Assembly (NCBI GenBank): GCA_025936755.1
Contig: JAICSS010000009.1
Location: 1 to 64,000, forward strand
Direction of reading: 5' to 3'
Source of the DNA: Solirubrobacterales bacterium
GTDB lineage: Bacteria > Actinomycetota > Thermoleophilia > Solirubrobacterales > 70-9
Length of the DNA: 64,000 bases
The translations under genes were made by a program, and so were the position numbers. Positions 1-64,000 of the stretch are shown here, piece after piece. How positions within the stretch are numbered: the stretch's first letter is position 1; each line of letters begins with the position of its first letter. A model generated the notes under the pieces. That model was not told the origin of the DNA, made no database searches, and saw only the letters and a program-made list of their open reading frames with translations.

Positions 1-630
1 CCGGTGATCTCCTGGGTCGCCGACCACCGCAAGCACCACACCTTCTCCGACGAACACGGCGACCCCCACAGCCCTCACGTCGACCACGGCGGCGGCTGGA
101 AGGGGGCGATGAAGGGCCTCTTCCACGCCCACATGGGCTGGATCTTCATCCACACCCAGCGCGGCAACAAGGAACGCTTCGCGCCGGACCTGATCAAGGA
201 CCCGGTGATCAACTGGGTCGACCGCACCTTCATCTACTGGGCGATCCTCGGCCTGCTGCTGCCGTTCTTCCTCGGCTGGGCGATCGGCGGCACCCTCGCC
301 GCCGGCCTCACCGGCCTGCTCTGGGGCGGCCTCGTCCGCGTCTTCGTCCTCCACCACTTCACCTACAGCATCAACTCGCTCTGCCACACCTTCGGCAAGC
401 GCGAATTCGACACCACCGACGAGTCCCGCAACCTGGCGCTGATCGCGATCCCGACCCTCGGCGAGGCCTTCCACAACAGCCACCACGCCTTCCCGACCTC
501 CGCCACCCACGGCCTGCGCTGGTACCAGGTCGACGTCTCGGCCCTCGTCATCGACGGGCTCGAGAAGGTTGGTTTGGTGTGGGACGTCGTTCGGGTTGCA
601 CCCGAACGACTCCAGGCGAAGGCCCTCTGA
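1..630 (+). CDS. Acyl-CoA/fatty acid desaturase, C-terminal part (5' end outside window)
   Basis: Membrane di-iron fatty acid desaturase that would introduce a double bond into an acyl chain. The frame is open from base 1, so the N-terminus is missing; 209 residues are visible. Histidine boxes seen are HRKHH at visible residues 9-13 and HNSHH at about 158-162, with another HH at 117-118; these ligate the di-iron centre in the delta-9 (stearoyl-CoA/OLE1) family. A hydrophobic stretch lies between them (about residues 78-110). The first HxxxxH box expected upstream is outside the window. The family call is firm; the exact acyl substrate (CoA, ACP or lipid) cannot be decided. Confidence 0.9.
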   Translation, partial: PVISWVADHRKHHTFSDEHGDPHSPHVDHGGGWKGAMKGLFHAHMGWIFIHTQRGNKERFAPDLIKDPVINWVDRTFIYWAILGLLLPFFLGWAIGGTLAAGLTGLLWGGLVRVFVLHHFTYSINSLCHTFGKREFDTTDESRNLALIAIPTLGEAFHNSHHAFPTSATHGLRWYQVDVSALVIDGLEKVGLVWDVVRVAPERLQAKAL

Positions 631-729
631 CACGGCGCATCTCTGCGTCCTCGGTCGCTCGCGTGCAGAGCACGCCACGCTCCCTGCGTCCTTGACCTGC
701 TTGGTCAGAGGACCTTTTGCGTGCTTCAA

Positions 730-3150
730 CTAGGGAGCTTCGTCGGATTCGTACCAGTCGATCCAGGAGTCGCAGGCTTGACCTAGCGGCACCGTGCGGT
801 GGGGTTCGGCCGGTACCGCGACCAGCTCGCCGAGGTAGGCCTTGCCGGTGTAGCCGGTGAGGCTCTGCAGGGTGCTCGCCCCCGCGGTCGCGATCGTGAA
901 GCGGACGCTGCCGCCCTTGCTCTCGTAGCGGCCGGCGGGCCAGAACTGGCCGTTGTTGCCGAGGCTGATCGTGTTCGGCCGCTGGCCGTCCAGGGCCGCC
1001 TTCAGGTCTTCGCCGAAGCCGGGCGCGGAGAGGGTGAGGCCGAAGGGGGAGAAGTACTGCAGCGAGAGGTCCCAGCTGCCGGCGGGTAGCCGCAGGGTCT
1101 GCGAAGTCTCGGCGCCGGTGCCGAGGATGCTGCCGCCTTCCCAGTCGTCTTTCTGGCCGATCACGGCGTCGGGAAAGAGCCCGGCGCGCCCCTTGCCGGC
1201 GAGGAGGATGCGGATCTCCGGCGCCGCGCAGCCGGCGAAGGCGCCCGCTTCGGTTCCCTCGAGCAGGACGTGGCGGTCCTCCGGCGTCGGGCCGGTCCGC
1301 TTCCAGAGCACGAAGGAGGGGGTGCTGGCGACGCGCTTGAAGTTCGGCGGCGCCTCGCTGTTCCAGGCGGCGCGGCTGGTGATCACGTACGGGAAGCGGT
1401 CGAGCGTCCCCCGCGAGAAGGAGTCGAAGTCGATTGGGCTGTAGGCATCGCCGGTGTCGAACGGCTTTTCCGGGTTGGGCGAGACCGCGTCGTCGGGGAA
1501 CTCGACCAGCGGCACGTGAGTGTCGGCGCCGAGCAGCTCGTAAGCCGCGTAGCGGTCCTGGCCCGCGTAGAGGACCGGCTGGCCGTGGAGTATCGGCAGG
1601 AACGCCTTCAGCTCACCGCCATGCCCGGGCGGGCCGACGGGAGCGTCGCGCAGGGCGAGGAAGGATGAGTAAACCGCGCCGGCGATGAACACCGCTGCCA
1701 GAACCGCCCAGGCGACGCGAAGCGTTGGAGGGGCAGGGGAAGGGGTCTCGGCGGACAACGGCGGGGAGAGTCCGGCGAGACCCCTTCCCCTGCCCCCGAA
1801 GCGCGGGAACTCTGCCAGCAGCGGGCGGATGACTACGAGCATCGCCAGGGGGGAGATGATCATCAGGGCCTTGGCCTGGGAGTAGTCGCCGCTGGTCGGC
1901 AGGGACGCCAGGTAGAGGAGGGTGCCCGCGCCGAGGGCGATCGGGATCGTCCGCTCGCGGCGGCTAACCCACCAGGCGACGCCGACGAGGAGGGCGAGGA
2001 CTGCGATCGCTCCCGCCAGTGCCGGTAGCTGGGCGCCGCCGGCGGCGTCGAGACGGTAGTTGGCGGCGGGCCAGATACCGAGCGCCTCGATCGGCGAGAC
2101 CGGGCCGTAGGTGTTGGAGCCGGCCACTTTGTTGAAGGAGCTGCCGAAGCCGAAGGGGCCGACGGTGACCGCCAGCGCGATCCCGGCCAGGACGAGCAGC
2201 GCGACCAGGGTCAGCGGGCGCACCAGGAGCCGCAGCAGCGAGCGTGGCCGCAGCGCCGCCCGCACCTCCGGCAGCGTCAAGCTCCAGAGGACGAGGGTCA
2301 TGACCGGCCAGGCGACGCCCGCAAAGCTGTAGGAGAAGAAGATGCCGCCGAGGAGGGCGAGCGGCGGCAGCGCGAAGAGGAGTCGGTCGCGCCAGCGGGC
2401 CGGCAGCGCCTCGAACCCGACCAGCCAGAGTGCGAAGGCCAAGACCAGGAGGGCCTCGGCCAGCTCCTTGAAGGCTGCCTGGGCGAAGTAGGAGGCGGCC
2501 AGGTAGGGGAGGGCGACCATCGCGGCGGCGATCGTGCGGCGGGCCGGGGTCATGTCGCGGATGGCGCCGAGTGCGGTCAGGCCGGTCATCGCCCCGATCG
2601 CGATGATCTCGCCGAGGAACGCCTGGGCGAGGTTGATGCCCGGGACGACCGCCGTCGCCACCGCCAGCCCGTGCGGGCCGAGGGGGTAGCCCGGGTCGGG
2701 GGCGGGGCCGAAGCCGCTGCGCAGCCACTCCGCCCAGGCGAGGTGGAGGCCGAGGTCGTTGTTGAAGCCGACGCCGAGCAGCCCCCAGCGGCCGCTGACC
2801 GCGAACGGGATCGCCAGCACGGCGAGGACGACGAGCGCCACCGGCAGCCCTTCCCGCCACGGATTTCCGTCGGCGTTCGTCCCTTTCCCATCTATCTCGC
2901 GAAAAGGACGAACGCCGACCCGCCAGAGGACCAGGGCCGCGACCGCGATCAGGGCGACCAGGCCCAGCGTGGCCGAGGTGCCGTGGCCGGGCGCCCGGGC
3001 CAGCAGGCCGGTCACGGTCAGCACGGCGCCGAAGCCGACCGCCGGCTCCAGCCACGTCCACCCGCTCCTTCCCGCCAGCGAGAGGATCGCCCGGCCGACC
3101 AGCAGCGAGACGGCGCAGATCAGCGCCGCCGAGGCGTAGGTCGCGATCAT
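730..3150 (-). CDS. Large polytopic membrane protein, GT-C-like, unknown function
   Basis: 806 residues with about 12 hydrophobic segments up to residue ~510, then a soluble C-terminal part. A first outer loop carries an N-D-L-G-L-H stretch after TM3 or TM4, which recalls GT-C type glycosyltransferases, but I cannot point to a proven catalytic motif. The ATG start at 3148-3150 gives a typical N-terminal TM helix. Two long palindromes (2869-2919 and 1730-1796) sit inside the frame and encode hydrophilic loops, one between TM2 and TM3 and one near residues 450-475. It runs the same way as the downstream part of the window up to tadA only in part and shows no clear operon partner. It could also be a membrane protein of unknown class that handles polyprenyl-linked sugars. 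Confidence 0.75.
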   Translation of the reverse strand: MIATYASAALICAVSLLVGRAILSLAGRSGWTWLEPAVGFGAVLTVTGLLARAPGHGTSATLGLVALIAVAALVLWRVGVRPFREIDGKGTNADGNPWREGLPVALVVLAVLAIPFAVSGRWGLLGVGFNNDLGLHLAWAEWLRSGFGPAPDPGYPLGPHGLAVATAVVPGINLAQAFLGEIIAIGAMTGLTALGAIRDMTPARRTIAAAMVALPYLAASYFAQAAFKELAEALLVLAFALWLVGFEALPARWRDRLLFALPPLALLGGIFFSYSFAGVAWPVMTLVLWSLTLPEVRAALRPRSLLRLLVRPLTLVALLVLAGIALAVTVGPFGFGSSFNKVAGSNTYGPVSPIEALGIWPAANYRLDAAGGAQLPALAGAIAVLALLVGVAWWVSRRERTIPIALGAGTLLYLASLPTSGDYSQAKALMIISPLAMLVVIRPLLAEFPRFGGRGRGLAGLSPPLSAETPSPAPPTLRVAWAVLAAVFIAGAVYSSFLALRDAPVGPPGHGGELKAFLPILHGQPVLYAGQDRYAAYELLGADTHVPLVEFPDDAVSPNPEKPFDTGDAYSPIDFDSFSRGTLDRFPYVITSRAAWNSEAPPNFKRVASTPSFVLWKRTGPTPEDRHVLLEGTEAGAFAGCAAPEIRILLAGKGRAGLFPDAVIGQKDDWEGGSILGTGAETSQTLRLPAGSWDLSLQYFSPFGLTLSAPGFGEDLKAALDGQRPNTISLGNNGQFWPAGRYESKGGSVRFTIATAGASTLQSLTGYTGKAYLGELVAVPAEPHRTVPLGQACDSWIDWYESDEAP
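1730..1796. repeat. Palindromic element E1 inside the 730-3150 gene
   Basis: Perfect 20-bp inverted repeat, arms 1730-1749 and 1777-1796, around a 27-nt centre that contains AACGGCGGGGAG and a short inner CGGAC/GTCCG pair. It lies within an open reading frame and codes for a Gly/Arg/Pro-rich loop of the membrane protein. The centre is shared with elements at 47295 and 59266. Confidence 0.85.
2869..2919. repeat. Palindromic element inside the 730-3150 gene
   Basis: 19-bp arms at 2869-2887 and 2901-2919 with one mismatch and a 13-nt loop. It sits in frame near residues 80-95 of the membrane protein. The arm sequence (GTCGGCGTTCGTCC...) is unrelated to E1, but the architecture, a long palindrome in a cytoplasmic loop, is the same. 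Confidence 0.8.
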
Positions 3151-3181
3151 CAGGCGCTGGAAACTAAGGCAGCGGGCGCTT

Positions 3182-3898
3182 TCAGTACTTCTCGGCCGCC
3201 GCTTCGAGCGTCTCGCGCAGGTTCTCGCCCCGCAGCGGACGCTCGTGCCCGGCGCCGACGACGCGCGGTTCCAGCGACGCCAGCCGCCGCAGCGACTCCT
3301 TCGCCCTGGCGTGGTCCCAGGCCCAGGCGGGGTGGGGGACGCTCGCCTCGCCCTCCGGCAGCGGTTTCAGCCGCGCCGAGTCGACCAGGTAGACGACGTC
3401 GGAGACCAGCGCCACCCGGTCGCTCTCGCGCCAGAGCCCGATCAGCCCGGGCGCGTGCCCCGGGAAGTGGAGGACCTCGAAGCCGGCGACCTCGTCGCCT
3501 TCGATCACGGTGTCGGCGATCCGCACCGCGCCGCCGTCCCAGCGCCGCAGCAGGAAGGGGTAGATCCACCGCACCCACGCCACCGGCAGCTGCGAGAGGT
3601 CCATGTAGGGGGCGATCGCCCCCTCGCTTTCGGCGTCGGCCCGCTCGTCGGGATGGCAGAGGACCGGCACGTCCATGTAGGGCGCGGTGCCGCGGTGGTC
3701 GGCGTGGGCGTGGCCGAGGACCACTCGCTTCAGGCCGCCCAGCTCCGCCGCCGCCGCCTTCGCCTTCTTGCGCATCGCCTTGGTGCCCGCGTCGAACTGG
3801 ACCACCCCGTCGCCGTCCTCGAGGAAGTAGACGTTCATCGCCCCGCGGAAGTCTCCGCGCAGGAGCCAAACCCCGTCTGCGACCTTCTCCAGCGCCAT
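3182..3898 (-). CDS. MBL-fold metallo-hydrolase
   Basis: 238-residue metallo-beta-lactamase-fold hydrolase. The metal-binding motif HAHADH is at residues 63-68, followed by a later histidine in HFPGHAPG and an aspartate in SDVVYLVD, the usual order HxHxDH-H-D-H for two zinc or iron ions. A final histidine in GAGHERP completes the set. The frame stays open far upstream, but the ATG at 3896-3898 gives the canonical N-terminus with a leading beta strand, so I chose it. The substrate is not predictable; relatives include glyoxalase II-like and lactonase-like enzymes. It is divergent from the small ORF starting at 3944. Confidence 0.88.
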   Translation of the reverse strand: MALEKVADGVWLLRGDFRGAMNVYFLEDGDGVVQFDAGTKAMRKKAKAAAAELGGLKRVVLGHAHADHRGTAPYMDVPVLCHPDERADAESEGAIAPYMDLSQLPVAWVRWIYPFLLRRWDGGAVRIADTVIEGDEVAGFEVLHFPGHAPGLIGLWRESDRVALVSDVVYLVDSARLKPLPEGEASVPHPAWAWDHARAKESLRRLASLEPRVVGAGHERPLRGENLRETLEAAAEKY

Positions 3899-3943
3899 CG
3901 CCGACCACCTTAACGCCGGGCGGCGACCATCTAGGGTTCCCCC

Positions 3944-4090
3944 GTGCCCTGGATCTGGAGAGCGGGAATGGTCGTCCTCGTCGTCTGCCTCTTCCTGGCG
4001 ATGGGGATCGCCGTCTACCGGCTGGCGACGACCCCGAACGAAATCCTCGGCGACGGCTTCCGCGGCCTGCCCGCGAAGGAGCGTCATTAG
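3944..4090 (+). CDS. Small single-pass membrane protein, unknown
   Basis: A 48-residue ORF from a GTG at 3944 to TAG at 4088-4090. Residues about 7-25 form one hydrophobic helix (valine/leucine-rich, ending GIAVYRL), followed by a short charged tail. Codon third positions are strongly GC, as in neighbouring genes, which supports coding. There is no obvious Shine-Dalgarno sequence, consistent with a leaderless or divergent promoter in the 45-bp gap to the MBL gene. An in-frame ATG lies at residue 9, which would shorten it. The function is unknown. Confidence 0.45.
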   Translation: MPWIWRAGMVVLVVCLFLAMGIAVYRLATTPNEILGDGFRGLPAKERH

Positions 4091-4147
4091 GAGGCGCCTG
4101 GAGCGATTAGTATCGACCGCGTTCAGGACCCGGACAGAGGAGGCGGC

Positions 4148-4591
4148 GTGTTCACTCGCATCGTTGTTGGGACCGATGGCTCCGAGACGGCCGGCCAGGC
4201 GGTCAGCCAGGCGATCGAGCTGGCGAAGTTGAGCGGCGCCCAGTTGAGCATCGTCAGCGCCTACTCCCCGGCCTCCGGCCGCCGGGCCCAGGCCGAGCAC
4301 CAGGAAGCGCCCGCCGACGTCCAGTACGAGCTCGGCCCGCGCGAGGACGTGAACCTCGTCCTCGACGCCGCCGCCGCGGAGGCGAAAGGAGCCGGGATCG
4401 AGGTCAAGACCCACCCGGTCGAGGCCGACCCCGCCGACGCGATCCTCAACGTCGCCGAAGAGGTGAAGGCCGACCTGATCGTCGTCGGCAACAAGGGGAT
4501 GACGGGCGCCCGCCGCTACCTGCTCGGCAGCGTCCCCAACAACGTCTCCCACCACGCCTCGTGCAGCGTGATCATCGTTCGTACGACCTGA
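4148..4591 (+). CDS. Universal stress protein (UspA family)
   Basis: 147 residues, a single Usp domain. The C-terminal ATP-binding signature G-x2-G-x9-G-S is present (GNKGMTG...LLGS), so this is the ATP-binding subclass. The N-terminus (FTRIVVGTDGSETA) is the typical first strand with the Asp that contacts the nucleotide. The start is GTG at 4148, seven bases after a strong GAGGAGG ribosome site. It is probably a cytoplasmic stress or starvation protein; it stands alone between the small membrane ORF and the convergent subtilase. Confidence 0.93.
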   Translation: MFTRIVVGTDGSETAGQAVSQAIELAKLSGAQLSIVSAYSPASGRRAQAEHQEAPADVQYELGPREDVNLVLDAAAAEAKGAGIEVKTHPVEADPADAILNVAEEVKADLIVVGNKGMTGARRYLLGSVPNNVSHHASCSVIIVRTT

Positions 4592-4597
4592 GCGGCG

Positions 4598-5989
4598 TCA
4601 GGGGGCTTTGGCGAAGACCGGGTAGGTCCCCGACGCCGCGGCGGCGTCGACCAGACCCGCTCCCTGCTCGGTCCGGGGCAGCCCCAGGTCACGTGCCGTC
4701 TGACGCAGCTTCCTGGTCACGACTTCGACTCTCTTGGCGGGCGGCAGGACCGGGTTGATTGCGCCGCTGGCGAGGACCATCGCGGCGACGCCGGAGACGT
4801 GGGCGGCGGCCATCGAGGTGCCCACGTAGTAGGCGGGGATCCCGAATTCGCTGGTGCTCTTCGGCTGCAGCGTCACCTGGTAGACCGGCCGCGCCGCGAC
4901 TGAGGGGCAGCGGCTCTGCGGAACGCCGCCGCCCGGCGCGACGAGGTCGATCGCCTTCCCCGCCAGCGAGTAGTCGCCGAGGCAGCCGCCCTCGGTGGTG
5001 CCGCCGACGCCGATCACCCGCGGCCCGGTCGCCGGCGCCGAGACGCAGGTCTCCGAGTCGAGGTTGCCGGCCGAGGCGACGGTGACGACTCCCCGTTCGA
5101 AGGCTTCCCGCAGCGCTTCGTCAACCATCGGCACCCGCTTGCCGCAGTCGAAGTTGAAGCTCATGTTGATCACCTGGGCACCGTGGCGGGTGGCGTAGCG
5201 GATCCCCCTGGCGATGGCGAGGGCGTTGCCGGAGCCGTTGGCGTCGAGCACCCGCACCGGCATCAGCTTCGCCCGGTAGGCGAGGCCGGTGACGCCGACG
5301 CCGTTGCCGGTCTTCTCGGCGATCGTCCCGGCGACGTGGGTGCCATGGCCGCTTTCGTCGAGCGGCACGCGGTCGTGGTCGACGAAGTCGTAGCCGGGGA
5401 CGAACTGCCGCGGGCCGAAGTCGGGGCTGCGGCGGAAGGCGGTCCCGAAAGAGCGGTAGGCGATGCCGCTGTCGAGGACGGCGACGACGACGCCGGCGGC
5501 GCCGGGACGCCCGCGTTCGATCAGGTTGCGCCAGGCGCCAGGGGCGTCGATCCCGCCGGGGGAGACCGGCATCCCGCCCGCCTTCGAGGCGTCGTAGGCG
5601 AGGAAGTTCCACTGCTTGTAGATCCAGCCCCCCGCGCCCGCCGAGGCTTCCGGGGCGCTGGCGAGGCTGCCGGTGTCATTCGGGTCGTAGGGGGGTGGAT
5701 TGGGGTCGTATGGAGGTGGGGTCAGCGCCGAGGCGGTGGCGAGGTAGTTCGGCGACGCGTAGACGACGCGCGGGTTGCGGCGCAGCGCCCGCGCCGCCTG
5801 CCGCACGCCGATGCCGGGCCCGAGCCGGACCGCCTGCCCGTGCCGCTGTCCCTCGAACTTGACCAGCAGCTGCCGGGGCGCGAAGCCGCGGGCGGGGGAG
5901 ACGCCGGTTGCCGCCTGGGCGGGCGCGACGGCAAGCGCCAGGGGGGCGATCGCCGCCAGCGGCAGGAGGGTGCGCAGAAGTCGTCTCAT
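4598..5989 (-). CDS. Secreted subtilisin-like serine protease (S8 family)
   Basis: 463-residue exported protease. A signal peptide (RR-start, Leu/Ala-rich core, AQA cleavage site near residue 26) is followed by a short inhibitor-type prodomain (about 35-85) and the catalytic domain. Triad residues visible are Asp173 (AVLDSG), His215 (GHGTHVAG) and Ser392 (GTSMAAAHVSG), with oxyanion Asn309 (ASAGN). A Pro/Tyr-rich PPYDPN tandem repeat at about 90-105 links prodomain and catalytic domain. The frame extends upstream to 6922, but the start at 5989 is the only one giving a signal peptide. It ends six bases from the usp gene, tail to tail. Confidence 0.93.
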   Translation of the reverse strand: MRRLLRTLLPLAAIAPLALAVAPAQAATGVSPARGFAPRQLLVKFEGQRHGQAVRLGPGIGVRQAARALRRNPRVVYASPNYLATASALTPPPYDPNPPPYDPNDTGSLASAPEASAGAGGWIYKQWNFLAYDASKAGGMPVSPGGIDAPGAWRNLIERGRPGAAGVVVAVLDSGIAYRSFGTAFRRSPDFGPRQFVPGYDFVDHDRVPLDESGHGTHVAGTIAEKTGNGVGVTGLAYRAKLMPVRVLDANGSGNALAIARGIRYATRHGAQVINMSFNFDCGKRVPMVDEALREAFERGVVTVASAGNLDSETCVSAPATGPRVIGVGGTTEGGCLGDYSLAGKAIDLVAPGGGVPQSRCPSVAARPVYQVTLQPKSTSEFGIPAYYVGTSMAAAHVSGVAAMVLASGAINPVLPPAKRVEVVTRKLRQTARDLGLPRTEQGAGLVDAAAASGTYPVFAKAP

Positions 5990-6049
5990 CGTCTCTAGGT
6001 GCGAACACCGCGCTGCCGCGGAAGTTGTCGGCGGACATACTCCCGGATC

Positions 6050-6508
6050 GTGAGCGCGGGCAACTTCGACGCCGGGATGGAGGTCGCGATCGCGGAGGCG
6101 CGCAAGGCCGAGGCACACGGCGACGTGCCGATCGGGGCAGCGGTCCTTCGAGGCGACGAGCTGCTCGCCCGCGCCGGCAACGAGCGCGAGCTGCGCGGCG
6201 ATCCCACCGCCCACGCCGAGGTGCTGGCGATCCGGGCGGCGGCGGAGAAGCTGGGCGGCTGGCGCCTGCCGGAGACGACGCTCTTCGTCACCCTCGAGCC
6301 CTGCGCGATGTGCGCCGGGGCGATCGTCCTCGCCCGCGTTCCGCTGGTGGTCTACGGCACGGCGGACCCCAAGGCCGGCGCCGCCGGCAGCGTCCTCGAC
6401 GTCCTCGCCGAGCCCGCCCTCAACCACCGCCCGCAGGTTCTCGGCGGCGTCCGCGACGCGGAGTGCGCCGCCCTCCTGCGCGAGTTCTTCGCCCGTCGCC
6501 GCGGCTAG
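6050..6508 (+). CDS. tadA: tRNA-specific adenosine deaminase
   Basis: 152-residue zinc deaminase that converts A34 to inosine in tRNA-Arg(ACG). The zinc and proton-shuttle motif HAE is at residues 55-57 and PCAMC at 84-88, the exact TadA pattern. The substrate loop region (TADPKAGAAGS...NHRPQV) also matches TadA rather than guanine or cytosine deaminases. I chose the GTG at 6050; an internal ATG at 6077 is an alternative. It lies 24 bp upstream of a tRNA-Ser gene on the same strand, a common arrangement in actinobacteria. Confidence 0.93.
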   Translation: MSAGNFDAGMEVAIAEARKAEAHGDVPIGAAVLRGDELLARAGNERELRGDPTAHAEVLAIRAAAEKLGGWRLPETTLFVTLEPCAMCAGAIVLARVPLVVYGTADPKAGAAGSVLDVLAEPALNHRPQVLGGVRDAECAALLREFFARRRG

Positions 6509-6532
6509 CCCGCCGATACCCTGTGGAAACCC

Positions 6533-6622
6533 GGAGAGGTGTCCGAGTGGCTTAAGGAGCGCGATTGGAAATCGCGTGGGCGGGGTTAACCCGCCTCGTG
6601 GGTTCGAATCCCACCCTCTCCG
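6533..6622 (+). tRNA. tRNA-Ser (anticodon GGA)
   Basis: Class II tRNA of 90 nt. The acceptor stem GGAGAGG pairs with CCTCTCC and is followed by discriminator G. The anticodon stem CGCGA/TCGCG encloses the loop TTGGAAA (anticodon GGA, reads UCC/UCU). There is a long variable arm, and the T-loop is GGTTCGAATCC. CCA is not encoded. Confidence 0.95.
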
Positions 6623-6801
6623 CCTTCCCCATCTGAGGAGTCTTCGAGTAATACTCGAAGCGTTTTTGATGGAATGCCGTGCTCGATGGCGACGGCACGG
6701 ACTGCTCCCTGGCGGGAGGCCCCCAGCCGCTCCAGGTGCTCGACGCTCTCGCGCAGTCGCCTGACGGCTGCGGCAGTGGGGGTTTTCTGCGGAAGAAACA
6801 T
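6586..6801 (-). CDS. Possible small helix-turn-helix protein, antisense to the tRNA-Ser 3' end
   Basis: 71-residue ORF with a strong ribosome site (AAGGAGGG, 7 bases before the ATG at 6799-6801). Residues about 12-52 are rich in helix formers and end in a pattern like a sigma region 4 or HTH motif (AVRAVAIEHGIPSKTLRVLL). Third-position GC is high in the first 45 codons but falls in the last 20, where the frame runs antisense through the terminator and the 3' part of the tRNA. It is divergent from the 6858 gene. It may be a real small regulator, or a decayed gene whose stop happens to lie in the tRNA. Confidence 0.45.
   Translation of the reverse strand: MFLPQKTPTAAAVRRLRESVEHLERLGASRQGAVRAVAIEHGIPSKTLRVLLEDSSDGEGGEGGIRTHEAG
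6642..6667 (+). terminator. Rho-independent-type terminator after tRNA-Ser
   Basis: Perfect hairpin CTTCGAGTA/TACTCGAAG with a one-base centre (6642-6660), followed after CG by five T residues (6663-6667), 20 nt after the tRNA end. It fits a terminator for the tadA/tRNA transcript. Confidence 0.7.
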
Positions 6802-6857
6802 CCTGGCCCTCCTTGTCGGTTCGACTCATGCGGGCCAGGATCCACGGGGACTTCGGC

Positions 6858-8084
6858 ATGTCTAGGACGGGTTCCGGGGAGGCTGGAAAAGGCCGGAGGA
6901 GCGGGGAATTCGACGCCGTCACGCAGGCTGTCGCGGATTTTGCCCGCGCCGGTCAGCAGCGGTGGCGGAAGAAGAGGATCGGTCTCGCGCCGCTTCTGAA
7001 CCTGGAAAGCGTACAGGCGGAGCTGAACCCGCAGGACGTGAGCACGGATGCGCGGCGAGATGCGGTGGAAAGGGCGATCAAGGCCGCGATCGAACGTCTG
7101 CCCGATCCGGAGCGAGCGGCCACCATCGCCTACTTCGGCTTCGACGGCGGCAACCCGAATCACACCGATCGCCAGAACCGCGCCGGCGCCCTGCTCGGGC
7201 TCACCGGGCGCTGGTTCCGAGGCAAGAGCAGCGAGTACCCGCCGTCGCCCCGGGAGTACGTGATCGCGCTCGTCGCCGAATCCCTGGCCGGCGGCGAGGA
7301 TCCCCTGGCCACCGACCCGAAGGAAGGGGCGAGCGTCGAGCCGCCGGCTCCCGGCTCCCCTGCGGCTGGAGATCCGGAACCGGACGGATCCGCCGGGGTG
7401 CTGGTCGCCATGGTCCTGGTCCTCGCTCTTGCCCTCCTCGTCGAATACGGCGGCCTCGGCAATCTCGTCAGCTGGCCGGGGGGCGAGAAGGACCCGATTC
7501 CCCCCCGCGGCGCGATCGTCGACGCCCGGACCGGAGAGGTCTTCGCCGCCCGGCTGGTGCGGCCCCTCGCCAACTCCCGAGGGCTCGCCTGGAGGGACAT
7601 CCTCTGGGCCTGCGACCGCGACTCCGAAGACTGCGACCGCTCGGAGCTGGCCCGCCGGAGGGCGCCCCTGAAGGTCGGCCCCGGCGACACGATCGACTTC
7701 CGCGTCCGCCTCTACGACCCCCATGGCGAACCGGTCTCGGTGTTGCGGCTGGCAGCCGCGCCGGTTCGGGCCCCGGAACGGACCTTCGTCCGGCTCTCGA
7801 TCGAGTGGCCCGTCAAGGCCCGGCGGGCGGGAGAAGGCCTGGGGATGGAGGCGCATCACGACGCGGTGGCGTTGCAGCTGCCGCGGCAGGCCTCGCTCGT
7901 CTACGACGAGGGGTCGACCATGCTCTACGGGTCGGCCGGCGAAGAGGCGGTGGTGGCGCACCTGCCGGAGGGGATCATGGATCCCCCCGGGATCAAGCTG
8001 AGGGACGTCGGCTCGCCCCGCGACTGCTGGGACTGCAACCTCGAATCGGTCCGCTACGTCGGCTTCGAGGCCACCGTCGAGTAG
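6858..8084 (+). CDS. Uncharacterised single-pass membrane protein with HTH-like N-terminal part
   Basis: 408 residues. The N-terminal cytoplasmic part (to about 135) contains a helical DPER...TDRQNRAGALLGLTGRWFR stretch that recalls sigma region 4 folds. A Pro/Gly/Asp-rich linker follows, then one hydrophobic segment at about 178-198 and a roughly 200-residue outside domain with two CD/CW cysteine pairs. This layout resembles an anti-sigma or transmembrane sensor topology, but I do not recognise the family. ATG 6858 was chosen over 6828 and a TTG at 6813 because a weak GGGGA site precedes it. It lies divergent to the small HTH ORF, which may be its partner. Confidence 0.65.
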   Translation: MSRTGSGEAGKGRRSGEFDAVTQAVADFARAGQQRWRKKRIGLAPLLNLESVQAELNPQDVSTDARRDAVERAIKAAIERLPDPERAATIAYFGFDGGNPNHTDRQNRAGALLGLTGRWFRGKSSEYPPSPREYVIALVAESLAGGEDPLATDPKEGASVEPPAPGSPAAGDPEPDGSAGVLVAMVLVLALALLVEYGGLGNLVSWPGGEKDPIPPRGAIVDARTGEVFAARLVRPLANSRGLAWRDILWACDRDSEDCDRSELARRRAPLKVGPGDTIDFRVRLYDPHGEPVSVLRLAAAPVRAPERTFVRLSIEWPVKARRAGEGLGMEAHHDAVALQLPRQASLVYDEGSTMLYGSAGEEAVVAHLPEGIMDPPGIKLRDVGSPRDCWDCNLESVRYVGFEATVE

Positions 8085-8164
8085 ATCCTTCGATCAGTTT
8101 GAGGTCAACTCTATACTCAGCGATGTAATGGAGCTCTCTCTGACGACGCTTCGTTGCAGCGTGG

Positions 8165-8201
8165 GAGGGCCGGCATTTCTTGGCCGATAGTGCCGGTCCT
8201 C
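8165..8201. terminator. Bidirectional terminator-like hairpin
   Basis: Arms GAGGGCCGGCA (8165-8175) and TGCCGGTCCTC (8191-8201) pair with one G-T wobble, in the 173-bp gap between the convergent genes ending at 8084 and 8258. There is no T tract; nothing else is seen in the gap. Confidence 0.5.
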
Positions 8202-8257
8202 TCCAACCCCCCCGCGCGAAGGTTCTACAAACCGCCGCGTCAGCGAAGGTTAGCGCG

Positions 8258-10216
8258 TCAGGCCTGCCGCAGAGCGGGAATCGAGGGCCGCACCGGTACC
8301 GGCTCCTCGCGATAGTCGTCGAGGGAGACGACGATCGCCTCCGACTCGGGAATCGGCGCGGTGGGACGGCGGCCGCGCAGGCGCTCGTGGGTGCAGACGA
8401 CGTAGCACCACTCCATCAGCCGCAACCGCGCCTCCGGGTCGATCTCGAGGATCGTCGCCCCGATCAGGAAGCTCCCGTCGACCTCGCGGCAGGTCTTGAC
8501 TTCGACCTTGGCGGCGACCTCGTGCCGGCTCCCTGACGCGTCGGTCAGGGTCAGCAGGACGGCGGGTTCGCTGCCGGTCTCCAGCGGCGCCGTCGCGACC
8601 AGCCCCAGTCCGGCGGCCGAGGCGTCGACCAGGCGGGCGGCGGTATGGGTGGCGGGCGTGTAGAGGTTCGCCGGGGCGTCGCCCTCGAAGCGGTAGACGA
8701 GCCGCCGCTGGCGCCGGCGGCCGACAGCGGCCAGCGTCGCCAGCAGCCGCCGCAGCTCGTAGAGGCCGAGCAGGGGGACGACGAAGGCGGCGATGCCCGG
8801 CAGGTCCGGCAGCGGCCCGACCCCGGCGAGGTCGAGCAGGCGCATCGCCGTCCCGGTCGCCAGCAGCACGGTGCAGAAGAGGACGAGATGGAGCTTGCCG
8901 ACGGCGTCCAGGCCGCCGCCGTCCCGCCCCTGCTTCGGGGTGACCTTGAACGCGGTCCTGCCGGGGACGAGGGCGCAGCGCAGGGCGCGGGCGTAGATCT
9001 CCATCGTCAGCAGCTCGTAGTGGGCGGACTCGGGGACGCGCATGTAGCCGCGGGCGAGGGCGGCGCCGGCGCCGAAGTTGAGGAGTACGTAGGGAAGCCA
9101 CAGAGCCGCCAGCGCGGCGATGCTGATCTTCATCGGCAGCTCGCCGGTCCAGAGGACGAGGCCGAGGGTGAGCAGCAGCAACAGCCGCATCGGCGGGGCG
9201 AGATAGGCGAGCAGGCTGGCGAGGAAGGAGAGGCGCTGCATCGGGCTCAGGCTTTTCGCCCGCAGCGGCGACTCCGGCAGCCTGAAGACGGCGAGGTTGC
9301 CGCGGGCCCAGCGGTCGCGCTGGAGCAGGTAGCCGTCGAGGTCGTGCGGCGCCAGCCCTTGGACCAGGACCTCGTCGTGATAGCGGCTGCGCCAGCCGTG
9401 GCGCAGCAGCCGGATCGTCGTGTGGAAGTCCTCGGCGATCGTCTCGGTGGCGACGCCGCCGATCTCGAGCAGGGCGTGACGGCTGATCAGGGCCGCCGAG
9501 CCGCACCAGTAGGCGGCGCCGTGGCGGTCCTTGCCGGGGCAGACGACGCGGTAGAAGAGCGACTGCTCGTGGCGGCCGACGACGTAGTGCTGGACCGAGT
9601 CGTGGTTGAAGAAGTCGTGCGGGGTCTGGACGATCGCCATCCGCTCGTCGTCGAAGTAGCCGACCAGCGCGTCGAGCGCGTCGGGCATCGGCACGTGGTC
9701 GGCGTCGAGGACGAAGACGAGGTCGCCGCCGGTGCGCGGCAGCGCGGCGTTGAGGTTGCCGGCCTTGGCGTGGGAGTTGTCGGGCCGGGTCATGTATTCG
9801 GCTCCGGCCAGCTCGGCCAGCTCTCGCATCTGCGGCCGGCGGCCGTCGTCGAGCAGGTAGGTCGTGTGCGGGTAGGTGAGGGCGCGGCAGCCGGCGAGGG
9901 TCGCCATCACCACCTCGGCCGGCTCGTCGTAGGTGCAGACGTAGACGTCGACCTTGCGCCCGGGCGTCGCCGCCGGGCGCTTCGCCGCCGGGCGCGACCA
10001 CGAGAACCAGGCGAGGATCGCCAGCGCGTAGAGGCCGTAGACCTCGGTCGCCAGCAGCATCCCGAAGGCCACCGGGCTGGCGCCTTCGCCGCTCCAGCCG
10101 ACGCGCCAGGCCAGGTAGCCGGCGCCCCAGAGGAGCGCGACCAGGGCCAGCGCCCGCAGCAGGCGCGGATGGTTGTCGAAGAACCTCCCGAGAGGGGTCT
10201 GCTCGCCTGCGCTCAC
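8258..10216 (-). CDS. Cellulose-synthase-like glycosyltransferase (GT2) with PilZ domain
   Basis: 652-residue inner-membrane processive glycosyltransferase of BcsA type. Two N-terminal TM helices (22-40, 52-72) precede the GT2 domain, with DAD at 171-173, the catalytic Asp263 in a T-I-A-E-D-F-H context and QRDRW at 299-303. More TM helices lie between about 325 and 490. The C-terminal PilZ domain (about 500-605) has the Arg-rich start and a D-A-S-A-A-G motif of the D/NxSxxG type, so c-di-GMP activation is likely. No bcsB, bcsZ or other cellulose genes adjoin it, so the polymer could be cellulose or another beta-glucan. The window also has an HD-GYP and a GGDEF-like protein, but not next door. 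Confidence 0.9.
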   Translation of the reverse strand: MSAGEQTPLGRFFDNHPRLLRALALVALLWGAGYLAWRVGWSGEGASPVAFGMLLATEVYGLYALAILAWFSWSRPAAKRPAATPGRKVDVYVCTYDEPAEVVMATLAGCRALTYPHTTYLLDDGRRPQMRELAELAGAEYMTRPDNSHAKAGNLNAALPRTGGDLVFVLDADHVPMPDALDALVGYFDDERMAIVQTPHDFFNHDSVQHYVVGRHEQSLFYRVVCPGKDRHGAAYWCGSAALISRHALLEIGGVATETIAEDFHTTIRLLRHGWRSRYHDEVLVQGLAPHDLDGYLLQRDRWARGNLAVFRLPESPLRAKSLSPMQRLSFLASLLAYLAPPMRLLLLLTLGLVLWTGELPMKISIAALAALWLPYVLLNFGAGAALARGYMRVPESAHYELLTMEIYARALRCALVPGRTAFKVTPKQGRDGGGLDAVGKLHLVLFCTVLLATGTAMRLLDLAGVGPLPDLPGIAAFVVPLLGLYELRRLLATLAAVGRRRQRRLVYRFEGDAPANLYTPATHTAARLVDASAAGLGLVATAPLETGSEPAVLLTLTDASGSRHEVAAKVEVKTCREVDGSFLIGATILEIDPEARLRLMEWCYVVCTHERLRGRRPTAPIPESEAIVVSLDDYREEPVPVRPSIPALRQA

Positions 10217-10267
10217 GCGGTTTCTTCGGCAGGAGCCCCCCGGCCCTTGAGAACCGCACGGGTTCAG

Positions 10268-10356
10268 CGGAGGGGGTGGGATTCGAACCCACGAGCCCCC
10301 TTACGAGGGCCAACGGTTTTCGAGACCGCCCCGTTCAACCACTCCGGCACCCCTCC
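10268..10356 (-). tRNA. tRNA-Ser (anticodon CGA)
   Basis: Class II tRNA of 89 nt read from the minus strand. The acceptor stem is GGAGGGG/CCCCTCC with discriminator G at 10268. The anticodon loop CTCGAAA gives CGA (codon UCG). The long variable arm and T-loop GGTTCGAATCC are present. CCA is not encoded. Confidence 0.95.
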
Positions 10357-10473
10357 AGGAAGCCGGGCTGGATTCTAGGGCGCTTTCGGTTTCGCCCCGG
10401 CCCGCCTCTTCGACATCAAGTGGTGCAACCGGGAAAACCGCTGTACTTGTTGTCTAATTTTAGTAATCTGGAT

Positions 10474-11238
10474 CTAGTTGACCGCGAATGCCTCAGCCGC
10501 CGCCTCGTGACCCTCGTAGGGAAGCACGATGAAGTACATCAGGGAGGGCAGAAGCGCCTCGAGCCGGTCGTACTCGTGCTTGCAGAGGCGCGAATAGAGC
10601 AGGGATTCGACCCCGCCTACGATCCCAGCGGCGGTCAGGGGGTTGTCGCCGGCGCCGGCCGGGAGCAGCTCCCGCGCCTGCGCCTGGAGGCACCGCGCGA
10701 ACTCGTCCATCAGCTCGACACGGCGTTTAACCGCAGCGGCGCTGGCGGCCCTCGCCTCGACCACCATCGTGCGCGCCGTGGCGGGCTCTCGGCTGGCGAA
10801 TCCGAGCAGCGCTTCGAGGCCGAATCGAACCCGGTCGCGCCACACGTCTCCGCCCCTTCGGGTGGCGGTCTCGATTTTCTGGCGCAGTCGCTCGGCGCTG
10901 ATGTCGAAGGCGGCGAGGAAGCAGTCTTCTTTGTTGGAGAAGTGCTCGTAGAAGGTCGGCCGGGAGACCCCTGCCCGGTCGATCACGTCCTGGACGTTGG
11001 TTTCGAGGTAGCCGAGGTCGGCCGCGGCGTTGAGCATCGCTACGATCAGGCGCTCCCGCTGGATCGCCCGAATCAGGTCGGCCGGGAATCGGCGTACCCC
11101 CGACGGGAACTTGCCCCTGCTGTCGGCGAGCAACTCGAGCGCGGCCTCGACCTGGTCAGACGGCCAATCGTCACCGATCGCAGCGAGGAGGGTCTCTTGG
11201 CTCAACTGGATTCGATCGACGGGCACCGAGTAACTCAC
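10474..11238 (-). CDS. TetR-family transcriptional regulator (1 of 3)
   Basis: 254-residue TetR protein with an unusual ~60-residue N-terminal extension before the HTH. The HTH lies at about 65-112 (LGYLETNVQDVIDRAGVSRPTFYEHFSNKE is the canonical helix 2-3 region, quoted only by its hallmark SRPTFYEHF). The C-terminal ligand domain is helical and unassigned. The start is GTG at 11236-11238, which overlaps a CACAAGTTTC repeat and suggests autoregulation. It is divergent from a second TetR gene across a 119-bp gap. The same 10-mer occurs upstream of the MFS exporter at 30581. Confidence 0.92.
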   Translation of the reverse strand: MSYSVPVDRIQLSQETLLAAIGDDWPSDQVEAALELLADSRGKFPSGVRRFPADLIRAIQRERLIVAMLNAAADLGYLETNVQDVIDRAGVSRPTFYEHFSNKEDCFLAAFDISAERLRQKIETATRRGGDVWRDRVRFGLEALLGFASREPATARTMVVEARAASAAAVKRRVELMDEFARCLQAQARELLPAGAGDNPLTAAGIVGGVESLLYSRLCKHEYDRLEALLPSLMYFIVLPYEGHEAAAEAFAVN

Positions 11239-11268
11239 AAGTTTCCATTAAAAACAGTGCAAGTTTTC
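11236..11268. promoter_or_regulatory. Candidate operator: direct repeats of AAGTTT between divergent tetR genes
   Basis: CACAAGTTTC (11236-11245) and TGCAAGTTTTC (11258-11268) are spaced 22 bp, two helical turns, in an AT-rich island inside GC-rich DNA at the start of the minus-strand tetR gene. An identical CACAAGTTTC lies at 30631-30640. Confidence 0.5.
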
Positions 11269-11357
11269 TCACGGTACCAGAACATTGGTGGGTTGGGCAG
11301 GCCATTGGCCGTCGCGCCTGTTCTCCCCTCCATCCGCTCAGTCCAGGAGCCGATTCG

Positions 11358-11981
11358 ATGAGCCCGACCCGCCCCGAGCTGCCGCGCGAGTTCGTCGCCA
11401 GCCACAAGCGGCGCCGGATGATCGAGGCGATCGCCGGGCTGACCGCGGAGAACGGCTACGAGGCGACGAAGATCGCCGACATCGTCCGCCGCGCCGGGGT
11501 CGCCCGCAAGACGCTCTACGACAACTTCGACGGCAAGGAGGACCTGTTCCTCTCGGCGATCGACGCCGGCGTGGCCGAATTGCGGCTCGCGGTCGAAGAG
11601 GGCTGCAGGGGCGGCGACGGATCCTCCGAGAGCGGGATCGTCGGCGGCCTCGAGGCGCTGCTCGATTTCGTCGCCCAACGGCCGGCGACCGCGCGGATGT
11701 GCATGGTCGAGGCGATCTCCGCCACCCCCAGCTCGGCCCGCCTCTACGACGCGGCGATGCGCGATTTCGTCGAGCTGTTCCGGGAAAGCGCGCCGTCTGG
11801 CATGGACCTGCCGGAGACGATCGAGGAGTCGCTGGTCGGTGGCGTCGCCTGGGTCCTCCAGTTGCAGATCCGCCGGGGCGGGGCCGAGCAGGCGCCCGGT
11901 CTCCTACCCGAACTGTCCCAGTTCGTCCTCTCTCCGTACCTCGGCGTCGGCAAGGTGGTGGACGGCGGCGGGCGGGAGTGA
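11358..11981 (+). CDS. TetR-family transcriptional regulator (2 of 3)
   Basis: 207 residues. The N-terminal HTH (about 16-62) shows the hallmark ARKTLYDNF, and the start-proximal LPREFVASHKRRRM sequence aligns with LSPEFVARNQRERL of the next gene and with the first TetR after its extension. The C-terminal effector domain is also similar in layout (EALLDFVAQRPATAR versus ASREPATAR in the first). The three proteins therefore look like tandem paralogues. The ATG at 11358 follows a CAGGAG site. Its target is unknown. Confidence 0.92.
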   Translation: MSPTRPELPREFVASHKRRRMIEAIAGLTAENGYEATKIADIVRRAGVARKTLYDNFDGKEDLFLSAIDAGVAELRLAVEEGCRGGDGSSESGIVGGLEALLDFVAQRPATARMCMVEAISATPSSARLYDAAMRDFVELFRESAPSGMDLPETIEESLVGGVAWVLQLQIRRGGAEQAPGLLPELSQFVLSPYLGVGKVVDGGGRE

Positions 11982-12006
11982 CAGTACGGTGCCAGACTTC
12001 GTACTG
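11982..12006. promoter_or_regulatory. Inverted repeat before third tetR gene
   Basis: CAGTACG (11982-11988) and CGTACTG (12000-12006), a perfect 7-bp inverted repeat with an 11-bp centre, ends two bases before the ATG at 12009. This is a plausible TetR-type operator covering the start region. Confidence 0.5.
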
Positions 12007-12008
12007 GA

Positions 12009-12653
12009 ATGGAGCGGTTACCACGGGGACGTCATGGGCTTTCGCCGGAGTTCGTAGCCCGAAATCAGCGTGAGAGGCTGATTTCCGGCCTCACCCGGGC
12101 GCTTTACGAGGTGGGGTACCACGAAACCACTGTGTCACTGATCGGCCAGCGCGCGGCCGTCTCCAAGAGTGACTTCTACAAGCACTTCGAAAGTAAGGAT
12201 GACTGCTTTGTCGCCACCTACGAAGCGGCGATCGAGCGAATCCGCGAGCAGGTGGTCGCCGCCTGCGAAGACGCGGAAGGAAATGCGTGGCCGGAGCGTG
12301 TGAGCGCGTCGATCGCCGCGCTGCTCGATCTGTTCGACGACGAGCCGGCCCTCGCCAGCATCGCTCTGGTCGAAGGGCTGAGGGCCGGCCGCGGCGTCTA
12401 TGACCGCTATCAGGCCGCGCTGGACTCGTTCGCCGGCATCCTCGGCCGCGGGGCCCCGCTCCCGCAGGTGGGCGCCGGGGTGCCGAAGGCCACCGACGAG
12501 GCCGTGATCGGCGGCATCGCCTCCCTGATCGGCCACCGCATCCTCGCCGGCGAAGGGGAGCGATTGAGCGAGCTTTTTCCGGAGATCCTCGAGTTCACCC
12601 TCTCCGTCTACCTCGGCGCGGAGGAGGCGCGGCGAATAGTCTCCGCTGGATGA
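12009..12653 (+). CDS. TetR-family transcriptional regulator (3 of 3)
   Basis: 214 residues with an HTH at about 20-66 (hallmark SKSDFYKHF) and a helical effector domain. The gene is preceded by an inverted repeat at 11982-12006 and ends in an ATGA overlap with the dCTP-deaminase-family gene, so the two are probably translated together. Its base composition is slightly less GC-biased at the start than its neighbours. Together with the two TetR genes upstream it forms a tandem cluster of relatives. Confidence 0.92.
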   Translation: MERLPRGRHGLSPEFVARNQRERLISGLTRALYEVGYHETTVSLIGQRAAVSKSDFYKHFESKDDCFVATYEAAIERIREQVVAACEDAEGNAWPERVSASIAALLDLFDDEPALASIALVEGLRAGRGVYDRYQAALDSFAGILGRGAPLPQVGAGVPKATDEAVIGGIASLIGHRILAGEGERLSELFPEILEFTLSVYLGAEEARRIVSAG

Positions 12654-13801
12654 GCGAGCTCAGGCGCGGCGTTCTCCCGTCGCAGGCGCTGAACCAGGCG
12701 ATCGATGCCGAGTGGGTCAGCTCCGGCGAGTACCGGATCCGGCCCCAGGCGGTGCAGCCGGCGAGCATCGACCTGCGCCTCGGCGACTTCGCCTGGGCGC
12801 TGCGCTGCTCCTTCCTGCCCGACGTCGATTCGACGGTGGAGGAGAAGATCGACGGTCTCGCCTTCCAGAGGGTCGACCTCCGCGACGGAGCGGTGCTGGA
12901 GCGCGACCGGCCCTACCTGGTGCCGCTGATCGAGGAGCTGAACCTGCCGGAGGACGTGCGGGCCAAGGCGAACCCGAAGAGCTCGACCGGCCGCCTCGAC
13001 GTCTTCACCCGCGTGATCACCGACCGCCACCACCGGTTCGACGACATCCGCGCCGGTTACCGTGGCCAGCTCTACCTGGAGATCGTCCCCCGTTCGTTCG
13101 CGATTCAGGTGAAAACCGGGCTCTCGCTCAACCAGCTGCGGCTGGCGCGGGGCGACGTGCGCCTCTCCGACGAGGAAATTCGCGAGCTGCAGGACGAGTT
13201 CCCGCTGCTCTATCTGGACTCACACGCCCTGCGCCAGTCGGAGATGGCGGTGGCGGACGGCCTTTTCCTCAGCCTCGACCTCTCCGGGCCGACGGACAGG
13301 GTGGTGGGGTACCGGGCGAAGAAGAACAGCCTCCCGGTCGACCTCTCCCGCATCCGCGCCTACCGCTGGACCGACTACTGGGACCCGGTCTACCCCGAGC
13401 CCGGCAGCAGGGTCGTGCTCGAGCCGGAGATCTTCTACCTCCTGCTCTCGGCCGAGGGTGTCTGCATCCCACCCCAGATCGCCGCCGAGATGATGGCCTA
13501 CGACCCGACCGCGGGGGAGCTCCGCACCCACTACGCCGGCTTCTTCGATCCCGGCTTCGGCTACGACCCCGAGGGCGGCCGCCACGGCAGCCGGGCCGCG
13601 CTCGAGGTCCGCGCCCGCGACGTCTCCTTCATGGTCGAGCACCGCCAGCCGGTCTGCAAGCTCGGCCTGGAGTGGATGTCGGCGCCGGCCGAGCGCCTCT
13701 ACGGCTCCGACCTGGGCTCGAACTACCAGGGGCAGGTGACGATGTTGAGCAAGCACTTCGAGGAGCAGACGGCGGGCGTCGCTATCCCGGTTGACGCCTG
13801 A
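12650..13801 (+). CDS. dcd: 2'-deoxycytidine 5'-triphosphate deaminase family (DCD, double-domain type)
   Basis: 383 residues, about twice the length of classic trimeric dCTP deaminase, which matches the DCD family with duplicated dUTPase-like beta domains. The N-terminal half has QPASIDLRLGD and the PKSSTGRLDV segment that corresponds to the nucleotide-binding SSxGR motif of dCTP deaminase/dUTPase. The second half ends with ALEVRARDVSFMVEHRQPVCKL. Expected reaction: dCTP to dUTP plus ammonia, feeding dTMP synthesis. The ATG overlaps the tetR stop by four bases. Family known; activity inferred. Confidence 0.85.
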   Translation: MSELRRGVLPSQALNQAIDAEWVSSGEYRIRPQAVQPASIDLRLGDFAWALRCSFLPDVDSTVEEKIDGLAFQRVDLRDGAVLERDRPYLVPLIEELNLPEDVRAKANPKSSTGRLDVFTRVITDRHHRFDDIRAGYRGQLYLEIVPRSFAIQVKTGLSLNQLRLARGDVRLSDEEIRELQDEFPLLYLDSHALRQSEMAVADGLFLSLDLSGPTDRVVGYRAKKNSLPVDLSRIRAYRWTDYWDPVYPEPGSRVVLEPEIFYLLLSAEGVCIPPQIAAEMMAYDPTAGELRTHYAGFFDPGFGYDPEGGRHGSRAALEVRARDVSFMVEHRQPVCKLGLEWMSAPAERLYGSDLGSNYQGQVTMLSKHFEEQTAGVAIPVDA

Positions 13802-14219
13802 GCAGTTCCCGCGCCCGCCTGCGCCGCGCCAGCAGCTCCGCCTCGAGCTCGGCGATCTCGTCGCGGCGCCGGCGCACCAGCTCGAGCTGGCGGCCGGCGA
13901 AGGCGAGCGACTGCTCGAGGATCTGTCGACGGCGGCTCGGGTCCTCGACGCCGCCCCGCCACTCGCGGCGCAGCTCGGCGCGCGCCCCCTCGGCCTCGAT
14001 CAGCTCCTTCAGCTCCTCGAGCGAGAGGCCGAGCAGCTCCTTCAGCCGCAGCAGCTCGGTGAGCCGCTCGACGTCGGCCTCGGCGTAGGTGCGGTGGGCG
14101 CCGGGCTGGCGCCCGCTCGCCGCCGGCAGCAGCCCGATCTCCTCGTAGTAGCGGATCGTCCGCGGCGTCGTCCCCGCCCGCTTGGCCACCTCGCCGATCC
14201 GCAGCCCCGGCTCGCTCAC
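13782..14219 (-). CDS. MerR-family transcriptional regulator
   Basis: 145 residues. The N-terminal winged HTH (about 5-72; LRIGEVAKRAGTTPRTIRYYE hallmark is the R-T-I-R-Y-Y-E helix) is followed by a long coiled coil rich in Arg and Glu (75-140). There is no cysteine cluster, so it is not a metal sensor of MerR/CueR type; drug or redox sensing is more likely. The GTG start overlaps the stop of the upstream exporter (GTGA), so it is translationally coupled and probably controls that exporter. Its 3' end overlaps the convergent DCD gene by 20 bases. Confidence 0.9.
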   Translation of the reverse strand: MSEPGLRIGEVAKRAGTTPRTIRYYEEIGLLPAASGRQPGAHRTYAEADVERLTELLRLKELLGLSLEELKELIEAEGARAELRREWRGGVEDPSRRRQILEQSLAFAGRQLELVRRRRDEIAELEAELLARRRRARELLRRQPG

Positions 14220-15721
14220 GAGACCGCCCTCGCCTCCTCGGCGACCGGTCGCTCGGGCGTCTCCTCCGGCTCGTGCCGCGGTCGCAGCAGCGAGACGCCG
14301 GCGCCGAGGACCGAGGTCGCCGCCAGCACCCACAGCGCCTCGTGCATGTTGTGGATGAAGGGGTCGAGCTGGGCGGCGGAGAGGCCCGAGGCGAGACCGG
14401 AGAAGATCGCGAAGAGGACCTCTTTCGGGATCGAGTTGGTGACGATCGCGAGGACGAAGGCGATCGAGATCACGGCGCCGGTGTTCTGCAGCATCGTCCG
14501 CGCCCCGGCGGCGACGCCGCGCCGCTCGGTCGGCACCGTGCCCATCATCGCCGCCGTGTTCGGCGAGTTGAACATGCCCGACCCGATCCCGACAAGCAGC
14601 AGCCAGACCATCCCCTGCCAGTAGGGCGAGTCGGCCTCCAGGGTCGTCATCAGCGCCAGGCCGAGGGCGGTGACCAGCATCCCCGCGGCGGCGAGCGCGC
14701 GGGAGCCGTGGCGATCGGCCCAGATGCCGGCGAGCGGCGAGGAGACGAGCATCCCGATCGCCATCGGCGCGAGCTTGATACCGGCGGTGATCGGGTCGTC
14801 CCCCTGAGCCCCCTGGTAGTAGAAGACGAAGATGAACATCAGCGCGAAGCGGGAGAGGCCGTTGATGAAGGCGGCGCCCGTGGCGGCGGCGAAGAGGCGG
14901 TTGCGGAAGATCTCCAGGTCCAGCATCGGCGCCGAGCCGCGGTGCTCGATCCAGACGAAGAGAGGCAGCAGCAGCGCCGCGACGAGCAGCGAGCCGATCA
15001 CCAGCGAGTCGTCCCAGCCGGAGATGCCGCCACGGGAGATCCCGTAGACCAGCCCGGTGAGGCCGAGGACGAAGGTGAGCGTGCCGGCGAGGTCGAGGCC
15101 GCGGACGCTGTCGCGGCGGGCGAGCTCGTGGAGGACGAAGGCGGCCCAGAGGCCGCCGGCGAGCGCCAGCGGCACGTTGAACCAGAAGACCCAGTGCCAC
15201 GAGACCGAGACCAGGACGCCGCCGAGGACCGGCCCGATCACCAGCCCGATCGCCGCGACCATCGTGTTCGTCCCCATCGCCAGGCCGAGCTGGTCGCGCG
15301 GGAAGGCGTCGGTGACCAGGGCCGGACCGTTGGCGAAGATGAAGGCGCCGCCGATCCCCTGGACGATCCGCCAGAGGATCAGCTGGGTGCCGTCGGCGGC
15401 GAAGCCGGCGCCGAGCGAGGCGAGGCCGAAGATCGCGAAGGCGCCGACGAAGGCGCTCTTGCGGCCGAAGAGGTCGGAGAGCCGGCCGGCGGTGAGGACC
15501 AGCACGGTCGAGGAGATCATGTAGGCGAGGATCACCCAGACCAGTTCCAGCAGGCCGGTGCCGAGCGCCCGCTCCAGATCCGGCAGGGCGATGATCAGCG
15601 TTCCCGAGTTGGTCGCCACCAGCAGCATTCCGAGGCTGGTGCAGGAGAGGGCCCACCACTTGTAGTGCCGGTGGCCGGCCTCGACGCGCCTGCCGGCGAT
15701 GAAATTATTCCTTACGTTCAC
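14216..15721 (-). CDS. MFS multidrug exporter, 14-TM DHA2/EmrB-QacA type
   Basis: 501 residues with about 14 hydrophobic helices. The MFS motif A between TM2 and TM3 is clear (GRLSDLFGRKSAF), and the TM5 motif C glycine/proline pattern of exporters is present (AAIGLVIGPVLGGVLV). This is a cytoplasmic-membrane proton-coupled drug exporter of unknown substrate. The start ATG at 15719-15721 is preceded by 224 bp without a gene, in which I see only AT-rich steps (TCAATTAGGATAG) that could be a promoter. It is coupled to the MerR gene downstream. Confidence 0.92.
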   Translation of the reverse strand: MNVRNNFIAGRRVEAGHRHYKWWALSCTSLGMLLVATNSGTLIIALPDLERALGTGLLELVWVILAYMISSTVLVLTAGRLSDLFGRKSAFVGAFAIFGLASLGAGFAADGTQLILWRIVQGIGGAFIFANGPALVTDAFPRDQLGLAMGTNTMVAAIGLVIGPVLGGVLVSVSWHWVFWFNVPLALAGGLWAAFVLHELARRDSVRGLDLAGTLTFVLGLTGLVYGISRGGISGWDDSLVIGSLLVAALLLPLFVWIEHRGSAPMLDLEIFRNRLFAAATGAAFINGLSRFALMFIFVFYYQGAQGDDPITAGIKLAPMAIGMLVSSPLAGIWADRHGSRALAAAGMLVTALGLALMTTLEADSPYWQGMVWLLLVGIGSGMFNSPNTAAMMGTVPTERRGVAAGARTMLQNTGAVISIAFVLAIVTNSIPKEVLFAIFSGLASGLSAAQLDPFIHNMHEALWVLAATSVLGAGVSLLRPRHEPEETPERPVAEEARAVS

Positions 15722-15945
15722 GTCAATTAGGATAGCAGCGGCAGGTTGAGCCGAGCCTGTAGTAACAACTAGGCGTCCTCAGGCCGTGCGCACCAGGGCG
15801 CGGCGAGACCTCTACTTAGGATGTCTTCGATGCGGCACACCCTTCGATCGCCAGCGTTGATGGGCCCCCCTGGCTACGCAGCCAATGATCACCTACCCTC
15901 GGGGCCGTGTCACATCTACGAACAGTAAGCCGCTCGGTGAGTTGA

Positions 15946-16794
15946 TTGGAGCCGGAGAATCCCGCCTCGGGCGGCCGTCGCAAGACTTCTGGTCGCCGCA
16001 AGCGGCCCTCTCAGATCGGCCTCGAGGGGCTCCGCCGGCCCGAGCGCGGCGGCCAGGTCCCCCTCTACTACCAGCTCGGCGAGATCCTCAAGCAGAGGCT
16101 CGAGGGGGGCGGCTGGGAGCCCGACACCCTGTTCCCCTCCGAGCGCGAGATCGAAGAGTATTTCGACGTCTCGCGGGCGGTCGTCCGTCCGGCCCTCAGC
16201 CTGCTCGAACGCGACGGCGACATCTATCGCCGCCGCGGCTCGGGAACCTACGTCTCCGCGCCGAAGCGCCGGGTGCCGATCAGGGGTCTGATCCGCTCCC
16301 TGCGGGAGGATCCCTTCAACGGCTCGCGAATCGCAATCCTGCGCATTCGCCGGCAGACCAACGACCAGACGATCGCCGACTTCCTCGACGTCTCCCCGGG
16401 GCAGACCGTCGCCCAGGTCACCTCGATCCTCCGCATCGACAAACCGATCTGCATCATCGACTCCTTCTTCCCCGTCGCGCGGGTGCCGTGGCTGCTGGCT
16501 GCTGCGATCTCGCTGCAGGGCGGGGAACAGCCCGTCCTCGGTGAGTCGCCGAGCCTGGGCCGGATCGATGCTTCGTTCGAGAGCTCCTCCTGTGGGCCCT
16601 GGACCGCCAAAAGCCTCGGCGCCCGTACTGGGGATCCTATCTTCATCGGCCGGCTCTTCCAGTACGGGTTTTCCGCGGACCAGAGCGGCGAACGCCCTGT
16701 CGAGCTGACCCGCATCCTCGCCCGCAGCGACATCTCGCAGCTGCACTACGAGGCCGCCAGCTCGCTCGAGCGGGGGCGGGGGCGAAGCCGGTGA
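15946..16794 (+). CDS. GntR-family regulator with UTRA effector domain
   Basis: 282 residues. A basic N-terminal extension (1-35) is followed by the winged HTH (about 37-107: PLYYQLGEILKQRL, SEREIEEYFDVSRAVVRPAL) and a UTRA/HutC-type ligand domain to about 275. The chosen start is a TTG at 15946; the basic N-terminus makes a later start possible. It lies just upstream of a solute-binding lipoprotein gene and near a Rieske oxygenase and Liv transporter, so it is the obvious candidate to sense the transported compound. Family sure; role inferred from context. Confidence 0.88.
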   Translation: MEPENPASGGRRKTSGRRKRPSQIGLEGLRRPERGGQVPLYYQLGEILKQRLEGGGWEPDTLFPSEREIEEYFDVSRAVVRPALSLLERDGDIYRRRGSGTYVSAPKRRVPIRGLIRSLREDPFNGSRIAILRIRRQTNDQTIADFLDVSPGQTVAQVTSILRIDKPICIIDSFFPVARVPWLLAAAISLQGGEQPVLGESPSLGRIDASFESSSCGPWTAKSLGARTGDPIFIGRLFQYGFSADQSGERPVELTRILARSDISQLHYEAASSLERGRGRSR

Positions 16795-16851
16795 ACGCAC
16801 ATGCCTAGGATGCGGCTCCAAGAACCTCCGCAGTCCTCGATTGGAATTTCC

Positions 16852-18042
16852 ATGCGCCTACTCGCGAAACTCTCCCCGCTGCTGCTGATCTCCGCCCTGG
16901 TGCTGCTCGGCGGCTGCGGCAGCGGCGGCAAGCCCGACGAAGCCTCTTCTCCGTCGGGGCTTCCGCAGGAAATAGTGATCGGCGCCGCGATCGGCAAGAC
17001 CGGCTACATGGCGCCCTTCGACGCCGCCATCGCCGCCCTCGAACAGCTGGTGAGCGAAACCAACGCTCGCGGCGGGATCGACGGCCACAAGCTGCGGGTG
17101 ATTCAGGCGGACACGCGCTCCGATCCCCAGCAAGCTGTGGTGGCGGTGCAAAAGGTGATCGAAGAAGGCGCCGACGTGCTCTTCTTCACCGGTGAGGCGC
17201 TGACCGCGGCAGCCGGATCCCCCCTCGCCGAGGAACACGACAAGCTCAACTTCTCGATTCTCCAGGAGCCGGGTTTCGGACCCCCGACCTCCGGTCACCT
17301 CTCCTTCAGCTCCAATCCGAGCCTCCTCAGCGAGGTGAGCGCCGCGGCCTCCTTCTTCCACGACAAGGGCATCGAGCACCCCTTCCTCTTCAGGGATACG
17401 ACGATCATCTACGGCAAGGCCGCCTGCTCCGGCTTCCAGCAGAGCTGGGAAGAGCTTGGCGGCGAAATCGCGGGTTCCGTCGACTTCGAGAACACCGACG
17501 CCTCGATCTCCAGCCAGATCGGCAAGCTGAAGGGCTCCGATGCCGATGCCGTCGTCATGTGCTCCTATCCGCCCGGGGGCGCCGCGGCGATCAAGCAGAT
17601 CCGCGCCGCCGGGGTTCAACTACCCATCTACGGGCCGACGTCCTTCGACGGCCTCTATTGGCTGAAGGGCATTCCGAACACCGAAAACATCTACTTCACC
17701 TCAAACGGATCGTCTTACGACCCGCCGAACAAGGCCACCGCGAAACTGCTCGAGCACCTTCGGAAGGACGGAATCGACACCGACATCGCGACCAACCTCC
17801 TGGCCTGGTACGCCGGCGGTCAACTGATCATCGACTCGATCGAAGAAACGCACAGCGTCGACGGCGGCGTGCTCGCCGCCGCCCTCGAAGCGAAGCCTCA
17901 CAACACGATTCTCGGGAAAATGGCCTACAGCGCGGACAGCCACTACACGAACCGCACCTGGCCGATCTACGTACTCTCAAACGGCAAGCCGAAGCTGGTG
18001 AGCATGGTCAAGCCGAAGTTCATCCCGACGTACGGGGAATAA
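16852..18042 (+). CDS. ABC transporter substrate-binding lipoprotein (Liv/HAAT type)
   Basis: 396 residues. Lipoprotein signal with lipobox L-G-G-C, Cys22, then a type I periplasmic-binding fold (IVIGAAIGKTGYMAPFDAA start, as in LivK relatives). The start at 16852 was chosen because upstream in-frame codons would spoil the signal peptide. Binding-pocket identity cannot be read, but such proteins serve branched-chain amino acids, aromatic acids, amides or urea. Its permeases and ATPases (livH, livMG, livF) are on the opposite strand from 19070 to 22483. It converges on the Rieske gene with a 23-bp overlap of the 3' ends. Confidence 0.9.
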   Translation: MRLLAKLSPLLLISALVLLGGCGSGGKPDEASSPSGLPQEIVIGAAIGKTGYMAPFDAAIAALEQLVSETNARGGIDGHKLRVIQADTRSDPQQAVVAVQKVIEEGADVLFFTGEALTAAAGSPLAEEHDKLNFSILQEPGFGPPTSGHLSFSSNPSLLSEVSAAASFFHDKGIEHPFLFRDTTIIYGKAACSGFQQSWEELGGEIAGSVDFENTDASISSQIGKLKGSDADAVVMCSYPPGGAAAIKQIRAAGVQLPIYGPTSFDGLYWLKGIPNTENIYFTSNGSSYDPPNKATAKLLEHLRKDGIDTDIATNLLAWYAGGQLIIDSIEETHSVDGGVLAAALEAKPHNTILGKMAYSADSHYTNRTWPIYVLSNGKPKLVSMVKPKFIPTYGE

Positions 18043-19054
18043 AGGTGCTGCGCGCGGCGAGGGCCCGGTTGACGAATTCCGCGTACGCCTCTCGGTAGGC
18101 GAGCGTGTACCGATCGGCAAGGGTGTTGATCTCGGCGTTGGGGTCCAGGGACAGCTCGGGCGGCTGGATTTTCGAGACGACGGCGACGTCCTCGGCGTAG
18201 ATGCCGGCGTCGTAGGCGATCGCCTTCCCGACGCTCTCCTCGTCGAAGTTCTCGAGTCCTCCCTCGATCCAGTAGTGCACCGACTCGGTGGCGCTGATCG
18301 CGCGTGAGACGTGAACCAGGCAGCGTTCGCCTTCGTCGGTGAAGAATCTCCCCGAGGTGAAGTTGGGCGCGATCGTGTGGTACTCGATTTCTCGCAGCGC
18401 GCCCCAGGTCGAGCTTGCCCCATCTCCCCATCCCATGTTGCGGCGGAGCCTCACCTCGAGCCCGTTCCTCTCCGGCACCAGGGGCTCGACCTCCGCCGGC
18501 TGGGGCCCCAGGGTGGCCGCGTGGACGAAGGCGAAGTGGGCGACGTCGCGGAAGTTCTCGATCATCAGCCCGAAAGCGACCGGCAGCTCGAAGGGCTCGC
18601 CGTGGCCCCAGGTCCAGTGGTCCTCGTCGAACCAGGGCACCCCGGGCACGTCGGTCAGCGGCTCCTCGAGCGTCGTCCAGACCAGCCCCCACTGCACCCG
18701 CGCCGGGTATGACGGGATCCGCGCGAGCGGGGGGATCTGAGCTTGATCGGCAAGCGAGGGAATCCTGGTGCAGGAGCCGTCGCCCGCCCACTCCCAGCCG
18801 TGGTAGGGGCACTGGATGCTCTCGCCGCAGACCTCGCCCATCGAGAGCGAGGCGCCACGGTGGGCGCAGCGGTCGGCCACCACCGCCGCCTCGCCGTTCC
18901 CGGTGAGGAACACGGCGAGCGCCTCGCCGAGCAGAACCGCTCGCCGAGGCCCGTCCTCGAGGTCCTGCAGCCGCGCCACCGGCTGCCAGCAATGACGTAA
19001 CGCCAGGACCACGTCTTCGCTGCTCGGCGGGAGGGAAGAACGATCTTCGGTCAT
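18020..19054 (-). CDS. Rieske non-heme iron oxygenase, large (alpha) subunit type
   Basis: 344 residues. The N-terminal Rieske [2Fe-2S] motif is Cys63-x-His65 and Cys82-x2-His85. The catalytic domain has the mononuclear iron motif Asn167...Asp170-x2-His173-x4-His178 (ENFRDVAHFAFVH). This matches phthalate/vanillate/carbazole-type single-component oxygenases, which need a separate reductase that is not encoded nearby. It is the last gene of a minus-strand operon behind livF (15-bp gap). The likely role is the first oxidation or demethylation of a compound imported by the Liv system. Confidence 0.92.
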   Translation of the reverse strand: MTEDRSSLPPSSEDVVLALRHCWQPVARLQDLEDGPRRAVLLGEALAVFLTGNGEAAVVADRCAHRGASLSMGEVCGESIQCPYHGWEWAGDGSCTRIPSLADQAQIPPLARIPSYPARVQWGLVWTTLEEPLTDVPGVPWFDEDHWTWGHGEPFELPVAFGLMIENFRDVAHFAFVHAATLGPQPAEVEPLVPERNGLEVRLRRNMGWGDGASSTWGALREIEYHTIAPNFTSGRFFTDEGERCLVHVSRAISATESVHYWIEGGLENFDEESVGKAIAYDAGIYAEDVAVVSKIQPPELSLDPNAEINTLADRYTLAYREAYAEFVNRALAARSTFIPRTSG

Positions 19055-19069
19055 CTCTTTCTCCGCAAT

Positions 19070-19765
19070 CTAGAGCTGCCTTCCCATGTAAGCACGCAGG
19101 ACCTCTGGATCGCGCTGCAGCTCCTCGCGCCTTCCACTCGCGCGAACCCTGCCGCCGGCGAGGACCAGGCTGCGGTGGCAGAAGTCGATCGTCCGCGTCG
19201 CGTTCTGCTCGACGAGGAGCATCGTCGCCCCCTCCGCGCGAAGTTCCTCGAGCAGCCCGTAGACGACGTCGATCGTCTTCGGCGCGAGGCCGAGCGAGGG
19301 CTCGTCGAGGATCAGCAGCCGCGGCTTGCGCAGCAGCGCGCGCGCCACCGCGAGCTGTTGCTGCTCGCCGCCCGAGAGGCGGTCGGCGCGCTGCCCGGCT
19401 CGCTCGCGCAGGATCGGGAGCCGCTCCAGAACCTGTTCCATCGTCTCGCGCCCGCCGCCGCGTGCGGCCAGGCGCAGGTTCTCCGCCACGGTCAGCGTGC
19501 CGAAGATCTGACGGCCCTCGGGCACCATCGCGATTCCCAGCCTCGCGATCTCCTCCGGGGCGAGCCCGCGCAGCGGCCTGCCCTCGAAGCCGATCTCGCC
19601 GGCGCTCGAACGCGTGAGGCCGCAGATCGCCCGCAGGAGCGAGGTCTTGCCGGCGCCGTTGGGGCCGACCATGCCGACCACTTCCCCCTCGCCGAGGCTC
19701 ATCTCGACGCCGTGGAGAACCTCGACCCCGCCGTAGGCGACCTTCACCCCGCGCAGCTCAAGCAT
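19070..19765 (-). CDS. livF: Branched-chain-amino-acid-type ABC transporter ATPase LivF
   Basis: 231 residues. Walker A GPNGAGKTS (~residue 35), signature LSGGEQQQL, Walker B LLILDEPSLGL, and the LivF-type ending (VLAGGRV...LRAYMGRQL). Its start overlaps the end of the livM-livG fusion by eight bases. Energises uptake of the ligand delivered by the 16852 lipoprotein. Confidence 0.93.
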   Translation of the reverse strand: MLELRGVKVAYGGVEVLHGVEMSLGEGEVVGMVGPNGAGKTSLLRAICGLTRSSAGEIGFEGRPLRGLAPEEIARLGIAMVPEGRQIFGTLTVAENLRLAARGGGRETMEQVLERLPILRERAGQRADRLSGGEQQQLAVARALLRKPRLLILDEPSLGLAPKTIDVVYGLLEELRAEGATMLLVEQNATRTIDFCHRSLVLAGGRVRASGRREELQRDPEVLRAYMGRQL

Positions 19766-21602
19766 GCGCGCCCGCCGCGTAGGAGGTGCCGAGGTAGGCC
19801 TCGACCACGGCGGGGTGGGCCTGGACCTCCTCGGGGCTTCCGACCACGACCGTCCCGCCGCCGTCGAGCACCTGCGCCCGCGAGCAGAGGTCCATCACCA
19901 CGTTCATGTCGTGCTCGATCAACAGGATCGCGCAGCCGAAGTCCTCGACCACCCCGCTGAGGATCGCCACCAGCTCCCGGCGCTCCTCGTCGTTCAGCCC
20001 CGCCGCCGGCTCGTCGAGCAGCAGGTAGCGCGGCCCGGTGGCCAGGGCGCGGGCGATGCCCAGCAGCCTCTGGCTCCCCGGCGGCTGCAGGCCGGCGGGG
20101 CTCTGCGCCTGCTCGCTTAGACCGAGGCGCCGGAGCACGCCGGCGGCGACCTCGACGGCCCGTCGCCGGCCGACCCCGACCCCCATCGCGCCCACGGCGA
20201 CGCTCTCCATCCCGGTCAGCCCCGCGAAGGGGAGCCCGGCCTGGAACGTGCGTCCGAGCCCCGCCCGGGCGAGCCGCGCCGGCGACCAGCCGGTCACGTC
20301 GACCCCGTCGAGCAGGACGCTGCCGGAATCGGGAGCCTGGAAGCCGCTGAGGACGTTGACGAGCGTCGTCTTTCCGGCGCCGTTCGGACCGATCAGCCCG
20401 AGCGCCTCGCCGGGAGACAGCTCGAGCTCGATCTCCCTCAGCACGTTCAACCCCGAGAAGGCAAGGGAGATCCCCTCGGCGCGAAGGCTCCCAGCCGATC
20501 CGCGGGCGGGCCGTGGCCCTGCCCCGTTCGCCGCCTTCGCCGCGGACGGCGTCGATGGAGCCCGAGAACGCAGCCTGCGGCGGGAAGACGCGATCTCACC
20601 CGCCTCGCGGCCGCCGGTCAGCCCCTGCGGCAGCGCGACCATCGTCGCCAGGAGGATCAGACCGAGGCCGATCGCGGCCAGGCCCGGAGTTTCGCCGATC
20701 GAGACCGGCCCGAGCACGTGGGCGCCTTCCTCGAAGTTGCGCAGCAGCTCGTTGACCGTCGCCACCGCGAGGGTTCCGACGACGGCTCCGAAGACGCTGC
20801 CAGCGCCACCCACCACCAGCATCGTGATCGTCGTCACCGAGGCGGCGAAGTAGAAGGTGTCGGGAGACAGGACCCCCGACTGGTGCACCTCCAGGGCGCC
20901 GCCGATCCCGCAGAGCATCCCGCTGATCGTGAAGGCGATCAGCCGCTCCCGCATCAAGCCGATGCCGATCGAGCGCGCCGCCACCTCGTCTTCGCGGGTC
21001 GCCTGCAGCCGGTAGCCGCTCGCCGAGCCCTTGAAGACGAGCGTGACGACGACGGCCAGGGCAGCCCAGATCCCCGCCGAGGCGACGTCGGTGGTCCTCG
21101 GGATGCTCACGAGCCCGCTGCTTCCACCGGTGACCGGGTCCCAGTTGGCGAAGACGTTGTAGGCGACGATCAGGAAGGCGAAGGTCGAGATCGGGATCGC
21201 CAGCGTCGAAGTCCTCATCAGCGGCCAGCCGACCGCCGCCGCCAGCATCGCGCTCGCCACCGCGGCGATCAGGATGGAAAGCAGGGAGCTGAGTTGAGCG
21301 TCGGCGATCAGCTTCGGCAGCTCGGGAGTCTGCAGGGCCGCGAAGGCCGCGGGAATCGAGAGCAGGGCGGCGACGTAGCCGCCGCTCGCCGCAAAGCCCA
21401 ACTGCCCGAACGAGTAGACGCCGCTGTTGCCGATGAAGACCTGCAGCCCGAGGACGACGACCAGGTTGCAGAGGATCAGCGTCACGGTCTCTTCGAAAGC
21501 GGGGGTGCCGCTCGCTCCGACCGCAGCGGTCAGCGCCACGAGGACGAGCGGGACGGCCAGGGAGATGGCTGCGGAGGCCGGCGAGCGCAGTCCGCCGCTC
21601 AT
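19758..21602 (-). CDS. Fused ABC permease-ATPase LivM-LivG
   Basis: 614 residues. Residues 1 to ~325 are a LivM-type permease (about 9-10 TM helices, YSFGQLGFAASGGYVAAL hallmark), then a ~45-residue Arg/Ala/Pro-rich linker, then a LivG-type ATPase. Walker A is GPNGAGKTT and Walker B YLLLDEPAAGL. The ABC signature is unusual: where LivG normally has a YGxQ-type motif, this has L-Q-P-P-G-S-Q-R. The start ATG (21600-21602) overlaps the livH stop. Such fusions are known in actinobacteria and proteobacteria. Confidence 0.92.
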   Translation of the reverse strand: MSGGLRSPASAAISLAVPLVLVALTAAVGASGTPAFEETVTLILCNLVVVLGLQVFIGNSGVYSFGQLGFAASGGYVAALLSIPAAFAALQTPELPKLIADAQLSSLLSILIAAVASAMLAAAVGWPLMRTSTLAIPISTFAFLIVAYNVFANWDPVTGGSSGLVSIPRTTDVASAGIWAALAVVVTLVFKGSASGYRLQATREDEVAARSIGIGLMRERLIAFTISGMLCGIGGALEVHQSGVLSPDTFYFAASVTTITMLVVGGAGSVFGAVVGTLAVATVNELLRNFEEGAHVLGPVSIGETPGLAAIGLGLILLATMVALPQGLTGGREAGEIASSRRRLRSRAPSTPSAAKAANGAGPRPARGSAGSLRAEGISLAFSGLNVLREIELELSPGEALGLIGPNGAGKTTLVNVLSGFQAPDSGSVLLDGVDVTGWSPARLARAGLGRTFQAGLPFAGLTGMESVAVGAMGVGVGRRRAVEVAAGVLRRLGLSEQAQSPAGLQPPGSQRLLGIARALATGPRYLLLDEPAAGLNDEERRELVAILSGVVEDFGCAILLIEHDMNVVMDLCSRAQVLDGGGTVVVGSPEEVQAHPAVVEAYLGTSYAAGAHA

Positions 21603-22483
21603 ATCCGCGCCTCCCCGGTCGCCGCGCCGAGCAGGCCCTGCGGCCTGACGATCAGGATCGCGACGGGCAGGGAGAAGACGATCGCGTCGCGGAAGGGGAC
21701 CAGCCCGTCCGGCAGGTAGGCGCCGAGCAGCGAGGAGAGTGCCCCGAGCACGAGCCCGCCGACCACGGCGCCGAAGATCCTCCCGAAGCCGCCGATCACG
21801 ACGGCGATGAAGCCGACCAGCACCGGCGTCAGACCCATCGTCGGGGAGACCTGGCCCGTCTGCATCACGATCAGCACTCCCGCTATCGCCGCGAGGGCGC
21901 CGCTGATCGCGAAGGCGATCGCGATCACGCGGTTGGCGCGGACGCCGAGCAGCCGGGCCATCTCGAAGTTCTCCGCCGCCGCCCGCATCTCGAGGCCGGT
22001 GCGGGTGCGGTAGAGCAGCCATCCGAGAGCGCCGAGGACGACCGCGGTCAGGACGAGGGTGAGGATCTCGAGGTTCGGTACCGAGAGGGCGCCGATCTGG
22101 CTCGATTCGCTGAGGACCCGAGGCGTCGCCACCGATTGCGCGCGGGCGTCCACCGTTGCGCTGACCACGTTCTGCAGGACGGTCGCCACGGCGAGCGAGG
22201 TGACGAGCTGGGCGGAGAGGTCGGCGTTCCGGACCGGGCGGAAAGCCACCCGCTCGGCCAGGACCGCGATCCCGATCCCGGTGGCGAGGGCGCCGCCGAC
22301 CGCGACGGCGAACGGCAGCCCGGCCAGGACGTAGAGGGCGTAGGCGGGCAGCATGATGAACTCGCCCTGGGCGAAGTTCATCATCCCCATCACGGTGTAG
22401 ACCAGGGTGACGCCGATCGCGATCAGCGCGTAGAGGCCGCCGAGGGCCAGCGCGTCGATCAGACTTTGGGCGAGGTCGGTCAT
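21599..22483 (-). CDS. livH: Branched-chain-amino-acid-type ABC permease LivH
   Basis: 294 residues with about 8 TM helices and the LivH hallmarks GGLYALIAIGVTLVYTVMG and NFAQGEF. The ATG at 22483 (MTDLAQ) is chosen over an upstream in-frame ATG four codons earlier because it matches the usual LivH N-terminus. First gene of the livH-livMG-livF-Rieske operon; an inverted repeat at 22504-22531 lies just upstream. Confidence 0.93.
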   Translation of the reverse strand: MTDLAQSLIDALALGGLYALIAIGVTLVYTVMGMMNFAQGEFIMLPAYALYVLAGLPFAVAVGGALATGIGIAVLAERVAFRPVRNADLSAQLVTSLAVATVLQNVVSATVDARAQSVATPRVLSESSQIGALSVPNLEILTLVLTAVVLGALGWLLYRTRTGLEMRAAAENFEMARLLGVRANRVIAIAFAISGALAAIAGVLIVMQTGQVSPTMGLTPVLVGFIAVVIGGFGRIFGAVVGGLVLGALSSLLGAYLPDGLVPFRDAIVFSLPVAILIVRPQGLLGAATGEARI

Positions 22484-22503
22484 CGAGCAGGGCACCGATC
22501 AGT

Positions 22504-22531
22504 GCCTCTCGCGCAAGATTGCCAGAGAGGC
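22504..22531. promoter_or_regulatory. Inverted repeat upstream of livH
   Basis: GCCTCTC (22504-22510) and GAGAGGC (22525-22531), perfect 7-bp arms with a 14-bp centre, 21 bp before the livH start. It could be the operator of the GntR regulator at 15946. Confidence 0.45.
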
Positions 22532-22644
22532 AGGGGCGCCGAGCCGGGCGCCGGGGAACCAGGGATGACCACTGCCGGTCCGCCCCGGCCGACTTCCGAC
22601 ACAGCGGGGTGGGGAGAAAGCCCGATGCGCCGCTTCCTCGTATG

Positions 22645-22658
22645 CGAACATGTGTTCG
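22645..22658. promoter_or_regulatory. LexA/SOS-box-like palindrome
   Basis: CGAACATGTGTTCG fits the Gram-positive LexA pattern CGAAC-N4-GTTCG in both half sites. No gene start lies within 100 bp: livH begins 162 bp away on the minus strand, and the ligase 3' end is 129 bp away on the other side. Confidence 0.45.
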
Positions 22659-22786
22659 TGCGATGGGACGAGCAGAGAGTCGAGAACGACCGCCCTCAAA
22701 ACCTGGGGCCGAGGTAGATCGTCCCGGCAGTCCGCTCCTCGGACAGGACCCGTACGCCGGAACGCCCCCGTCCAGCAGAGCTTCTT

Positions 22787-23737
22787 CTAGCCACCTTCAT
22801 CCAGCTGCTCGAACCGACACTCCTCGGGTTTTTTGTCATCTCGGAACCGATGGAATCTCGCCCCGTGCCGGATCCGCCCCGAAGCCGCGTGGTCATATCC
22901 GACCTCGATCACCAGCTCCGGCCGCAGCTCGACCCACTCCAGATCCCGCCCCCCGGTCCACCTGCTCGGCTCCGCGCTCCCGCTCTGGCCCGTCTCCAGC
23001 GGCGCCAGCATCGCCCGCATGCTCTGTTTCGCCGCTTTCGAGAAGCCGCTGATGTGGCCGACCGAGCGCAGCTCGCCGCTCTCGTAGAGCCCGAGGATCA
23101 GCGAGCCGACCGTGCCCTCTTCCTTGCCGGGCCGCCAGCCCATGACGACGCAGTCGATCGTCCGCTCCCGCTTCACCTTCGCCATCCCCTTGCGCTTGCC
23201 CGGCACGTAAGGGGCGGTCAGGTCCTTGGCCATCACTCCCTCGATGCTGTTCAGCCACCGCTCCGCCTGCGCCGCGTCGGCGCTCAGGGTCGTCAGCTCC
23301 AGGCCAGCCTGGCCGGCGATCGCCTCGAGCCGCTCGCGCCGTTCCCCCAGCGGCCGCTCGCAGAGCACCTCGTCCCCCTCGGCGAGGAGGTCGAAGACGA
23401 CGTAGGCGGCGGGGATCTCCTGGGCCAGCAGCTCGATCCGCGACTGCGCCGGGTGGATCCGTTCCTGCAGGGAGTCGAATTCGAGGTTGCCCTCGGCGTC
23501 GCGGATCACCAGCTCGCCGTCGAGCACCCAGCGCCCGGGAGAGAACCCCAGCTCGGGGAAGTAGCGGCGCAGCGACTTGCCGCCGCGCGACTGGACGAAG
23601 AAGTCGTCGCCGTCGACGAAGACGATCGCCCGGAACCCGTCCAGCTTCGGCTCGAAAGCCCACTCCTCCCCCTCCGGCAGCGCTTTGCGCGTAAGCGCAA
23701 GCTGCGGCTTGATCGGCGGCGAGAGCGGAAGCGGCAC
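22787..23737 (-). CDS. ATP-dependent DNA ligase (LigC/LigD ligase-domain type)
   Basis: 316 residues. The nucleotidyltransferase motif K-L-D-G at 31-34 carries the adenylated lysine; motifs DGELVI and EGVMAKDL also fit. A C-terminal OB domain follows (IDCVVMGWRPGKEEGTVGSLILGLYE). No polymerase or nuclease domain is attached, as in stand-alone LigC. Such ligases act in NHEJ or excision repair in actinobacteria. The GTG start follows the oppF stop with no gap (TAG-GTG), so it is transcribed and probably translated with the oligopeptide transporter, an odd pairing. No Ku gene is in the window. Confidence 0.93.
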   Translation of the reverse strand: MPLPLSPPIKPQLALTRKALPEGEEWAFEPKLDGFRAIVFVDGDDFFVQSRGGKSLRRYFPELGFSPGRWVLDGELVIRDAEGNLEFDSLQERIHPAQSRIELLAQEIPAAYVVFDLLAEGDEVLCERPLGERRERLEAIAGQAGLELTTLSADAAQAERWLNSIEGVMAKDLTAPYVPGKRKGMAKVKRERTIDCVVMGWRPGKEEGTVGSLILGLYESGELRSVGHISGFSKAAKQSMRAMLAPLETGQSGSAEPSRWTGGRDLEWVELRPELVIEVGYDHAASGRIRHGARFHRFRDDKKPEECRFEQLDEGG

Positions 23738-24568
23738 CTAGCGGACGCTACCGGCGCGACGCTCGCGGCTCTCCCGCGGATCCGGAATCGGCACCGCCGC
23801 CAGCAGCTTCTTCGTGTAGTCGTGCTTCGGCGTCTCGCAGACCTGGTCGGCGGTCCCCTGCTCGACGATCTTGCCCTCGTTCATCACCGCGATCCGGTCG
23901 GAGATGTGGCGGACGACGCCGATGTCGTGGGCGACGAAGAGGTAGGCGAGCCCGAACTCGTCCTGGAGGTCGTCGAGGAGGTTGACGATCTGCGCCTGGA
24001 TCGAGACGTCGAGCGCGGAGACGGGCTCGTCGCAGATCACCAGCTTCGGTTTCAGCGAGAGCGCCCGGGCGATCCCGATCCGCTGCCGCTGGCCGCCCGA
24101 GAACTCGTGCGGGAACCGGTAGTAGTGCTCGCTGGAGAGGCCGACCCGCTCCAGCAGCTCCTGCACCTGCCGCCGCAGCTCCGACCCCGAGGCGACGCCC
24201 TGGCGCTTCAGCGGGTCGCCGACGATCTGGCCGATCCGTTTGCGCGGGTTCAGCGAGGCGTAGGGGTCCTGGAAGATCATCTGCATCTCCCGGCGCAGCG
24301 GCCGCATCTGGCGGCGGCCGAGGCCGGCCAGCTCGCGGCCCTCGAACTTGACCGAGCCCGAGGTCGGCTTGATCAGCTGCAGGACGGCGCGGCAGGCGGT
24401 CGACTTGCCGCTGCCGGACTCTCCGACCAGCCCCAGGGTCTCCCCCCGTTCCACCTCGAAGCCGATGCCGTCGACCGCCCGCACCTGGTCGACTTCGCGG
24501 TCGATCAGGATTCCGCGCTTGACCGGGAAGTGCTTGACGAGGTCGGTGACCTCGAGCAGGGCGCTCAT
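23738..24568 (-). CDS. oppF: Oligopeptide ABC transporter ATPase OppF/DppF
   Basis: 276 residues. Walker [11 protein letters not shown]-loop [11 protein letters not shown], signature FSGGQRQR, Walker [13 protein letters not shown]. The C-terminal oligopeptide/dipeptide domain is shorter than in OppF of E. coli. The ATG at 24568 overlaps the oppD stop (ATGA). Confidence 0.94.
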
Positions 24569-25599
24569 CGCGGCGCCTCCAGCCCGATCTGACCTTCGAC
24601 CTGCCGCTTCCCGCGCTTCTCCTCCGGGGTCAGCCAGCAGCGGTCGCGGTGGTCGCCGGAATCCGGCAACCGCGCCTCCAGCCCCGGGTACTGCGGGCAC
24701 TTGGAGAACTCGTGCGGGCAGCGCGGCCGGAACGGGCAGCCCTCGGGCAGGTCCAGCAGCGACGGCGGCGAGCCGGCGATCTGCGGCAGGCGGCGCGGCC
24801 GCGGCCGGTCGAGCCTGGTCAGCGAGCCGAGCAGGCCCCAGGTGTAGGGGTGCTGGGGGTCGTAGAAGATCTCGTCGAGCGTCCCCTGCTCGACGACTTT
24901 GCCCGCGTACATGACCAGCACCCGGTCGGCCACCTCGGCGACGACGCCGAGGTCGTGGGTGATCAGGATCGTCGCCAGGTTCCGCTCCCGGTTCAGCTGC
25001 TCGAGCAGGCCGAGGATCTGCGCCTGGATCGTGACGTCGAGCGCCGTCGTCGGCTCGTCGGCGATCAGCACCTCGGGCTCGAGCGCCAGCGCCATCGCGA
25101 TCATCGCCCGCTGCCGCATCCCGCCCGAGAACTCGTGCGGGTAGTCGTCGACCCGCCGCGCGGCGTCGGGGATGCCGACGGCTTCGAACAGCTCGACGAC
25201 CCGCTCCTTGCCGGCTCCCCTCGAGGTGTCGGGCTTATGGGCGCGGATCGCTTCGACGATCTGGTCGCCGAGCCGGTAGACCGGGTTGAAGGAGGTCATC
25301 GGGTCCTGGAAGACCATCGCGATCCGCTCGCCGCGCAGCCGCCGCATCGCGGCGTCGCCGGCGCTGGTCAGCTCCTCGCCGCCGAGCTTGACCGAGCCCT
25401 CGATGCGGGCGTTGTTGGCGCGGGTGAGGCCGATGATCGTCTGCGCGGTGACGCTCTTGCCGGAGCCGGACTCGCCGACGATCGCCACCACCTCGCCGGG
25501 AGCCAGGTCGAAGCTGACGCCGTCCACCGCCTGGACGACGCCCTCTTCGGTGGCGAAGCCGACCCTCAGGTCCTCGACCGAGAGCAGGGGCGCGCTCAT
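24565..25599 (-). CDS. oppD: Oligopeptide ABC transporter ATPase OppD/DppD
   Basis: 344 residues. Walker [10 protein letters not shown], signature FSGGMRQR, Walker [13 protein letters not shown]. The C-terminal region has a four-cysteine pattern (CPFRPRC...C...C) as in DppD proteins, where it binds an [4Fe-4S] cluster. The start ATG at 25597-25599 overlaps the oppB stop by four bases. Confidence 0.94.
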
Positions 25600-26558
25600 G
25601 CCGAAGCGCTCTCCCCGAGGCGCACCCGCGGGTCGAGATAGGCGTAGAGGATGTCGACGATCGTGTTCATGAGGACGACGAAGAAGGCGCCGTAGAGGGC
25701 GACGCCCATGATCGGCGGCAGTTCGAATTTGGCCACCGCTTCGGCCGCGTAGAGCCCGATCCCGTCGATCGAGTAGATCTTTTCGGTGATGATCGCGGTG
25801 CCGGCGATGGTGGCGCCGAAGTCGAGGCCGAAGAGGGTGATCACCGGGATCAGCGAGTTGCGCAGCACGTGCCGGGTCATCACCTGCCGCTCGCTCAACC
25901 CCTTGGCGCGGGCGGTGCGGACGTAGTCCTCGTTCATCACGTCGAGCATGTTCGAGCGCAGGACCCGGCTGTAGAAGCCGATCGAGAGCACCGCGAGCGT
26001 GATCCAGGGCAGGATCAGGTGCTTCAGCCATTCGGTCGGGTCTTCGCCGAAGGGGACGTACTGGCCGTTGGGGAAGACTTCCACCTTGGTGGCGAAGAAG
26101 TAGATCAGCACCGGCGCCAGCAGGAAGACCGGGATCGAGATCCCGGCGATCGAGACGCCGGTGAGGATGCGGTCGAGCCAGCCTCCGGCCCGGATCGCCG
26201 AGAGGTAGCCGAGCAGGAGCCCGAAGAAGAGCCAGATCAGCGCCGCGCCGATCGTCAGCGAGAAGGTCGCCGGAATCCCTTCGACGATGCGGTCGGAGAC
26301 CGGCAGGCGCGGCTTGTAGGAAGTCAGTTGGCCGGTGAAGACCTTCTTCATCATCGTCCCGTACTGGACCGGCAGGGATTCGTCGAACCCCCATTCTTCT
26401 TCGATGCTCTTGACCAGCAGCGGGGTCGCGTTCTTGCCGGCGAGGGTCTGGGCCGGGTTCTGCTTCGGCACCACCATGAAGACGACGAAGACGATCACCG
26501 AGACCGCGAAGAGGACGGCGATCATCCCGACCAGGCGCCTGGCGACGAAGCGGATCAT
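25596..26558 (-). CDS. oppB: Oligopeptide ABC permease OppB/DppB
   Basis: 320 residues, six TM helices with a large loop after TM1, and the EAA motif region [22 protein letters not shown] before the last helices. Start 26558 overlaps the oppC stop by one base (TGATG). Forms the membrane channel with OppC. Confidence 0.94.
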
Positions 26559-27598
26559 CAGATCGCCGCCCCGCCGCCCGCCCCGGCCTGGGCCTCGAAC
26601 TGCAGGGCCGCGTCCATCCTCGCTTTGCCGCGCGGGTCGAGCGCGTCGCGCAGGGCGTCGCCGACGATGTTCAGGGACAGCACCGTCAGCATGATCATCA
26701 GGCCGGGGAGGATCGCCAGCAGCGGCTGGATCCGCAGCAGGTCGACGCCGACCGTGATCATCGTCCCCCATGACGAGTTGGGCGGCTGCACGCCGGCGCC
26801 GAGGAACGAGAGCCCGGCCTCGAAGAGCATGCTGTTGGCGATCATCAGGGTGAAGAAGACGATCACCGTCGAGGCCAGGTTGGGGAGGATCTCGGTGAAC
26901 ATCACCCGGCCGGGGCTGGCGCCCTGGGCGATCGCCGCCTCGACGAACTCCTTCTCGCTCAACGAGAGGACTTCGCCGCGGATCGGCCGGGCGATGTACG
27001 GCACGGTGAAGATGCTGATGATCAGGATCGGGTTCCAGAGCGAACCGCTGGACAGTTCCAGCGAGCCGATCTTCAGCCCTCCCACGGCCAGGGCGATACC
27101 GACCGCGAGCCCGATCAGGAAGACCGGGAGGGACCAGATCACGTCCAGCGTGCGGGCGATCAGGCTGTCGACCCAGCCGCCGAAGTATCCGGAGAGCAGG
27201 CCGAGGACGATCGCGAGGAGGGTGGCGAACAGAGCGGCGCTGATCCCGATCAGCAGCGAGGTCCGCCCGCCGTACATCAGCCGCACCATCTCGTCGCGGC
27301 CGAGGCGGCTGTCGGCGCCGAGGAAGAACTTGCCGCCGGCGCCGAACCACTGCGGGCCGATCGGTTTCCCTTCGACCGAGACGACGTCCTTCTGTTCGCC
27401 GTCGACGGTGATCTGTTCGACCGTGTGCTCCTCGTTGGGACCGGTGTCGGCGACGTGGTTCGCCCACAGCGGCGCCGCCAGGACGAAGACGACGATCAGC
27501 CCGAATAGCCCGAGGAAGGCGACCGCGAGGCGGTTGCGCAGGAACCGCCGCAGAGCGAGGGACCAGGGCCCTCGCTCTGCGCTCGGCTCCGTGGACAC
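26558..27598 (-). CDS. oppC: Oligopeptide ABC permease OppC/DppC
   Basis: 346 residues. An N-terminal cytoplasmic segment and TM1 (about 22-44) are followed by a ~70-residue outside loop longer than usual, then five TM helices and the EAA loop [21 protein letters not shown]. Start is a GTG at 27598 after a GAGCAG-type site; the frame stays open upstream, but only this start gives an OppC N-terminus. A perfect 13-bp hairpin (27549-27581) falls in the first codons. Confidence 0.92.
27549..27581. repeat. Short palindrome in the 5' codons of oppC
   Basis: Perfect 13-bp arms CGCAGAGCGAGGG (27549-27561) and CCCTCGCTCTGCG (27569-27581) with a 7-nt loop, inside codons 6-17 of oppC. In mRNA it would form a stable hairpin just after the start codon and could damp translation of the permease genes relative to the binding protein upstream. 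Confidence 0.7.
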
Positions 27599-27621
27599 GT
27601 GCTCCTTCTGCCCCTCGCGCG

Positions 27622-29280
27622 CTACTTGAATTCGAAGCTGCTCAGGTAGTGGCCGAAGGTCGGGTTGAAGATCACGCTTTCGAGGTCGATTTCGTCGGAG
27701 ACGAAGGTCGACAGCGTCCGCGTCCCGTACGGCGCCCAGGGAGCCTGTTTCATGGTTTCTTCGTCCAGTTCGGCGTAGGCCGCTTCCTGTTCGGGCCCGA
27801 GCTGTTCTTCGCCGAGCTTCGCGATCTTCTCGTTGATCGCCGGGTCGTCGAGTTCGGCGAAGTTGCCGTTGTTGGTCTGCAGGATGCTTTCCCCGGCCAG
27901 CAGCGGCTGGAAGAAGTCGTTCGGATGCGGGTAGTCCTGGAACCAGTCGGCCCACCCGGCGTCGAGTTCGGGCGTCGACTGGTTGCCGATCACCGTGAAG
28001 TAGTTGTCGGCGTTGATCTGTTTCAGCGTCGTCTTGAAGCCGAGTTCCTTCAGCACCTCGTTGAAGTATTCGCCCGCTTCGTTGTTGGGGCTTTCGGTGT
28101 CGGTCCAGACGGTGATGTCCATGTCCGAGGGGTTGGCTTCCTTCATCAGTTCTTCGGCCTTGCCCATGTCATGGGGATACAGTTCGAACTGTTCGTAGCC
28201 GGGCATCCCCGGCGGCAGGATCTGCTGGGTGGACTTGATCTGGCCGGCATAGATCCTTTCCAGCGCTTTCGCGTCGACCGCGTAGTTGACCGCCTGCCGG
28301 ACCTTGACGTCGTCGAACGGCGGCCGGTTCACGTTCATCCAGAAGTAGTAGGTGCTGATCGTCGGCTCGACCCGGAACTGGCTGCCTTCGAACTTTTCCT
28401 TGACTTCGGCGTAGCGCGAGGCCGGCGGCGGGTTCTGCATCCACTGGTAGGTGCCCTTTTCGACGTCGTCGACCTGGGTCTCCGGGTTGCGGATCACCGT
28501 CATCTTGGCGTGGTCGACCACGCCTTCGGGCAGGTCCGGCATCGCCTTGCCGTTGGCTTTGGCCCAATAGGGATTGCGCTCGTATTCCCAGCCCTTGCCC
28601 GGCTGCGACTTGGTGATCATGTACGGCCCGGTGGCGGGGGGCGGGTTGGCCGAGAGGTCTTCGATCGGGGTGTCCTTCGGCAGCGGCGCCACGAACATCA
28701 GCCCGAGCTCGTTGGTGAAGGTGCCTCGCGGCGCTTTCAGGTTGATGACGATTTCGCCGGTCTTGTCGTTGGCCTTGATCCCCGAGATCGGGCCCTGTTT
28801 CGTTTCGGCGAACTTTTCCGCGCCTTCGATCGAGAGGTAGAAGGGCGAGCCGCCGGAGTTGAGCTGGATCATCCGTTCGACCGCGAAGGGGAAGTCGGAG
28901 GCTTTGACCGGGGTCCCGTCGGAGTATTTGAGCCCGGGGCGGAGGAAGAGGGTGTAGGTCTTGCCGCCGTTGCTGATCTTCGGCAGTTCTTTCGCCAGGC
29001 CCGGGATGACTTCGCTGCCTTCGGCGCCGTTGGCGTGCTTGTAGGTGAGCAGCGGGACGTAGACGTCCGCCATCGCCGTCCACCCTTCGGCCGTGTAGGA
29101 GAGCGCCGGGTCCAGGTAATCGGGGAAGGAGGCGTAGGTCCCGTTCAGGGTCCCGCCTTTCTGGCCGCCACCGCCACCGCCGCCGGAGGTTTCACCGCCG
29201 CCGCCCCCGCAGGAGGCCAATCCAACCGCCGCGACCGCTGCAAGGACCAGAACCGCGATGAGTGCTCCTAGCTTCTTCAA
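27622..29280 (-). CDS. Oligopeptide-type ABC substrate-binding lipoprotein (SBP family 5)
   Basis: 552 residues. Lipoprotein signal with lipobox L-A-S-C (~Cys24), followed by a glycine-rich tether (two G5-7 runs) and a family-5 binding fold (GGTLNGTYASFPDYLDPALSY start; late DVKVRQAVNYAVD hallmark). First gene of the opp operon after the MFS exporter, whose stop it overlaps by four bases. It uses GAA/TTC-type codons and GTT/TTT at the third position more than its neighbours, giving a slightly lower local GC. Peptide, nickel or glycoside ligands are possible; peptides are most likely. Confidence 0.93.
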   Translation of the reverse strand: MKKLGALIAVLVLAAVAAVGLASCGGGGGETSGGGGGGGQKGGTLNGTYASFPDYLDPALSYTAEGWTAMADVYVPLLTYKHANGAEGSEVIPGLAKELPKISNGGKTYTLFLRPGLKYSDGTPVKASDFPFAVERMIQLNSGGSPFYLSIEGAEKFAETKQGPISGIKANDKTGEIVINLKAPRGTFTNELGLMFVAPLPKDTPIEDLSANPPPATGPYMITKSQPGKGWEYERNPYWAKANGKAMPDLPEGVVDHAKMTVIRNPETQVDDVEKGTYQWMQNPPPASRYAEVKEKFEGSQFRVEPTISTYYFWMNVNRPPFDDVKVRQAVNYAVDAKALERIYAGQIKSTQQILPPGMPGYEQFELYPHDMGKAEELMKEANPSDMDITVWTDTESPNNEAGEYFNEVLKELGFKTTLKQINADNYFTVIGNQSTPELDAGWADWFQDYPHPNDFFQPLLAGESILQTNNGNFAELDDPAINEKIAKLGEEQLGPEQEAAYAELDEETMKQAPWAPYGTRTLSTFVSDEIDLESVIFNPTFGHYLSSFEFK

Positions 29281-30581
29281 CGCATCTCCTCCGATTTGAG
29301 ATTGCCCATGGGCGCGGGGATCAACTCCACCACAACGTCGTCATGGCCGTCAAGCGACGGCTTTACGGATATTTCGCGGCTTTCCAGCCATTTCCCCCTC
29401 AACAGCGGCCCCATCACGACAACTATGGCCACTACCCCGACCCCCGCGACGAGAAACGTCAGCCGGGGGCTGGCGAGGGCGGCGACTATGCCGCCGAGGG
29501 CGAAGCCGACGCCCGGCATCGCCGCGCCGATCGACTCGAGCACGCTCATCACCCGTGCCTGCATTGATTCCGCCGTCAGCTCCTGCACGGCGCTGATCGC
29601 CGTCACCCACTGAATCCCGTTGCCGGCGCCGCCGACCACCGAGACCGCGCAGGCGACCGCGAGGGTCGGCGCGACGGCCAGCCCCAGGTACCCGGCGCCC
29701 ACGGCGAGGGTGCTGAACAGCAGCAGCAGCGCCAGCGAGGCCTGGCGGAGGCGGGCGAAGAGGAGGCCGCCGAGGACCATCCCGACCCCCCAGCTCGCGA
29801 GCATGACGCCGTAGCCGGTGTCGTTGGACCCCAGCGTCTCCTTCACGTAGATCACCTCGACCGGGAGCACGGCGGCGAAGAAGACGAAGGCCAGGCCCTG
29901 GGCGAGGAGCAGGCGGCGCAGGGTCGTCTGCTCGCGGATGTAGGAGAGGCCGGCACGAACGCGGTCCCGCATCCGGCCGGGTTCGGGCTCGGCCTGCGGC
30001 ATCGTCCCGGCCGTGAAGAGGACCCAGGCGACCGCGTAGAAGGACACGGCGTCCAGCAGCAGCGCCGACTGCACCCCGAAGCCGGCGACGACGAGGCCGG
30101 CGAGGGCCGGGCCCACCGCCGCCCCGCCGGTGAAGAAGACGTTGAGGATCGCGTTGCCGGCCCGCAGTTCCCCCCTCGGTTCGAGCGCGGTGGCGACGAC
30201 CGCCCGGGTGAGGGCGCGGCCGGACAGGGCGAGGGCGCCGTCGACCGCGGCGAGGAGGACCACCGCCGCCAGCGAGAAGTGGTCGACGAGCAGGGCGAGT
30301 CCGCCGAAGGCCGCCGCCTCGCCGCAATAGATGACCGGAAGCGCAAACCGAGGCGGCGGCCTCTCCGCGTGGGCGACGAGGACGGGGGCGAAAAGAGCCG
30401 GGAGGAAGCGGGTTCCGAGGAAGAGCGCCGCCGTCGCCAGGGCGCTCTCGGTGCGGTCGAAGACGAGGACCGAGAGGGCGATGATCCCCATCCAGTCTCC
30501 CAGCTCGTTCAGCGCGTAGGACGCGGCGAGCCGCCGGAAGAGGGGCTGGCGGAGGGGGGCGGTTAGGCGTGGGCTGGTCAT
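29277..30581 (-). CDS. MFS transporter (MFS_3/EntS-like exporter)
   Basis: 434 residues, 12 TM helices, starting with the LFRRLAASYALNELGDWMGIIALSVLVF pattern seen in EntS-like and macrolide-type MFS exporters (hallmark N-E-L-G-D-W in TM1). The ATG at 30581 lies next to an AT-rich region with two CACAA-repeats. Its stop overlaps the start of the opp binding protein, so it may be the first gene of that operon, or the opp genes may have their own promoter inside it. Substrate unknown. Confidence 0.9.
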   Translation of the reverse strand: MTSPRLTAPLRQPLFRRLAASYALNELGDWMGIIALSVLVFDRTESALATAALFLGTRFLPALFAPVLVAHAERPPPRFALPVIYCGEAAAFGGLALLVDHFSLAAVVLLAAVDGALALSGRALTRAVVATALEPRGELRAGNAILNVFFTGGAAVGPALAGLVVAGFGVQSALLLDAVSFYAVAWVLFTAGTMPQAEPEPGRMRDRVRAGLSYIREQTTLRRLLLAQGLAFVFFAAVLPVEVIYVKETLGSNDTGYGVMLASWGVGMVLGGLLFARLRQASLALLLLFSTLAVGAGYLGLAVAPTLAVACAVSVVGGAGNGIQWVTAISAVQELTAESMQARVMSVLESIGAAMPGVGFALGGIVAALASPRLTFLVAGVGVVAIVVVMGPLLRGKWLESREISVKPSLDGHDDVVVELIPAPMGNLKSEEMR

Positions 30582-30610
30582 GAGTGGCCGGGCGTATTAC
30601 TGCATTTCTG

Positions 30611-30640
30611 CACAACTTTTCCTGCAGATGCACAAGTTTC
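30611..30640. promoter_or_regulatory. Candidate operator: CACAA direct repeats upstream of the MFS gene
   Basis: CACAACTTTTC (30611-30621) and CACAAGTTTC (30631-30640) are in the same orientation, 20 bp apart, 30-60 bp upstream of the MFS start. The second is identical to the 10-mer overlapping the tetR start at 11236. Confidence 0.5.
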
Positions 30641-30686
30641 GAACAAGCTGTGCTACAAAGTGACCAGCAATTGAGGAGTTTCCACG

Positions 30687-30755
30687 ATGCAGCGCACAAG
30701 GTTGCGGGCTTCAACGACTACGGAAGGGGCAGAGAACATGGGCTTTCGTCACTAA
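30687..30755 (+). CDS. Candidate 22-residue peptide ORF
   Basis: ATG at 30687 to TAA at 30753-30755, preceded by GAGGAG eight bases upstream, one of the best-spaced ribosome sites in the window. The product starts M-Q-R-T-R-L-R, has a Thr run, and ends G-F-R-H; no hydrophobic segment. Two hairpins follow (GCAGACC/GGTCTGC at 30775-30800 and the strong one at 30812-30840). It could be a leader peptide, a peptide signal, a RiPP-like precursor or chance. No maturation gene is adjacent. Confidence 0.35.
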   Translation: MQRTRLRASTTTEGAENMGFRH

Positions 30756-30811
30756 GCATTCCAAGAGTTTCAGCGCAGACCGAATGATCGTGAGGTCTGC
30801 ACCAGTCTTCT

Positions 30812-30840
30812 GAAGGGCGCCCTGGATGGGGGCGCCCTTC
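30812..30840 (+). terminator. Terminator-like hairpin after the peptide ORF
   Basis: Perfect 10-bp stem GAAGGGCGCC/GGCGCCCTTC with a 9-nt loop, 57 nt after the peptide stop. No T tract; the following bases are GTCGTTCC. Confidence 0.55.
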
Positions 30841-31079
30841 GTCGTTCCGGGGCCGGTTCCCCCCTCCGCGGGGCCTGGGGGGGCCGGCGATTCGAGTTTG
30901 GGCGAATTTGGCCATCTGGCTAAAGGTCTTGCCGATCATTTGGCAACCGGTCTAACTTTGGAGTTCCCAAACATCGCGAAACCGCTTTTGAGCGGTCGCG
31001 CAGGGAAAAGGAGCCCCCCCGGGAAAGAGGTAGGCCGGGGTTTCGCCCGAGTTCCCGAGTCGACGAATTCAAATCAGAG
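30841..31079 (+). other. Long untranslated leader upstream of the HD-GYP gene, candidate structured RNA
   Basis: About 240 bp with no plausible gene before the start at 31080. It contains a TTGCC/GGCAA hairpin (30929-30946), a 10-bp hairpin CGCG-aa-ACCGCT/AGCGGT-CGCG (30975-31000) and a following GGGAAAAGGAGCC...GGTAGGCCGGGG stretch. The end resembles in part the GGTAGG...CGGGGTT tail of c-di-GMP-I riboswitches, but the conserved core is not convincingly present, so I call no riboswitch class. Confidence 0.35.
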
Positions 31080-32477
31080 ATGGCCCAAACTCGCCCCACC
31101 CGCACCGCGATCGCCCTCATGGCGCTGGCGTTGGCGCTGACCGCCGCCGGCGCCGTCTGGGACGCCCCCAAAAGCGAATGGGACCTCGGCTTCTTCGCCG
31201 TCCTCCTCGCCTTCTCGATCTTCAGCGATCTCACCGCCGTCTCCACCGAGTCGAAGCTGAAGATCTCCGGCAGCTTCCTGGCGCTGGTGATCGCGATGGT
31301 CTTCCTCGGCGGCACGCCGGCGGCGATCATCGGCGTCGCCACGATCCTCACCGGCTGGCTGCGCTGGCGCGACGAGTGGCACTACCTGTTGAACAACATC
31401 CTCACCTACGCGCTCTTCCCGCTCGTCGGCGGCATCGCCTTCCACGAGGGGATCGTCGCGCTCGGCCTCACGCCCTCGGAATCCTGGTTCTACCTCTGCG
31501 TCTTCGGCCTCTTCCAGCTCGCCCTGGCGATCAACTTCGTGATGATCGCCAGCTACGGCTGCTACGTCGAGCGCTCCTCCTTCTCGACCAAGCTCAAGGT
31601 GCTGCCGCCGGTGCTGCCATCGGAGTTCGCGAGCGCGATGCTCGCGGTTGCGGTCGCCTACATCTACTACGAGATCGGCCTCGCCTCGATCGCCCTCTTC
31701 GGCGTCGTCCTCGTCACCTTCCAGTACCTGCTCGGCCAGCTCCTGCTCTCCCAGCAGCGCGCCGGCGAGCTGGAGCTGCGCAGCAAGCAGCTGGCCAGCT
31801 TCCAGGTCGGGATGTTGAGCGCGATGCTGCGCACGCTCGACCTGCGGGACCAGATGACCGCCCGCCACAGCGCCGCCGTGGCCCGCTACTCGCGGGCGAT
31901 CGCCCAGCGGGCCGGCTACTCGCGTCGCGAGGAGGAGCTCGTCCACATCGCCGCGCTGCTCCACGACATCGGCAAGTTCATCCTTCCCGACCGCATCCTC
32001 AAGGCGAACGTGCCGCTCACCGACGAGGACTGGATGCTGATCAAGCGCCATCCGCAGCAGGGCGCCCGCGTCGTCTCCTCGCTCGACGGCTACGGCCCGG
32101 TGGCGGAGATCATCCTCGCCCACCACGAGCGGATCGACGGCAAGGGCTATCCCCGCGGCCTCGCCGGGGACGAAATCCCGGAGCTGGCGCGGATCATCTC
32201 CGTCGCCGACACCTACGACGTGATGACCGCCCGTGACTCCTACCGGACGCCGATGTCCAGCTACGACGCGATCGTCGAGCTGCGCCGCGTCGCCGGCAAA
32301 CAGCTCGACGCCCGCTTCGTCGAGATCTTCGTCGAGCTGCTCGAGGGCAAGGACGTCTCCTTCCAGCACGGCGAGGACGCCGACTTCGAGAAAGAGCTGG
32401 CGCTGGAGGCGCGGATCGAAGAGACCGCCAGCCCCGGCGGCGAGGCCAGCCGCTTCCAAGTCGCCGGCGTCAACTAG
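31080..32477 (+). CDS. Membrane-bound HD-GYP domain protein (likely c-di-GMP phosphodiesterase)
   Basis: 465 residues. About seven TM helices occupy residues 8-225, then a linker helix and the HD-GYP domain (about 245-425). The metal motifs HDIGK and HHERIDGKGYP (the GYP signature) are intact, so hydrolysis of c-di-GMP is expected. The N-terminal membrane part is a putative sensor of unknown ligand. It has a leader of over 200 nt. The PilZ glycosyltransferase at 8258 is a possible distant target. ATG at 31080. Confidence 0.92.
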   Translation: MAQTRPTRTAIALMALALALTAAGAVWDAPKSEWDLGFFAVLLAFSIFSDLTAVSTESKLKISGSFLALVIAMVFLGGTPAAIIGVATILTGWLRWRDEWHYLLNNILTYALFPLVGGIAFHEGIVALGLTPSESWFYLCVFGLFQLALAINFVMIASYGCYVERSSFSTKLKVLPPVLPSEFASAMLAVAVAYIYYEIGLASIALFGVVLVTFQYLLGQLLLSQQRAGELELRSKQLASFQVGMLSAMLRTLDLRDQMTARHSAAVARYSRAIAQRAGYSRREEELVHIAALLHDIGKFILPDRILKANVPLTDEDWMLIKRHPQQGARVVSSLDGYGPVAEIILAHHERIDGKGYPRGLAGDEIPELARIISVADTYDVMTARDSYRTPMSSYDAIVELRRVAGKQLDARFVEIFVELLEGKDVSFQHGEDADFEKELALEARIEETASPGGEASRFQVAGVN

Positions 32478-32516
32478 CGCCTATCCGGAGACCCGAGCCG
32501 GTAGCGTTGCGCGGGC

Positions 32517-33551
32517 ATGCGCGCCGTCACTTTCCAGGCACCCGAGCAGGTGCGGGTAGAGGAGAAGGCCGATCCCGAGATCGCGGCCGGCGACGACGTC
32601 CTCGTCCGGGTCGAGGCGAGCGGTATCTGCGGCTCCGACCTCCACATCTACCACGGCCGGGTCCCGGTCGAGCCCGGCTTCACGATCGGGCACGAGTTCG
32701 TCGGCACCGTCCTCGCCGCGGGGGACGAGGTCGAACGGGTGGCGGTCGGCGACCGCGTCCTCGGCACCTTCCACACCGCCTGCGCCACCTGCGCCTCCTG
32801 CCTGCGCGGCGACTACCACCGCTGCCGCAGCGGCCAGACCTTCGGCCACGGCGCCAACCTCGGCGACCTCCAGGGCGCCCAGGCGGAGCTGCTGCTGGTG
32901 CCGCGGGCGAACCTGACCCTGCGCCGGGTGCCGGAGGGGATGTCGGCCGACGTCGCCCTCTTCGCCGGCGACGTGATGGGGACCGGCTACCACGCCGTCG
33001 CCCATGCGGAGATGAAGGCCGGCGACACCGTCGCCGTGCTCGGCCTCGGGCCGGTCGGCCTCTGCGCGGTCCAGGCCGCCGTCGCCGGCGGCGCCGTCGA
33101 GGTCTTCGCGGTCGACACCGTCGAGGAACGGCTGGCGATGGCCGAGCGCTTCGGGGCGACCCCGCTGCACCTGACCGAGGCGGACCCGAAGAGAGCGGTG
33201 CGGGCCGCGACCGAAGGGCTGGGGGTCGACGTCGTCGTCGACGCCGTCGGCGACCCGGGGCCCCTGGCGCTTGCCGTCAGCCTCGCCCGCGACGCCGGGA
33301 CCGTCTCCGGGATCGGCGCCTACGCCGGCAAGGGCGAGGTGCCGCTCGGGCTCGCCTGGCTGAAGGGCCTGCAGCTGCGGTTGGGGCTGGCCAACGTGAT
33401 CGCCCACGTCGATCGGGTGCTGGCGCTGATGGAGGCGGGCAAGCTCGATCCCTCGCCGCTGGTCACCCACCACATGCCGCTCGACCGAGCTGGCGAGGCC
33501 TATGAGATCTACGACCGGCGCGAAGCGCTGAAGATCGTCCTGACGCCGTAG
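32517..33551 (+). CDS. Zinc-dependent alcohol dehydrogenase (MDR superfamily)
   Basis: 344 residues. Catalytic zinc ligands Cys38 (GICGSD), His59-Glu60 (GHE); structural zinc cysteines Cys89, Cys92, Cys95 and Cys103; Rossmann motif GLGPVGL at about 175. This is the sorbitol/threonine/formaldehyde-type MDR family, NAD(P)-dependent oxidation of an alcohol. ATG at 32517, 39 bp after the HD-GYP stop; it may be co-transcribed or have its own promoter in the gap. The substrate cannot be told. Confidence 0.92.
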   Translation: MRAVTFQAPEQVRVEEKADPEIAAGDDVLVRVEASGICGSDLHIYHGRVPVEPGFTIGHEFVGTVLAAGDEVERVAVGDRVLGTFHTACATCASCLRGDYHRCRSGQTFGHGANLGDLQGAQAELLLVPRANLTLRRVPEGMSADVALFAGDVMGTGYHAVAHAEMKAGDTVAVLGLGPVGLCAVQAAVAGGAVEVFAVDTVEERLAMAERFGATPLHLTEADPKRAVRAATEGLGVDVVVDAVGDPGPLALAVSLARDAGTVSGIGAYAGKGEVPLGLAWLKGLQLRLGLANVIAHVDRVLALMEAGKLDPSPLVTHHMPLDRAGEAYEIYDRREALKIVLTP

Positions 33552-33559
33552 GAGACGGA

Positions 33560-33614
33560 CTGTGTCAGTTGACTGGCACAGAGGAGCGAGATACTGTGCG
33601 GCTCAGTGGCACAG
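33560..33614. promoter_or_regulatory. Two tandem palindromes at the gntR start
   Basis: CTGTGTCAG...CTGGCACAG (33560-33581, one mismatch) and CTGTGC...GCACAG (33594-33614, perfect 6-bp arms), centres 33 bp apart. The second covers the GTG start at 33606. Strong candidates for autoregulatory GntR operators controlling the gntR-yrbE-yrbE operon. Confidence 0.65.
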
Positions 33615-34262
33615 CTGGAGGCGAACCCCTTCAAGATCGACCCGGCCGACGAGCTGCCGGTCGGGCTGCAGCTGGGCTGGCGGCTGCGGGCGCTGATCCG
33701 GACCGGTGAGCTGGCGGCCGGCGAGCGGTTGCCCAGCTTCCGCCAGCTCGCCGAGTGGGCAGGGGTGAACGTCGGCACCGTGCGCTCGGTTTACGACGCG
33801 CTCGAGATCGATGGCCTGGTCGTCACCCGTCACGGGCAGGGGACCTTCGTCGCCGAGGGGGTGGAGGCCGCTCCGCAGCTCGAAGAGATCGCCGCCGAGG
33901 CGCTGCGGCAGGCGAGCGAGGCGGGGCTCGGCCCGCGCGACCTGGCGATCGTGGCGATGACCTGCGCCAGCCTGCCCGAGGAGAGCGAAACGCTGGAGGT
34001 GCGGCAGGAGCTGCGCCGGCAGATCGCCCGGCTCGAGGCCGAGCTGGCGAGCTATACGCGCCACCTCCAGGAGGGCCTGGCGACGGCGCCGGAGCGGGCG
34101 GTCGCCCACGTCGCCGGGGTGGAGGAGCTGGAGGAGACGCGCGACACGCTGATCGCGCAGCTGGCGGCGGCGCAGCGGCAGAGCGAGCAGGCGGTGCGGC
34201 GGCGAGCCAACAGCCGCGGCCCCCTGGGCAGGGCGATGAGCCGGTGGCGGGCGAAGCGATGA
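33606..34262 (+). CDS. GntR-family transcriptional regulator (YtrA-like)
   Basis: 218 residues. Winged HTH at about 15-82 (GLQLGWRLRALIRTGEL, SFRQLAEWAGVNVGTVRSVYDAL), then a C-terminal helical region rich in Glu/Arg/Ala (about 115-200) likely to form a coiled coil, without an FCD or UTRA domain. GTG start at 33606 within an inverted repeat. It overlaps the first yrbE by four bases (ATGA), so it is the operon's own regulator. Confidence 0.88.
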   Translation: MAQLEANPFKIDPADELPVGLQLGWRLRALIRTGELAAGERLPSFRQLAEWAGVNVGTVRSVYDALEIDGLVVTRHGQGTFVAEGVEAAPQLEEIAAEALRQASEAGLGPRDLAIVAMTCASLPEESETLEVRQELRRQIARLEAELASYTRHLQEGLATAPERAVAHVAGVEELEETRDTLIAQLAAAQRQSEQAVRRRANSRGPLGRAMSRWRAKR

Positions 34263-35050
34263 CCCGCGGGCTGCTGCCCGTCAAGAACGTCTTCGAGCAG
34301 GTGGGGGTGATGATGATCCTCACCGTCAGGACGCTGATCTCGGCGGTGAGGCCGCCCTACCCCTATGGCGAGGAGCTCGTCTGGCAGTTTCTCTTCGTCC
34401 TGCGGCTTTCGTGGTTCCCGCTTCTGGTCTCGACCTTCGCGCTCAACCTCGGTGCGCCCGGGCTGCAGGCGGCGGGGATTCTCTCCCTGTTCGGCGCCCT
34501 CGACCGGCTCGGCGGCTTCTTCGTCGTGATCGCGGTCCGCTGGATCGGCCCCCTGGTCACCGCGGTCGTGGTGGCGGGGGTGGCGGGCACCGCGATCACC
34601 GCCGATTTGGGAGCCCGGAAGATCCGCGAGGAGCTCGACGCCCTCCAGGTCCTCGGCGTCGACCCGGTGAAGAACCTGGTGGTGCCGCGGTTCCTGGCGC
34701 TGATGATCGTCACCGGGCTGTTGGACATCTTCGCCTGCGTGATGGGGCTCGCCGCGGGCATCGCCGCCGAGCTCCTCTATCACCAGCCGCTCGGCGGCTT
34801 CTTCGCGACGCTCTTCACCAACGCCACGATCACCGACCTCTGGTCTTCGGTCCTGATGTGCACCCTGTTCGGGGCCATCGTCGCCGTCGTCTGCTCCTAC
34901 AAAGGGATGTCGGCGTCGGGCGGGGCCGCCGGGGTCGGCCGCGCGGTCAACCAGGCGGTCGTGATCTCGCTCGTCGCCGTCTTCTTCTTCCAGTTCGTCG
35001 TCAGCTCGGTTCTCTTCGCCACCCACCCCGAACTGCAGGCGATCCGGTGA
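34259..35050 (+). CDS. MlaE/YrbE-type lipid transporter permease (first of pair)
   Basis: 263 residues, about 5-6 TM helices, with the MlaE hallmark motif near the middle (AGVAGTAITADLGARKIREELDALQVLGVDP; key part E-E-L-D-A-L-x-V-L-G-V-D-P). In actinobacteria such pairs (YrbEA, YrbEB) form the channel of Mce lipid importers. The start overlaps the gntR stop; its stop overlaps the next start. No mce or Mkl-type ATPase gene follows. Confidence 0.92.
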   Translation: MTRGLLPVKNVFEQVGVMMILTVRTLISAVRPPYPYGEELVWQFLFVLRLSWFPLLVSTFALNLGAPGLQAAGILSLFGALDRLGGFFVVIAVRWIGPLVTAVVVAGVAGTAITADLGARKIREELDALQVLGVDPVKNLVVPRFLALMIVTGLLDIFACVMGLAAGIAAELLYHQPLGGFFATLFTNATITDLWSSVLMCTLFGAIVAVVCSYKGMSASGGAAGVGRAVNQAVVISLVAVFFFQFVVSSVLFATHPELQAIR

Positions 35051-35844
35051 TCGGCTGGCTCGAGATCCCGCGCGGCTGGCTCGACTCCTTCGGGGAGATC
35101 GGCCGCTTCGGCCTCCGCGTCGCCGGCCTGGTCTACTCGGGCCGGGTCTTCAGGTTCTTCGGCGAGAGCCTGCGGCAGGCGGGGATCCTGATCTTCGGCT
35201 CGGCCCTGATCATCTGGGCCTTCGTCTTCATCCTCGGGCTGCAGTGCGGCCTCCAGGGCGCCTACTTCATCCGCTCGATCGGCGCCCCCTCCCAGGCCGG
35301 CGTCTTCTCGGCCTACTGCGACCTGCGCGAGGGCCTGCCCTACGCCTTCGGCTACATCCTCGCGGCCAAGGTGGGGACCGGGATCGTCGCCGAGATCGGG
35401 GCGATGCGGATCTCCGACGAGGTCGACGCGCTGGAGGTGATGGGGATCCAGCCGATGACCTTCCTCTGCGCCACCCGGCTGCTGGGGGCGTGGATCGCGC
35501 TCCCCTTCCTCTACCTGGTCGGAATCGTGATCATCTACGTGGCCAGCTACATCTCGGTCGTCAACCAGGTGGGCGACGTCTCCTCCGGCGGCTACCTGCT
35601 GATCTTCTGGATGTACCAGAGCCCGCCGGACCTGATCTTCAGCCTGATCAAGGGGATGGTGATGGCGACCGTGATCGTGCTGGTCGGCTGCTACTACGGC
35701 TATACCGCCTCCGGCGGCCCGGTCGGCGTCGGCACCGCCACCGCCAAGTCGATGGTCTTCAACATCGTCGCCGTCCACATCATCGGCATGCTCGGCACGG
35801 TCATCTTCTGGGGCGCAAACCCCAGGGCGCCGATCGGCGGCTGA
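35047..35844 (+). CDS. MlaE/YrbE-type lipid transporter permease (second of pair)
   Basis: 265 residues with the same fold as its neighbour and the motif ISDEVDALEVMGIQP. It begins at a GTG that overlaps the preceding stop (GTGA). Its longer N-terminus is typical of YrbEB. The gene ends one base before the convergent coiled-coil gene, so the operon stops here without the substrate-binding Mce subunits. Confidence 0.92.
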   Translation: MIGWLEIPRGWLDSFGEIGRFGLRVAGLVYSGRVFRFFGESLRQAGILIFGSALIIWAFVFILGLQCGLQGAYFIRSIGAPSQAGVFSAYCDLREGLPYAFGYILAAKVGTGIVAEIGAMRISDEVDALEVMGIQPMTFLCATRLLGAWIALPFLYLVGIVIIYVASYISVVNQVGDVSSGGYLLIFWMYQSPPDLIFSLIKGMVMATVIVLVGCYYGYTASGGPVGVGTATAKSMVFNIVAVHIIGMLGTVIFWGANPRAPIGG

Positions 35845-35845
35845 C

Positions 35846-36154
35846 TCAGCCGCCTTTGGCGAGAATCGCCAACAGCGCGGAGGAGAATCCCAAGGCAAGC
35901 CCGATGCAGATCCGATTGAGGGTGGTCTGCACGGAGCCCATGCCCTTCTTCAATCCGGCAATGTCGCCTTCGACCCGGGTGAATCGCTCGTTCGTCCCGG
36001 CTTCCAGTCGATCGAAGCGCTTGTCGATTTGGACGAATCGCTCGTTCGTCCCCGCTTCCAGTCGATCGAAGCGCCTGTCGATTTGGACGAATCGTTCGTC
36101 GATCCGGGCGAAGCGCTCCTTCTGGGCATCTTCGGGCGGGGCCATCGTCTGCAT
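35846..36154 (-). CDS. Small coiled-coil, C-terminally membrane-anchored protein with 18-residue repeats
   Basis: 102 residues. The N-terminal half is a charged coiled coil with two near-identical 18-residue units (E-R-F-V-Q-I-D-x-R-F-D-R-L-E-A-G-T-N) and a partial third. The end (about 80-98) is one hydrophobic helix. ATG at 36154; frames upstream are open but unlikely. It faces the yrbE operon tail to tail with a one-base gap. The repeat is visible in DNA as well (54-bp tandem copies), so copy number may vary. Function unknown. Confidence 0.7.
   Translation of the reverse strand: MQTMAPPEDAQKERFARIDERFVQIDRRFDRLEAGTNERFVQIDKRFDRLEAGTNERFTRVEGDIAGLKKGMGSVQTTLNRICIGLALGFSSALLAILAKGG
35981..36088. 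repeat. Two 54-bp tandem repeats within the coiled-coil gene
   Basis: GAATCG-headed units start at 35981 and 36035, with a further partial copy at 36089. The units differ by only a few bases, mostly synonymous, indicating recent duplication or gene conversion. The multiple-of-three length preserves the frame. Confidence 0.9.
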
Positions 36155-36218
36155 GGATAGCAGCCTAGCGGAGGAAATGCAACATATTGTCTGAGAAAGT
36201 AAATTCTCTGAAAATTCT

Positions 36219-36992
36219 TCAGCGGTGCCGGTGGCGGCGGAAGGTCTCCTCGACCCATTTGAAGCCGCGGCGGTCGCTGAGGCTCTGGCGGAAGCGCTCC
36301 ATCGCGGGCGGGCGGGGGAGGGTGGGGTCGAGCGGGCCCTCGGGGGGCACGACCACCGGGTAGAAGAGCGAGGCGGCGGTGACGTCGGCGACCGAGAGGC
36401 TCTCGCCGACGAGGAACTCGCCCTTGCCGCGCTCCAGCTCCGCCTCGAGCTTGTCGAAGGCGGCCACGATCGCCTCCCGCGCCCGCTGGGCGGCCTCGTC
36501 GCTGTTGGCTCCGAAGCGGATGCTGGTGAAGGCGCGGGCGTAAGCGCCGACCACCGGTTTCGCCTTCCCCAGCGGGCCCGGCACCGATTCGGCGGCGACC
36601 TCGGCAAAGATCTCGGGCTCCTGGATCAGCTCGTAGAAGGACAGCAGCCGCGCGTGCGGCCCCAGGTTCTCGTCGAACCAGTCCTCCAGCTCGATCGCCC
36701 GCGCCCGCTCCTCGGCGTCGACCGGGTAGAGCGGCGGCTCGGGGTGGATGGACTCCAGCGCGGCGATGATCTCGGTCGAGTCGCCGATCGTGCGGCCGTC
36801 GACCTGCAGCACCGGCAGGGTCGGCTGCGCCCCGCGCGTCAGGAACAGGGCGATCGGGATATGGGTTCCCGGCAGCGGCGAGCGGCGGGCGTGGTCGACC
36901 CCCTTGTACTCGAGTGCCCAGCGGACCTTCTCGGAATAGTGCGAGATGTCGATCTGCCAGAGGACCGGCTTCTGCTCGGTTTGCGCGCTCAT
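36219..36992 (-). CDS. Glutathione S-transferase-fold protein
   Basis: 257 residues. N-terminal thioredoxin-fold GST domain (LWQIDISHYSEKVRWALEYKGV; a Ser replaces the usual CxxC) and an all-alpha C-terminal domain ending near VADVTAASLFYPVVVP. Most actinobacteria lack glutathione and use mycothiol, so the thiol cofactor is uncertain. Divergent from the pterin dehydratase gene by 23 bp. ATG at 36992. Confidence 0.88.
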   Translation of the reverse strand: MSAQTEQKPVLWQIDISHYSEKVRWALEYKGVDHARRSPLPGTHIPIALFLTRGAQPTLPVLQVDGRTIGDSTEIIAALESIHPEPPLYPVDAEERARAIELEDWFDENLGPHARLLSFYELIQEPEIFAEVAAESVPGPLGKAKPVVGAYARAFTSIRFGANSDEAAQRAREAIVAAFDKLEAELERGKGEFLVGESLSVADVTAASLFYPVVVPPEGPLDPTLPRPPAMERFRQSLSDRRGFKWVEETFRRHRHR

Positions 36993-37015
36993 TCTCCGCC
37001 TGCCAGCATAAGCGT

Positions 37016-37294
37016 GTGGCGCTACTCAGCGATGTCGAGATCGAGAAGAGGCTGGCGGGGCTCTCCGGCTGGAAGCGCGAGGGCGACGCGATCGCGAAGA
37101 AGTTCGAGCGCGGCGACTTCGTCGGCAGCGTCCGCTTCGTCGAGAGCCTGGTCGAGCCGGCGGAGGCGATGAACCACCACCCCGACCTGGCGATCTCCTG
37201 GGACACCGTGACGGTGGCGATCTCCTCCCACTCGGAGGGCGGCCTGACGGCAGACGATTTCGCGCTCGCCGAGAAGATCGACGCTCTCACCTGA
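37016..37294 (+). CDS. 4a-hydroxytetrahydrobiopterin dehydratase (pterin carbinolamine dehydratase)
   Basis: 92 residues, the typical short PCD length. The active-site segment AMNHHPDLAISWDTVTV carries the conserved HHP. It recycles 4a-hydroxy-tetrahydropterin, or acts as a coactivator. GTG at 37016 is chosen; the upstream in-frame region overlaps the GST gene on the other strand. First of a tight series of genes reaching 38449. Confidence 0.92.
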   Translation: MALLSDVEIEKRLAGLSGWKREGDAIAKKFERGDFVGSVRFVESLVEPAEAMNHHPDLAISWDTVTVAISSHSEGGLTADDFALAEKIDALT

Positions 37295-37300
37295 TCGGCC

Positions 37301-37651
37301 GTGGCGAAGCGGAGGAAGCAGCGGCGGCCGCGGGAGAAGGCGGCGACGATCGACTACGTCGATCCCGAGGGCAACGTCCTGACCCTGCGCGAAACCCTCA
37401 GCCCCGGCACGGTCGCCAAGGTGGGGGAGGCGCCGGCGGGGGCCGCGACCTCGCAGGACGACGCCTGGCACCGGCGTTTCGAGGTCCTCTTCGAGCGGCT
37501 TGCGGTCCGCTGGGAGATCGCCGGCCTGCCGCTCGAGGGCCAGAAGATGCTGCTCGGCCGCTACCGGATGGCCGATGCCGAGACCCAGCGCTGGGTGCGG
37601 CAGACGATCGCCCGGCACCTCGAGGACCACATCCCCGAGCTGGCGGGCTGA
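37301..37651 (+). CDS. Conserved hypothetical protein, actinobacterial
   Basis: 116 residues. A strongly basic N-terminus (KRRKQRRPREK) is followed by a small beta-rich segment (TIDYVDPEGNVLTLRETLSPGTV) and a helical C-terminal half with conserved-looking aromatic positions (WHRRFEVLFERLAVRWEI). GTG start six bases after the PCD stop. Not recognised. The basic head suggests RNA or ribosome association, which would suit its place just before arfB, but this is inference. Confidence 0.65.
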   Translation: MAKRRKQRRPREKAATIDYVDPEGNVLTLRETLSPGTVAKVGEAPAGAATSQDDAWHRRFEVLFERLAVRWEIAGLPLEGQKMLLGRYRMADAETQRWVRQTIARHLEDHIPELAG

Positions 37652-37655
37652 ACCG

Positions 37656-38063
37656 GTGGCGGAGCTGCGGGTCGACGAGCGCCTCTCCCTGCCGCTGGGG
37701 GAGATCGAGCTGCGCACCAGCCGCTCCTCCGGCCCCGGCGGCCAGCACGCCAACGTCACCGCCTCCCGGGTCGAAGCGGTTTTCGACGTCGAAGCCTCGG
37801 CGAGGCTGACCGACCCGCAGCGGGCGCGGCTGCTGGAGCGGCTCGGCCCCGTCGTCACCGCCGTCGCCCAGGATGCCCGCAGCCAGTCGCGCAACCGCGA
37901 CCTGGCGCTGGAGCGGCTGGCGGCGAAGATCGCCGCGGGCCTGCGGACGCGCCGGCGCCGGCGGCCGACGAAGCCGAGTCGTGCCTCCCGCCAGCGGCGG
38001 CTCGAGCAGAAGCGGCAGACCGGAGAGAAAAAGCGCCGGCGCCGGCGGCCGCCGCTAGAGTGA
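37656..38063 (+). CDS. arfB: Peptidyl-tRNA hydrolase ArfB (YaeJ-like), ribosome rescue
   Basis: 135 residues. Catalytic G-G-Q in [12 protein letters not shown], as in class I release factors without the codon-recognition domains, and a basic, Arg/Lys-rich C-terminal tail (TRRRRRPTK...KKRRRRR) that enters the mRNA channel. Hydrolyses peptidyl-tRNA on stalled ribosomes lacking a stop codon. GTG start at 37656, four bases after the preceding stop. Confidence 0.93.
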
Positions 38064-38449
38064 GGAAGATGCTCGGCGACGTCAAAGCGACCAGCGGTTT
38101 CGCGGTCGAGGACATGGGCGCCGCGCGCGAGTTCTACGAGGGGACGCTCGGCCTCCGGGTCGAGGTGCTCGACGAGCAGTTCGGCGTGGCGGTGCTGCAC
38201 CTGGCCGGCGGCTACGACGTCTTCATGTATCTGAGCGCCGAGATGACCCCGCCCAGCTACACGATCCTCAACTTCGAGGTCGACGACGTCGACGCCGCCG
38301 TCGCGGAGCTGGGCGAGCGCGGTGTCAGCTTCGAGCGCTACCCCGAGTTCGATCACGACGAGAAGGGCATCGTCCGCGGCCCCGGCCCGCACATCGCCTG
38401 GTTCACCGATCCGTCGGGGAACACCCTTTCGGTGCTGCAGCAGCCGTAG
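38060..38449 (+). CDS. VOC (glyoxalase/bleomycin-resistance) family protein
   Basis: 129 residues, one VOC module with beta-alpha-beta3 repeats ([25 protein letters not shown]; ending [13 protein letters not shown]). The GTG at 38060 overlaps the arfB stop; an ATG at 38069 is an alternative. Members bind metals and act on small metabolites; the substrate is not readable. Last gene of the 37016-38449 run. Confidence 0.88.
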
Positions 38450-38509
38450 CCCGGCGCAGGTCCGCCGCGGCAGCACCGGTCGGTGAAATCCCCGGGTGGG
38501 CGCCCCTGA

Positions 38510-38581
38510 TGGGCACGGCTGGTTTCGAACCAGCGACCTCTCGCGTGTGAAGCGAGCGCTCTCCCACTGAGCTACGCGCCC
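38510..38581 (-). tRNA. tRNA-Val (anticodon CAC)
   Basis: Class I tRNA of 72 nt on the minus strand. The acceptor GGGCGCG pairs with CGTGCCC (one G-T), discriminator A. The anticodon loop TTCACAC gives CAC for GUG codons. D-loop AGCTCAGTGGGAGAGC and T-loop GGTTCGAAACC are normal. No encoded CCA. Confidence 0.95.
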
Positions 38582-38616
38582 GGGACGGGGATTGTAGGAC
38601 CGTGGCCGATCCGCCG

Positions 38617-39882
38617 CTAGCCGACGAGTCCGGGCTGGGGCACGGGTCCCTCTCCCTCGGGAAAGGGACCGGTTGGCCGCGGCCGCTCTTCTTCCGCTTC
38701 GAGGCTGCCTTTGCGCAGGGCCATGGCGACGAAGGGGTAGACGAGGGTCGAGAGCATCGCAGCGCCCACCAGGCCCGCGGCCGTCGAAGATCGCATCTTG
38801 CCGGCGTCGATGGCGATCGTCGTTATCGCGACGACGAGGGGGAGCTCGGTGGCCGAGTAGAAGGCCAGCGCGGCACGGTCGCGGAGCCCCATCTCCCTTC
38901 TGTAGAGGAGGAGCATCGGGACGCCGCGGATGACGAGGAAGAGGGCGAAGAAGAGCGCCAGCTTGCCGATCGCCGCGGCCGAGCCGAGCGCGTCGAGGTT
39001 GAAGGCGATGCCGCTGGTGACGAAGAAGAAGGGGACGAAGAAGCCGAAGCCGACCGCGGTCAGCTTCGACTCGAAGATCGCCAGCTCGTGGCCCTTCAGC
39101 GCCATCCGGGTGATCAGGCCGGCGACGAAGCCGCCGAGCAGGACGTCGAGGCCGAGGTCGCCCGCCAGCAGGACCAGCCCGAAGACGAGCACCACGGTCA
39201 CCCGCACCGCCAGCTGGCTGCTCGCCTCGAAGGTCCGTTCCAGCGCCGGCCAGCCTTTCCAGGCGAGGCGCACCGAGAGCAGCGCCACCGCGATCGCCAG
39301 CAGCACGAAGGCGATCAGGATCGCCGACTCGTGCAGGGCGCTCTGGGTCGAGAAGAAGAGCGTCACCAGCAGGATCGGGCCGAACTCGCCGGCCCCGCCG
39401 GCCGCCAGCAGGTGGGTGCCGAAGCGCGTCTTCAGCTCGCCGTTGTCGCGGAGGATCGGGATCAGGGTGCCGATCGCGGTCGTCGCCATCGCCGCCCCGG
39501 TGTAGAGGAAGGAGACGATGATTCCCAGCCCGGCGAGGATGCCGCCGATCCCGAAGGCGAGTCCGACCGAGAGCAGCCAGGCCCAGGCGCCCAGCTCGAG
39601 CGGCCGCCCTTTGACTCGCTGGAAGTCGATCTCGTAGCCGGCGAAGTAGAAGAGCATCCCCAGCCCGAGGTTGGAGAAGAATTCGACGAAGTCGTCGATG
39701 TGGGCGAGGTGGAGGACCTGGGGGCCGACGACGATCCCCAGAACCAGCTCCAGGACCACCACCGGCGGCGCCATCCGCCTCGGCAGCAGGGCGACGACGA
39801 TCGCGGCGATCGCGGCGACCATGACCACGGCGAAGAAGGAGCCGGTGTCGACCTGGACGTGGGCGAGGGGGAGGGCGGTCAC
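38617..39882 (-). CDS. Kef-type cation:proton antiporter (CPA2)
   Basis: 421 residues, about 12-13 TM helices of the sodium/hydrogen-exchanger fold (PPVVVLELVLGIVVGPQVLHL start; late GLRDRAALAFYSATELPLVVAI). No TrkA-N regulatory domain is attached, unlike KefB/C. A short hairpin (GGTCCCT/AGGGACC, 38645-38670) sits in the last codons. Acts in potassium or sodium/proton homeostasis at the inner membrane. ATG at 39880-39882. Confidence 0.9.
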   Translation of the reverse strand: MTALPLAHVQVDTGSFFAVVMVAAIAAIVVALLPRRMAPPVVVLELVLGIVVGPQVLHLAHIDDFVEFFSNLGLGMLFYFAGYEIDFQRVKGRPLELGAWAWLLSVGLAFGIGGILAGLGIIVSFLYTGAAMATTAIGTLIPILRDNGELKTRFGTHLLAAGGAGEFGPILLVTLFFSTQSALHESAILIAFVLLAIAVALLSVRLAWKGWPALERTFEASSQLAVRVTVVLVFGLVLLAGDLGLDVLLGGFVAGLITRMALKGHELAIFESKLTAVGFGFFVPFFFVTSGIAFNLDALGSAAAIGKLALFFALFLVIRGVPMLLLYRREMGLRDRAALAFYSATELPLVVAITTIAIDAGKMRSSTAAGLVGAAMLSTLVYPFVAMALRKGSLEAEEERPRPTGPFPEGEGPVPQPGLVG

Positions 39883-39918
39883 CGCCGCATCCTATGAGCG
39901 CCCGGTAGCATGGGCGAC

Positions 39919-40187
39919 GGACCGTGCTAGGCGGGGAATCAGCGGTGCCCTGTAACCCGAAATCCGCTTAGCGGGGCCGACTACCGTTCCGAGGAGCTGA
40001 CCGTCGGGGTCAGTGCGTCGCGGCGGCGTTGACGGCCGGGTCCTGCGCGACGTGGGCACGCGAATCAGGTCAGGTCCGGAAGGAAGCAGCCTTAAGCGGA
40101 TGCCGCGGGTGCCGCAGGTGAGCCCGGCTCGAGCCTAAAACGACGGACACGCCCGGTGGCCTCGCTTCAGAGGCGGGTGCACGGTCC
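39919..40187 (+). ncRNA. ffs: Signal recognition particle RNA, large (Bacillus) type
   Basis: The domain IV core GTCAGGTCCGGAAGGAAGCA is at about 40070-40089, preceded by an Alu-domain-like GCGGTGCCCTGTAACCCG at about 39942-39959. The ends pair: GGACCGTGC (39919-39927) with GCACGGTCC (40179-40187), giving a ~269-nt RNA like the Bacillus 6S/SRP type rather than the short 4.5S. It scaffolds Ffh and the Alu part slows translation. It ends one base before the stop of the convergent ABC-2 permease gene. Confidence 0.93.
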
Positions 40188-40188
40188 A

Positions 40189-40989
40189 TTAATCGATCAG
40201 GCGCTTGCGCATCTGGTGGATCGCGACCCGCCAGGTGATCGCCGCGAAGGCGACGAGGAAGGCGAAGCGGAGCAGGTCGGCCCATTCGTAGCCGAAGGCG
40301 CCGCCGCGGACCAGTTCGACCAGCTGGTGCAGGGGGTTGACCTGCGCCAGCACCTGGAAGCCCTGCGGCAGCCCGTCGATCGGGAAGAAGGTGCCGGCGA
40401 CGAGGAACAAAGGCGTGACGAAGAGCGCGGTCACGTAGTTGAACTGGTCGATCTTGGCCACCGTCGCCGCCATCGCCACCCCGAAGCCGGAGAAGCCGAG
40501 GGCGGTGACGAAGCAGAAGAGCGGCGTCAGCAGCATCCCCCAGGCCGGGTCGAGGCCGAAGGCGATCGTGACCAGGAGCGGGACGCAGCCGTAGGTGCCC
40601 GAGCGCGCGGCGATCCAGAGCATCTCGGCGCTGACCAGCTCCTCGACGTCGACCGGGGCGGCGAGGATCGCGTCGTAGGTGTTCTGGAAGCGGTGCTTGA
40701 CGAAGGTGCCGAACATCGAGGGCAGGGCGCTGGAGAAGATCACCGCCGTCGCCACCATGCCGGTGCCGACGAACTGGATATAGGGGACGCCGTTGACTTC
40801 GTCGACCAGGGTCGCGCTCAGTCCGAGCCCGAAGGCGAGCAGGTAGACGAGCGGTTCCATCACGCTGGAGAAGGTCGTCCCCTTCCAGTAGGTGCGGAAG
40901 TTCGCGACCTCGCGGCTCATCACCCCGGCGATCGCCGCCCGTTCGAGCCGGCGCAGCCGGCGCGGCGCCGGCGTTGCCACCGCGCTCAT
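40189..40989 (-). CDS. ABC-2 type exporter permease
   Basis: 266 residues, six TM helices of the ABC-2/NodJ/DrrB type (TYWKGTTFSSVMEPLVYLLAFGLGL; FFPIDGLPQGFQVLAQVNPLHQLVELVR motif near the end). Exports a drug, lipid or polysaccharide with the ATPase upstream. ATG at 40989; a longer reading is possible from 41055 but would overlap the ATPase gene. A hairpin lies in the gap. Confidence 0.92.
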   Translation of the reverse strand: MSAVATPAPRRLRRLERAAIAGVMSREVANFRTYWKGTTFSSVMEPLVYLLAFGLGLSATLVDEVNGVPYIQFVGTGMVATAVIFSSALPSMFGTFVKHRFQNTYDAILAAPVDVEELVSAEMLWIAARSGTYGCVPLLVTIAFGLDPAWGMLLTPLFCFVTALGFSGFGVAMAATVAKIDQFNYVTALFVTPLFLVAGTFFPIDGLPQGFQVLAQVNPLHQLVELVRGGAFGYEWADLLRFAFLVAFAAITWRVAIHQMRKRLID

Positions 40990-40995
40990 TCGCCT

Positions 40996-41028
40996 GTTCC
41001 TTTCTGTTGGAGGGGGACGAAAAGGAAC
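40996..41028. repeat. Inverted repeat between ABC ATPase and permease genes
   Basis: GTTCCTTT (40996-41003) and AAAGGAAC (41021-41028), perfect 8-bp arms around a 17-nt centre, in the 49-bp gap. It may set the ratio of the two proteins by RNA stability. Confidence 0.45.
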
Positions 41029-41038
41029 GGACGAATCA

Positions 41039-41926
41039 TCAGTCGGCCTCCTCACCGGTCAGGAGCACGAACACGTCCTCCAGGGAGGCGGCGCGGACGA
41101 CGGCGTCGTCGGGGACGAGGCCGTCGGCCCGCTCGGAGCCGACGATCGCGATCGCCGGCCCGGCCGGGCGCACCGAGAGCCCTCGCGACTCGGCTTCGGC
41201 GCGGGTCTCCGCCAGCCGGTCGGGGGGCCCGTAGACCTCGGCGGTGAAGCGCCCCGCGTGCTCGCCGATCAGCTCGGCCGGGCGGCCGCGGCTGATGATC
41301 CTGCCCTGGTGCATGACCGCCACCTCGTCGGCGAGCCGCTCGGCCTCCTCGATGTAGTGGGTCGACATCAGGATCGTCGTCCCGCGCGCTTTCAGCTCGC
41401 CGATCAGGGTCCACAGCTCGGTCCGGATCTGCGGGTCGAGCCCTACCGTCGGCTCGTCGAGCAGGACCAGGCGCGGCTCGTGGACGAGGCCGCGGGCGAG
41501 CAGCAGCCGCCGCCGCATGCCGCCGGAGAGCTCGTCGACCGCGTCGTGCCGCCGCTCGTGCAGGCGGGCTATGCCGAGCGCTTTGTCAACCGCGGCGCCG
41601 ACGTCGGGGACGCGGTAGAGGCGGGCGAAGATCGCCAGGTTGTCCTCGACGGTGACGTCGACGTCGAGGTTGTCGAGCTGGGGGACGACGCCCATCTGCC
41701 AGCGGGCGGTCTTCGCTTCGGCCGGAAGCTCGTAGTCGAGGACGCGGAGGACGCCGGAGTCGGCGATCGCCTGCCCGGTCAGCAGCCGCATCGTCGTCGA
41801 CTTGCCGGCGCCGTTGGGGCCCAGCAGCCCGAGGCAGATGCCTTCCGGCACCTCGAGGTCGAGACCGTCGACCGCGGTGATCGGCCCGAAGGTCTTGACC
41901 ACGTCGCGTAGCTCGATCGCCGCCAT
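41039..41926 (-). CDS. ABC-2 type exporter ATPase (DrrA/NodI-like)
   Basis: 295 residues. Walker A GPNGAGKST, Q-loop VVPQLDNLD, signature LSGGMRRR, Walker B LVLLDEPTVGLD, H-loop STHYIEEAE; a C-terminal ~70-residue extension of DrrA type. First gene of the exporter pair. ATG at 41926; an extra upstream GTG is one codon earlier. Confidence 0.93.
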   Translation of the reverse strand: MAAIELRDVVKTFGPITAVDGLDLEVPEGICLGLLGPNGAGKSTTMRLLTGQAIADSGVLRVLDYELPAEAKTARWQMGVVPQLDNLDVDVTVEDNLAIFARLYRVPDVGAAVDKALGIARLHERRHDAVDELSGGMRRRLLLARGLVHEPRLVLLDEPTVGLDPQIRTELWTLIGELKARGTTILMSTHYIEEAERLADEVAVMHQGRIISRGRPAELIGEHAGRFTAEVYGPPDRLAETRAEAESRGLSVRPAGPAIAIVGSERADGLVPDDAVVRAASLEDVFVLLTGEEAD

Positions 41927-41970
41927 CACCTGATGGTTTCACGAGCGGACCTTTGACAGCCGCCGCTGCC

Positions 41971-42759
41971 TCAGGGAGAGCAGGCCGACCAGGGCCGGGC
42001 GAAGAGGTCGTAGCCCTTGCGGATGACGCTGAAGTCCAGGCGTTCGGCCTCGGCGCAGATCGCGGTCAGCGGTTCGGTGTATTCGGCGACGAGGACGCGC
42101 TTGCCCGCGTCGACGAAGGGGCTGAACTTTCCGCACTCGTCGTAGGCGAAGCACTCCTCGACCACGGCGAGGTCGAAGCTGCGGAGCAGCGGCCCGACCT
42201 GCTCGGGATCGTTCTTCAGCGCCACCGCCATCCCCCGCCGGTGGACCTCGCGGGCGACCCAGCGGTTGAAGCGCAGCTGGTCGCCGGCGGTGAGGGGGAA
42301 GCCGGTCCTGTTTTCATAGCCGGCGACGTTGTCGGGCTCGACGGCGTCGAAGCCCTTGCGCCGGCAGAGGTCGAAGCGCCGGCGCAGGACCGGCGCCAGC
42401 AGGTCGAGCCGGCGGATGTCGAGCCAGCGCTCGTCGGGATAGCCTTCGTAGGCGCGGCCGAGGACCGTCTTCGGGAAGTCGCTCGCGTCGGGCCGGTAGC
42501 TCTCCCAGGAGCCGACGTCGAGGTAGCAGATGACCTTCCGTCCCATCCGGTGCAGCCTCGCGACCGTCCTCGCGGCGACTTCGAAGCCGTCGACCTCGTA
42601 GACCGCGGCGTCGATCGACGTATCGATCTTCCCCTGCAGCTGCCACTGCCAGGCGGCGGTCGTCGGCTTCGGATGCCAGCGGGCGGCGGCCGGGGAGGCG
42701 AGGAGGAGCGCGGCGGCGAGCGCCGCCGGGGCGAGGGCGGCGATCCTGCGCGCGGTCAC
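41971..42759 (-). CDS. Secreted GH114 family, endo-alpha-1,4-polygalactosaminidase-like
   Basis: 262 residues. Signal peptide (RRIAALAPAALAAALLLAS...AAA), then a TIM-barrel-like domain: W-Q-W-Q-L-Q-G start, KVICYLDVGSWE, GFDAVEPDNV, NDPEQ and VVEECFAYDECGKF, the motifs of the polygalactosaminidase/TIGR01370 family. Acts outside on galactosamine-containing polymers. GTG at 42759 overlaps the stop of the next gene (upstream in the operon), so the two are coupled. Confidence 0.88.
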   Translation of the reverse strand: MTARRIAALAPAALAAALLLASPAAARWHPKPTTAAWQWQLQGKIDTSIDAAVYEVDGFEVAARTVARLHRMGRKVICYLDVGSWESYRPDASDFPKTVLGRAYEGYPDERWLDIRRLDLLAPVLRRRFDLCRRKGFDAVEPDNVAGYENRTGFPLTAGDQLRFNRWVAREVHRRGMAVALKNDPEQVGPLLRSFDLAVVEECFAYDECGKFSPFVDAGKRVLVAEYTEPLTAICAEAERLDFSVIRKGYDLFARPWSACSP

Positions 42760-44327
42760 GGGCAGCGACGGTAGACGACCCACGACTCGTTGCGGACCAC
42801 CTCTTCGAACCCCGGCGGAGGCGGGAAGGAGGCCCTGGTCGGGTCGTTGGGGTCGAGGATGAAGTTGTGGATGACGAAGGGGCTGGCGGGGGCGACGAAG
42901 TAGCCGCGCTTCGGCGTCCCTTCCTCGCTGGCGCTGACGATCTGCGTCGGCTCGATTTCGAGGCCGAAGGCGAGGCGGGGGACGGCGCGGTGGTTGGGGA
43001 CGGCGATCTTGCCGCAGACGGGCTCGAAGGCGCCGGCGTCGACGAGGTCGGTGAGGTCGTTCTCGATCCGGGCCTGGTTGGTGAGGTCGGTGTCGACGCG
43101 GGAGTCGAGGTCCCACTGGTTCGGGAGCCAGGCGACGAACATCAGGGCGATGAGGGCGGCAAAGACCTGCCAGGCGCGCCGGGCGGGATGGTCCGGCTCG
43201 AGCAGTCGCCAGCCGAGCAGCGCGAGGGCGACGAAGATCGAGAGGATCGCCGCCGCCAGCATCGTGTAGCGGGCGATGATCGCCAGGCCGGCGGCGCCGA
43301 GGAGGGCGAAGGCGAGCAGGGCGAGGAGAGCGGCGGCGATGCCGAGGATCGAGCGGCGGCGCAGGTAGAGGTAGCCGAGCACGACCCCGCCGAGGGCACC
43401 CACCATGCCTGGCCACTGCAGGACTTCGCCGAGGGCGCGGGGGCCGTAGAGGATCACGTCCACCGGGCCGGTGTGGCGGTTCAGGGTCTCTACGGTTTCT
43501 TTGGTGCCGGTCCAGGAGTAGGTGGGGCTGCCGGTGGTGATCAGGTCGAAGAGGGCCCAGAGGAGCGGGGCCGCTACTGCCAGGGCGATTAACGCGGGCG
43601 GGGGAGGGGAGAGGGCATCCCTTGCTCGGACAAAAGCCGACCTAATTAGGCCGGCTTTTTGAGTATCCGCCCGCTCAAGGGATGCCCTCTCCCCTGCTGC
43701 TTCGGAGCGTTGGCGGGATCCCGCTGGACTCCAAGCGAGATAGATCAGGTAGGCGATGGAGAAGAGCCAGGCCTCGGGTCTTAAGAGGCCGGCGAGGGCG
43801 AGGAGGGCTAGGACGGGCCAGCCGGCCTTTGGCTTCTTGGCCTCTAGGAGGAGGGCTCCGAGGCAGAGGGCGATGTAGGGGAGGTCGATGTAGGCGCGGA
43901 GGCCGTTGGAGAGGAAGGGGGCGCGGGTGAGGACGATCGCGGCGGCGAGGGCGCCGATCCAGCGGTCGAACCAGATCGTCCCGAGGCGGTAGACGAAGTA
44001 GCCGATCAGGGCAAGGGAGAGGTAGGCGAGGATCATCGTCACCGTGATCGCACCGTCGCCGAGCGGGGTCGAAACTAGGCCGATCAGGTCGGTCAGCGGG
44101 TGCGGGGTGGGCGGTAGGGCGGAGCCGTAGTCGGGACTGTCGAGGTGGGCGAGTTCGCGCCCCCAGACCAGGGCGTAGATCGTGTCGTAGTTGGGGAAGC
44201 CGTAGGGGAAGACGAGCAGCAGCGCCGCCGTCACCCCGGCGACCCAGGCGGCCGGCGTCAGCCAGCTGGAGACCCTCGATGGCACGCGCGGCACCGTATC
44301 GGGGACGGCAGAGGGCCGTGGATACAC
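42756..44327 (-). CDS. GT-C-like polytopic membrane protein (glycosyltransferase-type)
   Basis: 523 residues, about 10 TM helices to ~370 and a soluble C-terminal region with cysteines (VCGK...YRRC). The first outer loop starts NYDTIYALVWGRELAHLDSPDYG, with acidic residues as in PMT/ArnT GT-C enzymes that use polyprenyl-phosphate sugars. A 91-bp palindrome with a terminator-like centre lies in frame at residues ~212-241 (cytoplasmic loop). Coupled to the GH114 gene, suggesting a shared surface-polysaccharide role. The start overlaps the dnaX promoter region on the other strand. Confidence 0.8.
   Translation of the reverse strand: MYPRPSAVPDTVPRVPSRVSSWLTPAAWVAGVTAALLLVFPYGFPNYDTIYALVWGRELAHLDSPDYGSALPPTPHPLTDLIGLVSTPLGDGAITVTMILAYLSLALIGYFVYRLGTIWFDRWIGALAAAIVLTRAPFLSNGLRAYIDLPYIALCLGALLLEAKKPKAGWPVLALLALAGLLRPEAWLFSIAYLIYLAWSPAGSRQRSEAAGERASLERADTQKAGLIRSAFVRARDALSPPPPALIALAVAAPLLWALFDLITTGSPTYSWTGTKETVETLNRHTGPVDVILYGPRALGEVLQWPGMVGALGGVVLGYLYLRRRSILGIAAALLALLAFALLGAAGLAIIARYTMLAAAILSIFVALALLGWRLLEPDHPARRAWQVFAALIALMFVAWLPNQWDLDSRVDTDLTNQARIENDLTDLVDAGAFEPVCGKIAVPNHRAVPRLAFGLEIEPTQIVSASEEGTPKRGYFVAPASPFVIHNFILDPNDPTRASFPPPPGFEEVVRNESWVVYRRCP
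43605..43695. repeat. Palindromic element E4 with terminator-like centre, inside the GT-C gene
   Basis: Outer perfect 20-bp arms 43605-43624 and 43676-43695; inner perfect arms AAAAGCCG (43632-43639) and CGGCTTTT (43652-43659) followed by T on the plus strand, like a bidirectional intrinsic terminator. The host reading frame stays open through all 91 bases. Confidence 0.85.
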
Positions 44328-44341
44328 TGGCCTTCGAGCCG

Positions 44342-46036
44342 ATGAGCGAGTCGACTTCCCTCTACCGCCGTCACCGCCCCGGGTCCTTCGACGAGGTCGT
44401 CGGGCAGACCCACGTCGTCCGCACCCTGCGCAACGCGGTCGAGGGGGGCAAGGTCCACCACGCCTACCTCTTCGTCGGCTCCCGCGGCACCGGCAAGACC
44501 TCGATGGCGAAGATCCTCGCCCGCTCGCTGAACTGCGAGCGCGGCGGCCCGACGGTGACGCCGTGCGGCGAATGCGAGTCCTGCCTGACGATCGCCAGCG
44601 GCACCTCGGTCGACGTGATCGAGATGGACGCCGCCTCCAACCGCTCCGTCGACGACGTCCGCGACCTGCGCGAGCGCGTCGCCTACGCCCCCACCGGCGG
44701 CCGCTGGAAGGTCTACATCCTCGACGAGGCCCACATGCTGACCAAAGAGGCCTGGAACGCCTTCCTGAAGACGCTCGAGGAGCCGCCGCCGAACACCGTC
44801 TTCGTCCTCGCCACCACCGAGTCCCACAAGGTGATGGCGACGATCGCCGACCGCTGCCAGCGCTTCGACTTCCAGCGCCCCTCGCTGGAGCAGATCTCCG
44901 AGGTCCTGACCCGCGTCGCCGCCGCCGAGTCGATCGAGATCGAAGAGGGGGCCGTGGCGATGATCGCCCGCTCGGCCTCGGGCAGCTTCCGCGACGCCCT
45001 CGGCACCCTCGACCAGCTCGTCGCCTTCGGCGGCAGCCGGGTCGAGCTGAAGGACGTGCTGGAGATGCTCGGCGCCGCCGACGCCGACCTGCTCTTCGAG
45101 GCGGTCGACGCGGTCCTCGCCGAGGACCCGAAGGGCGTCCTGCTCGGAGTCGAGCGGATGGCCCGCTCCGGCCGCGACCCCTCCCAGTTCGCCCGCGACC
45201 TCCTCGCCCACCTGCGCCACCTCCTGATCGCCCAGACGACCGGCGAGGTCCCGACCGGCTTCGTCGTCACCGCCACCGACACCGCCCGCATGCAGGCCCA
45301 GGCCAGCGCGATCAAGCCGGCGAACCTGGTGCGGACGATCGACGAGCTGGCGAATGCGCTGACGGCTGTACGTGAGGGCGATGATGCGCGCCTGGCTGTG
45401 GAGATAGCTCTGCTGAAGGCGGCGCGGCCGGATCTCGACCCGGACACGGCCGGCTTGCTGCGGCGGATCGAGAGGTTGGAGGACGGGGGCACCCGGCCCG
45501 CGGGTCCTGTCACGGCAGGGGACCCCCCATCCCTTCCGGTAGCTAAAGCTTCCTCAGGGATGGTCCCCCCTACCGTGCCACCCGCGGGAGAGTCCGTTCC
45601 CCAGGACGACCCACCTCCAGCGGAAGAGGAAGAGGCTGAAGCGGCCCCTGAGGAAAGTCCTCCGCTGAGTGATGAGCTTTCGCTGGAGGAGATCCAGCGG
45701 GTCTGGCCAGCTGTGCTTCACAAGCTCTCGGAGACTGCCCCGGCTTTGGCGGCGACTTTGGAGGGGGCTCGTCCCGTCAGCTTTGGGGAGGAGGGACTGC
45801 AGGTCGGATTTCCTCCCGAAATGACCTTCAACAAGAAGAAGGCCGACAGCCCCGAGCGGCGCGACACTGTGGCGGCGGCGTTCGCTGCGGTGACGGGCAC
45901 GGGGCTGCGGCCCACTTATGTGGTCTTGGAGGGGGAGGCGCCGCCGGATACGCCGGCGCCGGGGAGCGAGGAGATCGACGAGGATCGGCTGCTGGAGCAG
46001 ATGAAGAGCGAGTTCGACGCGGAGGAGGTCGGTTAG
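44342..46036 (+). CDS. dnaX: DNA polymerase III gamma/tau subunit
   Basis: 564 residues. AAA+ clamp-loader ATPase: Walker A GSRGTGKT (46-53), zinc cysteines Cys65, Cys75, Cys78, Cys81, Walker B ILDEAH, then domain III to ~360, a linker and a C-terminal tau-like region. Start at 44342 (MSESTSLYRRHRP) is the conserved one; the frame is open upstream. The linker at residues ~385-415 is encoded by a palindromic element. No slippery frameshift site is obvious. Followed by ybaB and recR in the classic order. Confidence 0.95.
   Translation: MSESTSLYRRHRPGSFDEVVGQTHVVRTLRNAVEGGKVHHAYLFVGSRGTGKTSMAKILARSLNCERGGPTVTPCGECESCLTIASGTSVDVIEMDAASNRSVDDVRDLRERVAYAPTGGRWKVYILDEAHMLTKEAWNAFLKTLEEPPPNTVFVLATTESHKVMATIADRCQRFDFQRPSLEQISEVLTRVAAAESIEIEEGAVAMIARSASGSFRDALGTLDQLVAFGGSRVELKDVLEMLGAADADLLFEAVDAVLAEDPKGVLLGVERMARSGRDPSQFARDLLAHLRHLLIAQTTGEVPTGFVVTATDTARMQAQASAIKPANLVRTIDELANALTAVREGDDARLAVEIALLKAARPDLDPDTAGLLRRIERLEDGGTRPAGPVTAGDPPSLPVAKASSGMVPPTVPPAGESVPQDDPPPAEEEEAEAAPEESPPLSDELSLEEIQRVWPAVLHKLSETAPALAATLEGARPVSFGEEGLQVGFPPEMTFNKKKADSPERRDTVAAAFAAVTGTGLRPTYVVLEGEAPPDTPAPGSEEIDEDRLLEQMKSEFDAEEVG
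45497..45588. repeat. Palindromic element E5 inside the dnaX linker
   Basis: Arms from CCCGCGGGT (45497) to about 45534 and from about 45556 to CCCGCGGG (45588) pair with a few mismatches and indels, including CACGG...ATCCCT against AGGGAT...CCGTG. It encodes a Pro/Gly/Ser-rich flexible linker, so the insertion is tolerated. Confidence 0.75.
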
Positions 46037-46384
46037 GTGGCACGTGGAGGCGGTCCCGGAGGCTTCGACATCCAGGGCCTGATGAAACAGGCCCAGCAGA
46101 TGCAGGCGGAGATGCTGGAGGCGCAGGAGAAGCTGAAAGACGAGGTCGTCGAGGCCAGCGCCGGCGGCGGCATGGTCAAGGTGAAGATGGGCGGCGACCT
46201 GACCCTGCGGGAGATCGTCATCGACCCCGAGGCGATCGACCCCGAGGACGCGGAGCTGCTGCAGGAGATGGTCCAGGCCGCGGTAAACGAGGGCCTGCGC
46301 GCCGCCCAGGAGCTCGCCAGCTCGAAGATGGGCGGCATCGCCGGCGGCGACATGGGCGGCCTCGGCGGGATGCTGGGCGGTTGA
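46037..46384 (+). CDS. ybaB: YbaB/EbfC nucleoid-associated protein
   Basis: 115 residues. The characteristic LMKQAQQMQAEMLEAQEKL helix, VEASAGGGMVKVKM strand region and IDPEAIDPEDAELLQEMV helix, with a Gly/Met-rich tail. Dimeric DNA-binding protein. GTG start directly after the dnaX stop. Overlaps recR by four bases. Confidence 0.95.
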   Translation: MARGGGPGGFDIQGLMKQAQQMQAEMLEAQEKLKDEVVEASAGGGMVKVKMGGDLTLREIVIDPEAIDPEDAELLQEMVQAAVNEGLRAAQELASSKMGGIAGGDMGGLGGMLGG

Positions 46385-46983
46385 GCGAGGGCCCGGCACC
46401 GCTGGCGCGCCTGGTCGCCGAGCTCTCGCGGTTGCCGGGGATCGGCCAGCGGACCGCGCAGCGGCTCGCCTTCCACCTCCTGCGGGCCCCCGACGAAGAG
46501 GCGTTCGCCCTCGGCGACGCGATCCGCGAAGTCAAGGAGAAGGTCGGCCTCTGCGAGGAGTGCTTCAACCTCGCCGAGGGGCCGCAGTGCCGGATCTGCG
46601 CCGACCAGAATCGCGACCGGACGACGATCTGCGTGGTCGAGGAGCCGGCCGACGTGATCCCGATCGAGCGCACCCACGAATACCGCGGCCTCTACCACGT
46701 GCTCGGCGGCGCCCTCTCCCCGATCGACGGCATCGACGCCGAAGACCTGAAGATCGGCGAGCTGCGGCGGCGGGTCGAGCGCGGCGGCATCGGCGAGGTC
46801 GTGCTGGCGACCAACCCGACCACCACCGGCGAGGCCACCGCCCTCCACATCGCCGAGATGCTGCGCGGCGGCCAGGTGACGGTGACGCGCCTCGCCAGCG
46901 GCCTCCCGGTCGGCGCCGACCTCGAGCACGCCGACGAGGTGACCCTGGGGAAGGCGCTCGCGGGCCGAAGAAGCCTGGAATAA
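46381..46983 (+). CDS. recR: Recombination mediator RecR
   Basis: 200 residues. Helix-hairpin-helix LSRLPGIGQRTAQRLAFHLL, zinc C4 motif (CEEC...CRIC), Toprim domain (ICVVEEPADVIPIERTHEYRG) and the C-terminal TTTGEATALHIAEML. Loads RecA with RecO in gap repair. TTG start at 46381, coupled to ybaB. Confidence 0.96.
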   Translation: MSEGPAPLARLVAELSRLPGIGQRTAQRLAFHLLRAPDEEAFALGDAIREVKEKVGLCEECFNLAEGPQCRICADQNRDRTTICVVEEPADVIPIERTHEYRGLYHVLGGALSPIDGIDAEDLKIGELRRRVERGGIGEVVLATNPTTTGEATALHIAEMLRGGQVTVTRLASGLPVGADLEHADEVTLGKALAGRRSLE

Positions 46984-47075
46984 GCGGCACCGGACATCCG
47001 TCCTGGACGACCGTCGCGACGCAAATAGCGGCTTTTCGGGCTTCCGGCGTCCGCCGCTTTCGCCAAGGTCGATAT

Positions 47076-47870
47076 GTGCCTGACCAGTCGAGCTTCAACC
47101 GTCGCCGCGAAGACGGCTCCGCCGCCAGCCGGATCGCCCTCAAGGTGTCCGACTTCCACGCCGATCTTCTTGGCACGTTGCACGAGGAGCTTGGAACCAA
47201 TGGAGAGGATTTCGCCCGCGCTGCCCAGCGCTTGGCTGGGGAGTTCGGTTCGGTGACCGCTGCGGCGGTCGAGGCCGCGAACGGGGCGGGGCACCGGGAG
47301 GATGCCCTGGGGAGCAACGGCGGGGAGGGCTCCTCGGGCATCCCGCCGGTGTCCCTCGACGGCGCCTCGAGCTCGGTCGAAGAGCAGATCGAAGAACTTC
47401 CCAGCCTCTACCAGCCGGGCCACATGCGCCGGCGCCTGGAACAACTCTTGGAGACGAACCGCCGCTACGGGCACCCCTTCGGCCTCGCCGTCTTCGACGC
47501 CTCCGGCCCCGGCATCCGCCCCGGCGACGTCGCCGGCGGCCAGGAGACCGTGCTCTCGATCCTCGGCGCCGCCCTCCGCGACAGCATCCGCATCGTCGAC
47601 GAAGCCTTCCGCCTCGAAGAGGACGCGATCTGCGTCCTCGCCCCCAACATCGGCACCGTCGAAGGCGTCCAGATGTGCGAGCGGCTGCTCGGCCAGCTGG
47701 ACGACCTGGAGAGAGCGGGAGGGCTGCGGATCTGCATCTCGGCCGGGGTCGTCGCCTGCCCCGACCACGGCGCCGACGCCGAAGAACTTCTGCACAAAGC
47801 CGACGCGGCGATGTGGCGCGCCCGCGCGGTTGGACAGCCCGTAGGCGTGGGCCCCTTGCAAGATCGCTAA
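47076..47870 (+). CDS. Degenerate GGDEF-domain protein
   Basis: 264 residues. An N-terminal helical part (about 20-75) and a linker made partly by a palindromic repeat lead into a GGDEF-like fold (about 105-255: MRRRLEQLLETNRRYGHPFGLAVFDASG; SAGVVACPDHGADAEELLHKADAAMWRAR). The signature loop reads R-L-E-E-D-A-I instead of RxGGDEF, so cyclase activity is unlikely. It may bind nucleotide or act as a scaffold. GTG at 47076 is the best start I find; no strong ribosome site. Confidence 0.8.
   Translation: MPDQSSFNRRREDGSAASRIALKVSDFHADLLGTLHEELGTNGEDFARAAQRLAGEFGSVTAAAVEAANGAGHREDALGSNGGEGSSGIPPVSLDGASSSVEEQIEELPSLYQPGHMRRRLEQLLETNRRYGHPFGLAVFDASGPGIRPGDVAGGQETVLSILGAALRDSIRIVDEAFRLEEDAICVLAPNIGTVEGVQMCERLLGQLDDLERAGGLRICISAGVVACPDHGADAEELLHKADAAMWRARAVGQPVGVGPLQDR
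47295..47345. repeat. Palindromic element E3 inside the GGDEF-like gene
   Basis: Arms GGATGCCC...GGAGC (47300-47315) and GCTCCTCGGGCATCC (47329-47343) around AACGGCGGGGAGG, the same centre as E1 and E2. In frame, coding a Gly/Ser-rich linker. Confidence 0.75.
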
Positions 47871-47980
47871 CAGTTCCTGCGAAATCTGCCGATAACCGGT
47901 GTAAACCCGGGAATCGGGTGGGAGAATCTTCACCCGCCGCCGAATAGACGCGCAGTCCACCCGTTCGACCTCTTTATCCA

Positions 47981-48820
47981 ATGCCAGGAATCCGAACCAA
48001 CGCCGCCGCCGAAGTCCTCGGCGTAAGCCCGAACACCCTGCGCAGCTGGGAGCGCCGCTACGGCTACCCGACGCCGAAGCGGACCCAGGGCAACCACCGC
48101 AACTACGAGCTGGTCGAGCTGCAGACCCTGCGCGACGCGCTGGGGGAGACCGGCAACATCTCCTCGGCGATCGAGCTGGCGCGCCAGCGGCAGGCGGCGC
48201 CGGCCAACGACGGCAGCCTCTTCGCCGCCTTCGAGTCCTTCGACGAGTCCGCCGCCGACCGCGCGGTGGAGGAGAGCCTCGCCCTGCGCTCGCTCGAGCG
48301 CACGGTCGAGGAGCTGCTGCTGCCGGCGATCGACAAGCTCGCCGCCGACCCCGAGCGCGAGGCCGAGCTGGAGTTCGCCTCCCGCTGGGCGACCGGCTGG
48401 CTGCACGGCGCCCGCCGCCTCGCCTCCGCCGCCTCCCGCCCGGCCGGGATCCTGCTGCTCGACTCCAGCCACGGGCAGGACGCCGAGGAGGTCCACACCC
48501 AGGCCCTCGACCTCGCCCTGCGCCGCGCCGGCTTCCGCGTCCTCGTCCTCTCCAACGAGCTCGGCGACGACCGCCTCGGTCGCGCCCTCGACGCCCTCGA
48601 CCCCACCGCGATCGTCCTCTGCGGCCCCGGCGCCGACACCCAGGGCGCCGTCAAGCTGGTCCGCAAGATCCGCGAGCTCGGCTTCGTCGCCCCGCTTTAC
48701 GGCTTCCGCGCCGACGGCCTGATCGGCGCCGCCGTCCCCTCCGCCGGCCACATGCCGAGCGAGGTGACGGGGATGCTGAATTCAGATCTTCGGCGCCGCG
48801 CGGTTCAGGCTTTCGCCTGA
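47981..48820 (+). CDS. MerR-type regulator with CarH/LitR-like B12-binding-fold domain
   Basis: 279 residues. N-terminal MerR HTH (about 5-70: AAAEVLGVSPNTLRSWERRYGYPTP), then a four-helix part and a Rossmann-like cobalamin-binding-fold domain (about 165-275). In light-sensing CarH the cobalamin ligand lies in G-E-x-H-x-L-G; here the matching stretch is H-G-Q-D-A-E-E-V-H, without the ligand at the normal place, so B12 binding is doubtful. The 3' end overlaps the MMPL gene by 16 bases. ATG at 47981. Confidence 0.82.
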   Translation: MPGIRTNAAAEVLGVSPNTLRSWERRYGYPTPKRTQGNHRNYELVELQTLRDALGETGNISSAIELARQRQAAPANDGSLFAAFESFDESAADRAVEESLALRSLERTVEELLLPAIDKLAADPEREAELEFASRWATGWLHGARRLASAASRPAGILLLDSSHGQDAEEVHTQALDLALRRAGFRVLVLSNELGDDRLGRALDALDPTAIVLCGPGADTQGAVKLVRKIRELGFVAPLYGFRADGLIGAAVPSAGHMPSEVTGMLNSDLRRRAVQAFA

Positions 48821-50946
48821 GCGGCTGACGGCTCCGTCTCGGAGATCCCCCAGCGTTCATGCAGCCGCCGCAGCGGCGCCGGGGCCCACCAGTTCCACTT
48901 GCCGAGCAGCTCCATCAGCGCGGGGACCAGCAGGGCGCGGATGACGCTGGCGTCGATCAGGACCGCCAGGGCCGTGCCGACGCCGTTCTCCTTGATGAAG
49001 ATGATCTTCGAGGTGGCGAAGGCGGCCATCGCGACCGCGAAGAGCAGCGCCGCGGCGGTGACGATGCGGCCCGTCCGCTCCAGCCCGATCGCCACCGACT
49101 CCGAGTCCGAGGCGCCGTTGTCGCGCGCCTCCTTGATCCGCGAGAGCAGGAAGACCGCGTAGTCGGTGGAGAGGCCGAAGGCGACGGCGAAGAGCAGGAT
49201 CGGCATCGTCTGCTCGATCGCCCCCGGGCTCGAGTAGTCGAGGAAGCCTTCCAGCCGGCCGTCCTGGAAGATCAGCACCAGCAGCCCGAAGACGGCGCTG
49301 AGGTTGAGGAAGTTCATCAGCAGCGACTTGACCGGCAGCACCACCGAGCCGGTCATCAGGAAGAGGATCACCAGCGTCGCCCCGATCACGATCGCCAGCG
49401 CGATCGGCATGTGACGCGCGAGGCTCGACTGGAAGTCGACGAAGTCGGCGCTGGCGCCGCTGACCCGGACCGTGACGCCGGCGGGGGTCGGGAGGTCGCG
49501 GATCGTCTTCACCGTCGTCTGGCTGGCCTCCGAGACGAACGGGTGGGCGGAGACGGCCTGAACGGCGGTGACGCCGTGCTCCAGCCGCTGCGGCGGCGCC
49601 ACTTCGGCGACGCCGTCGACCCGGCGCACCGCCGCCGCGACCTCGGCCGCCGCCTTCGGGCCGCCGCCTTCGACGTCGAGCCAGATCGGCGTGTCGTGGA
49701 AGGGCGGGAACTGCTGCCTGACCGTGTCGTAGGCCTGGCGCGCGCTCGCCGACTCCGGCAGCACGGTCGGGTCTACGGTGTTGAACCTGATTCCGAAGAA
49801 CGGCAGCCCGAGGAGGATCAGGAAGAGGGCGCTGAGAGTGGCCACCGGGACCGGCCGCCGCATCACGAAGCGCGAGAGCCGGTACCAGAAGCCGTGCTGG
49901 GCCGGCCGCGCATCGGCCTCGGCCCGCCGCTGCAGGAACTTCGGCGCGCCGGCGTTGACCCGGTTGCCGAGCAGGGTCAGCACCGCGGGCAGCACGGTCA
50001 GCGAGATCAGCGCCGCGAACAGCGCCACCAGCGAGCCGCCGAGGCCCATCGAGTAGAGGAAGCGCTGCGGGAAGACGAGCAGCGCGGCGAGCGCCGCCGC
50101 CACCGTCAGCGAGGAGAAGAAGACGGTGCGCCCGGCGGTCGCCAGGACCCGGCGCATCGCCTCCAGCCCCGGCCCGCTCTTGGCGATCTCCTCGCGGTAG
50201 CGGGAGACGATGAAGAGGCTGTAGTCGATCGCCAGCCCCAGCCCGAGCGCGGTGGTCAGGTTGAGGGCGAAGATCGAGATCGAGCCGAATTCGCTGGCGA
50301 TCCGCAGGATCAGGAAGGTGCCGACGATCGCCAGGCCGCCGATCATCAGCGGCAGCACCGAGGCGACGAGGCTGCGGAAGAAGAGCAGCGAGAGCAGGAA
50401 GAGCAGCGGGAAGGCGAGCATCTCGGCCTTTTTCAGGTCTTCCTCGACCTGCTTGTTGACCTGCTCCTGGGCGACCGCGGAGCCGCCGACGACGACCCCC
50501 GGCTCTTCGTCGAGCTGGTCGGCGACGTCGGCGCCGACTTCCTGCAGTTCCTTGTCTTCGGTCGCCTTCAGCGCCACCGCGAAGTAGGTGGAGTCGCCGT
50601 CGCGGGAGACGAAGACGGGGGAGTGGGTGCTGTAGTAACCGGTGACCGAAGCGACGTCGGGGCGTTCGCGGACCTCGCGTTCGAGCGCGACCACGCGCTG
50701 CCTGGTCGCCGCCTTCGCGACCGGGGCGTTTTCGACGACGGCGATCACCGCCGGCACCCGCAGCCCGGCGTCCTCGAGCCGTTCCTGCGCCTTCACCGTC
50801 TCCGTGCTGGGGTCGTCGGCCCCGTAGGGGTCGAGCCGGCTGGCGACCGAGCCGCCGACCGCTCCGGCGACCAGGAAGAAGGCGATCGCCAGCAGGCCCA
50901 CCCGCTTGGCCCTGCCGTTCGCGAGCCGTGCCAGGGAGTCGAACAT
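48805..50946 (-). CDS. MMPL/RND-family membrane transporter
   Basis: 713 residues, 12 TM helices in two repeats of one TM, a large outer domain, and five TM (SIFALNLTTALGLGLAIDYSLFIVSRYREE and GLSTDYAVFLLSRIKEARD are the two D-Y hallmarks, with the conserved Asp-Tyr pair of MmpL proton relay). Exports lipids or drugs. ATG at 50946; start overlaps the padR stop by one base. PadR control is likely. Confidence 0.93.
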   Translation of the reverse strand: MFDSLARLANGRAKRVGLLAIAFFLVAGAVGGSVASRLDPYGADDPSTETVKAQERLEDAGLRVPAVIAVVENAPVAKAATRQRVVALEREVRERPDVASVTGYYSTHSPVFVSRDGDSTYFAVALKATEDKELQEVGADVADQLDEEPGVVVGGSAVAQEQVNKQVEEDLKKAEMLAFPLLFLLSLLFFRSLVASVLPLMIGGLAIVGTFLILRIASEFGSISIFALNLTTALGLGLAIDYSLFIVSRYREEIAKSGPGLEAMRRVLATAGRTVFFSSLTVAAALAALLVFPQRFLYSMGLGGSLVALFAALISLTVLPAVLTLLGNRVNAGAPKFLQRRAEADARPAQHGFWYRLSRFVMRRPVPVATLSALFLILLGLPFFGIRFNTVDPTVLPESASARQAYDTVRQQFPPFHDTPIWLDVEGGGPKAAAEVAAAVRRVDGVAEVAPPQRLEHGVTAVQAVSAHPFVSEASQTTVKTIRDLPTPAGVTVRVSGASADFVDFQSSLARHMPIALAIVIGATLVILFLMTGSVVLPVKSLLMNFLNLSAVFGLLVLIFQDGRLEGFLDYSSPGAIEQTMPILLFAVAFGLSTDYAVFLLSRIKEARDNGASDSESVAIGLERTGRIVTAAALLFAVAMAAFATSKIIFIKENGVGTALAVLIDASVIRALLVPALMELLGKWNWWAPAPLRRLHERWGISETEPSAAQAKA

Positions 50947-51494
50947 CACTTGCTCCTTTTCTCGGGAGCGGCATCGAGGAGCTGCGCCTCCATCCGCTCG
51001 CACCATTGGGCGAACCACTGCGTGAACTCGAGGCCGCCCCGCAGAACGATCATCGGGAACGGGTCCTCCAGCTCGCCTTTCATCTGCTCGATCGCCCGCA
51101 GCCGCTCGTAGATCGCGAGCCGCTGCGCCTTCATCGAGCGCAGGATCTCCAGCCCCTCCTCACGGGGCAGGGCGTCGGCGAAGAACAGCTTCAGCAGCCC
51201 TTCGTCGCGCATCTCGAAGGTCTGCGGCGGCTGTCGCAGCCAGGCCCGCAGCTCCTCCTCGCCGTCGGCGGTGATCTCGTACACCGTCCGCTTGCGGCTC
51301 CCCGTGGGGACGTCGGAGCCGACGATCAGGCCCGCTTCCGTCAGCCGCTTCAGCTCGGGGTAGATCTGGCCGTAGCTGGCCGCCCAGAAGAACCGGGTCG
51401 AGTTGTCGACCAGCGCTTTGATCTCGTACCCCGAGCGCGGTTCGCCGCGGACGAACCCGAGGATCACGTAGGCGGTCGCGTTCAGCTGCTCCAT
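50946..51494 (-). CDS. PadR-family transcriptional regulator
   Basis: 182 residues. Winged HTH (about 5-85: AYVILGFVRGEPRSGYEIKALVD; SYGQIYPELKRLTEAGLI) and a C-terminal dimerisation helix region. It is the first gene of the padR-mmpL operon. A perfect AT-rich palindrome (51506-51524) lies just upstream, the classic PadR autoregulatory operator type (ATAT-type). An efflux repressor that opens on substrate is the simplest reading. Confidence 0.93.
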   Translation of the reverse strand: MEQLNATAYVILGFVRGEPRSGYEIKALVDNSTRFFWAASYGQIYPELKRLTEAGLIVGSDVPTGSRKRTVYEITADGEEELRAWLRQPPQTFEMRDEGLLKLFFADALPREEGLEILRSMKAQRLAIYERLRAIEQMKGELEDPFPMIVLRGGLEFTQWFAQWCERMEAQLLDAAPEKRSK

Positions 51495-51505
51495 CTATCG
51501 CCACT

Positions 51506-51524
51506 ATATATCGCTTCGATATAT
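51506..51524. promoter_or_regulatory. PadR-type operator
   Basis: Perfect palindrome ATATATCG-CTT-CGATATAT, 12 bp upstream of the padR ATG, in DNA that is otherwise GC-rich. Confidence 0.8.
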
Positions 51525-51598
51525 CTGCAAGTGTGGTCTTCATCACTTATGGTCAGCGGTCCGCGTTCGAACAGCAACCAGCGAGGAGGGAGTCCGAG

Positions 51599-51835
51599 AT
51601 GTCGCTTGACCAGAGCAAGGTCGGCCGGGTCGTGGCCGAACAGATGGAGGCGATCGAGAACGACTACGGAGAGGACTGCGAAATCGGCGATGTCTGCACG
51701 ATCGTCGAGGTGGTCGGGCCGCACGGCTCGCACGTGCGGGTGCGGAGCAGCGACATGCGTCCCCACAGCGGGCTCGGGCTGATCCGGATGGCCGAACAGG
51801 CGATGCTCGGCAACCTCGGGGGCGCGGCCGAGTAG
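51599..51835 (+). CDS. Small hypothetical protein
   Basis: 78 residues. Helical start (DQSKVGRVVAEQMEAIENDYG) then a beta part (EIGDVCTIVEVVGPHGSHVRVRSS) and a helical end. ATG at 51599 with an excellent site (GAGGAGGG, spacing about 8). Two cysteines (EDCEIGDVC). Lies 30 bp before lysC on the same strand and may share its transcript, and is divergent from padR. No family recognised. Confidence 0.7.
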   Translation: MSLDQSKVGRVVAEQMEAIENDYGEDCEIGDVCTIVEVVGPHGSHVRVRSSDMRPHSGLGLIRMAEQAMLGNLGGAAE

Positions 51836-51865
51836 CGAGGCTTTGCCGACTATCCTCAGACCTCG

Positions 51866-53155
51866 ATGACTGGGGATGGTTCCGACATCGTCGTGATGAA
51901 GTTCGGCGGCACCTCCGTCGCCGGCGCCGAGCAGATCAAGCGCGCCGCGGGGCGAATCGTCGCCGCCCGCGAGGCGGGCAACAGGGTGGTCGCCGTGCTC
52001 TCGGCCCGGGGCAAGACGACCGACGAACTGGTCGAGCAGGCGCACGAGATCTCCGAGCGCCCGGTCGCCCGCGAGATGGACATGCTGCTCTCGACCGGGG
52101 AGCGGATCTCCTGCGCCCTCTGCGCGATGGCGATCCACGACATGGGCCACCAGGCGATCTCGCTGACCGGCTCCCAGGCCGGGATCGTCACCGACTCCTC
52201 CCACACCAAGGCGCGGATCATCGACGTCCGCGCCGACCGCATCTCCGAGGCGCTGCAGCAGGACCGGATCGTCCTCGTCGCCGGCTTCCAGGGCGTCTCC
52301 ACCGACAGCCGCGACGTCACCACGCTGGGCCGCGGCGGCTCCGACACCACCGCGGTGGCGCTGGCGGCGGCGCTCCGGGCCAGCGTCTGCGAGATCTACA
52401 CCGACGTCTCGGGCGTCTACAGCGCCGACCCGCGGATCGTCCCCGACGCCCACAAGCTCGACCGCGTCTCCTTCGAGGAGATGCTCGAGATGTCGGCCTC
52501 CGGCGCCGGGGTCCTGCAGCTGCGCTCGGTCGAGTACGCGCGGAACCACGGGGTGAGGATCCACTGCCGCAGCAGCTTCGAGGACGGTCCCGGTACCCTC
52601 GTCGTCTCAGAGGAAGAGACCATGGAGAACCCTTTCGTAACCGCAGTCACGCATTCCGACTCCGAGGCGCGGGTCACCCTCTCGGGCCTGCGCGACGAGC
52701 CCGGCGTCGCCGGCCGCGTCTTCGGCGCCCTCGCCGACGCCAACGTCAACGTCGACGTGATCATCCAGAACGAGCCGGTGGGCGACGACGAGCTCGCCGA
52801 CCTCTCCTTCACCGTCGACCGCTCCGACCTGACGACGGCGAAGGACACGATCGCCGCCCTCGGCGACGTCTCGCTCCAGGTCCTGACCGACGAGCAGATC
52901 GGCAAGGTCTCGATCGTCGGCGCCGGCATGCGCTCGCACCCGGGCGTCGCCGCCAAGGTCTTCCAGGTCCTCGGCGAGGAGCGGATCAACATCGAGATGA
53001 TCTCCACCTCGCCGATCAAGATCTCGTGCGTCATCGCCGCCGACCGCGTCGCCGACGCGGTCAACGTCCTCCACAAGACCTTCGAGCTGGGCGAGGACGC
53101 CGTCCAGCCCGAGGACCCGACCGGCCCCGGCCACCGGCCGACGGTCGCCGGCTGA
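51866..53155 (+). CDS. lysC: Aspartate kinase
   Basis: 429 residues. Kinase domain with KFGGTSV at 12-18 and [16 protein letters not shown]; two C-terminal ACT domains (from ~270) for lysine/threonine feedback. A second start at Met253 (52622), preceded by AGAGGAAGAG, would yield the free beta (ACT) subunit, as known for Corynebacterium and Bacillus. First committed step to lysine, threonine and methionine. Followed by asd. Confidence 0.95.
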
Positions 53156-53171
53156 AGCGGCCGCCCAAACC

Positions 53172-54209
53172 ATGGCCGGCGACGGATACAGGGTCGGAGT
53201 GCTGGGCGCGACGGGGCTCGTCGGCTCGACGATCCTCGAGCTGCTGGCCGAGCGCGACTTCCCGCTCGCCGAGCTGCGACCGCTGGCCTCCGAGCGCTCG
53301 GCCGGCAAGCAGATCGAGTGGGGGAGCAAGTCGCTGACGGTGCAGGAGGTGAGCGAGGACTCGATCCAGGGGCTGGACCTCGTCCTCTCCTCGGCCGGCG
53401 GCTCGGTCAGCGCCGAGTGGACGCCGAAGATCGTCGCGGCGGGGGCGACCGTGGTCGACAACACCAGCTACTGGCGCATGCACGACGACGTCCCCCTCGT
53501 CGTCTCCGAGGTCAACCCCGACGCCCTCGAGGGCCACGAGGGGATCGTCGCCAACCCGAACTGCTCGACGATGCAGATGGTCGTCGCCCTGAAACCGCTC
53601 TACGACGCCGCCGGGATCGAGCGCCTGGTGATCTCCACCTACCAGGCGGTCTCCGGAACCGGTAAGGCGGCGATCGACGCCCTGCGCGCGGAGGCGCGGG
53701 CGGCGGTCGGCGGCTCCGACGTCCCCAAGCCGGAGATCTACCCGCACCAGATCGCCTTCAACGTGCTCGCGCAGGCGGGCAGCTTCGCCGACGGCGACGA
53801 CCACACCGACGAGGAGCGCAAGCTGATCAACGAGACCCGCAAGATCCTCGGCGACCCGGAGATCAGGGTCAGCGCCACCTGCGTGCGGGTCCCGGTCGTG
53901 ACTGGGCACTCGGAGGCGGTCAACGTCGAAACGCGGGAGCCGCTCGAGCCCGAGCAGGCTCGCGAGCTGCTGGCCGCGGCGCCCGGCGTCACCGTCGTCG
54001 ACGATCCCGGCGCCGGGCGCTACCCGATGGCGCTCGAGGCCGCCGGCAAGGACGACGTCTTCGTCGGCCGCATCCGCCGCGACGCGGGCAACGAGCGGGC
54101 GCTGGACCTGTGGGTCGTCTCCGACAACCTGCGCAAGGGCGCCGCCACCAACGCCGTCCAACTGGCGGAGCTGCTGGCCGGCCGCGGGCTCCTGGGCAAC
54201 CAGGGCTAG
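53172..54209 (+). CDS. asd: Aspartate-semialdehyde dehydrogenase
   Basis: 345 residues. NADP motif GATGLVGSTIL at the start, catalytic Cys131 in ANPNCSTMQ, and the C-terminal dimer motif (RVPVVTGHSEAVNVE, with the substrate Arg/His). Reduces aspartyl phosphate from LysC. ATG at 53172, 16 bp after lysC. Confidence 0.96.
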   Translation: MAGDGYRVGVLGATGLVGSTILELLAERDFPLAELRPLASERSAGKQIEWGSKSLTVQEVSEDSIQGLDLVLSSAGGSVSAEWTPKIVAAGATVVDNTSYWRMHDDVPLVVSEVNPDALEGHEGIVANPNCSTMQMVVALKPLYDAAGIERLVISTYQAVSGTGKAAIDALRAEARAAVGGSDVPKPEIYPHQIAFNVLAQAGSFADGDDHTDEERKLINETRKILGDPEIRVSATCVRVPVVTGHSEAVNVETREPLEPEQARELLAAAPGVTVVDDPGAGRYPMALEAAGKDDVFVGRIRRDAGNERALDLWVVSDNLRKGAATNAVQLAELLAGRGLLGNQG

Positions 54210-54210
54210 C

Positions 54211-55407
54211 GTGGGCCTCACCTTCGCCGAGGCCCTGCTGCTGTTCGGGGGGCTCCTCGCCGTCGTCGCCGCGCTCTCGGGGGTGATCAAGGGGACGGTC
54301 CTCTCCGCCTCGGTCCTCTCTGTCCTCCTCGGCTTCGCGCTCGCCCTCGCCGGGGTCGTCGACGTCAAGGCCACCGAGGAGGGGGTCGTCGAGCTGGTCG
54401 AGCTGGCGCTGATCCTCACCCTCTTCTCCGACGGGATGTTCGTCGAGCGGGAGCTGCTGCGCAGCCACTGGGGGCCGACGGCCAGGGCGCTGATCATCGC
54501 GATGCCGATCACGATGGGGATGCTCGCCCTGGCGGCGAAGCTGCTCTTCCCCGACCTCGGCTGGGCCGAGGCGTTCCTGCTGGCGGCGGTGCTCTCGCCG
54601 ACCGACCCGGTCGTCACCTCCGCCGTCGTCACCTCGCGCCTGGTCCCGAGCAAGGTCCGCCACACGCTCAACCTCGAGTCCGGCCTCAACGACGGGCTGG
54701 CGCTGCCGTTCGTCCTCTTCTTCCTCGTGCTGGCATCTCCGGGCGGCGACGCCGGCGCCGAAGCGCTGAAGCTGGTCGGCGAGGCCGCGGTCGGAGCGGC
54801 GATCGGGGTCGCGCTCGGGGTCGCGGCGGGACGGTTGCACCACGTCCTTCCCAGCGGCGGCATCACCCCCCGCTACGAGGGGATCTATGCCGTCGGTTTC
54901 GCCCTCTTCGCTTTCGGCCTCGCCGAAGTGACGATCGGCAACGGCCTCATCGCCGCCTTCGTCTGCGGGATCGCGATGGGCGTGAGCGAGCGCGAAGTGC
55001 CGCAGGGGTTCGAGGAGTTCGCCGAGAACGCCAGCGCCATCCTCCAGATCCTGACCTTCTTCGTCTTCGGCGCCCTGATCTACGCCACCGGCTTCCACTA
55101 CGACGTGCCGCCGCTCGTCCTCTTCGTCCTCTTCGCCCTGCTCGTCGCCCGCCCGGTGGCGGTGATGATCTCCTTCCTGCGGACCGGGATCCCGCAGTCG
55201 GAGAAGCTGTTCATGGCCTGGTTCGGCCCCAAGGGGGTGGCCTCGATGCTGTTCGCCCTCTTCGTCTTCAAATCCGACGTCGGCGGCAAGGACCTGATCT
55301 TCGACGTCGCCGCGATCGCGATCATCGCCTCGATCGTCGCCCACGGCCTCACCGACACCGTCGGCGCGAGGTGGCTCGCCCGCCGGGTGGGGCTTAACGG
55401 CGGATAG
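54211..55407 (+). CDS. CPA1-type Na+/H+ antiporter (NhaP-like)
   Basis: 398 residues, 12 TM helices; the LLAAVLSPTDPVVTSAVV motif with T-D-P, and the NLESGLNDGLALP motif, carry the two acidic transport residues of CPA1. No cytoplasmic CNBD or RCK domain. GTG start one base after the asd stop; its stop abuts the convergent sdhE gene. Confidence 0.92.
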   Translation: MGLTFAEALLLFGGLLAVVAALSGVIKGTVLSASVLSVLLGFALALAGVVDVKATEEGVVELVELALILTLFSDGMFVERELLRSHWGPTARALIIAMPITMGMLALAAKLLFPDLGWAEAFLLAAVLSPTDPVVTSAVVTSRLVPSKVRHTLNLESGLNDGLALPFVLFFLVLASPGGDAGAEALKLVGEAAVGAAIGVALGVAAGRLHHVLPSGGITPRYEGIYAVGFALFAFGLAEVTIGNGLIAAFVCGIAMGVSEREVPQGFEEFAENASAILQILTFFVFGALIYATGFHYDVPPLVLFVLFALLVARPVAVMISFLRTGIPQSEKLFMAWFGPKGVASMLFALFVFKSDVGGKDLIFDVAAIAIIASIVAHGLTDTVGARWLARRVGLNGG

Positions 55408-56319
55408 CTAGGCCGGGGCGCCGGCGGTGAGCCGCTCTTCGACCCAGCGGGTGGAGGCGATGTGCTTGCCCATCCCCAGGTCCTTCGGCTCGGCGCCGAG
55501 GGCGAGGCCGACCAGCTGCGGCAGGTGGAGGACGGCGAGGCCGAGGTCGCGGTTGACGACCTTGGCCGCCTCCGGCTGCTGCATGTCCAGGTTCAGGTGG
55601 CAGAGCGGGCAGGGGGTGACGAGGCAGTCGGCGCCGGCGTCGATCGCGTCGCCGACGTGGGTGCCGGCCTGGCGCAGCGAGGTGTCGCGGTTCATCGTCA
55701 CCACCGGAAAGCCGCAGCACTTGCGCGCCCCGTCGTACTCGACGACCGTTCCGCCGAGCGCCTCGATCACCTGCTCGAGGTAGACGTCGCGGTCGGGGAA
55801 CTCGCCGTAGCCGAGCCGTTCCTTCGGCCGCACGATGTAGCAGCCGTAGAAGGGCCCGACGCGGAGGCCGCTGAGGGGGCGGACGACCTGCTCCTTGAGA
55901 CGATCGAGCCCATAGTCCTCGACCAGCAGCCAGAGGAAGTTTTTGTTGGTGAACCCGTCCTTGCCCTTCTCGTAGGCGAGGCCTTGGCCGGAGAGGGTTT
56001 CGTTGATGTGGGCGCGGTAGGCGGAGTCGGCGTCCAGCCGCTGCTGGCACTCGGACTGGGCGCCCTGGCAGGTCGAGCAGATGTTCATCATCGCCAGGCC
56101 GGTCTGCTGGGCCAGCGCGAAGGTCCGCGCGTTCAGGGTGTCGGCAAGCTCCTGGTTGTGCTCGGCGATGACGCCGGCGCCGCAGCAGTTCGCGCGGTCG
56201 AGTTCGACCAGCTCCCAGCCGAGCTTCTCGGCGACGATCGCCATCGAACCGTGCAGCTCGGGGGTGAAGCCACGCGAGACGCAGCCGGGCCAGTAGGCGA
56301 CTTTGATGTTCTCAGTCAT
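55408..56319 (-). CDS. Heterodisulfide-reductase-B-like subunit of type E succinate dehydrogenase (SdhE)
   Basis: 303 residues with two CCG domains: Cys13, Cys45-Cys46-Gly, C-x2-C near 81-84 and a second set around residue ~202 (RKCCGFPV) with CPLC. These bind a noncubane or [4Fe-4S] cluster as in HdrB. In type E SQRs this subunit replaces classical cytochrome b anchors. Third gene of sdhA-sdhB-sdhE; its ATG overlaps the sdhB stop by eight bases. No SdhC/D-like genes are present. Confidence 0.9.
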
Positions 56320-57496
56320 TGGTGACCTCCTCGGCCGCAGCGCCGTCGGGCTGGGCGTCGTCGCCCTCCTCGCCCCGGATGTACAGGTTCAGTTCCTCGC
56401 TGTGCTCCTCGGCGTGCGCGTAGATCGACTTGACGTCTCCCATTGCCTCTTTGGGGAGGCCATGGTGCAGGCCGGGGATCGCCTGGCGCAGCTTGACCTT
56501 GCGTTTGCGGAGGGGCCGCAGGATGGTCGGCAGGGACTTGATCGTTTCGGTCAAACCGCGCTTGCTCGGTTTCAGCTTGCCTTTGATGCCCGGCGCATAG
56601 GACTCCTGGACCAGCAGCGCCTCGTCCAGCAGGCCCTTCTTCTCGATCACCTTGACGAAGGCGATCTCGTGGTCGTGGCCGGCGTTGGGGTCTTCGATCC
56701 CCTCTTCGCCCGCCTTGCGGCGCAGGCGCATGATCTGGTCCATCGGCGCCACGCCCTTGGGGCAGGCGTCGATGCAGCTGAAGCAGTGGGTGCAGTCGTA
56801 GATTCCGTGCGGGTCGTCGGCGAGGTCATGGAGGCGCTCATGGGTCTCGGCGTCGCGCGGGTCGCCGACGAAGCGGTAGGCCTTGGCCAGCGCCGCCGGG
56901 CCGATGAAGCCGGGGTCGGCTTCCATCGAGAGGCAGGAGGAGACGCAGGCGCCGCACTGGATGCAGGCCATCGACTGGGTGATGTCGATCATCGACTCCG
57001 GCTCGACGACGTACTCGCGCTCGGGCGGCTCGCCGTGGGGCAGCAGCCACGGAGTGACGCGGCGGATCTTGGTCCAGTGCGTCGACTCCATGTCGGTGAT
57101 CAGGTCCTTGATCACGGGCATGTTCCCCATCGGTTCGATCACGATCGGGTTGCCGGCGCTGCCGAGGTCGGAGCCTTCGCCGCGGATCGGGCTGTCGGCG
57201 ACGGCGGCCGAGACGCCGGCGGCGCCGACCATCTTGTCGGCCTGCTCCTGCGCCTCGCCGATCTGGGTCTTGCAGCCGAGGGTCGACTGGCCGTTGACCT
57301 TCATCCCGCAGGAGCCGCAGATCGCGGCCCGGCAGGAGCAGCGGACGGCGAGCGAGCCGTCGTCGCGGTCCTTCGCCTGCAGCAGCCCGTCGAGGACCGA
57401 GAGCGAGGGGTCGAGGTCGACGTTGAATTCCTCCCAGTAGGGGCCCTCGCCGCTCTCGGGCTGGAACCGCCGGACTTTGATCGTGTAATCGGCCAT
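56312..57496 (-). CDS. sdhB: Succinate dehydrogenase/fumarate reductase iron-sulfur subunit
   Basis: 394 residues, longer than the usual ~250. N-terminal [2Fe-2S] ferredoxin domain ([17 protein letters not shown], then a fourth Cys), then [11 protein letters not shown] and [14 protein letters not shown] for the [4Fe-4S] and [3Fe-4S] centres, and a ~110-residue charged C-terminal extension. Passes electrons from SdhA to SdhE. ATG at 57496 shares one base with the sdhA stop. Confidence 0.94.
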
Positions 57497-59184
57497 TAGT
57501 AGGTCCTCTCTTGCGGTTCCCACTGGGTGATCGTGACCTCGGAGTAGGAGATCTCGGGGCCGTCGTCGGTCCGCTCGAGGTCGATGTGTTTGAGCCAGTC
57601 GGTGTCGTTGCGCTCCGGGAAGTCGGTGCGGTACTGGGCGCCGCGGCTCTCCTTGCGCTCCAGCGCCGCGACGCAGGTGCACTCGGCGTTGTCGAGCATG
57701 TACCCGAGCTCGATCGCTCCAAGCAGGTCCTGGTTGAAGACGCTGCCGTGGTCGTCGATGTAGGCGGTCTTCGCCTCCTCCTTCAGCCGTCTCACCGTCT
57801 CCAGGGCTTCGGTGATCCCGGCCTCGTCGCGGAAGACCGCGACTTTGGCGTCCATCGTCTGACCCAGCTCCAGTTTGATCTCGGAGATGCGGCGACCGGA
57901 TCCCTTCTCGCGGCTGATGATGTCGGCAACGAGGTTCTCCTCGTCCTCCAGAACCTGCTTGGAGGCGCGGGCGTAGTCGATCCGCTTGGCGCGGGCGGCG
58001 GCGTCGCGGCCGCTGCGCTTGCCGAAGATCAGGGTGTCGAGCAGGGAGTTGGCGCCGAGGCGGTTGCCGCCGTGGACGGAGACGCAGGCGGTCTCGCCGG
58101 CCGAGTAGAGGCCGGGGATGTCGGTGCGGCCGTCGACGTCGGTCTTGACCCCGCCCATCGTGTAGTGGTTGCCCGGCTTGATGTGGATCGGTTCGCGGGT
58201 GATGTCGACGCCGGCGAAGTCGCGGCCGACGAGGACGATCTCGCGCAGCGCCTCGTGCACGCGCTTTTTCGGCACGACCGTGATGTCGAGCGCGACGGTG
58301 CCGTCGGGGAAGCCGCGGCCCTCGTTGATCTCGGTCTGCTCGGCGCGGGAGACGACGTCGCGCGAGGCCAGCTCCATCTTGTTCGGCGCGTAGCGCTCCA
58401 TGAAGCGTTCGCCCTTGGCGTTGAGGAGATGGGCGCCCTCGCCGCGGGCGCCCTCGGTGATCAGGAAGCCCTTGCCCGCCAGCGTGGTCGGGTGGTACTG
58501 GATCATCTCCATGTCCATCAGCTTCGCTCCGGCCCGGTAGGCCATCGCGATCCCGTCGCCGGTGCAGATCAGGGCGTTGGTGGAGGGCTTCCAGACCATC
58601 CCGTTGCCGCCGGTGCAGAGGATCACCGACTTCGCCTGGAACAGCTCCACCTGACCGTCGGCGACGTTGCGGGTGACGACGCCGCAGCACTCGCCGTTCT
58701 CGTCGATCGCCAGGCTGCTGCAGAACCACTCCTCGTAGCGGGCGATCTGCTCGGAGTACTTCATCAGCTGCTCGTAGAGGACGTGCATGATCGCCTGGCC
58801 GGTGATGTCGGCGACGTAATAGGTGCGGGCGGCGGAGGCGCCGCCGAAGGCGCGGGTGCCGAGCTTGCCCTCCTCGTTGCGGTGGAAGGTGACGCCGAGG
58901 TGCTCGAGGTGGAGGATTTCCTCCGGCGCCTCGCGGGTCATGATTTCGACCGCGTCCTGATCTGAGAGGTAGTCGGAGCCCTTGATCGTGTCGAAGGCAT
59001 GGGACTCCCAGGAGTCGCCCGGGTTCAGCGCCGCGTTGATGCCGCCCTGGGCGGCGTTGGAATGGGAGCGGACCGGGTGAACCTTGCTGATGATTCCGAC
59101 CGACACGCCTTCCTCGGCGGCGGCGAGGGCGGCCCGCTGGCCGGCGAGCCCGGCCCCGATTACGAGAACGTCATGGGATGGCAC
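57496..59184 (-). CDS. sdhA: Succinate dehydrogenase/fumarate reductase flavoprotein subunit
   Basis: 562 residues. FAD motif [33 protein letters not shown] with the flavin-linking His region; the catalytic [20 protein letters not shown] and [32 protein letters not shown]. First gene of the operon. An 8-bp inverted repeat (59207-59230) lies upstream. TCA-cycle enzyme at the inner membrane face. Confidence 0.95.
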
Positions 59185-59206
59185 GGGCGCGGATGCTATA
59201 GCGGAG

Positions 59207-59230
59207 AATCCCGATTGCGTAGTCGGGATT
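59207..59230. promoter_or_regulatory. Inverted repeat upstream of sdhA
   Basis: AATCCCGA (59207-59214) and TCGGGATT (59223-59230), perfect 8-bp arms, 23 bp before the sdhA start; a possible operator or leader hairpin. Confidence 0.45.
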
Positions 59231-59265
59231 CGTCACTTTGCAATTCGTCACGCTGGGCCGTGGTG

Positions 59266-59333
59266 GGGAGGCGAGGGTGCCCCTCCCCGGACAAACAGCG
59301 GGGAGGGTCCGGGGAGGGGCCCCCTCGCCTCCC
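59266..59333. repeat. Palindromic element E2, intergenic
   Basis: 27-bp arms 59266-59292 and 59307-59333 with one mismatch, around AAACAGCGGGGAGG. This is the longest palindrome here. It lies between the M28 3' end and the sdhA promoter, so it could end M28 transcription. Confidence 0.9.
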
Positions 59334-59351
59334 GCGCGGGCCGTCTGGCGG

Positions 59352-60527
59352 TTACAACCAGCGGCTGCCGAGCTGGCGGACTACGGCGTCGGAGAGGGCA
59401 ATCGCTCTTTGGAGAGTGGAGAAGTCGACGTTGGCGGCGGTGTCGTTGGGCCAGTGGTAGCGGCCCGGCTGCTTGTCGTCGGTGCAGCTGCAGAGGGCGA
59501 CGGTTTCGTAGCCGGCGGCTGCCGGCTCGAGGCCGTCGGTGCCGTTGTAGGTGCGGAGGTTGGGGTAGAGCCAGATCCCCAGCTCGGCGGCGACGCGGTC
59601 GACGAGGGCCAGGGCGCGCGGTGGGTAGTCGCGCATCTTCAGGAAGCCCTCTCCCCGCAGCGCCAGCAGGTGGGTGGCGCCGAGCGTCTCCAGGCAGAGG
59701 AAGAAGGTGCTCTCGCGCGGCAGCGAGTCGAAGTGGCGCTCGCCGTAGGCTTTGATCCCCTCGCTGAAGGACTCCTCCGAGCCGGTGGAGAGGAGGATCA
59801 CCCGGATTCCCTGCGGCGGCTCGGCGAGGAGGCGACGGGCGAGCTCGAGCAGCGCCACGACCGCGGTGCCGTTGTCGTTCGCCGCCGGCACCGGCTTGCG
59901 CAGGCCGATGTCGGCCATCGCCGCGACCGAGCCGAGGCCGAGGAGGAGGCCGAGCCTGGCGAGCAGCCGGCGGCCGCTGAGGGCGCCGAGCGCCGCCAGC
60001 ACCGGACCGCCGATCACCGGCGCCATCAGCGGCGGGCTGGTGTCGGTCTTCTCGGTCAGGCCGAGGCGAGCCGCGAGCTCCGGCAGCGCCGGGTGGAAGA
60101 CGAGGCCCGAGTGGGCGGCGTCGTGGTGGGCGATGAGGACGGCGGTGCGCTCGGCGCCCGGGTCGCCGAGCTCGCAGACGACGTTGTAGGTGGTGCGCCT
60201 GGGGAGGACCCGGCGCAGGCGCCGCCTCCCCGGCGGAAAGTCGTCGGCCATGCCGGCGGCGCCGGCGAGGCCGAGAAGAGCGCCCAGGAGCCGCCGGCCG
60301 CCCAGCGCCGCGAGGGCGCCGAGAGCGCCGAGGCCGGCCCCGATCCCGAGCGGCCACCAGTAGGTCCCGTGCGCGTCCTCGGCCTCGATCCGCGCCTCCG
60401 CCCCCAGCTCGGCGAGCTGCGCTACCAGCCACTCGGCCGCCTGCCGCTCGCCGTCGGAGGCGGACGGACGCTCGATCCGCTCCAGTTCCTCGAGCCGCTC
60501 CCGCAGCAAATCTGCCTCGCTCTGCAT
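59352..60527 (-). CDS. M28-family zinc aminopeptidase with inserted membrane segments
   Basis: 391 residues. The M28 metal ligands are seen as His/Asp in AHHDAAHSG, Asp in AANDNGTAVVALLELARRL, Glu-Glu in STGSEE and a late His (YHWPNDT). Unlike simple secreted M28 enzymes, two hydrophobic segments (about 58-90 and 170-205) are inserted, so it is probably membrane-bound. No signal peptide. Divergent from the M50 gene at 60561. Confidence 0.88.
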   Translation of the reverse strand: MQSEADLLRERLEELERIERPSASDGERQAAEWLVAQLAELGAEARIEAEDAHGTYWWPLGIGAGLGALGALAALGGRRLLGALLGLAGAAGMADDFPPGRRRLRRVLPRRTTYNVVCELGDPGAERTAVLIAHHDAAHSGLVFHPALPELAARLGLTEKTDTSPPLMAPVIGGPVLAALGALSGRRLLARLGLLLGLGSVAAMADIGLRKPVPAANDNGTAVVALLELARRLLAEPPQGIRVILLSTGSEESFSEGIKAYGERHFDSLPRESTFFLCLETLGATHLLALRGEGFLKMRDYPPRALALVDRVAAELGIWLYPNLRTYNGTDGLEPAAAGYETVALCSCTDDKQPGRYHWPNDTAANVDFSTLQRAIALSDAVVRQLGSRWL

Positions 60528-60560
60528 CCGGAGAGGAAGCTAGCCGCTTACCATGGGCGG

Positions 60561-61721
60561 ATGTTCGGCGGTGGGTCGGTGACCCTCTTCCACTTCCGCG
60601 GGATCAAGGTCACGGTCGACTGGTCGTGGTTCATCGTCCTCTTCCTGGTCATCCTCTACATGACCAACTTCTTCGAAGACCTGCTGGGGGAATCGGGGAG
60701 CGGACCGTTCCTGCTGGCGCTTCTCAGCGCCGTCGGCTTTTTCGGCTCGATCCTCCTGCACGAGTTCGGGCACGCGGTGGTGGCGATGCGCAACGGGATC
60801 GGCATCTCCAGCATCCAGCTCTGGATCTTCGGCGGCATGGCGCGGATGGACCGCGAAGCCGATTCGCCCGGGACCGAGCTGAAGGTGGCGCTGGCGGGGC
60901 CGGCGGTGACGGCGGCGATCGCGATCGTGCTCGGCCTGGCCGGGGTCGCTGCGTCCGGCTGGTCCGGCTTCCACGAGGCGGTCTTCCTCGAAACCCGGTC
61001 CGGCGTGTCGGGGCTGATGGCGCTGGTCGCCTGGCTGGTGACGATCAACGTCTTCGTCCTCGTCTTCAACCTGCTGCCCGCCTACCCGATGGACGGAGGC
61101 CGGGTCGCCAAAGCGCTCGCCTGGTACCGCTCCGGCAACCGTAACTCGGCCACCCGCTTCGCCGCCAACCTCGGCCGCGTCTTCGGCTACCTCTTCATCG
61201 GCGGCGGCATCGCCCTCACCTTCAGCGGCCGCGCCTTCACCGGGATCTGGCTGGCGCTGATCGGGATGGTGATCAACGGCTCCGCCCGCGGGGCCGCGAT
61301 GCAGACGGCCCTGACCGACCGCATCGGCGACGTCTGCGTCGCCGACGTGATGGACCGCGAACCGGTGACGATTCCCGGCGAGCTCAGCGTCGAGCAGGCG
61401 CTCGACGAATACTTCCTCCGCTACCGCTGGCCCTGGTTCCCCGTGGTCGACGCCGGCCGCCGCTTCCTCGGCCTGATCGAGCGCGACCGCGCCGACGAGG
61501 TCCCGGAGATCTCCCGCGCCGACTCCCACGTGGCCGAATACGTCGACCACGACATCGGTCTCTTCGTCCGTGACGACACCCCTCTCGACTCCCTGCTTGC
61601 CAACCAGAACCTCCGCCGCCTCGGCGCCCTGATGGCCGTCGACGCCGACGGCCGCCTCAGCGGCGTGGTGACGATCGAGCAAGTCGGCCGAGCCCTCCGC
61701 GACGCTACGACTCCCGGCTAG
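60561..61721 (+). CDS. M50-family site-2-type membrane metalloprotease with CBS domains
   Basis: 386 residues. Zinc motif HEFGH at 67-71 in a TM helix, third ligand in NLLPAYPMDGGR, about six TM helices, and a C-terminal CBS pair (about 255-380: DVMDREPVTIPGELSVEQALDEYFL). Matches the SpoIVFB-like/Rip3 group in which CBS domains sense adenylates. Cleaves a membrane-bound regulator of unknown identity. ATG at 60561; frames open far upstream are shadows. Confidence 0.93.
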   Translation: MFGGGSVTLFHFRGIKVTVDWSWFIVLFLVILYMTNFFEDLLGESGSGPFLLALLSAVGFFGSILLHEFGHAVVAMRNGIGISSIQLWIFGGMARMDREADSPGTELKVALAGPAVTAAIAIVLGLAGVAASGWSGFHEAVFLETRSGVSGLMALVAWLVTINVFVLVFNLLPAYPMDGGRVAKALAWYRSGNRNSATRFAANLGRVFGYLFIGGGIALTFSGRAFTGIWLALIGMVINGSARGAAMQTALTDRIGDVCVADVMDREPVTIPGELSVEQALDEYFLRYRWPWFPVVDAGRRFLGLIERDRADEVPEISRADSHVAEYVDHDIGLFVRDDTPLDSLLANQNLRRLGALMAVDADGRLSGVVTIEQVGRALRDATTPG

Positions 61722-61761
61722 GAGGGGGGAGAGTTCACCCGCGGCAGACCTTATTGCCGCT

Positions 61762-62685
61762 ATGGGTACAAAACCTCTGCCGCGCGGGCAGGAACTGGCC
61801 GCTCTAGCTCGGCGACAGCATGGGGTCGTCTCGATCCGCCAGCTCAGGCGGCTTGGTTACTCCCATTCCTCGGTTCGGCGGGCGGTGGTGAACGGGGAGC
61901 TTCATCGACTCCATCATGGGGTCTTCGCGGTTGGGCATACGAATCTCTCGCTGGAGGGACGATGCCTGGCGGCGGTTCTGGCGTCGGGCCCTGGCGCGCT
62001 GCTGAGTCATTACTCGGCCGGGTGGCTGCTGGGCCTCCTTTCGACTCGACCAATCCCCATTCACGCGACGACGCCGATCCCGCGAAGGCGGCGGGATGGC
62101 ATCCGCATCCACCACTCGCGGACCCTGATCGATGTGGATAGGAGTTTGGAGCGGCGCATTCCAGCTACCTCAGTCGCCCGCACCGCGCTCGACCTTGCGG
62201 CGGGAGTGCGGTTCCGAACTCTGCGCCGGCTCATCCGGCGCTCCGAGGAGCTGGAGGTGTTCGACCTGGCCGACTTCCGCTCCGTCCTTGCCCGGAATCG
62301 CGGCCATCGGGGCTCCTCGCCGCTCGAACGCGCCATGGCCATCTACGAGCCGCCGCGCTTCACCCGCTCGGAGCTCGAGCGGGAGTTCCTGCGACTCCTC
62401 GAGGCGAGCGGACAGCCGCGGCCGGTGACGGCCTTCAACGTCGCCGGCTACGAGCTCGACGTCTACTGGCCGGAGCTGCGCTTCGCCGTCGAGCTCGACG
62501 TGTATGCGACGCATGGTTCCCACGAACCGTTCGAGGAGGACCGCCGTCGCGACGAGGACTTGAAGCTTGCCGGGGTCGAGCTGACTCGCGTCACGGGACA
62601 TCGCCTGGAACGGGAACCGCGGCAGGTGATGGATCGCGTCGCTCGGCTTCTGGAGCAGCGCCGCCGTCAGCTCGGAACCTGGTGA
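61762..62685 (+). CDS. AbiEi-antitoxin-like HTH fused to DUF559 endonuclease-like domain
   Basis: 307 residues. N-terminal winged helix like type IV antitoxin AbiEi (VVSIRQLRRLGYSHSSVRRAVVNGELHRLHHGVFAVG), a central domain, and a C-terminal DUF559/VSR-type PD-(D/E)xK fold (YELDVYWPELRFAVELD...DRRRDEDLKLAGVELTRVTGHRL). Members are often multicopy in actinobacterial genomes. No AbiEii nucleotidyltransferase toxin is adjacent, so it is not an ordinary AbiE pair. ATG at 61762, with base composition slightly lower in GC at the third position than its neighbours. Confidence 0.85.
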   Translation: MGTKPLPRGQELAALARRQHGVVSIRQLRRLGYSHSSVRRAVVNGELHRLHHGVFAVGHTNLSLEGRCLAAVLASGPGALLSHYSAGWLLGLLSTRPIPIHATTPIPRRRRDGIRIHHSRTLIDVDRSLERRIPATSVARTALDLAAGVRFRTLRRLIRRSEELEVFDLADFRSVLARNRGHRGSSPLERAMAIYEPPRFTRSELEREFLRLLEASGQPRPVTAFNVAGYELDVYWPELRFAVELDVYATHGSHEPFEEDRRRDEDLKLAGVELTRVTGHRLEREPRQVMDRVARLLEQRRRQLGTW

Positions 62686-62686
62686 G

Positions 62687-64000
62687 CTAGACCGACGGCC
62701 GATGCCGCTCGACGATGCGGCCGAAGTCGGTGCCGGCGGGGAGGGTGCCGAAGGCCTGGCCCCAGTCGCCGGAGAGGCGGGAGGCGCAGAAGGCGTCGGC
62801 GACGGCCTCGTCGCCGTAGCGGACGAGGAGGGAGGCCTGGAGGGCGAGGGCCATCTTCTCGACCAGGCGGCGGGCGCGGGACTCGATCGTCTCCAGGTCG
62901 CCGGGAAGCTCGTCGCGGAGGGAGGCGGTGAAGGACTGCAGGCGCGGCTCGGCGGCGGCGCCGTCGGAGACCTCGGCGAAGAAGGCCTCGACCGAGGCCG
63001 GTGACTTGACCATCGCCCGCAGGACGTCGAGGCACTGGACGTTGCCGGACCCCTCCCAGATCGAGTTGAGCGGGCTCTCGCGGAAGAGGCGGGGCATCCC
63101 CGACTCCTCGACGTAGCCGTTGCCGCCGAGGCACTCGAGGGCCTCGCCGGCGTGGACGACTGCGCGCTTGCAGATCCAGTACTTGAGGACCGCGTTGGCG
63201 ACCCGCTTCAGGTTCTGGGCGTCGGCGTCGCCGGCGATCGCTTCGTCGTAGGCGCGGGCCAGGCGCAGCGCTGAGACCGTCGCCGCCTCCGACTCGATCG
63301 CGAGGTCGGCGAGGACGTTCCGCATCAGCGGCTGCTCGACCAGCTCGCGGCCGAAGACGGAGCGATGGGCGGTGTGGTGGATCGCCTGCGCGACTCCCGC
63401 CCGCATCCCGGTGGCGCCGCCGAGGACGCAGTCGAGGCGGGTGTGGTTGACCATCTCGATGATCGTCCGCACCCCGGCGCCCTCTTCGCCGACCAGCCGG
63501 GCCGAGGCGGCGTCGAACTCGATCTCGCTGGAGGCGTTGGAGCGGTTGCCGAGCTTGTCCTTCAGCCGCTGCAGGCGGAAGCGGTTGCGCTCGCCGTCCG
63601 GCGTCCAGCGCGGGAAGAGGAAGCAGGAGATGCCGCCGTCGGCCTGGGCGAGGACGAGGAAGGCGTCGCACTGGGGCGCCGACATGAACCACTTGTGTCC
63701 GGTCAGCTCGTACTCGGCGCCGGGACCGCCGCCGTCGACCGGCCGAGCAACCGTCGTGTTGGCGCGGACGTCGGTGCCGCCCTGCTTCTCGGTCATCCCC
63801 ATCCCGGCCAGAGCCCCTGCCTTCTCCGGAACCGGGGCGTTGGCGGGGTCGTAGGTGGACGAGAGGAAGCGCGGCTCCCACTCGGCGGCCAGCTCCGGCT
63901 GGGTGCGCAGCGCCGGGATCACCGAGTAGGTCATCGAGATCGGGCAGCCGATCCCGGCCTCGGCCTGCGACATGCACATGAAGGCGGCGCCGCGGGCGAC
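62687..64000 (-). CDS. AidB-like acyl-CoA dehydrogenase family protein, C-terminal part (5' end outside window)
   Basis: 437 residues visible; the frame is open through base 64000. The hallmarks of the AidB/isovaleryl-CoA dehydrogenase branch are seen: C-P-I-S-M-T-Y-S-V-I-P-A-L-R near the start, GMTEKQGGTDVRANTT (flavin binding), HKWFMSAPQ, and ECLGGNGYVEESGMPRLFRESPLNSIWEGSGNV, which holds the GGNGY/E-x-RE region. In E. coli AidB is an adaptive-alkylation response protein; whether this is a true acyl-CoA dehydrogenase or a DNA-protection protein cannot be told. Confidence 0.9.
   Translation of the reverse strand, partial: VARGAAFMCMSQAEAGIGCPISMTYSVIPALRTQPELAAEWEPRFLSSTYDPANAPVPEKAGALAGMGMTEKQGGTDVRANTTVARPVDGGGPGAEYELTGHKWFMSAPQCDAFLVLAQADGGISCFLFPRWTPDGERNRFRLQRLKDKLGNRSNASSEIEFDAASARLVGEEGAGVRTIIEMVNHTRLDCVLGGATGMRAGVAQAIHHTAHRSVFGRELVEQPLMRNVLADLAIESEAATVSALRLARAYDEAIAGDADAQNLKRVANAVLKYWICKRAVVHAGEALECLGGNGYVEESGMPRLFRESPLNSIWEGSGNVQCLDVLRAMVKSPASVEAFFAEVSDGAAAEPRLQSFTASLRDELPGDLETIESRARRLVEKMALALQASLLVRYGDEAVADAFCASRLSGDWGQAFGTLPAGTDFGRIVERHRPSV

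What the first reader, a model, noticed from the sequence alone, without database searches (positions are those of the whole stretch)
30687..30840. 22-residue ORF with ideal ribosome site followed by hairpins
GAGGAG at 8-bp spacing, a short ORF ending G-F-R-H, then a 7-bp and a perfect 10-bp hairpin, in a 500-bp gene-free region between a divergent exporter and an HD-GYP gene. It is a compact unit that might be a leader peptide (attenuation), a peptide signal exported by the neighbouring MFS or opp system, or a small RNA.
Basis: partly seen in the sequence, partly recalled or inferred. Interest (0 to 1): 0.55.

Follow-up and report, generated by a model that had tools for sequence, protein, structure and literature searches.

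The report
Five-codon gene beside an exporter
Hidden in a gap between two soil-bacterium genes is what looks like a real gene of only five codons, kept with its neighbours across an order of bacteria; it may make a tiny secreted signal, though what it does is untested.

Summary
The unit is an 18-base ORF, ATG GGC TTT CGT CAC TAA (MGFRH, 30738-30755), with its own ribosome site, a conserved repeat block upstream and a GC-rich hairpin after it. DNA homologues in 14 complete loci of two genera (MGYRH, MGYKH, MGWRH, MTFRTN and others) show conservative codon changes and all three stop codons. A like mini-ORF (M-G-hydrophobic-R/K, 5-7 codons) lies divergent from the same MFS exporter in 30 of 86 exporter loci of the Solirubrobacterales; shuffles give 0.08. 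Presence follows the exporter's phylogeny. The other constant neighbour is a c-di-GMP enzyme (HD-GYP, or GGDEF-EAL) whose membrane half has a predicted ECF S-component fold. Many exporter/enzyme pairs lack the mini-gene. Downstream genes differ between clades, which disfavours an attenuator leader; no P450 lies on the contig, which disfavours a biarylitide precursor. Favoured mechanism (inferred, about 0.4): a leaderless peptide exported by the MFS protein and read by the membrane c-di-GMP enzyme. Translation, export and sensing are untested.

The parts
30738..30755 (+). mini-gene: ATG GGC TTT CGT CAC TAA, MGFRH, 18 bases with stop
   Evidence: aligned with 13 further homologous loci found by DNA similarity, conservative codon changes; same position and motif M-G-hydrophobic-R/K beside the orthologous MFS gene in further genera
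30722..30729 (+). ribosome site GGAAGGGG, 8 nt before the mini-gene
   Evidence: purine-rich site in all aligned loci, AAGGAGGG in L004 and L005
30704..30715 (+). conserved motif GCGGGCTTCAAC in the 5' untranslated stretch; function unknown
   Evidence: GGCTTCAAC, or a variant with one or two changes, in 14 of 14 rows of the alignment
30609..30659 (.). conserved control region between the divergent MFS gene and the mini-gene: direct repeats TGCACAA (30609-30615, 30629-30635) and TGTGCTACAAA (30649-30659), the last with an extended -10-like TGCTACAAA; likely operator/promoter
   Evidence: TGCACAA twice and TGTGCTACAA invariant in 14 aligned loci; the paired-repeat pattern occurs once in the whole genome; not matched by the sigma-70 scan
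30775..30800 (+). 7-bp hairpin between stop codon and terminator
   Evidence: a stem of 6-10 pairs of differing sequence at this place in 11 of 14 loci
30811..30841 (+). GC-rich hairpin, likely intrinsic terminator of the mini-gene transcript
   Evidence: stem of 9-13 pairs 24-62 nt after the stop in 14 of 14 loci, tails of 3-7 T in 8
29277..30581 (-). divergent MFS exporter, Pfam MFS_3
   Evidence: orthologues in 86 of 232 genomes of the order at E<=1e-50
31080..32477 (+). membrane c-di-GMP phosphodiesterase: residues about 4-203 predicted ECF S-component-like fold, residues 251-411 HD-GYP domain
   Evidence: Pfam HD_5; AlphaFold models and structure comparison

Best explanation
Shown by comparison: 30738-30755 is very probably a real, stand-alone gene of five codons (5-7 in relatives), divergent from an MFS exporter. 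Inferred: the transcript starts just after the repeat block (about 30660-30670) and ends at the hairpin at 30841; ribosomes make the peptide fMet-Gly-Phe-Arg-His without any leader. Inferred mechanism: the peptide is exported by the divergent MFS protein and is a ligand of the neighbouring membrane protein, whose ECF S-component-like domain binds it and switches the attached c-di-GMP enzyme (HD-GYP here, GGDEF-EAL in one other genus), reporting cell density or export activity. The shared operator-like repeats would set peptide and exporter levels together.
For: Conserved ORF in 14 of 14 complete homologous loci with all three stop codons used; amino-acid similarity of differing codons far above column shuffles (codons 2-4: 2.35 against -0.51, P=0.0005; codons 2-5: P=0.001). 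In 86 divergent MFS-upstream regions: 33 mini-ORFs with a ribosome site, 30 with the motif; dinucleotide shuffles average 4.3 and 0.08; opposite strand 1 and 0; in 561 kb of background strand 17 of 84 mini-ORFs fit the motif and all 17 are the MFS-adjacent ones. 19 of 20 MFS loci of the family at E<=1e-50 carry it, the 20th ends at a contig edge. Presence follows the MFS tree: 7 changes against 26.7 shuffled. Distant MFS paralogues: 0 of 5. The ECF-S/c-di-GMP partner gene is near in 34 of 35 mini-gene loci by a match to another locus's protein (weak for L160), and the 35th has an HD-domain gene there. Membrane domain: the 22 best PDB entries are all ECF S-components or CbiM/NikM, Z 8.8-14.8. 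The output domain is swapped between genera while membrane domain, exporter and mini-gene stay.
Against: No transcript, ribosome or peptide data. The exporter/ECF-S enzyme pair exists without the mini-gene in 17 of 86 loci, and in 11 of 20 further loci a weak partner match lies downstream of an MFS gene without mini-gene, so the pair does not need the peptide. The peptide varies in length and C-terminus, and position 3 can be V, I, C or T, which is loose for a ligand unless it co-varies with its receptor (not tested). Known ECF S-components bind vitamins or metal ions (recalled), not peptides. MFS export of so short a peptide is a guess. The synonymous fraction alone is not significant (P 0.08-0.13). 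Related genomes are not independent.
Confidence: 0.4

Rival explanations
1. Leader peptide / attenuator: translation or stalling on the mini-ORF controls read-through of the hairpin into the gene downstream, as in mef(E) or erm leaders.
For: A short ORF followed by stem-loops and a terminator is the classical anatomy; mef(E) has the leader MTASMRLR and a Rho-independent terminator (passages of PMC4335068). In 13 of 14 homologous loci of the window's genus and its sister genus the HD-GYP gene lies downstream on the same strand. Three distant peptides end R-x-R (MSWRVR, MVYRGR, MIARTR), which resembles the macrolide arrest motif (recalled).
Against: The constant neighbour is the divergent MFS gene, which cannot be attenuated in cis. 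In 5 of 5 contexts of other genera of the family the HD-GYP gene is convergent, and in one genus of another family a LysR gene and pur genes follow. FliA-like boxes stand between mini-gene and HD-GYP gene in L108, L116, L117 and L120.
Confidence: 0.15
2. Intracellular micropeptide that acts on the MFS protein or the c-di-GMP enzyme from inside, as a small regulator, without export.
For: Same genomic linkage as the main reading; no signal sequence.
Against: Five residues is below the size of the small-protein regulators that I recall; a cytosolic pentapeptide would probably be degraded fast (inference).
Confidence: 0.15
3. Small regulatory RNA in which the ORF is only a ribosome-loading or dual-function element.
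For: The transcript-like unit is about 175 nt with stems conserved in place but not in sequence (14 of 14 and 11 of 14), and a conserved untranslated motif GGCTTCAAC.
Against: No Rfam family reaches its threshold there. In the other genera only the ribosome site and the first codons remain alike while the rest of the RNA differs; codon changes look like protein.
Confidence: 0.12
4. Precursor of a cross-linked peptide product (biarylitide-like RiPP).
For: Same size of gene (18 bases), and MGYRH and MGYKH fit MxYxH literally (PMC13417212: abstract, first of eight parts and one passage seen). Cytochrome P450 genes exist elsewhere in the genome.
Against: None of the 6 P450 places of the genome lies on this 91-kb contig; in G005 two lie on the mini-gene's contig but about 27 kb away (listing cut). 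Most variants lack the aromatic pair (MGFRR, MGVRRG, MTFRTN). No modifying enzyme is a constant neighbour.
Confidence: 0.08
5. Chance or misread conservation of a promoter region with no translated product.
For: Very short ORF; no expression data.
Against: Shuffles, background, tree and codon pattern.
Confidence: 0.05

Closest known systems
Leaderless communication peptides (SIP/LCP) of Firmicutes
   Same: ultra-small ORF (24 bp in S. pyogenes) that encodes the mature peptide without leader, with its own ribosome site, divergent from its partner gene (PMC10518010, abstract and passages)
   Different: the divergent partner there is the cytosolic regulator RopB; here it is an MFS exporter, with a membrane c-di-GMP enzyme beside; peptide sequence and phylum differ
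Biarylitide precursor genes (bytA)
   Same: 18-bp, five-codon gene; some members fit MxYxH
   Different: comes with a cross-linking P450 gene close by; none here
mef(E)/erm leader peptides
   Same: tiny ORF followed by hairpins, near an MFS efflux gene
   Different: that leader lies in cis upstream of the gene it controls; here the MFS gene is divergent and the downstream genes change
ECF transporter S-components (RibU, BioY, FolT, ThiT, CbiM/NikM)
   Same: predicted fold of the membrane half of the neighbouring HD-GYP protein
   Different: fused to c-di-GMP enzymes; ligand unknown

Membership tests
Leaderless communication peptide (LCP) | ultra-small ORF encoding the mature peptide without secretion leader | tested here: met
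   18-24 base ORFs with ribosome sites
Leaderless communication peptide (LCP) | divergent from a RopB/Rgg-type receptor gene | tested here: not met
   the divergent partner is the MFS_3 gene
Leaderless communication peptide (LCP) | peptide acts between cells | not testable with these tools
   needs culture experiments
Biarylitide RiPP | five-residue MxYxH/Y-type precursor | tested here: inconclusive
   MGYRH and MGYKH fit; MGFRH of the window and most others do not
Biarylitide RiPP | cross-linking P450 gene close by | tested here: not met
   0 of 6 P450 places of the genome on contig C35
Attenuation leader peptide | short ORF and terminator in cis upstream of one conserved regulated gene | tested here: not met
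   ORF and hairpin present, but the downstream gene changes between clades; the feature holds within the window's genus and sister genus alone
ECF S-component fold (membrane half of the HD-GYP neighbour) | S-component helix fold | tested here: met
   predicted model, pLDDT 79; 22 best entries all S-component/CbiM/NikM, Z 8.8-14.8, next Lnt 8.2; Foldseek best E only 0.009; Pfam ECF_trnsprt in one relative E 0.0021, below cut-off
ECF S-component fold (membrane half of the HD-GYP neighbour) | works with EcfT/EcfA as an importer | not tested
   not searched
Rfam RNA families | match to a curated covariance model | tested here: not met
   no family at gathering score in 30580-31090; best match E 0.47

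The most novel reading that the evidence does not exclude
A previously undescribed signalling module of Solirubrobacterales: a gene of five to seven codons, among the smallest known, makes a leaderless peptide that an MFS_3 protein exports and that an ECF-S-type membrane receptor converts into c-di-GMP output, with HD-GYP or GGDEF-EAL as exchangeable output domains.
Probability: 0.3. Interest if true: 0.9.

Novelty: new variant of a known kind. Interest (0 to 1): 0.72.

Why it matters
[quoted passage not shown] This would be a second, independent family of the same size, with no constant modifying enzyme beside it, found by conservation of position across an order. Gene finders do not look for such genes. 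If the peptide is a ligand of the neighbouring protein, it would also give the ECF S-component-like fold a role as a peptide receptor and put a peptide signal directly onto c-di-GMP. Each step can be tested with a synthetic pentapeptide.

Tried and rejected
Rejected: the 22-codon frame (ribosome site and start not conserved). Opp importer as general partner: the SBP gene is beside the MFS gene in 14 of 14 contexts of the window's genus and sister genus, but of 27 contexts called only 8 hold it and all 8 are of those genera. HD-GYP leader as a general role. Rfam family. P450 partner. Second copies: the operator pattern is unique in the genome. A loose mini-gene pattern in 61 genomes gave 27 places, 11 of them the MFS-adjacent gene; the other 16 are fewer than the 26 of the reversed control, so they look like chance, but two read in frame as MGFRSA (G000:C17) and MGWRPR (G026:C25) and were not followed up. 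Presence outside the order: in 396 genomes of the phylum the MFS orthologue at E<=1e-35 is found in 4, all of the order; viral contigs 0.

Led nowhere: NCBIfam names for the exporter are all below cut-off, including 'ryptide export MFS transporter' (22 of 575 bits); no related solved structure for the MFS protein by sequence. The sequence model R1 finds only the two genera with confidence, so the wider family rests on position and motif, not on DNA similarity.

Limits and dropped rows: of 87 MFS places at E<=1e-50 in the order I fetched 86; G178 was left out. Mini-ORFs were first looked for on the divergent strand only; the opposite strand, 561 kb of background and the rest of the mini-less loci were the controls. 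The motif was written after seeing the first sequences. L095 (17 codons) and L115 (GTG start) were added by eye to make 35 loci; L115 and the truncated L070 are labelled without mini-gene, and 2 of 86 rows were too short for the tree. L141 and L160 stand alone on the tree and may be chance. For L141 the partner query was its own neighbour, so that match is circular; for L116 the query was also its own, but that protein clusters with the others. The full-length model of the HD-GYP protein is poor (mean pLDDT 58); the membrane half alone is better (79).

Literature: no paper on this family was found in the searches (the last for six of the peptide strings, 0 papers), and none on an ECF-S/HD-GYP fusion by the listing; the library holds only open-licence PMC papers. 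Seen: PMC13417212 abstract, first of eight parts and one passage; PMC10518010, PMC4335068 and PMC13361665 abstract or passages; all others search listing only.

Full report
What is there. The window lies in a genome of the order Solirubrobacterales; relatives carrying the same repeat block are named Solirubrobacterales, Thermoleophilia, Actinomycetota or Actinobacteria MAGs. At 30581 an MFS_3 exporter starts on the minus strand and at 31080 an HD-GYP protein on the plus strand.

What is conserved. A search of the 501-base gap in 61 genomes found matches in relatives that mostly cover the first third of the gap, about 30600-30755, and stop near the TAA; the nearest relative matches further. Aligned, 14 complete loci (12 of 12 genomes of the window's genus, 2 of 3 of a sister genus; the third ends at a contig edge) share tandem TGCACAA repeats, TGTGCTACAA, a motif GGCTTCAAC, a ribosome site and a short ORF beginning 81-89 nt after the start of GTGCTACAA. 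The ORFs are MGFRH (2), MGYKH (2), MGYRH, MGWRH, MGFRR, MGWRHG, MGWKHG, MGYRFN, MTFRTN, MTFRTS, MTFRSN and MGFHAGH.

Is it coding? Differing codons encode similar residues more than shuffled columns do (codons 2-4: mean BLOSUM62 2.35 against -0.51, 12 distinct sequences, P=0.0005; codons 2-5: 1.35 against -0.58, 13 distinct, P=0.001), though the synonymous fraction alone is weak (P 0.08 and 0.13). All three stop codons are used. A hairpin of 9-13 pairs follows in 14 of 14, with tails of 3-7 T in 8; another stem precedes it in 11 of 14. In the window the tail is poor and the promoter does not fit the simple consensus.

Beyond the two genera. In five other genomes of the family, where the DNA model no longer matches, a mini-ORF with a ribosome site sits at the same place: MGWRRG, MGYSRR, MGYRKG, MGCRGG, MGVRRG. 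Across the order I took the divergent 340 bases upstream of 86 of 87 MFS places. They hold 33 mini-ORFs of 4-7 codons with a ribosome-site match of 4 or more; 30 fit M[GTSVA][FYWCVIT][RK]. Shuffles give 4.3 (largest 10) and 0.08 (largest 1). The opposite strand gives 1 and 0. In 561 kb of strand from the window and 19 context loci 84 mini-ORFs occur, 17 fit the motif, and all 17 are the MFS-adjacent ones. Five distant MFS paralogues have none. On the MFS tree (84 rows) presence needs 7 changes against 26.7 for shuffled labels, 0 of 500 as low; these controls do not remove relatedness.

Neighbours. In the window's genus and sister genus the order is Opp-SBP-MFS, mini-gene, HD-GYP, ADH (SBP and MFS in 14 of 14 contexts fetched, HD-GYP in 13 of 14). 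Elsewhere Opp is not seen, and the HD-GYP gene may be downstream, convergent, or replaced by a GGDEF-EAL protein with the same membrane domain next to the MFS gene. Of 35 mini-gene loci, 27 have the membrane-domain partner in the short locus and the other 8 in a wider stretch; one of the 27 (L141) rests on its own protein as query and one (L160) is weak. 17 MFS loci have the partner and no mini-gene; of 34 with neither, 20 were fetched further downstream and 11 show a weak partner there. So exporter and enzyme look like an older pair, and the mini-gene is a third part, present in some clades.

The partner. Pfam knows only the HD-GYP half. The membrane half, folded alone (pLDDT 79), matches ECF S-components: FolT Z 14.8 (151 residues, 3.2 A), BioY 14.2 (161, 2.9 A), RibU 14.0 (157, 3.2 A), the transition-metal transporter 4m5b 13.9 (189, 3.5 A); the first 22 entries are all of that fold, the next is Lnt at 8.2. 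Foldseek ranks the same fold first but at E 0.009, and a relative hits Pfam ECF_trnsprt at 0.0021, below its cut-off. The fold assignment is therefore probable; the ligand is unknown. The names BioY and NikM/CbiM for these chains are partly recalled.

How it may work. An ultra-small gene that makes its peptide without a leader, next to an exporter and a membrane enzyme with a ligand-binding type of fold, is most simply read as signal, exporter and receptor. Only the gene and its linkage are supported; translation, export and sensing are inference. Leader-type attenuation fits the anatomy in two genera but not the changing downstream genes, and FliA-like boxes (consensus recalled) stand before the HD-GYP gene after the mini-gene in four loci. 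A biarylitide precursor needs a P450 close by; the genome's six are on other contigs. An RNA function remains open because of the conserved stems.

Novelty. Ultra-small genes are known: bytA (18 bp) and SIP (24 bp). This family shares their size, not their partners. I found no report of it in the searches listed under Tried and rejected.

Noticed in passing
31080-31784: The HD-GYP protein's membrane half is predicted to have the ECF S-component fold, and homologous halves are fused to GGDEF-EAL elsewhere (L165 by Pfam; L166, L169, L171 by similarity to it); Pfam and NCBIfam have no model over cut-off for it.
   Followed up: partly
L096-L099, L105, L108, L110, L111, L113, L116, L117, L120, upstream of the HD-GYP gene: FliA (sigma-28)-like boxes, CTCAA or CTAAA then GCCGATA (consensus recalled), before the HD-GYP gene, which would tie it to motility control.
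   Followed up: partly
30900-31010: A second block upstream of the HD-GYP gene (GGCCATCTGGCTAAAGGTCTTG and relatives), with TTGAAA-17-TAATTT-like promoters in L004 and L014 by eye.
   Followed up: no
L095 (G049), divergent from the MFS gene: A longer version of the mini-gene, MGYRASDSRLKKNVKSL, with ribosome site and a terminator-like hairpin.
   Followed up: no
30704-30715: Conserved untranslated motif GCGGGCTTCAAC; its CUUC could pair with the GAAG of the ribosome site, not tested.
   Followed up: no
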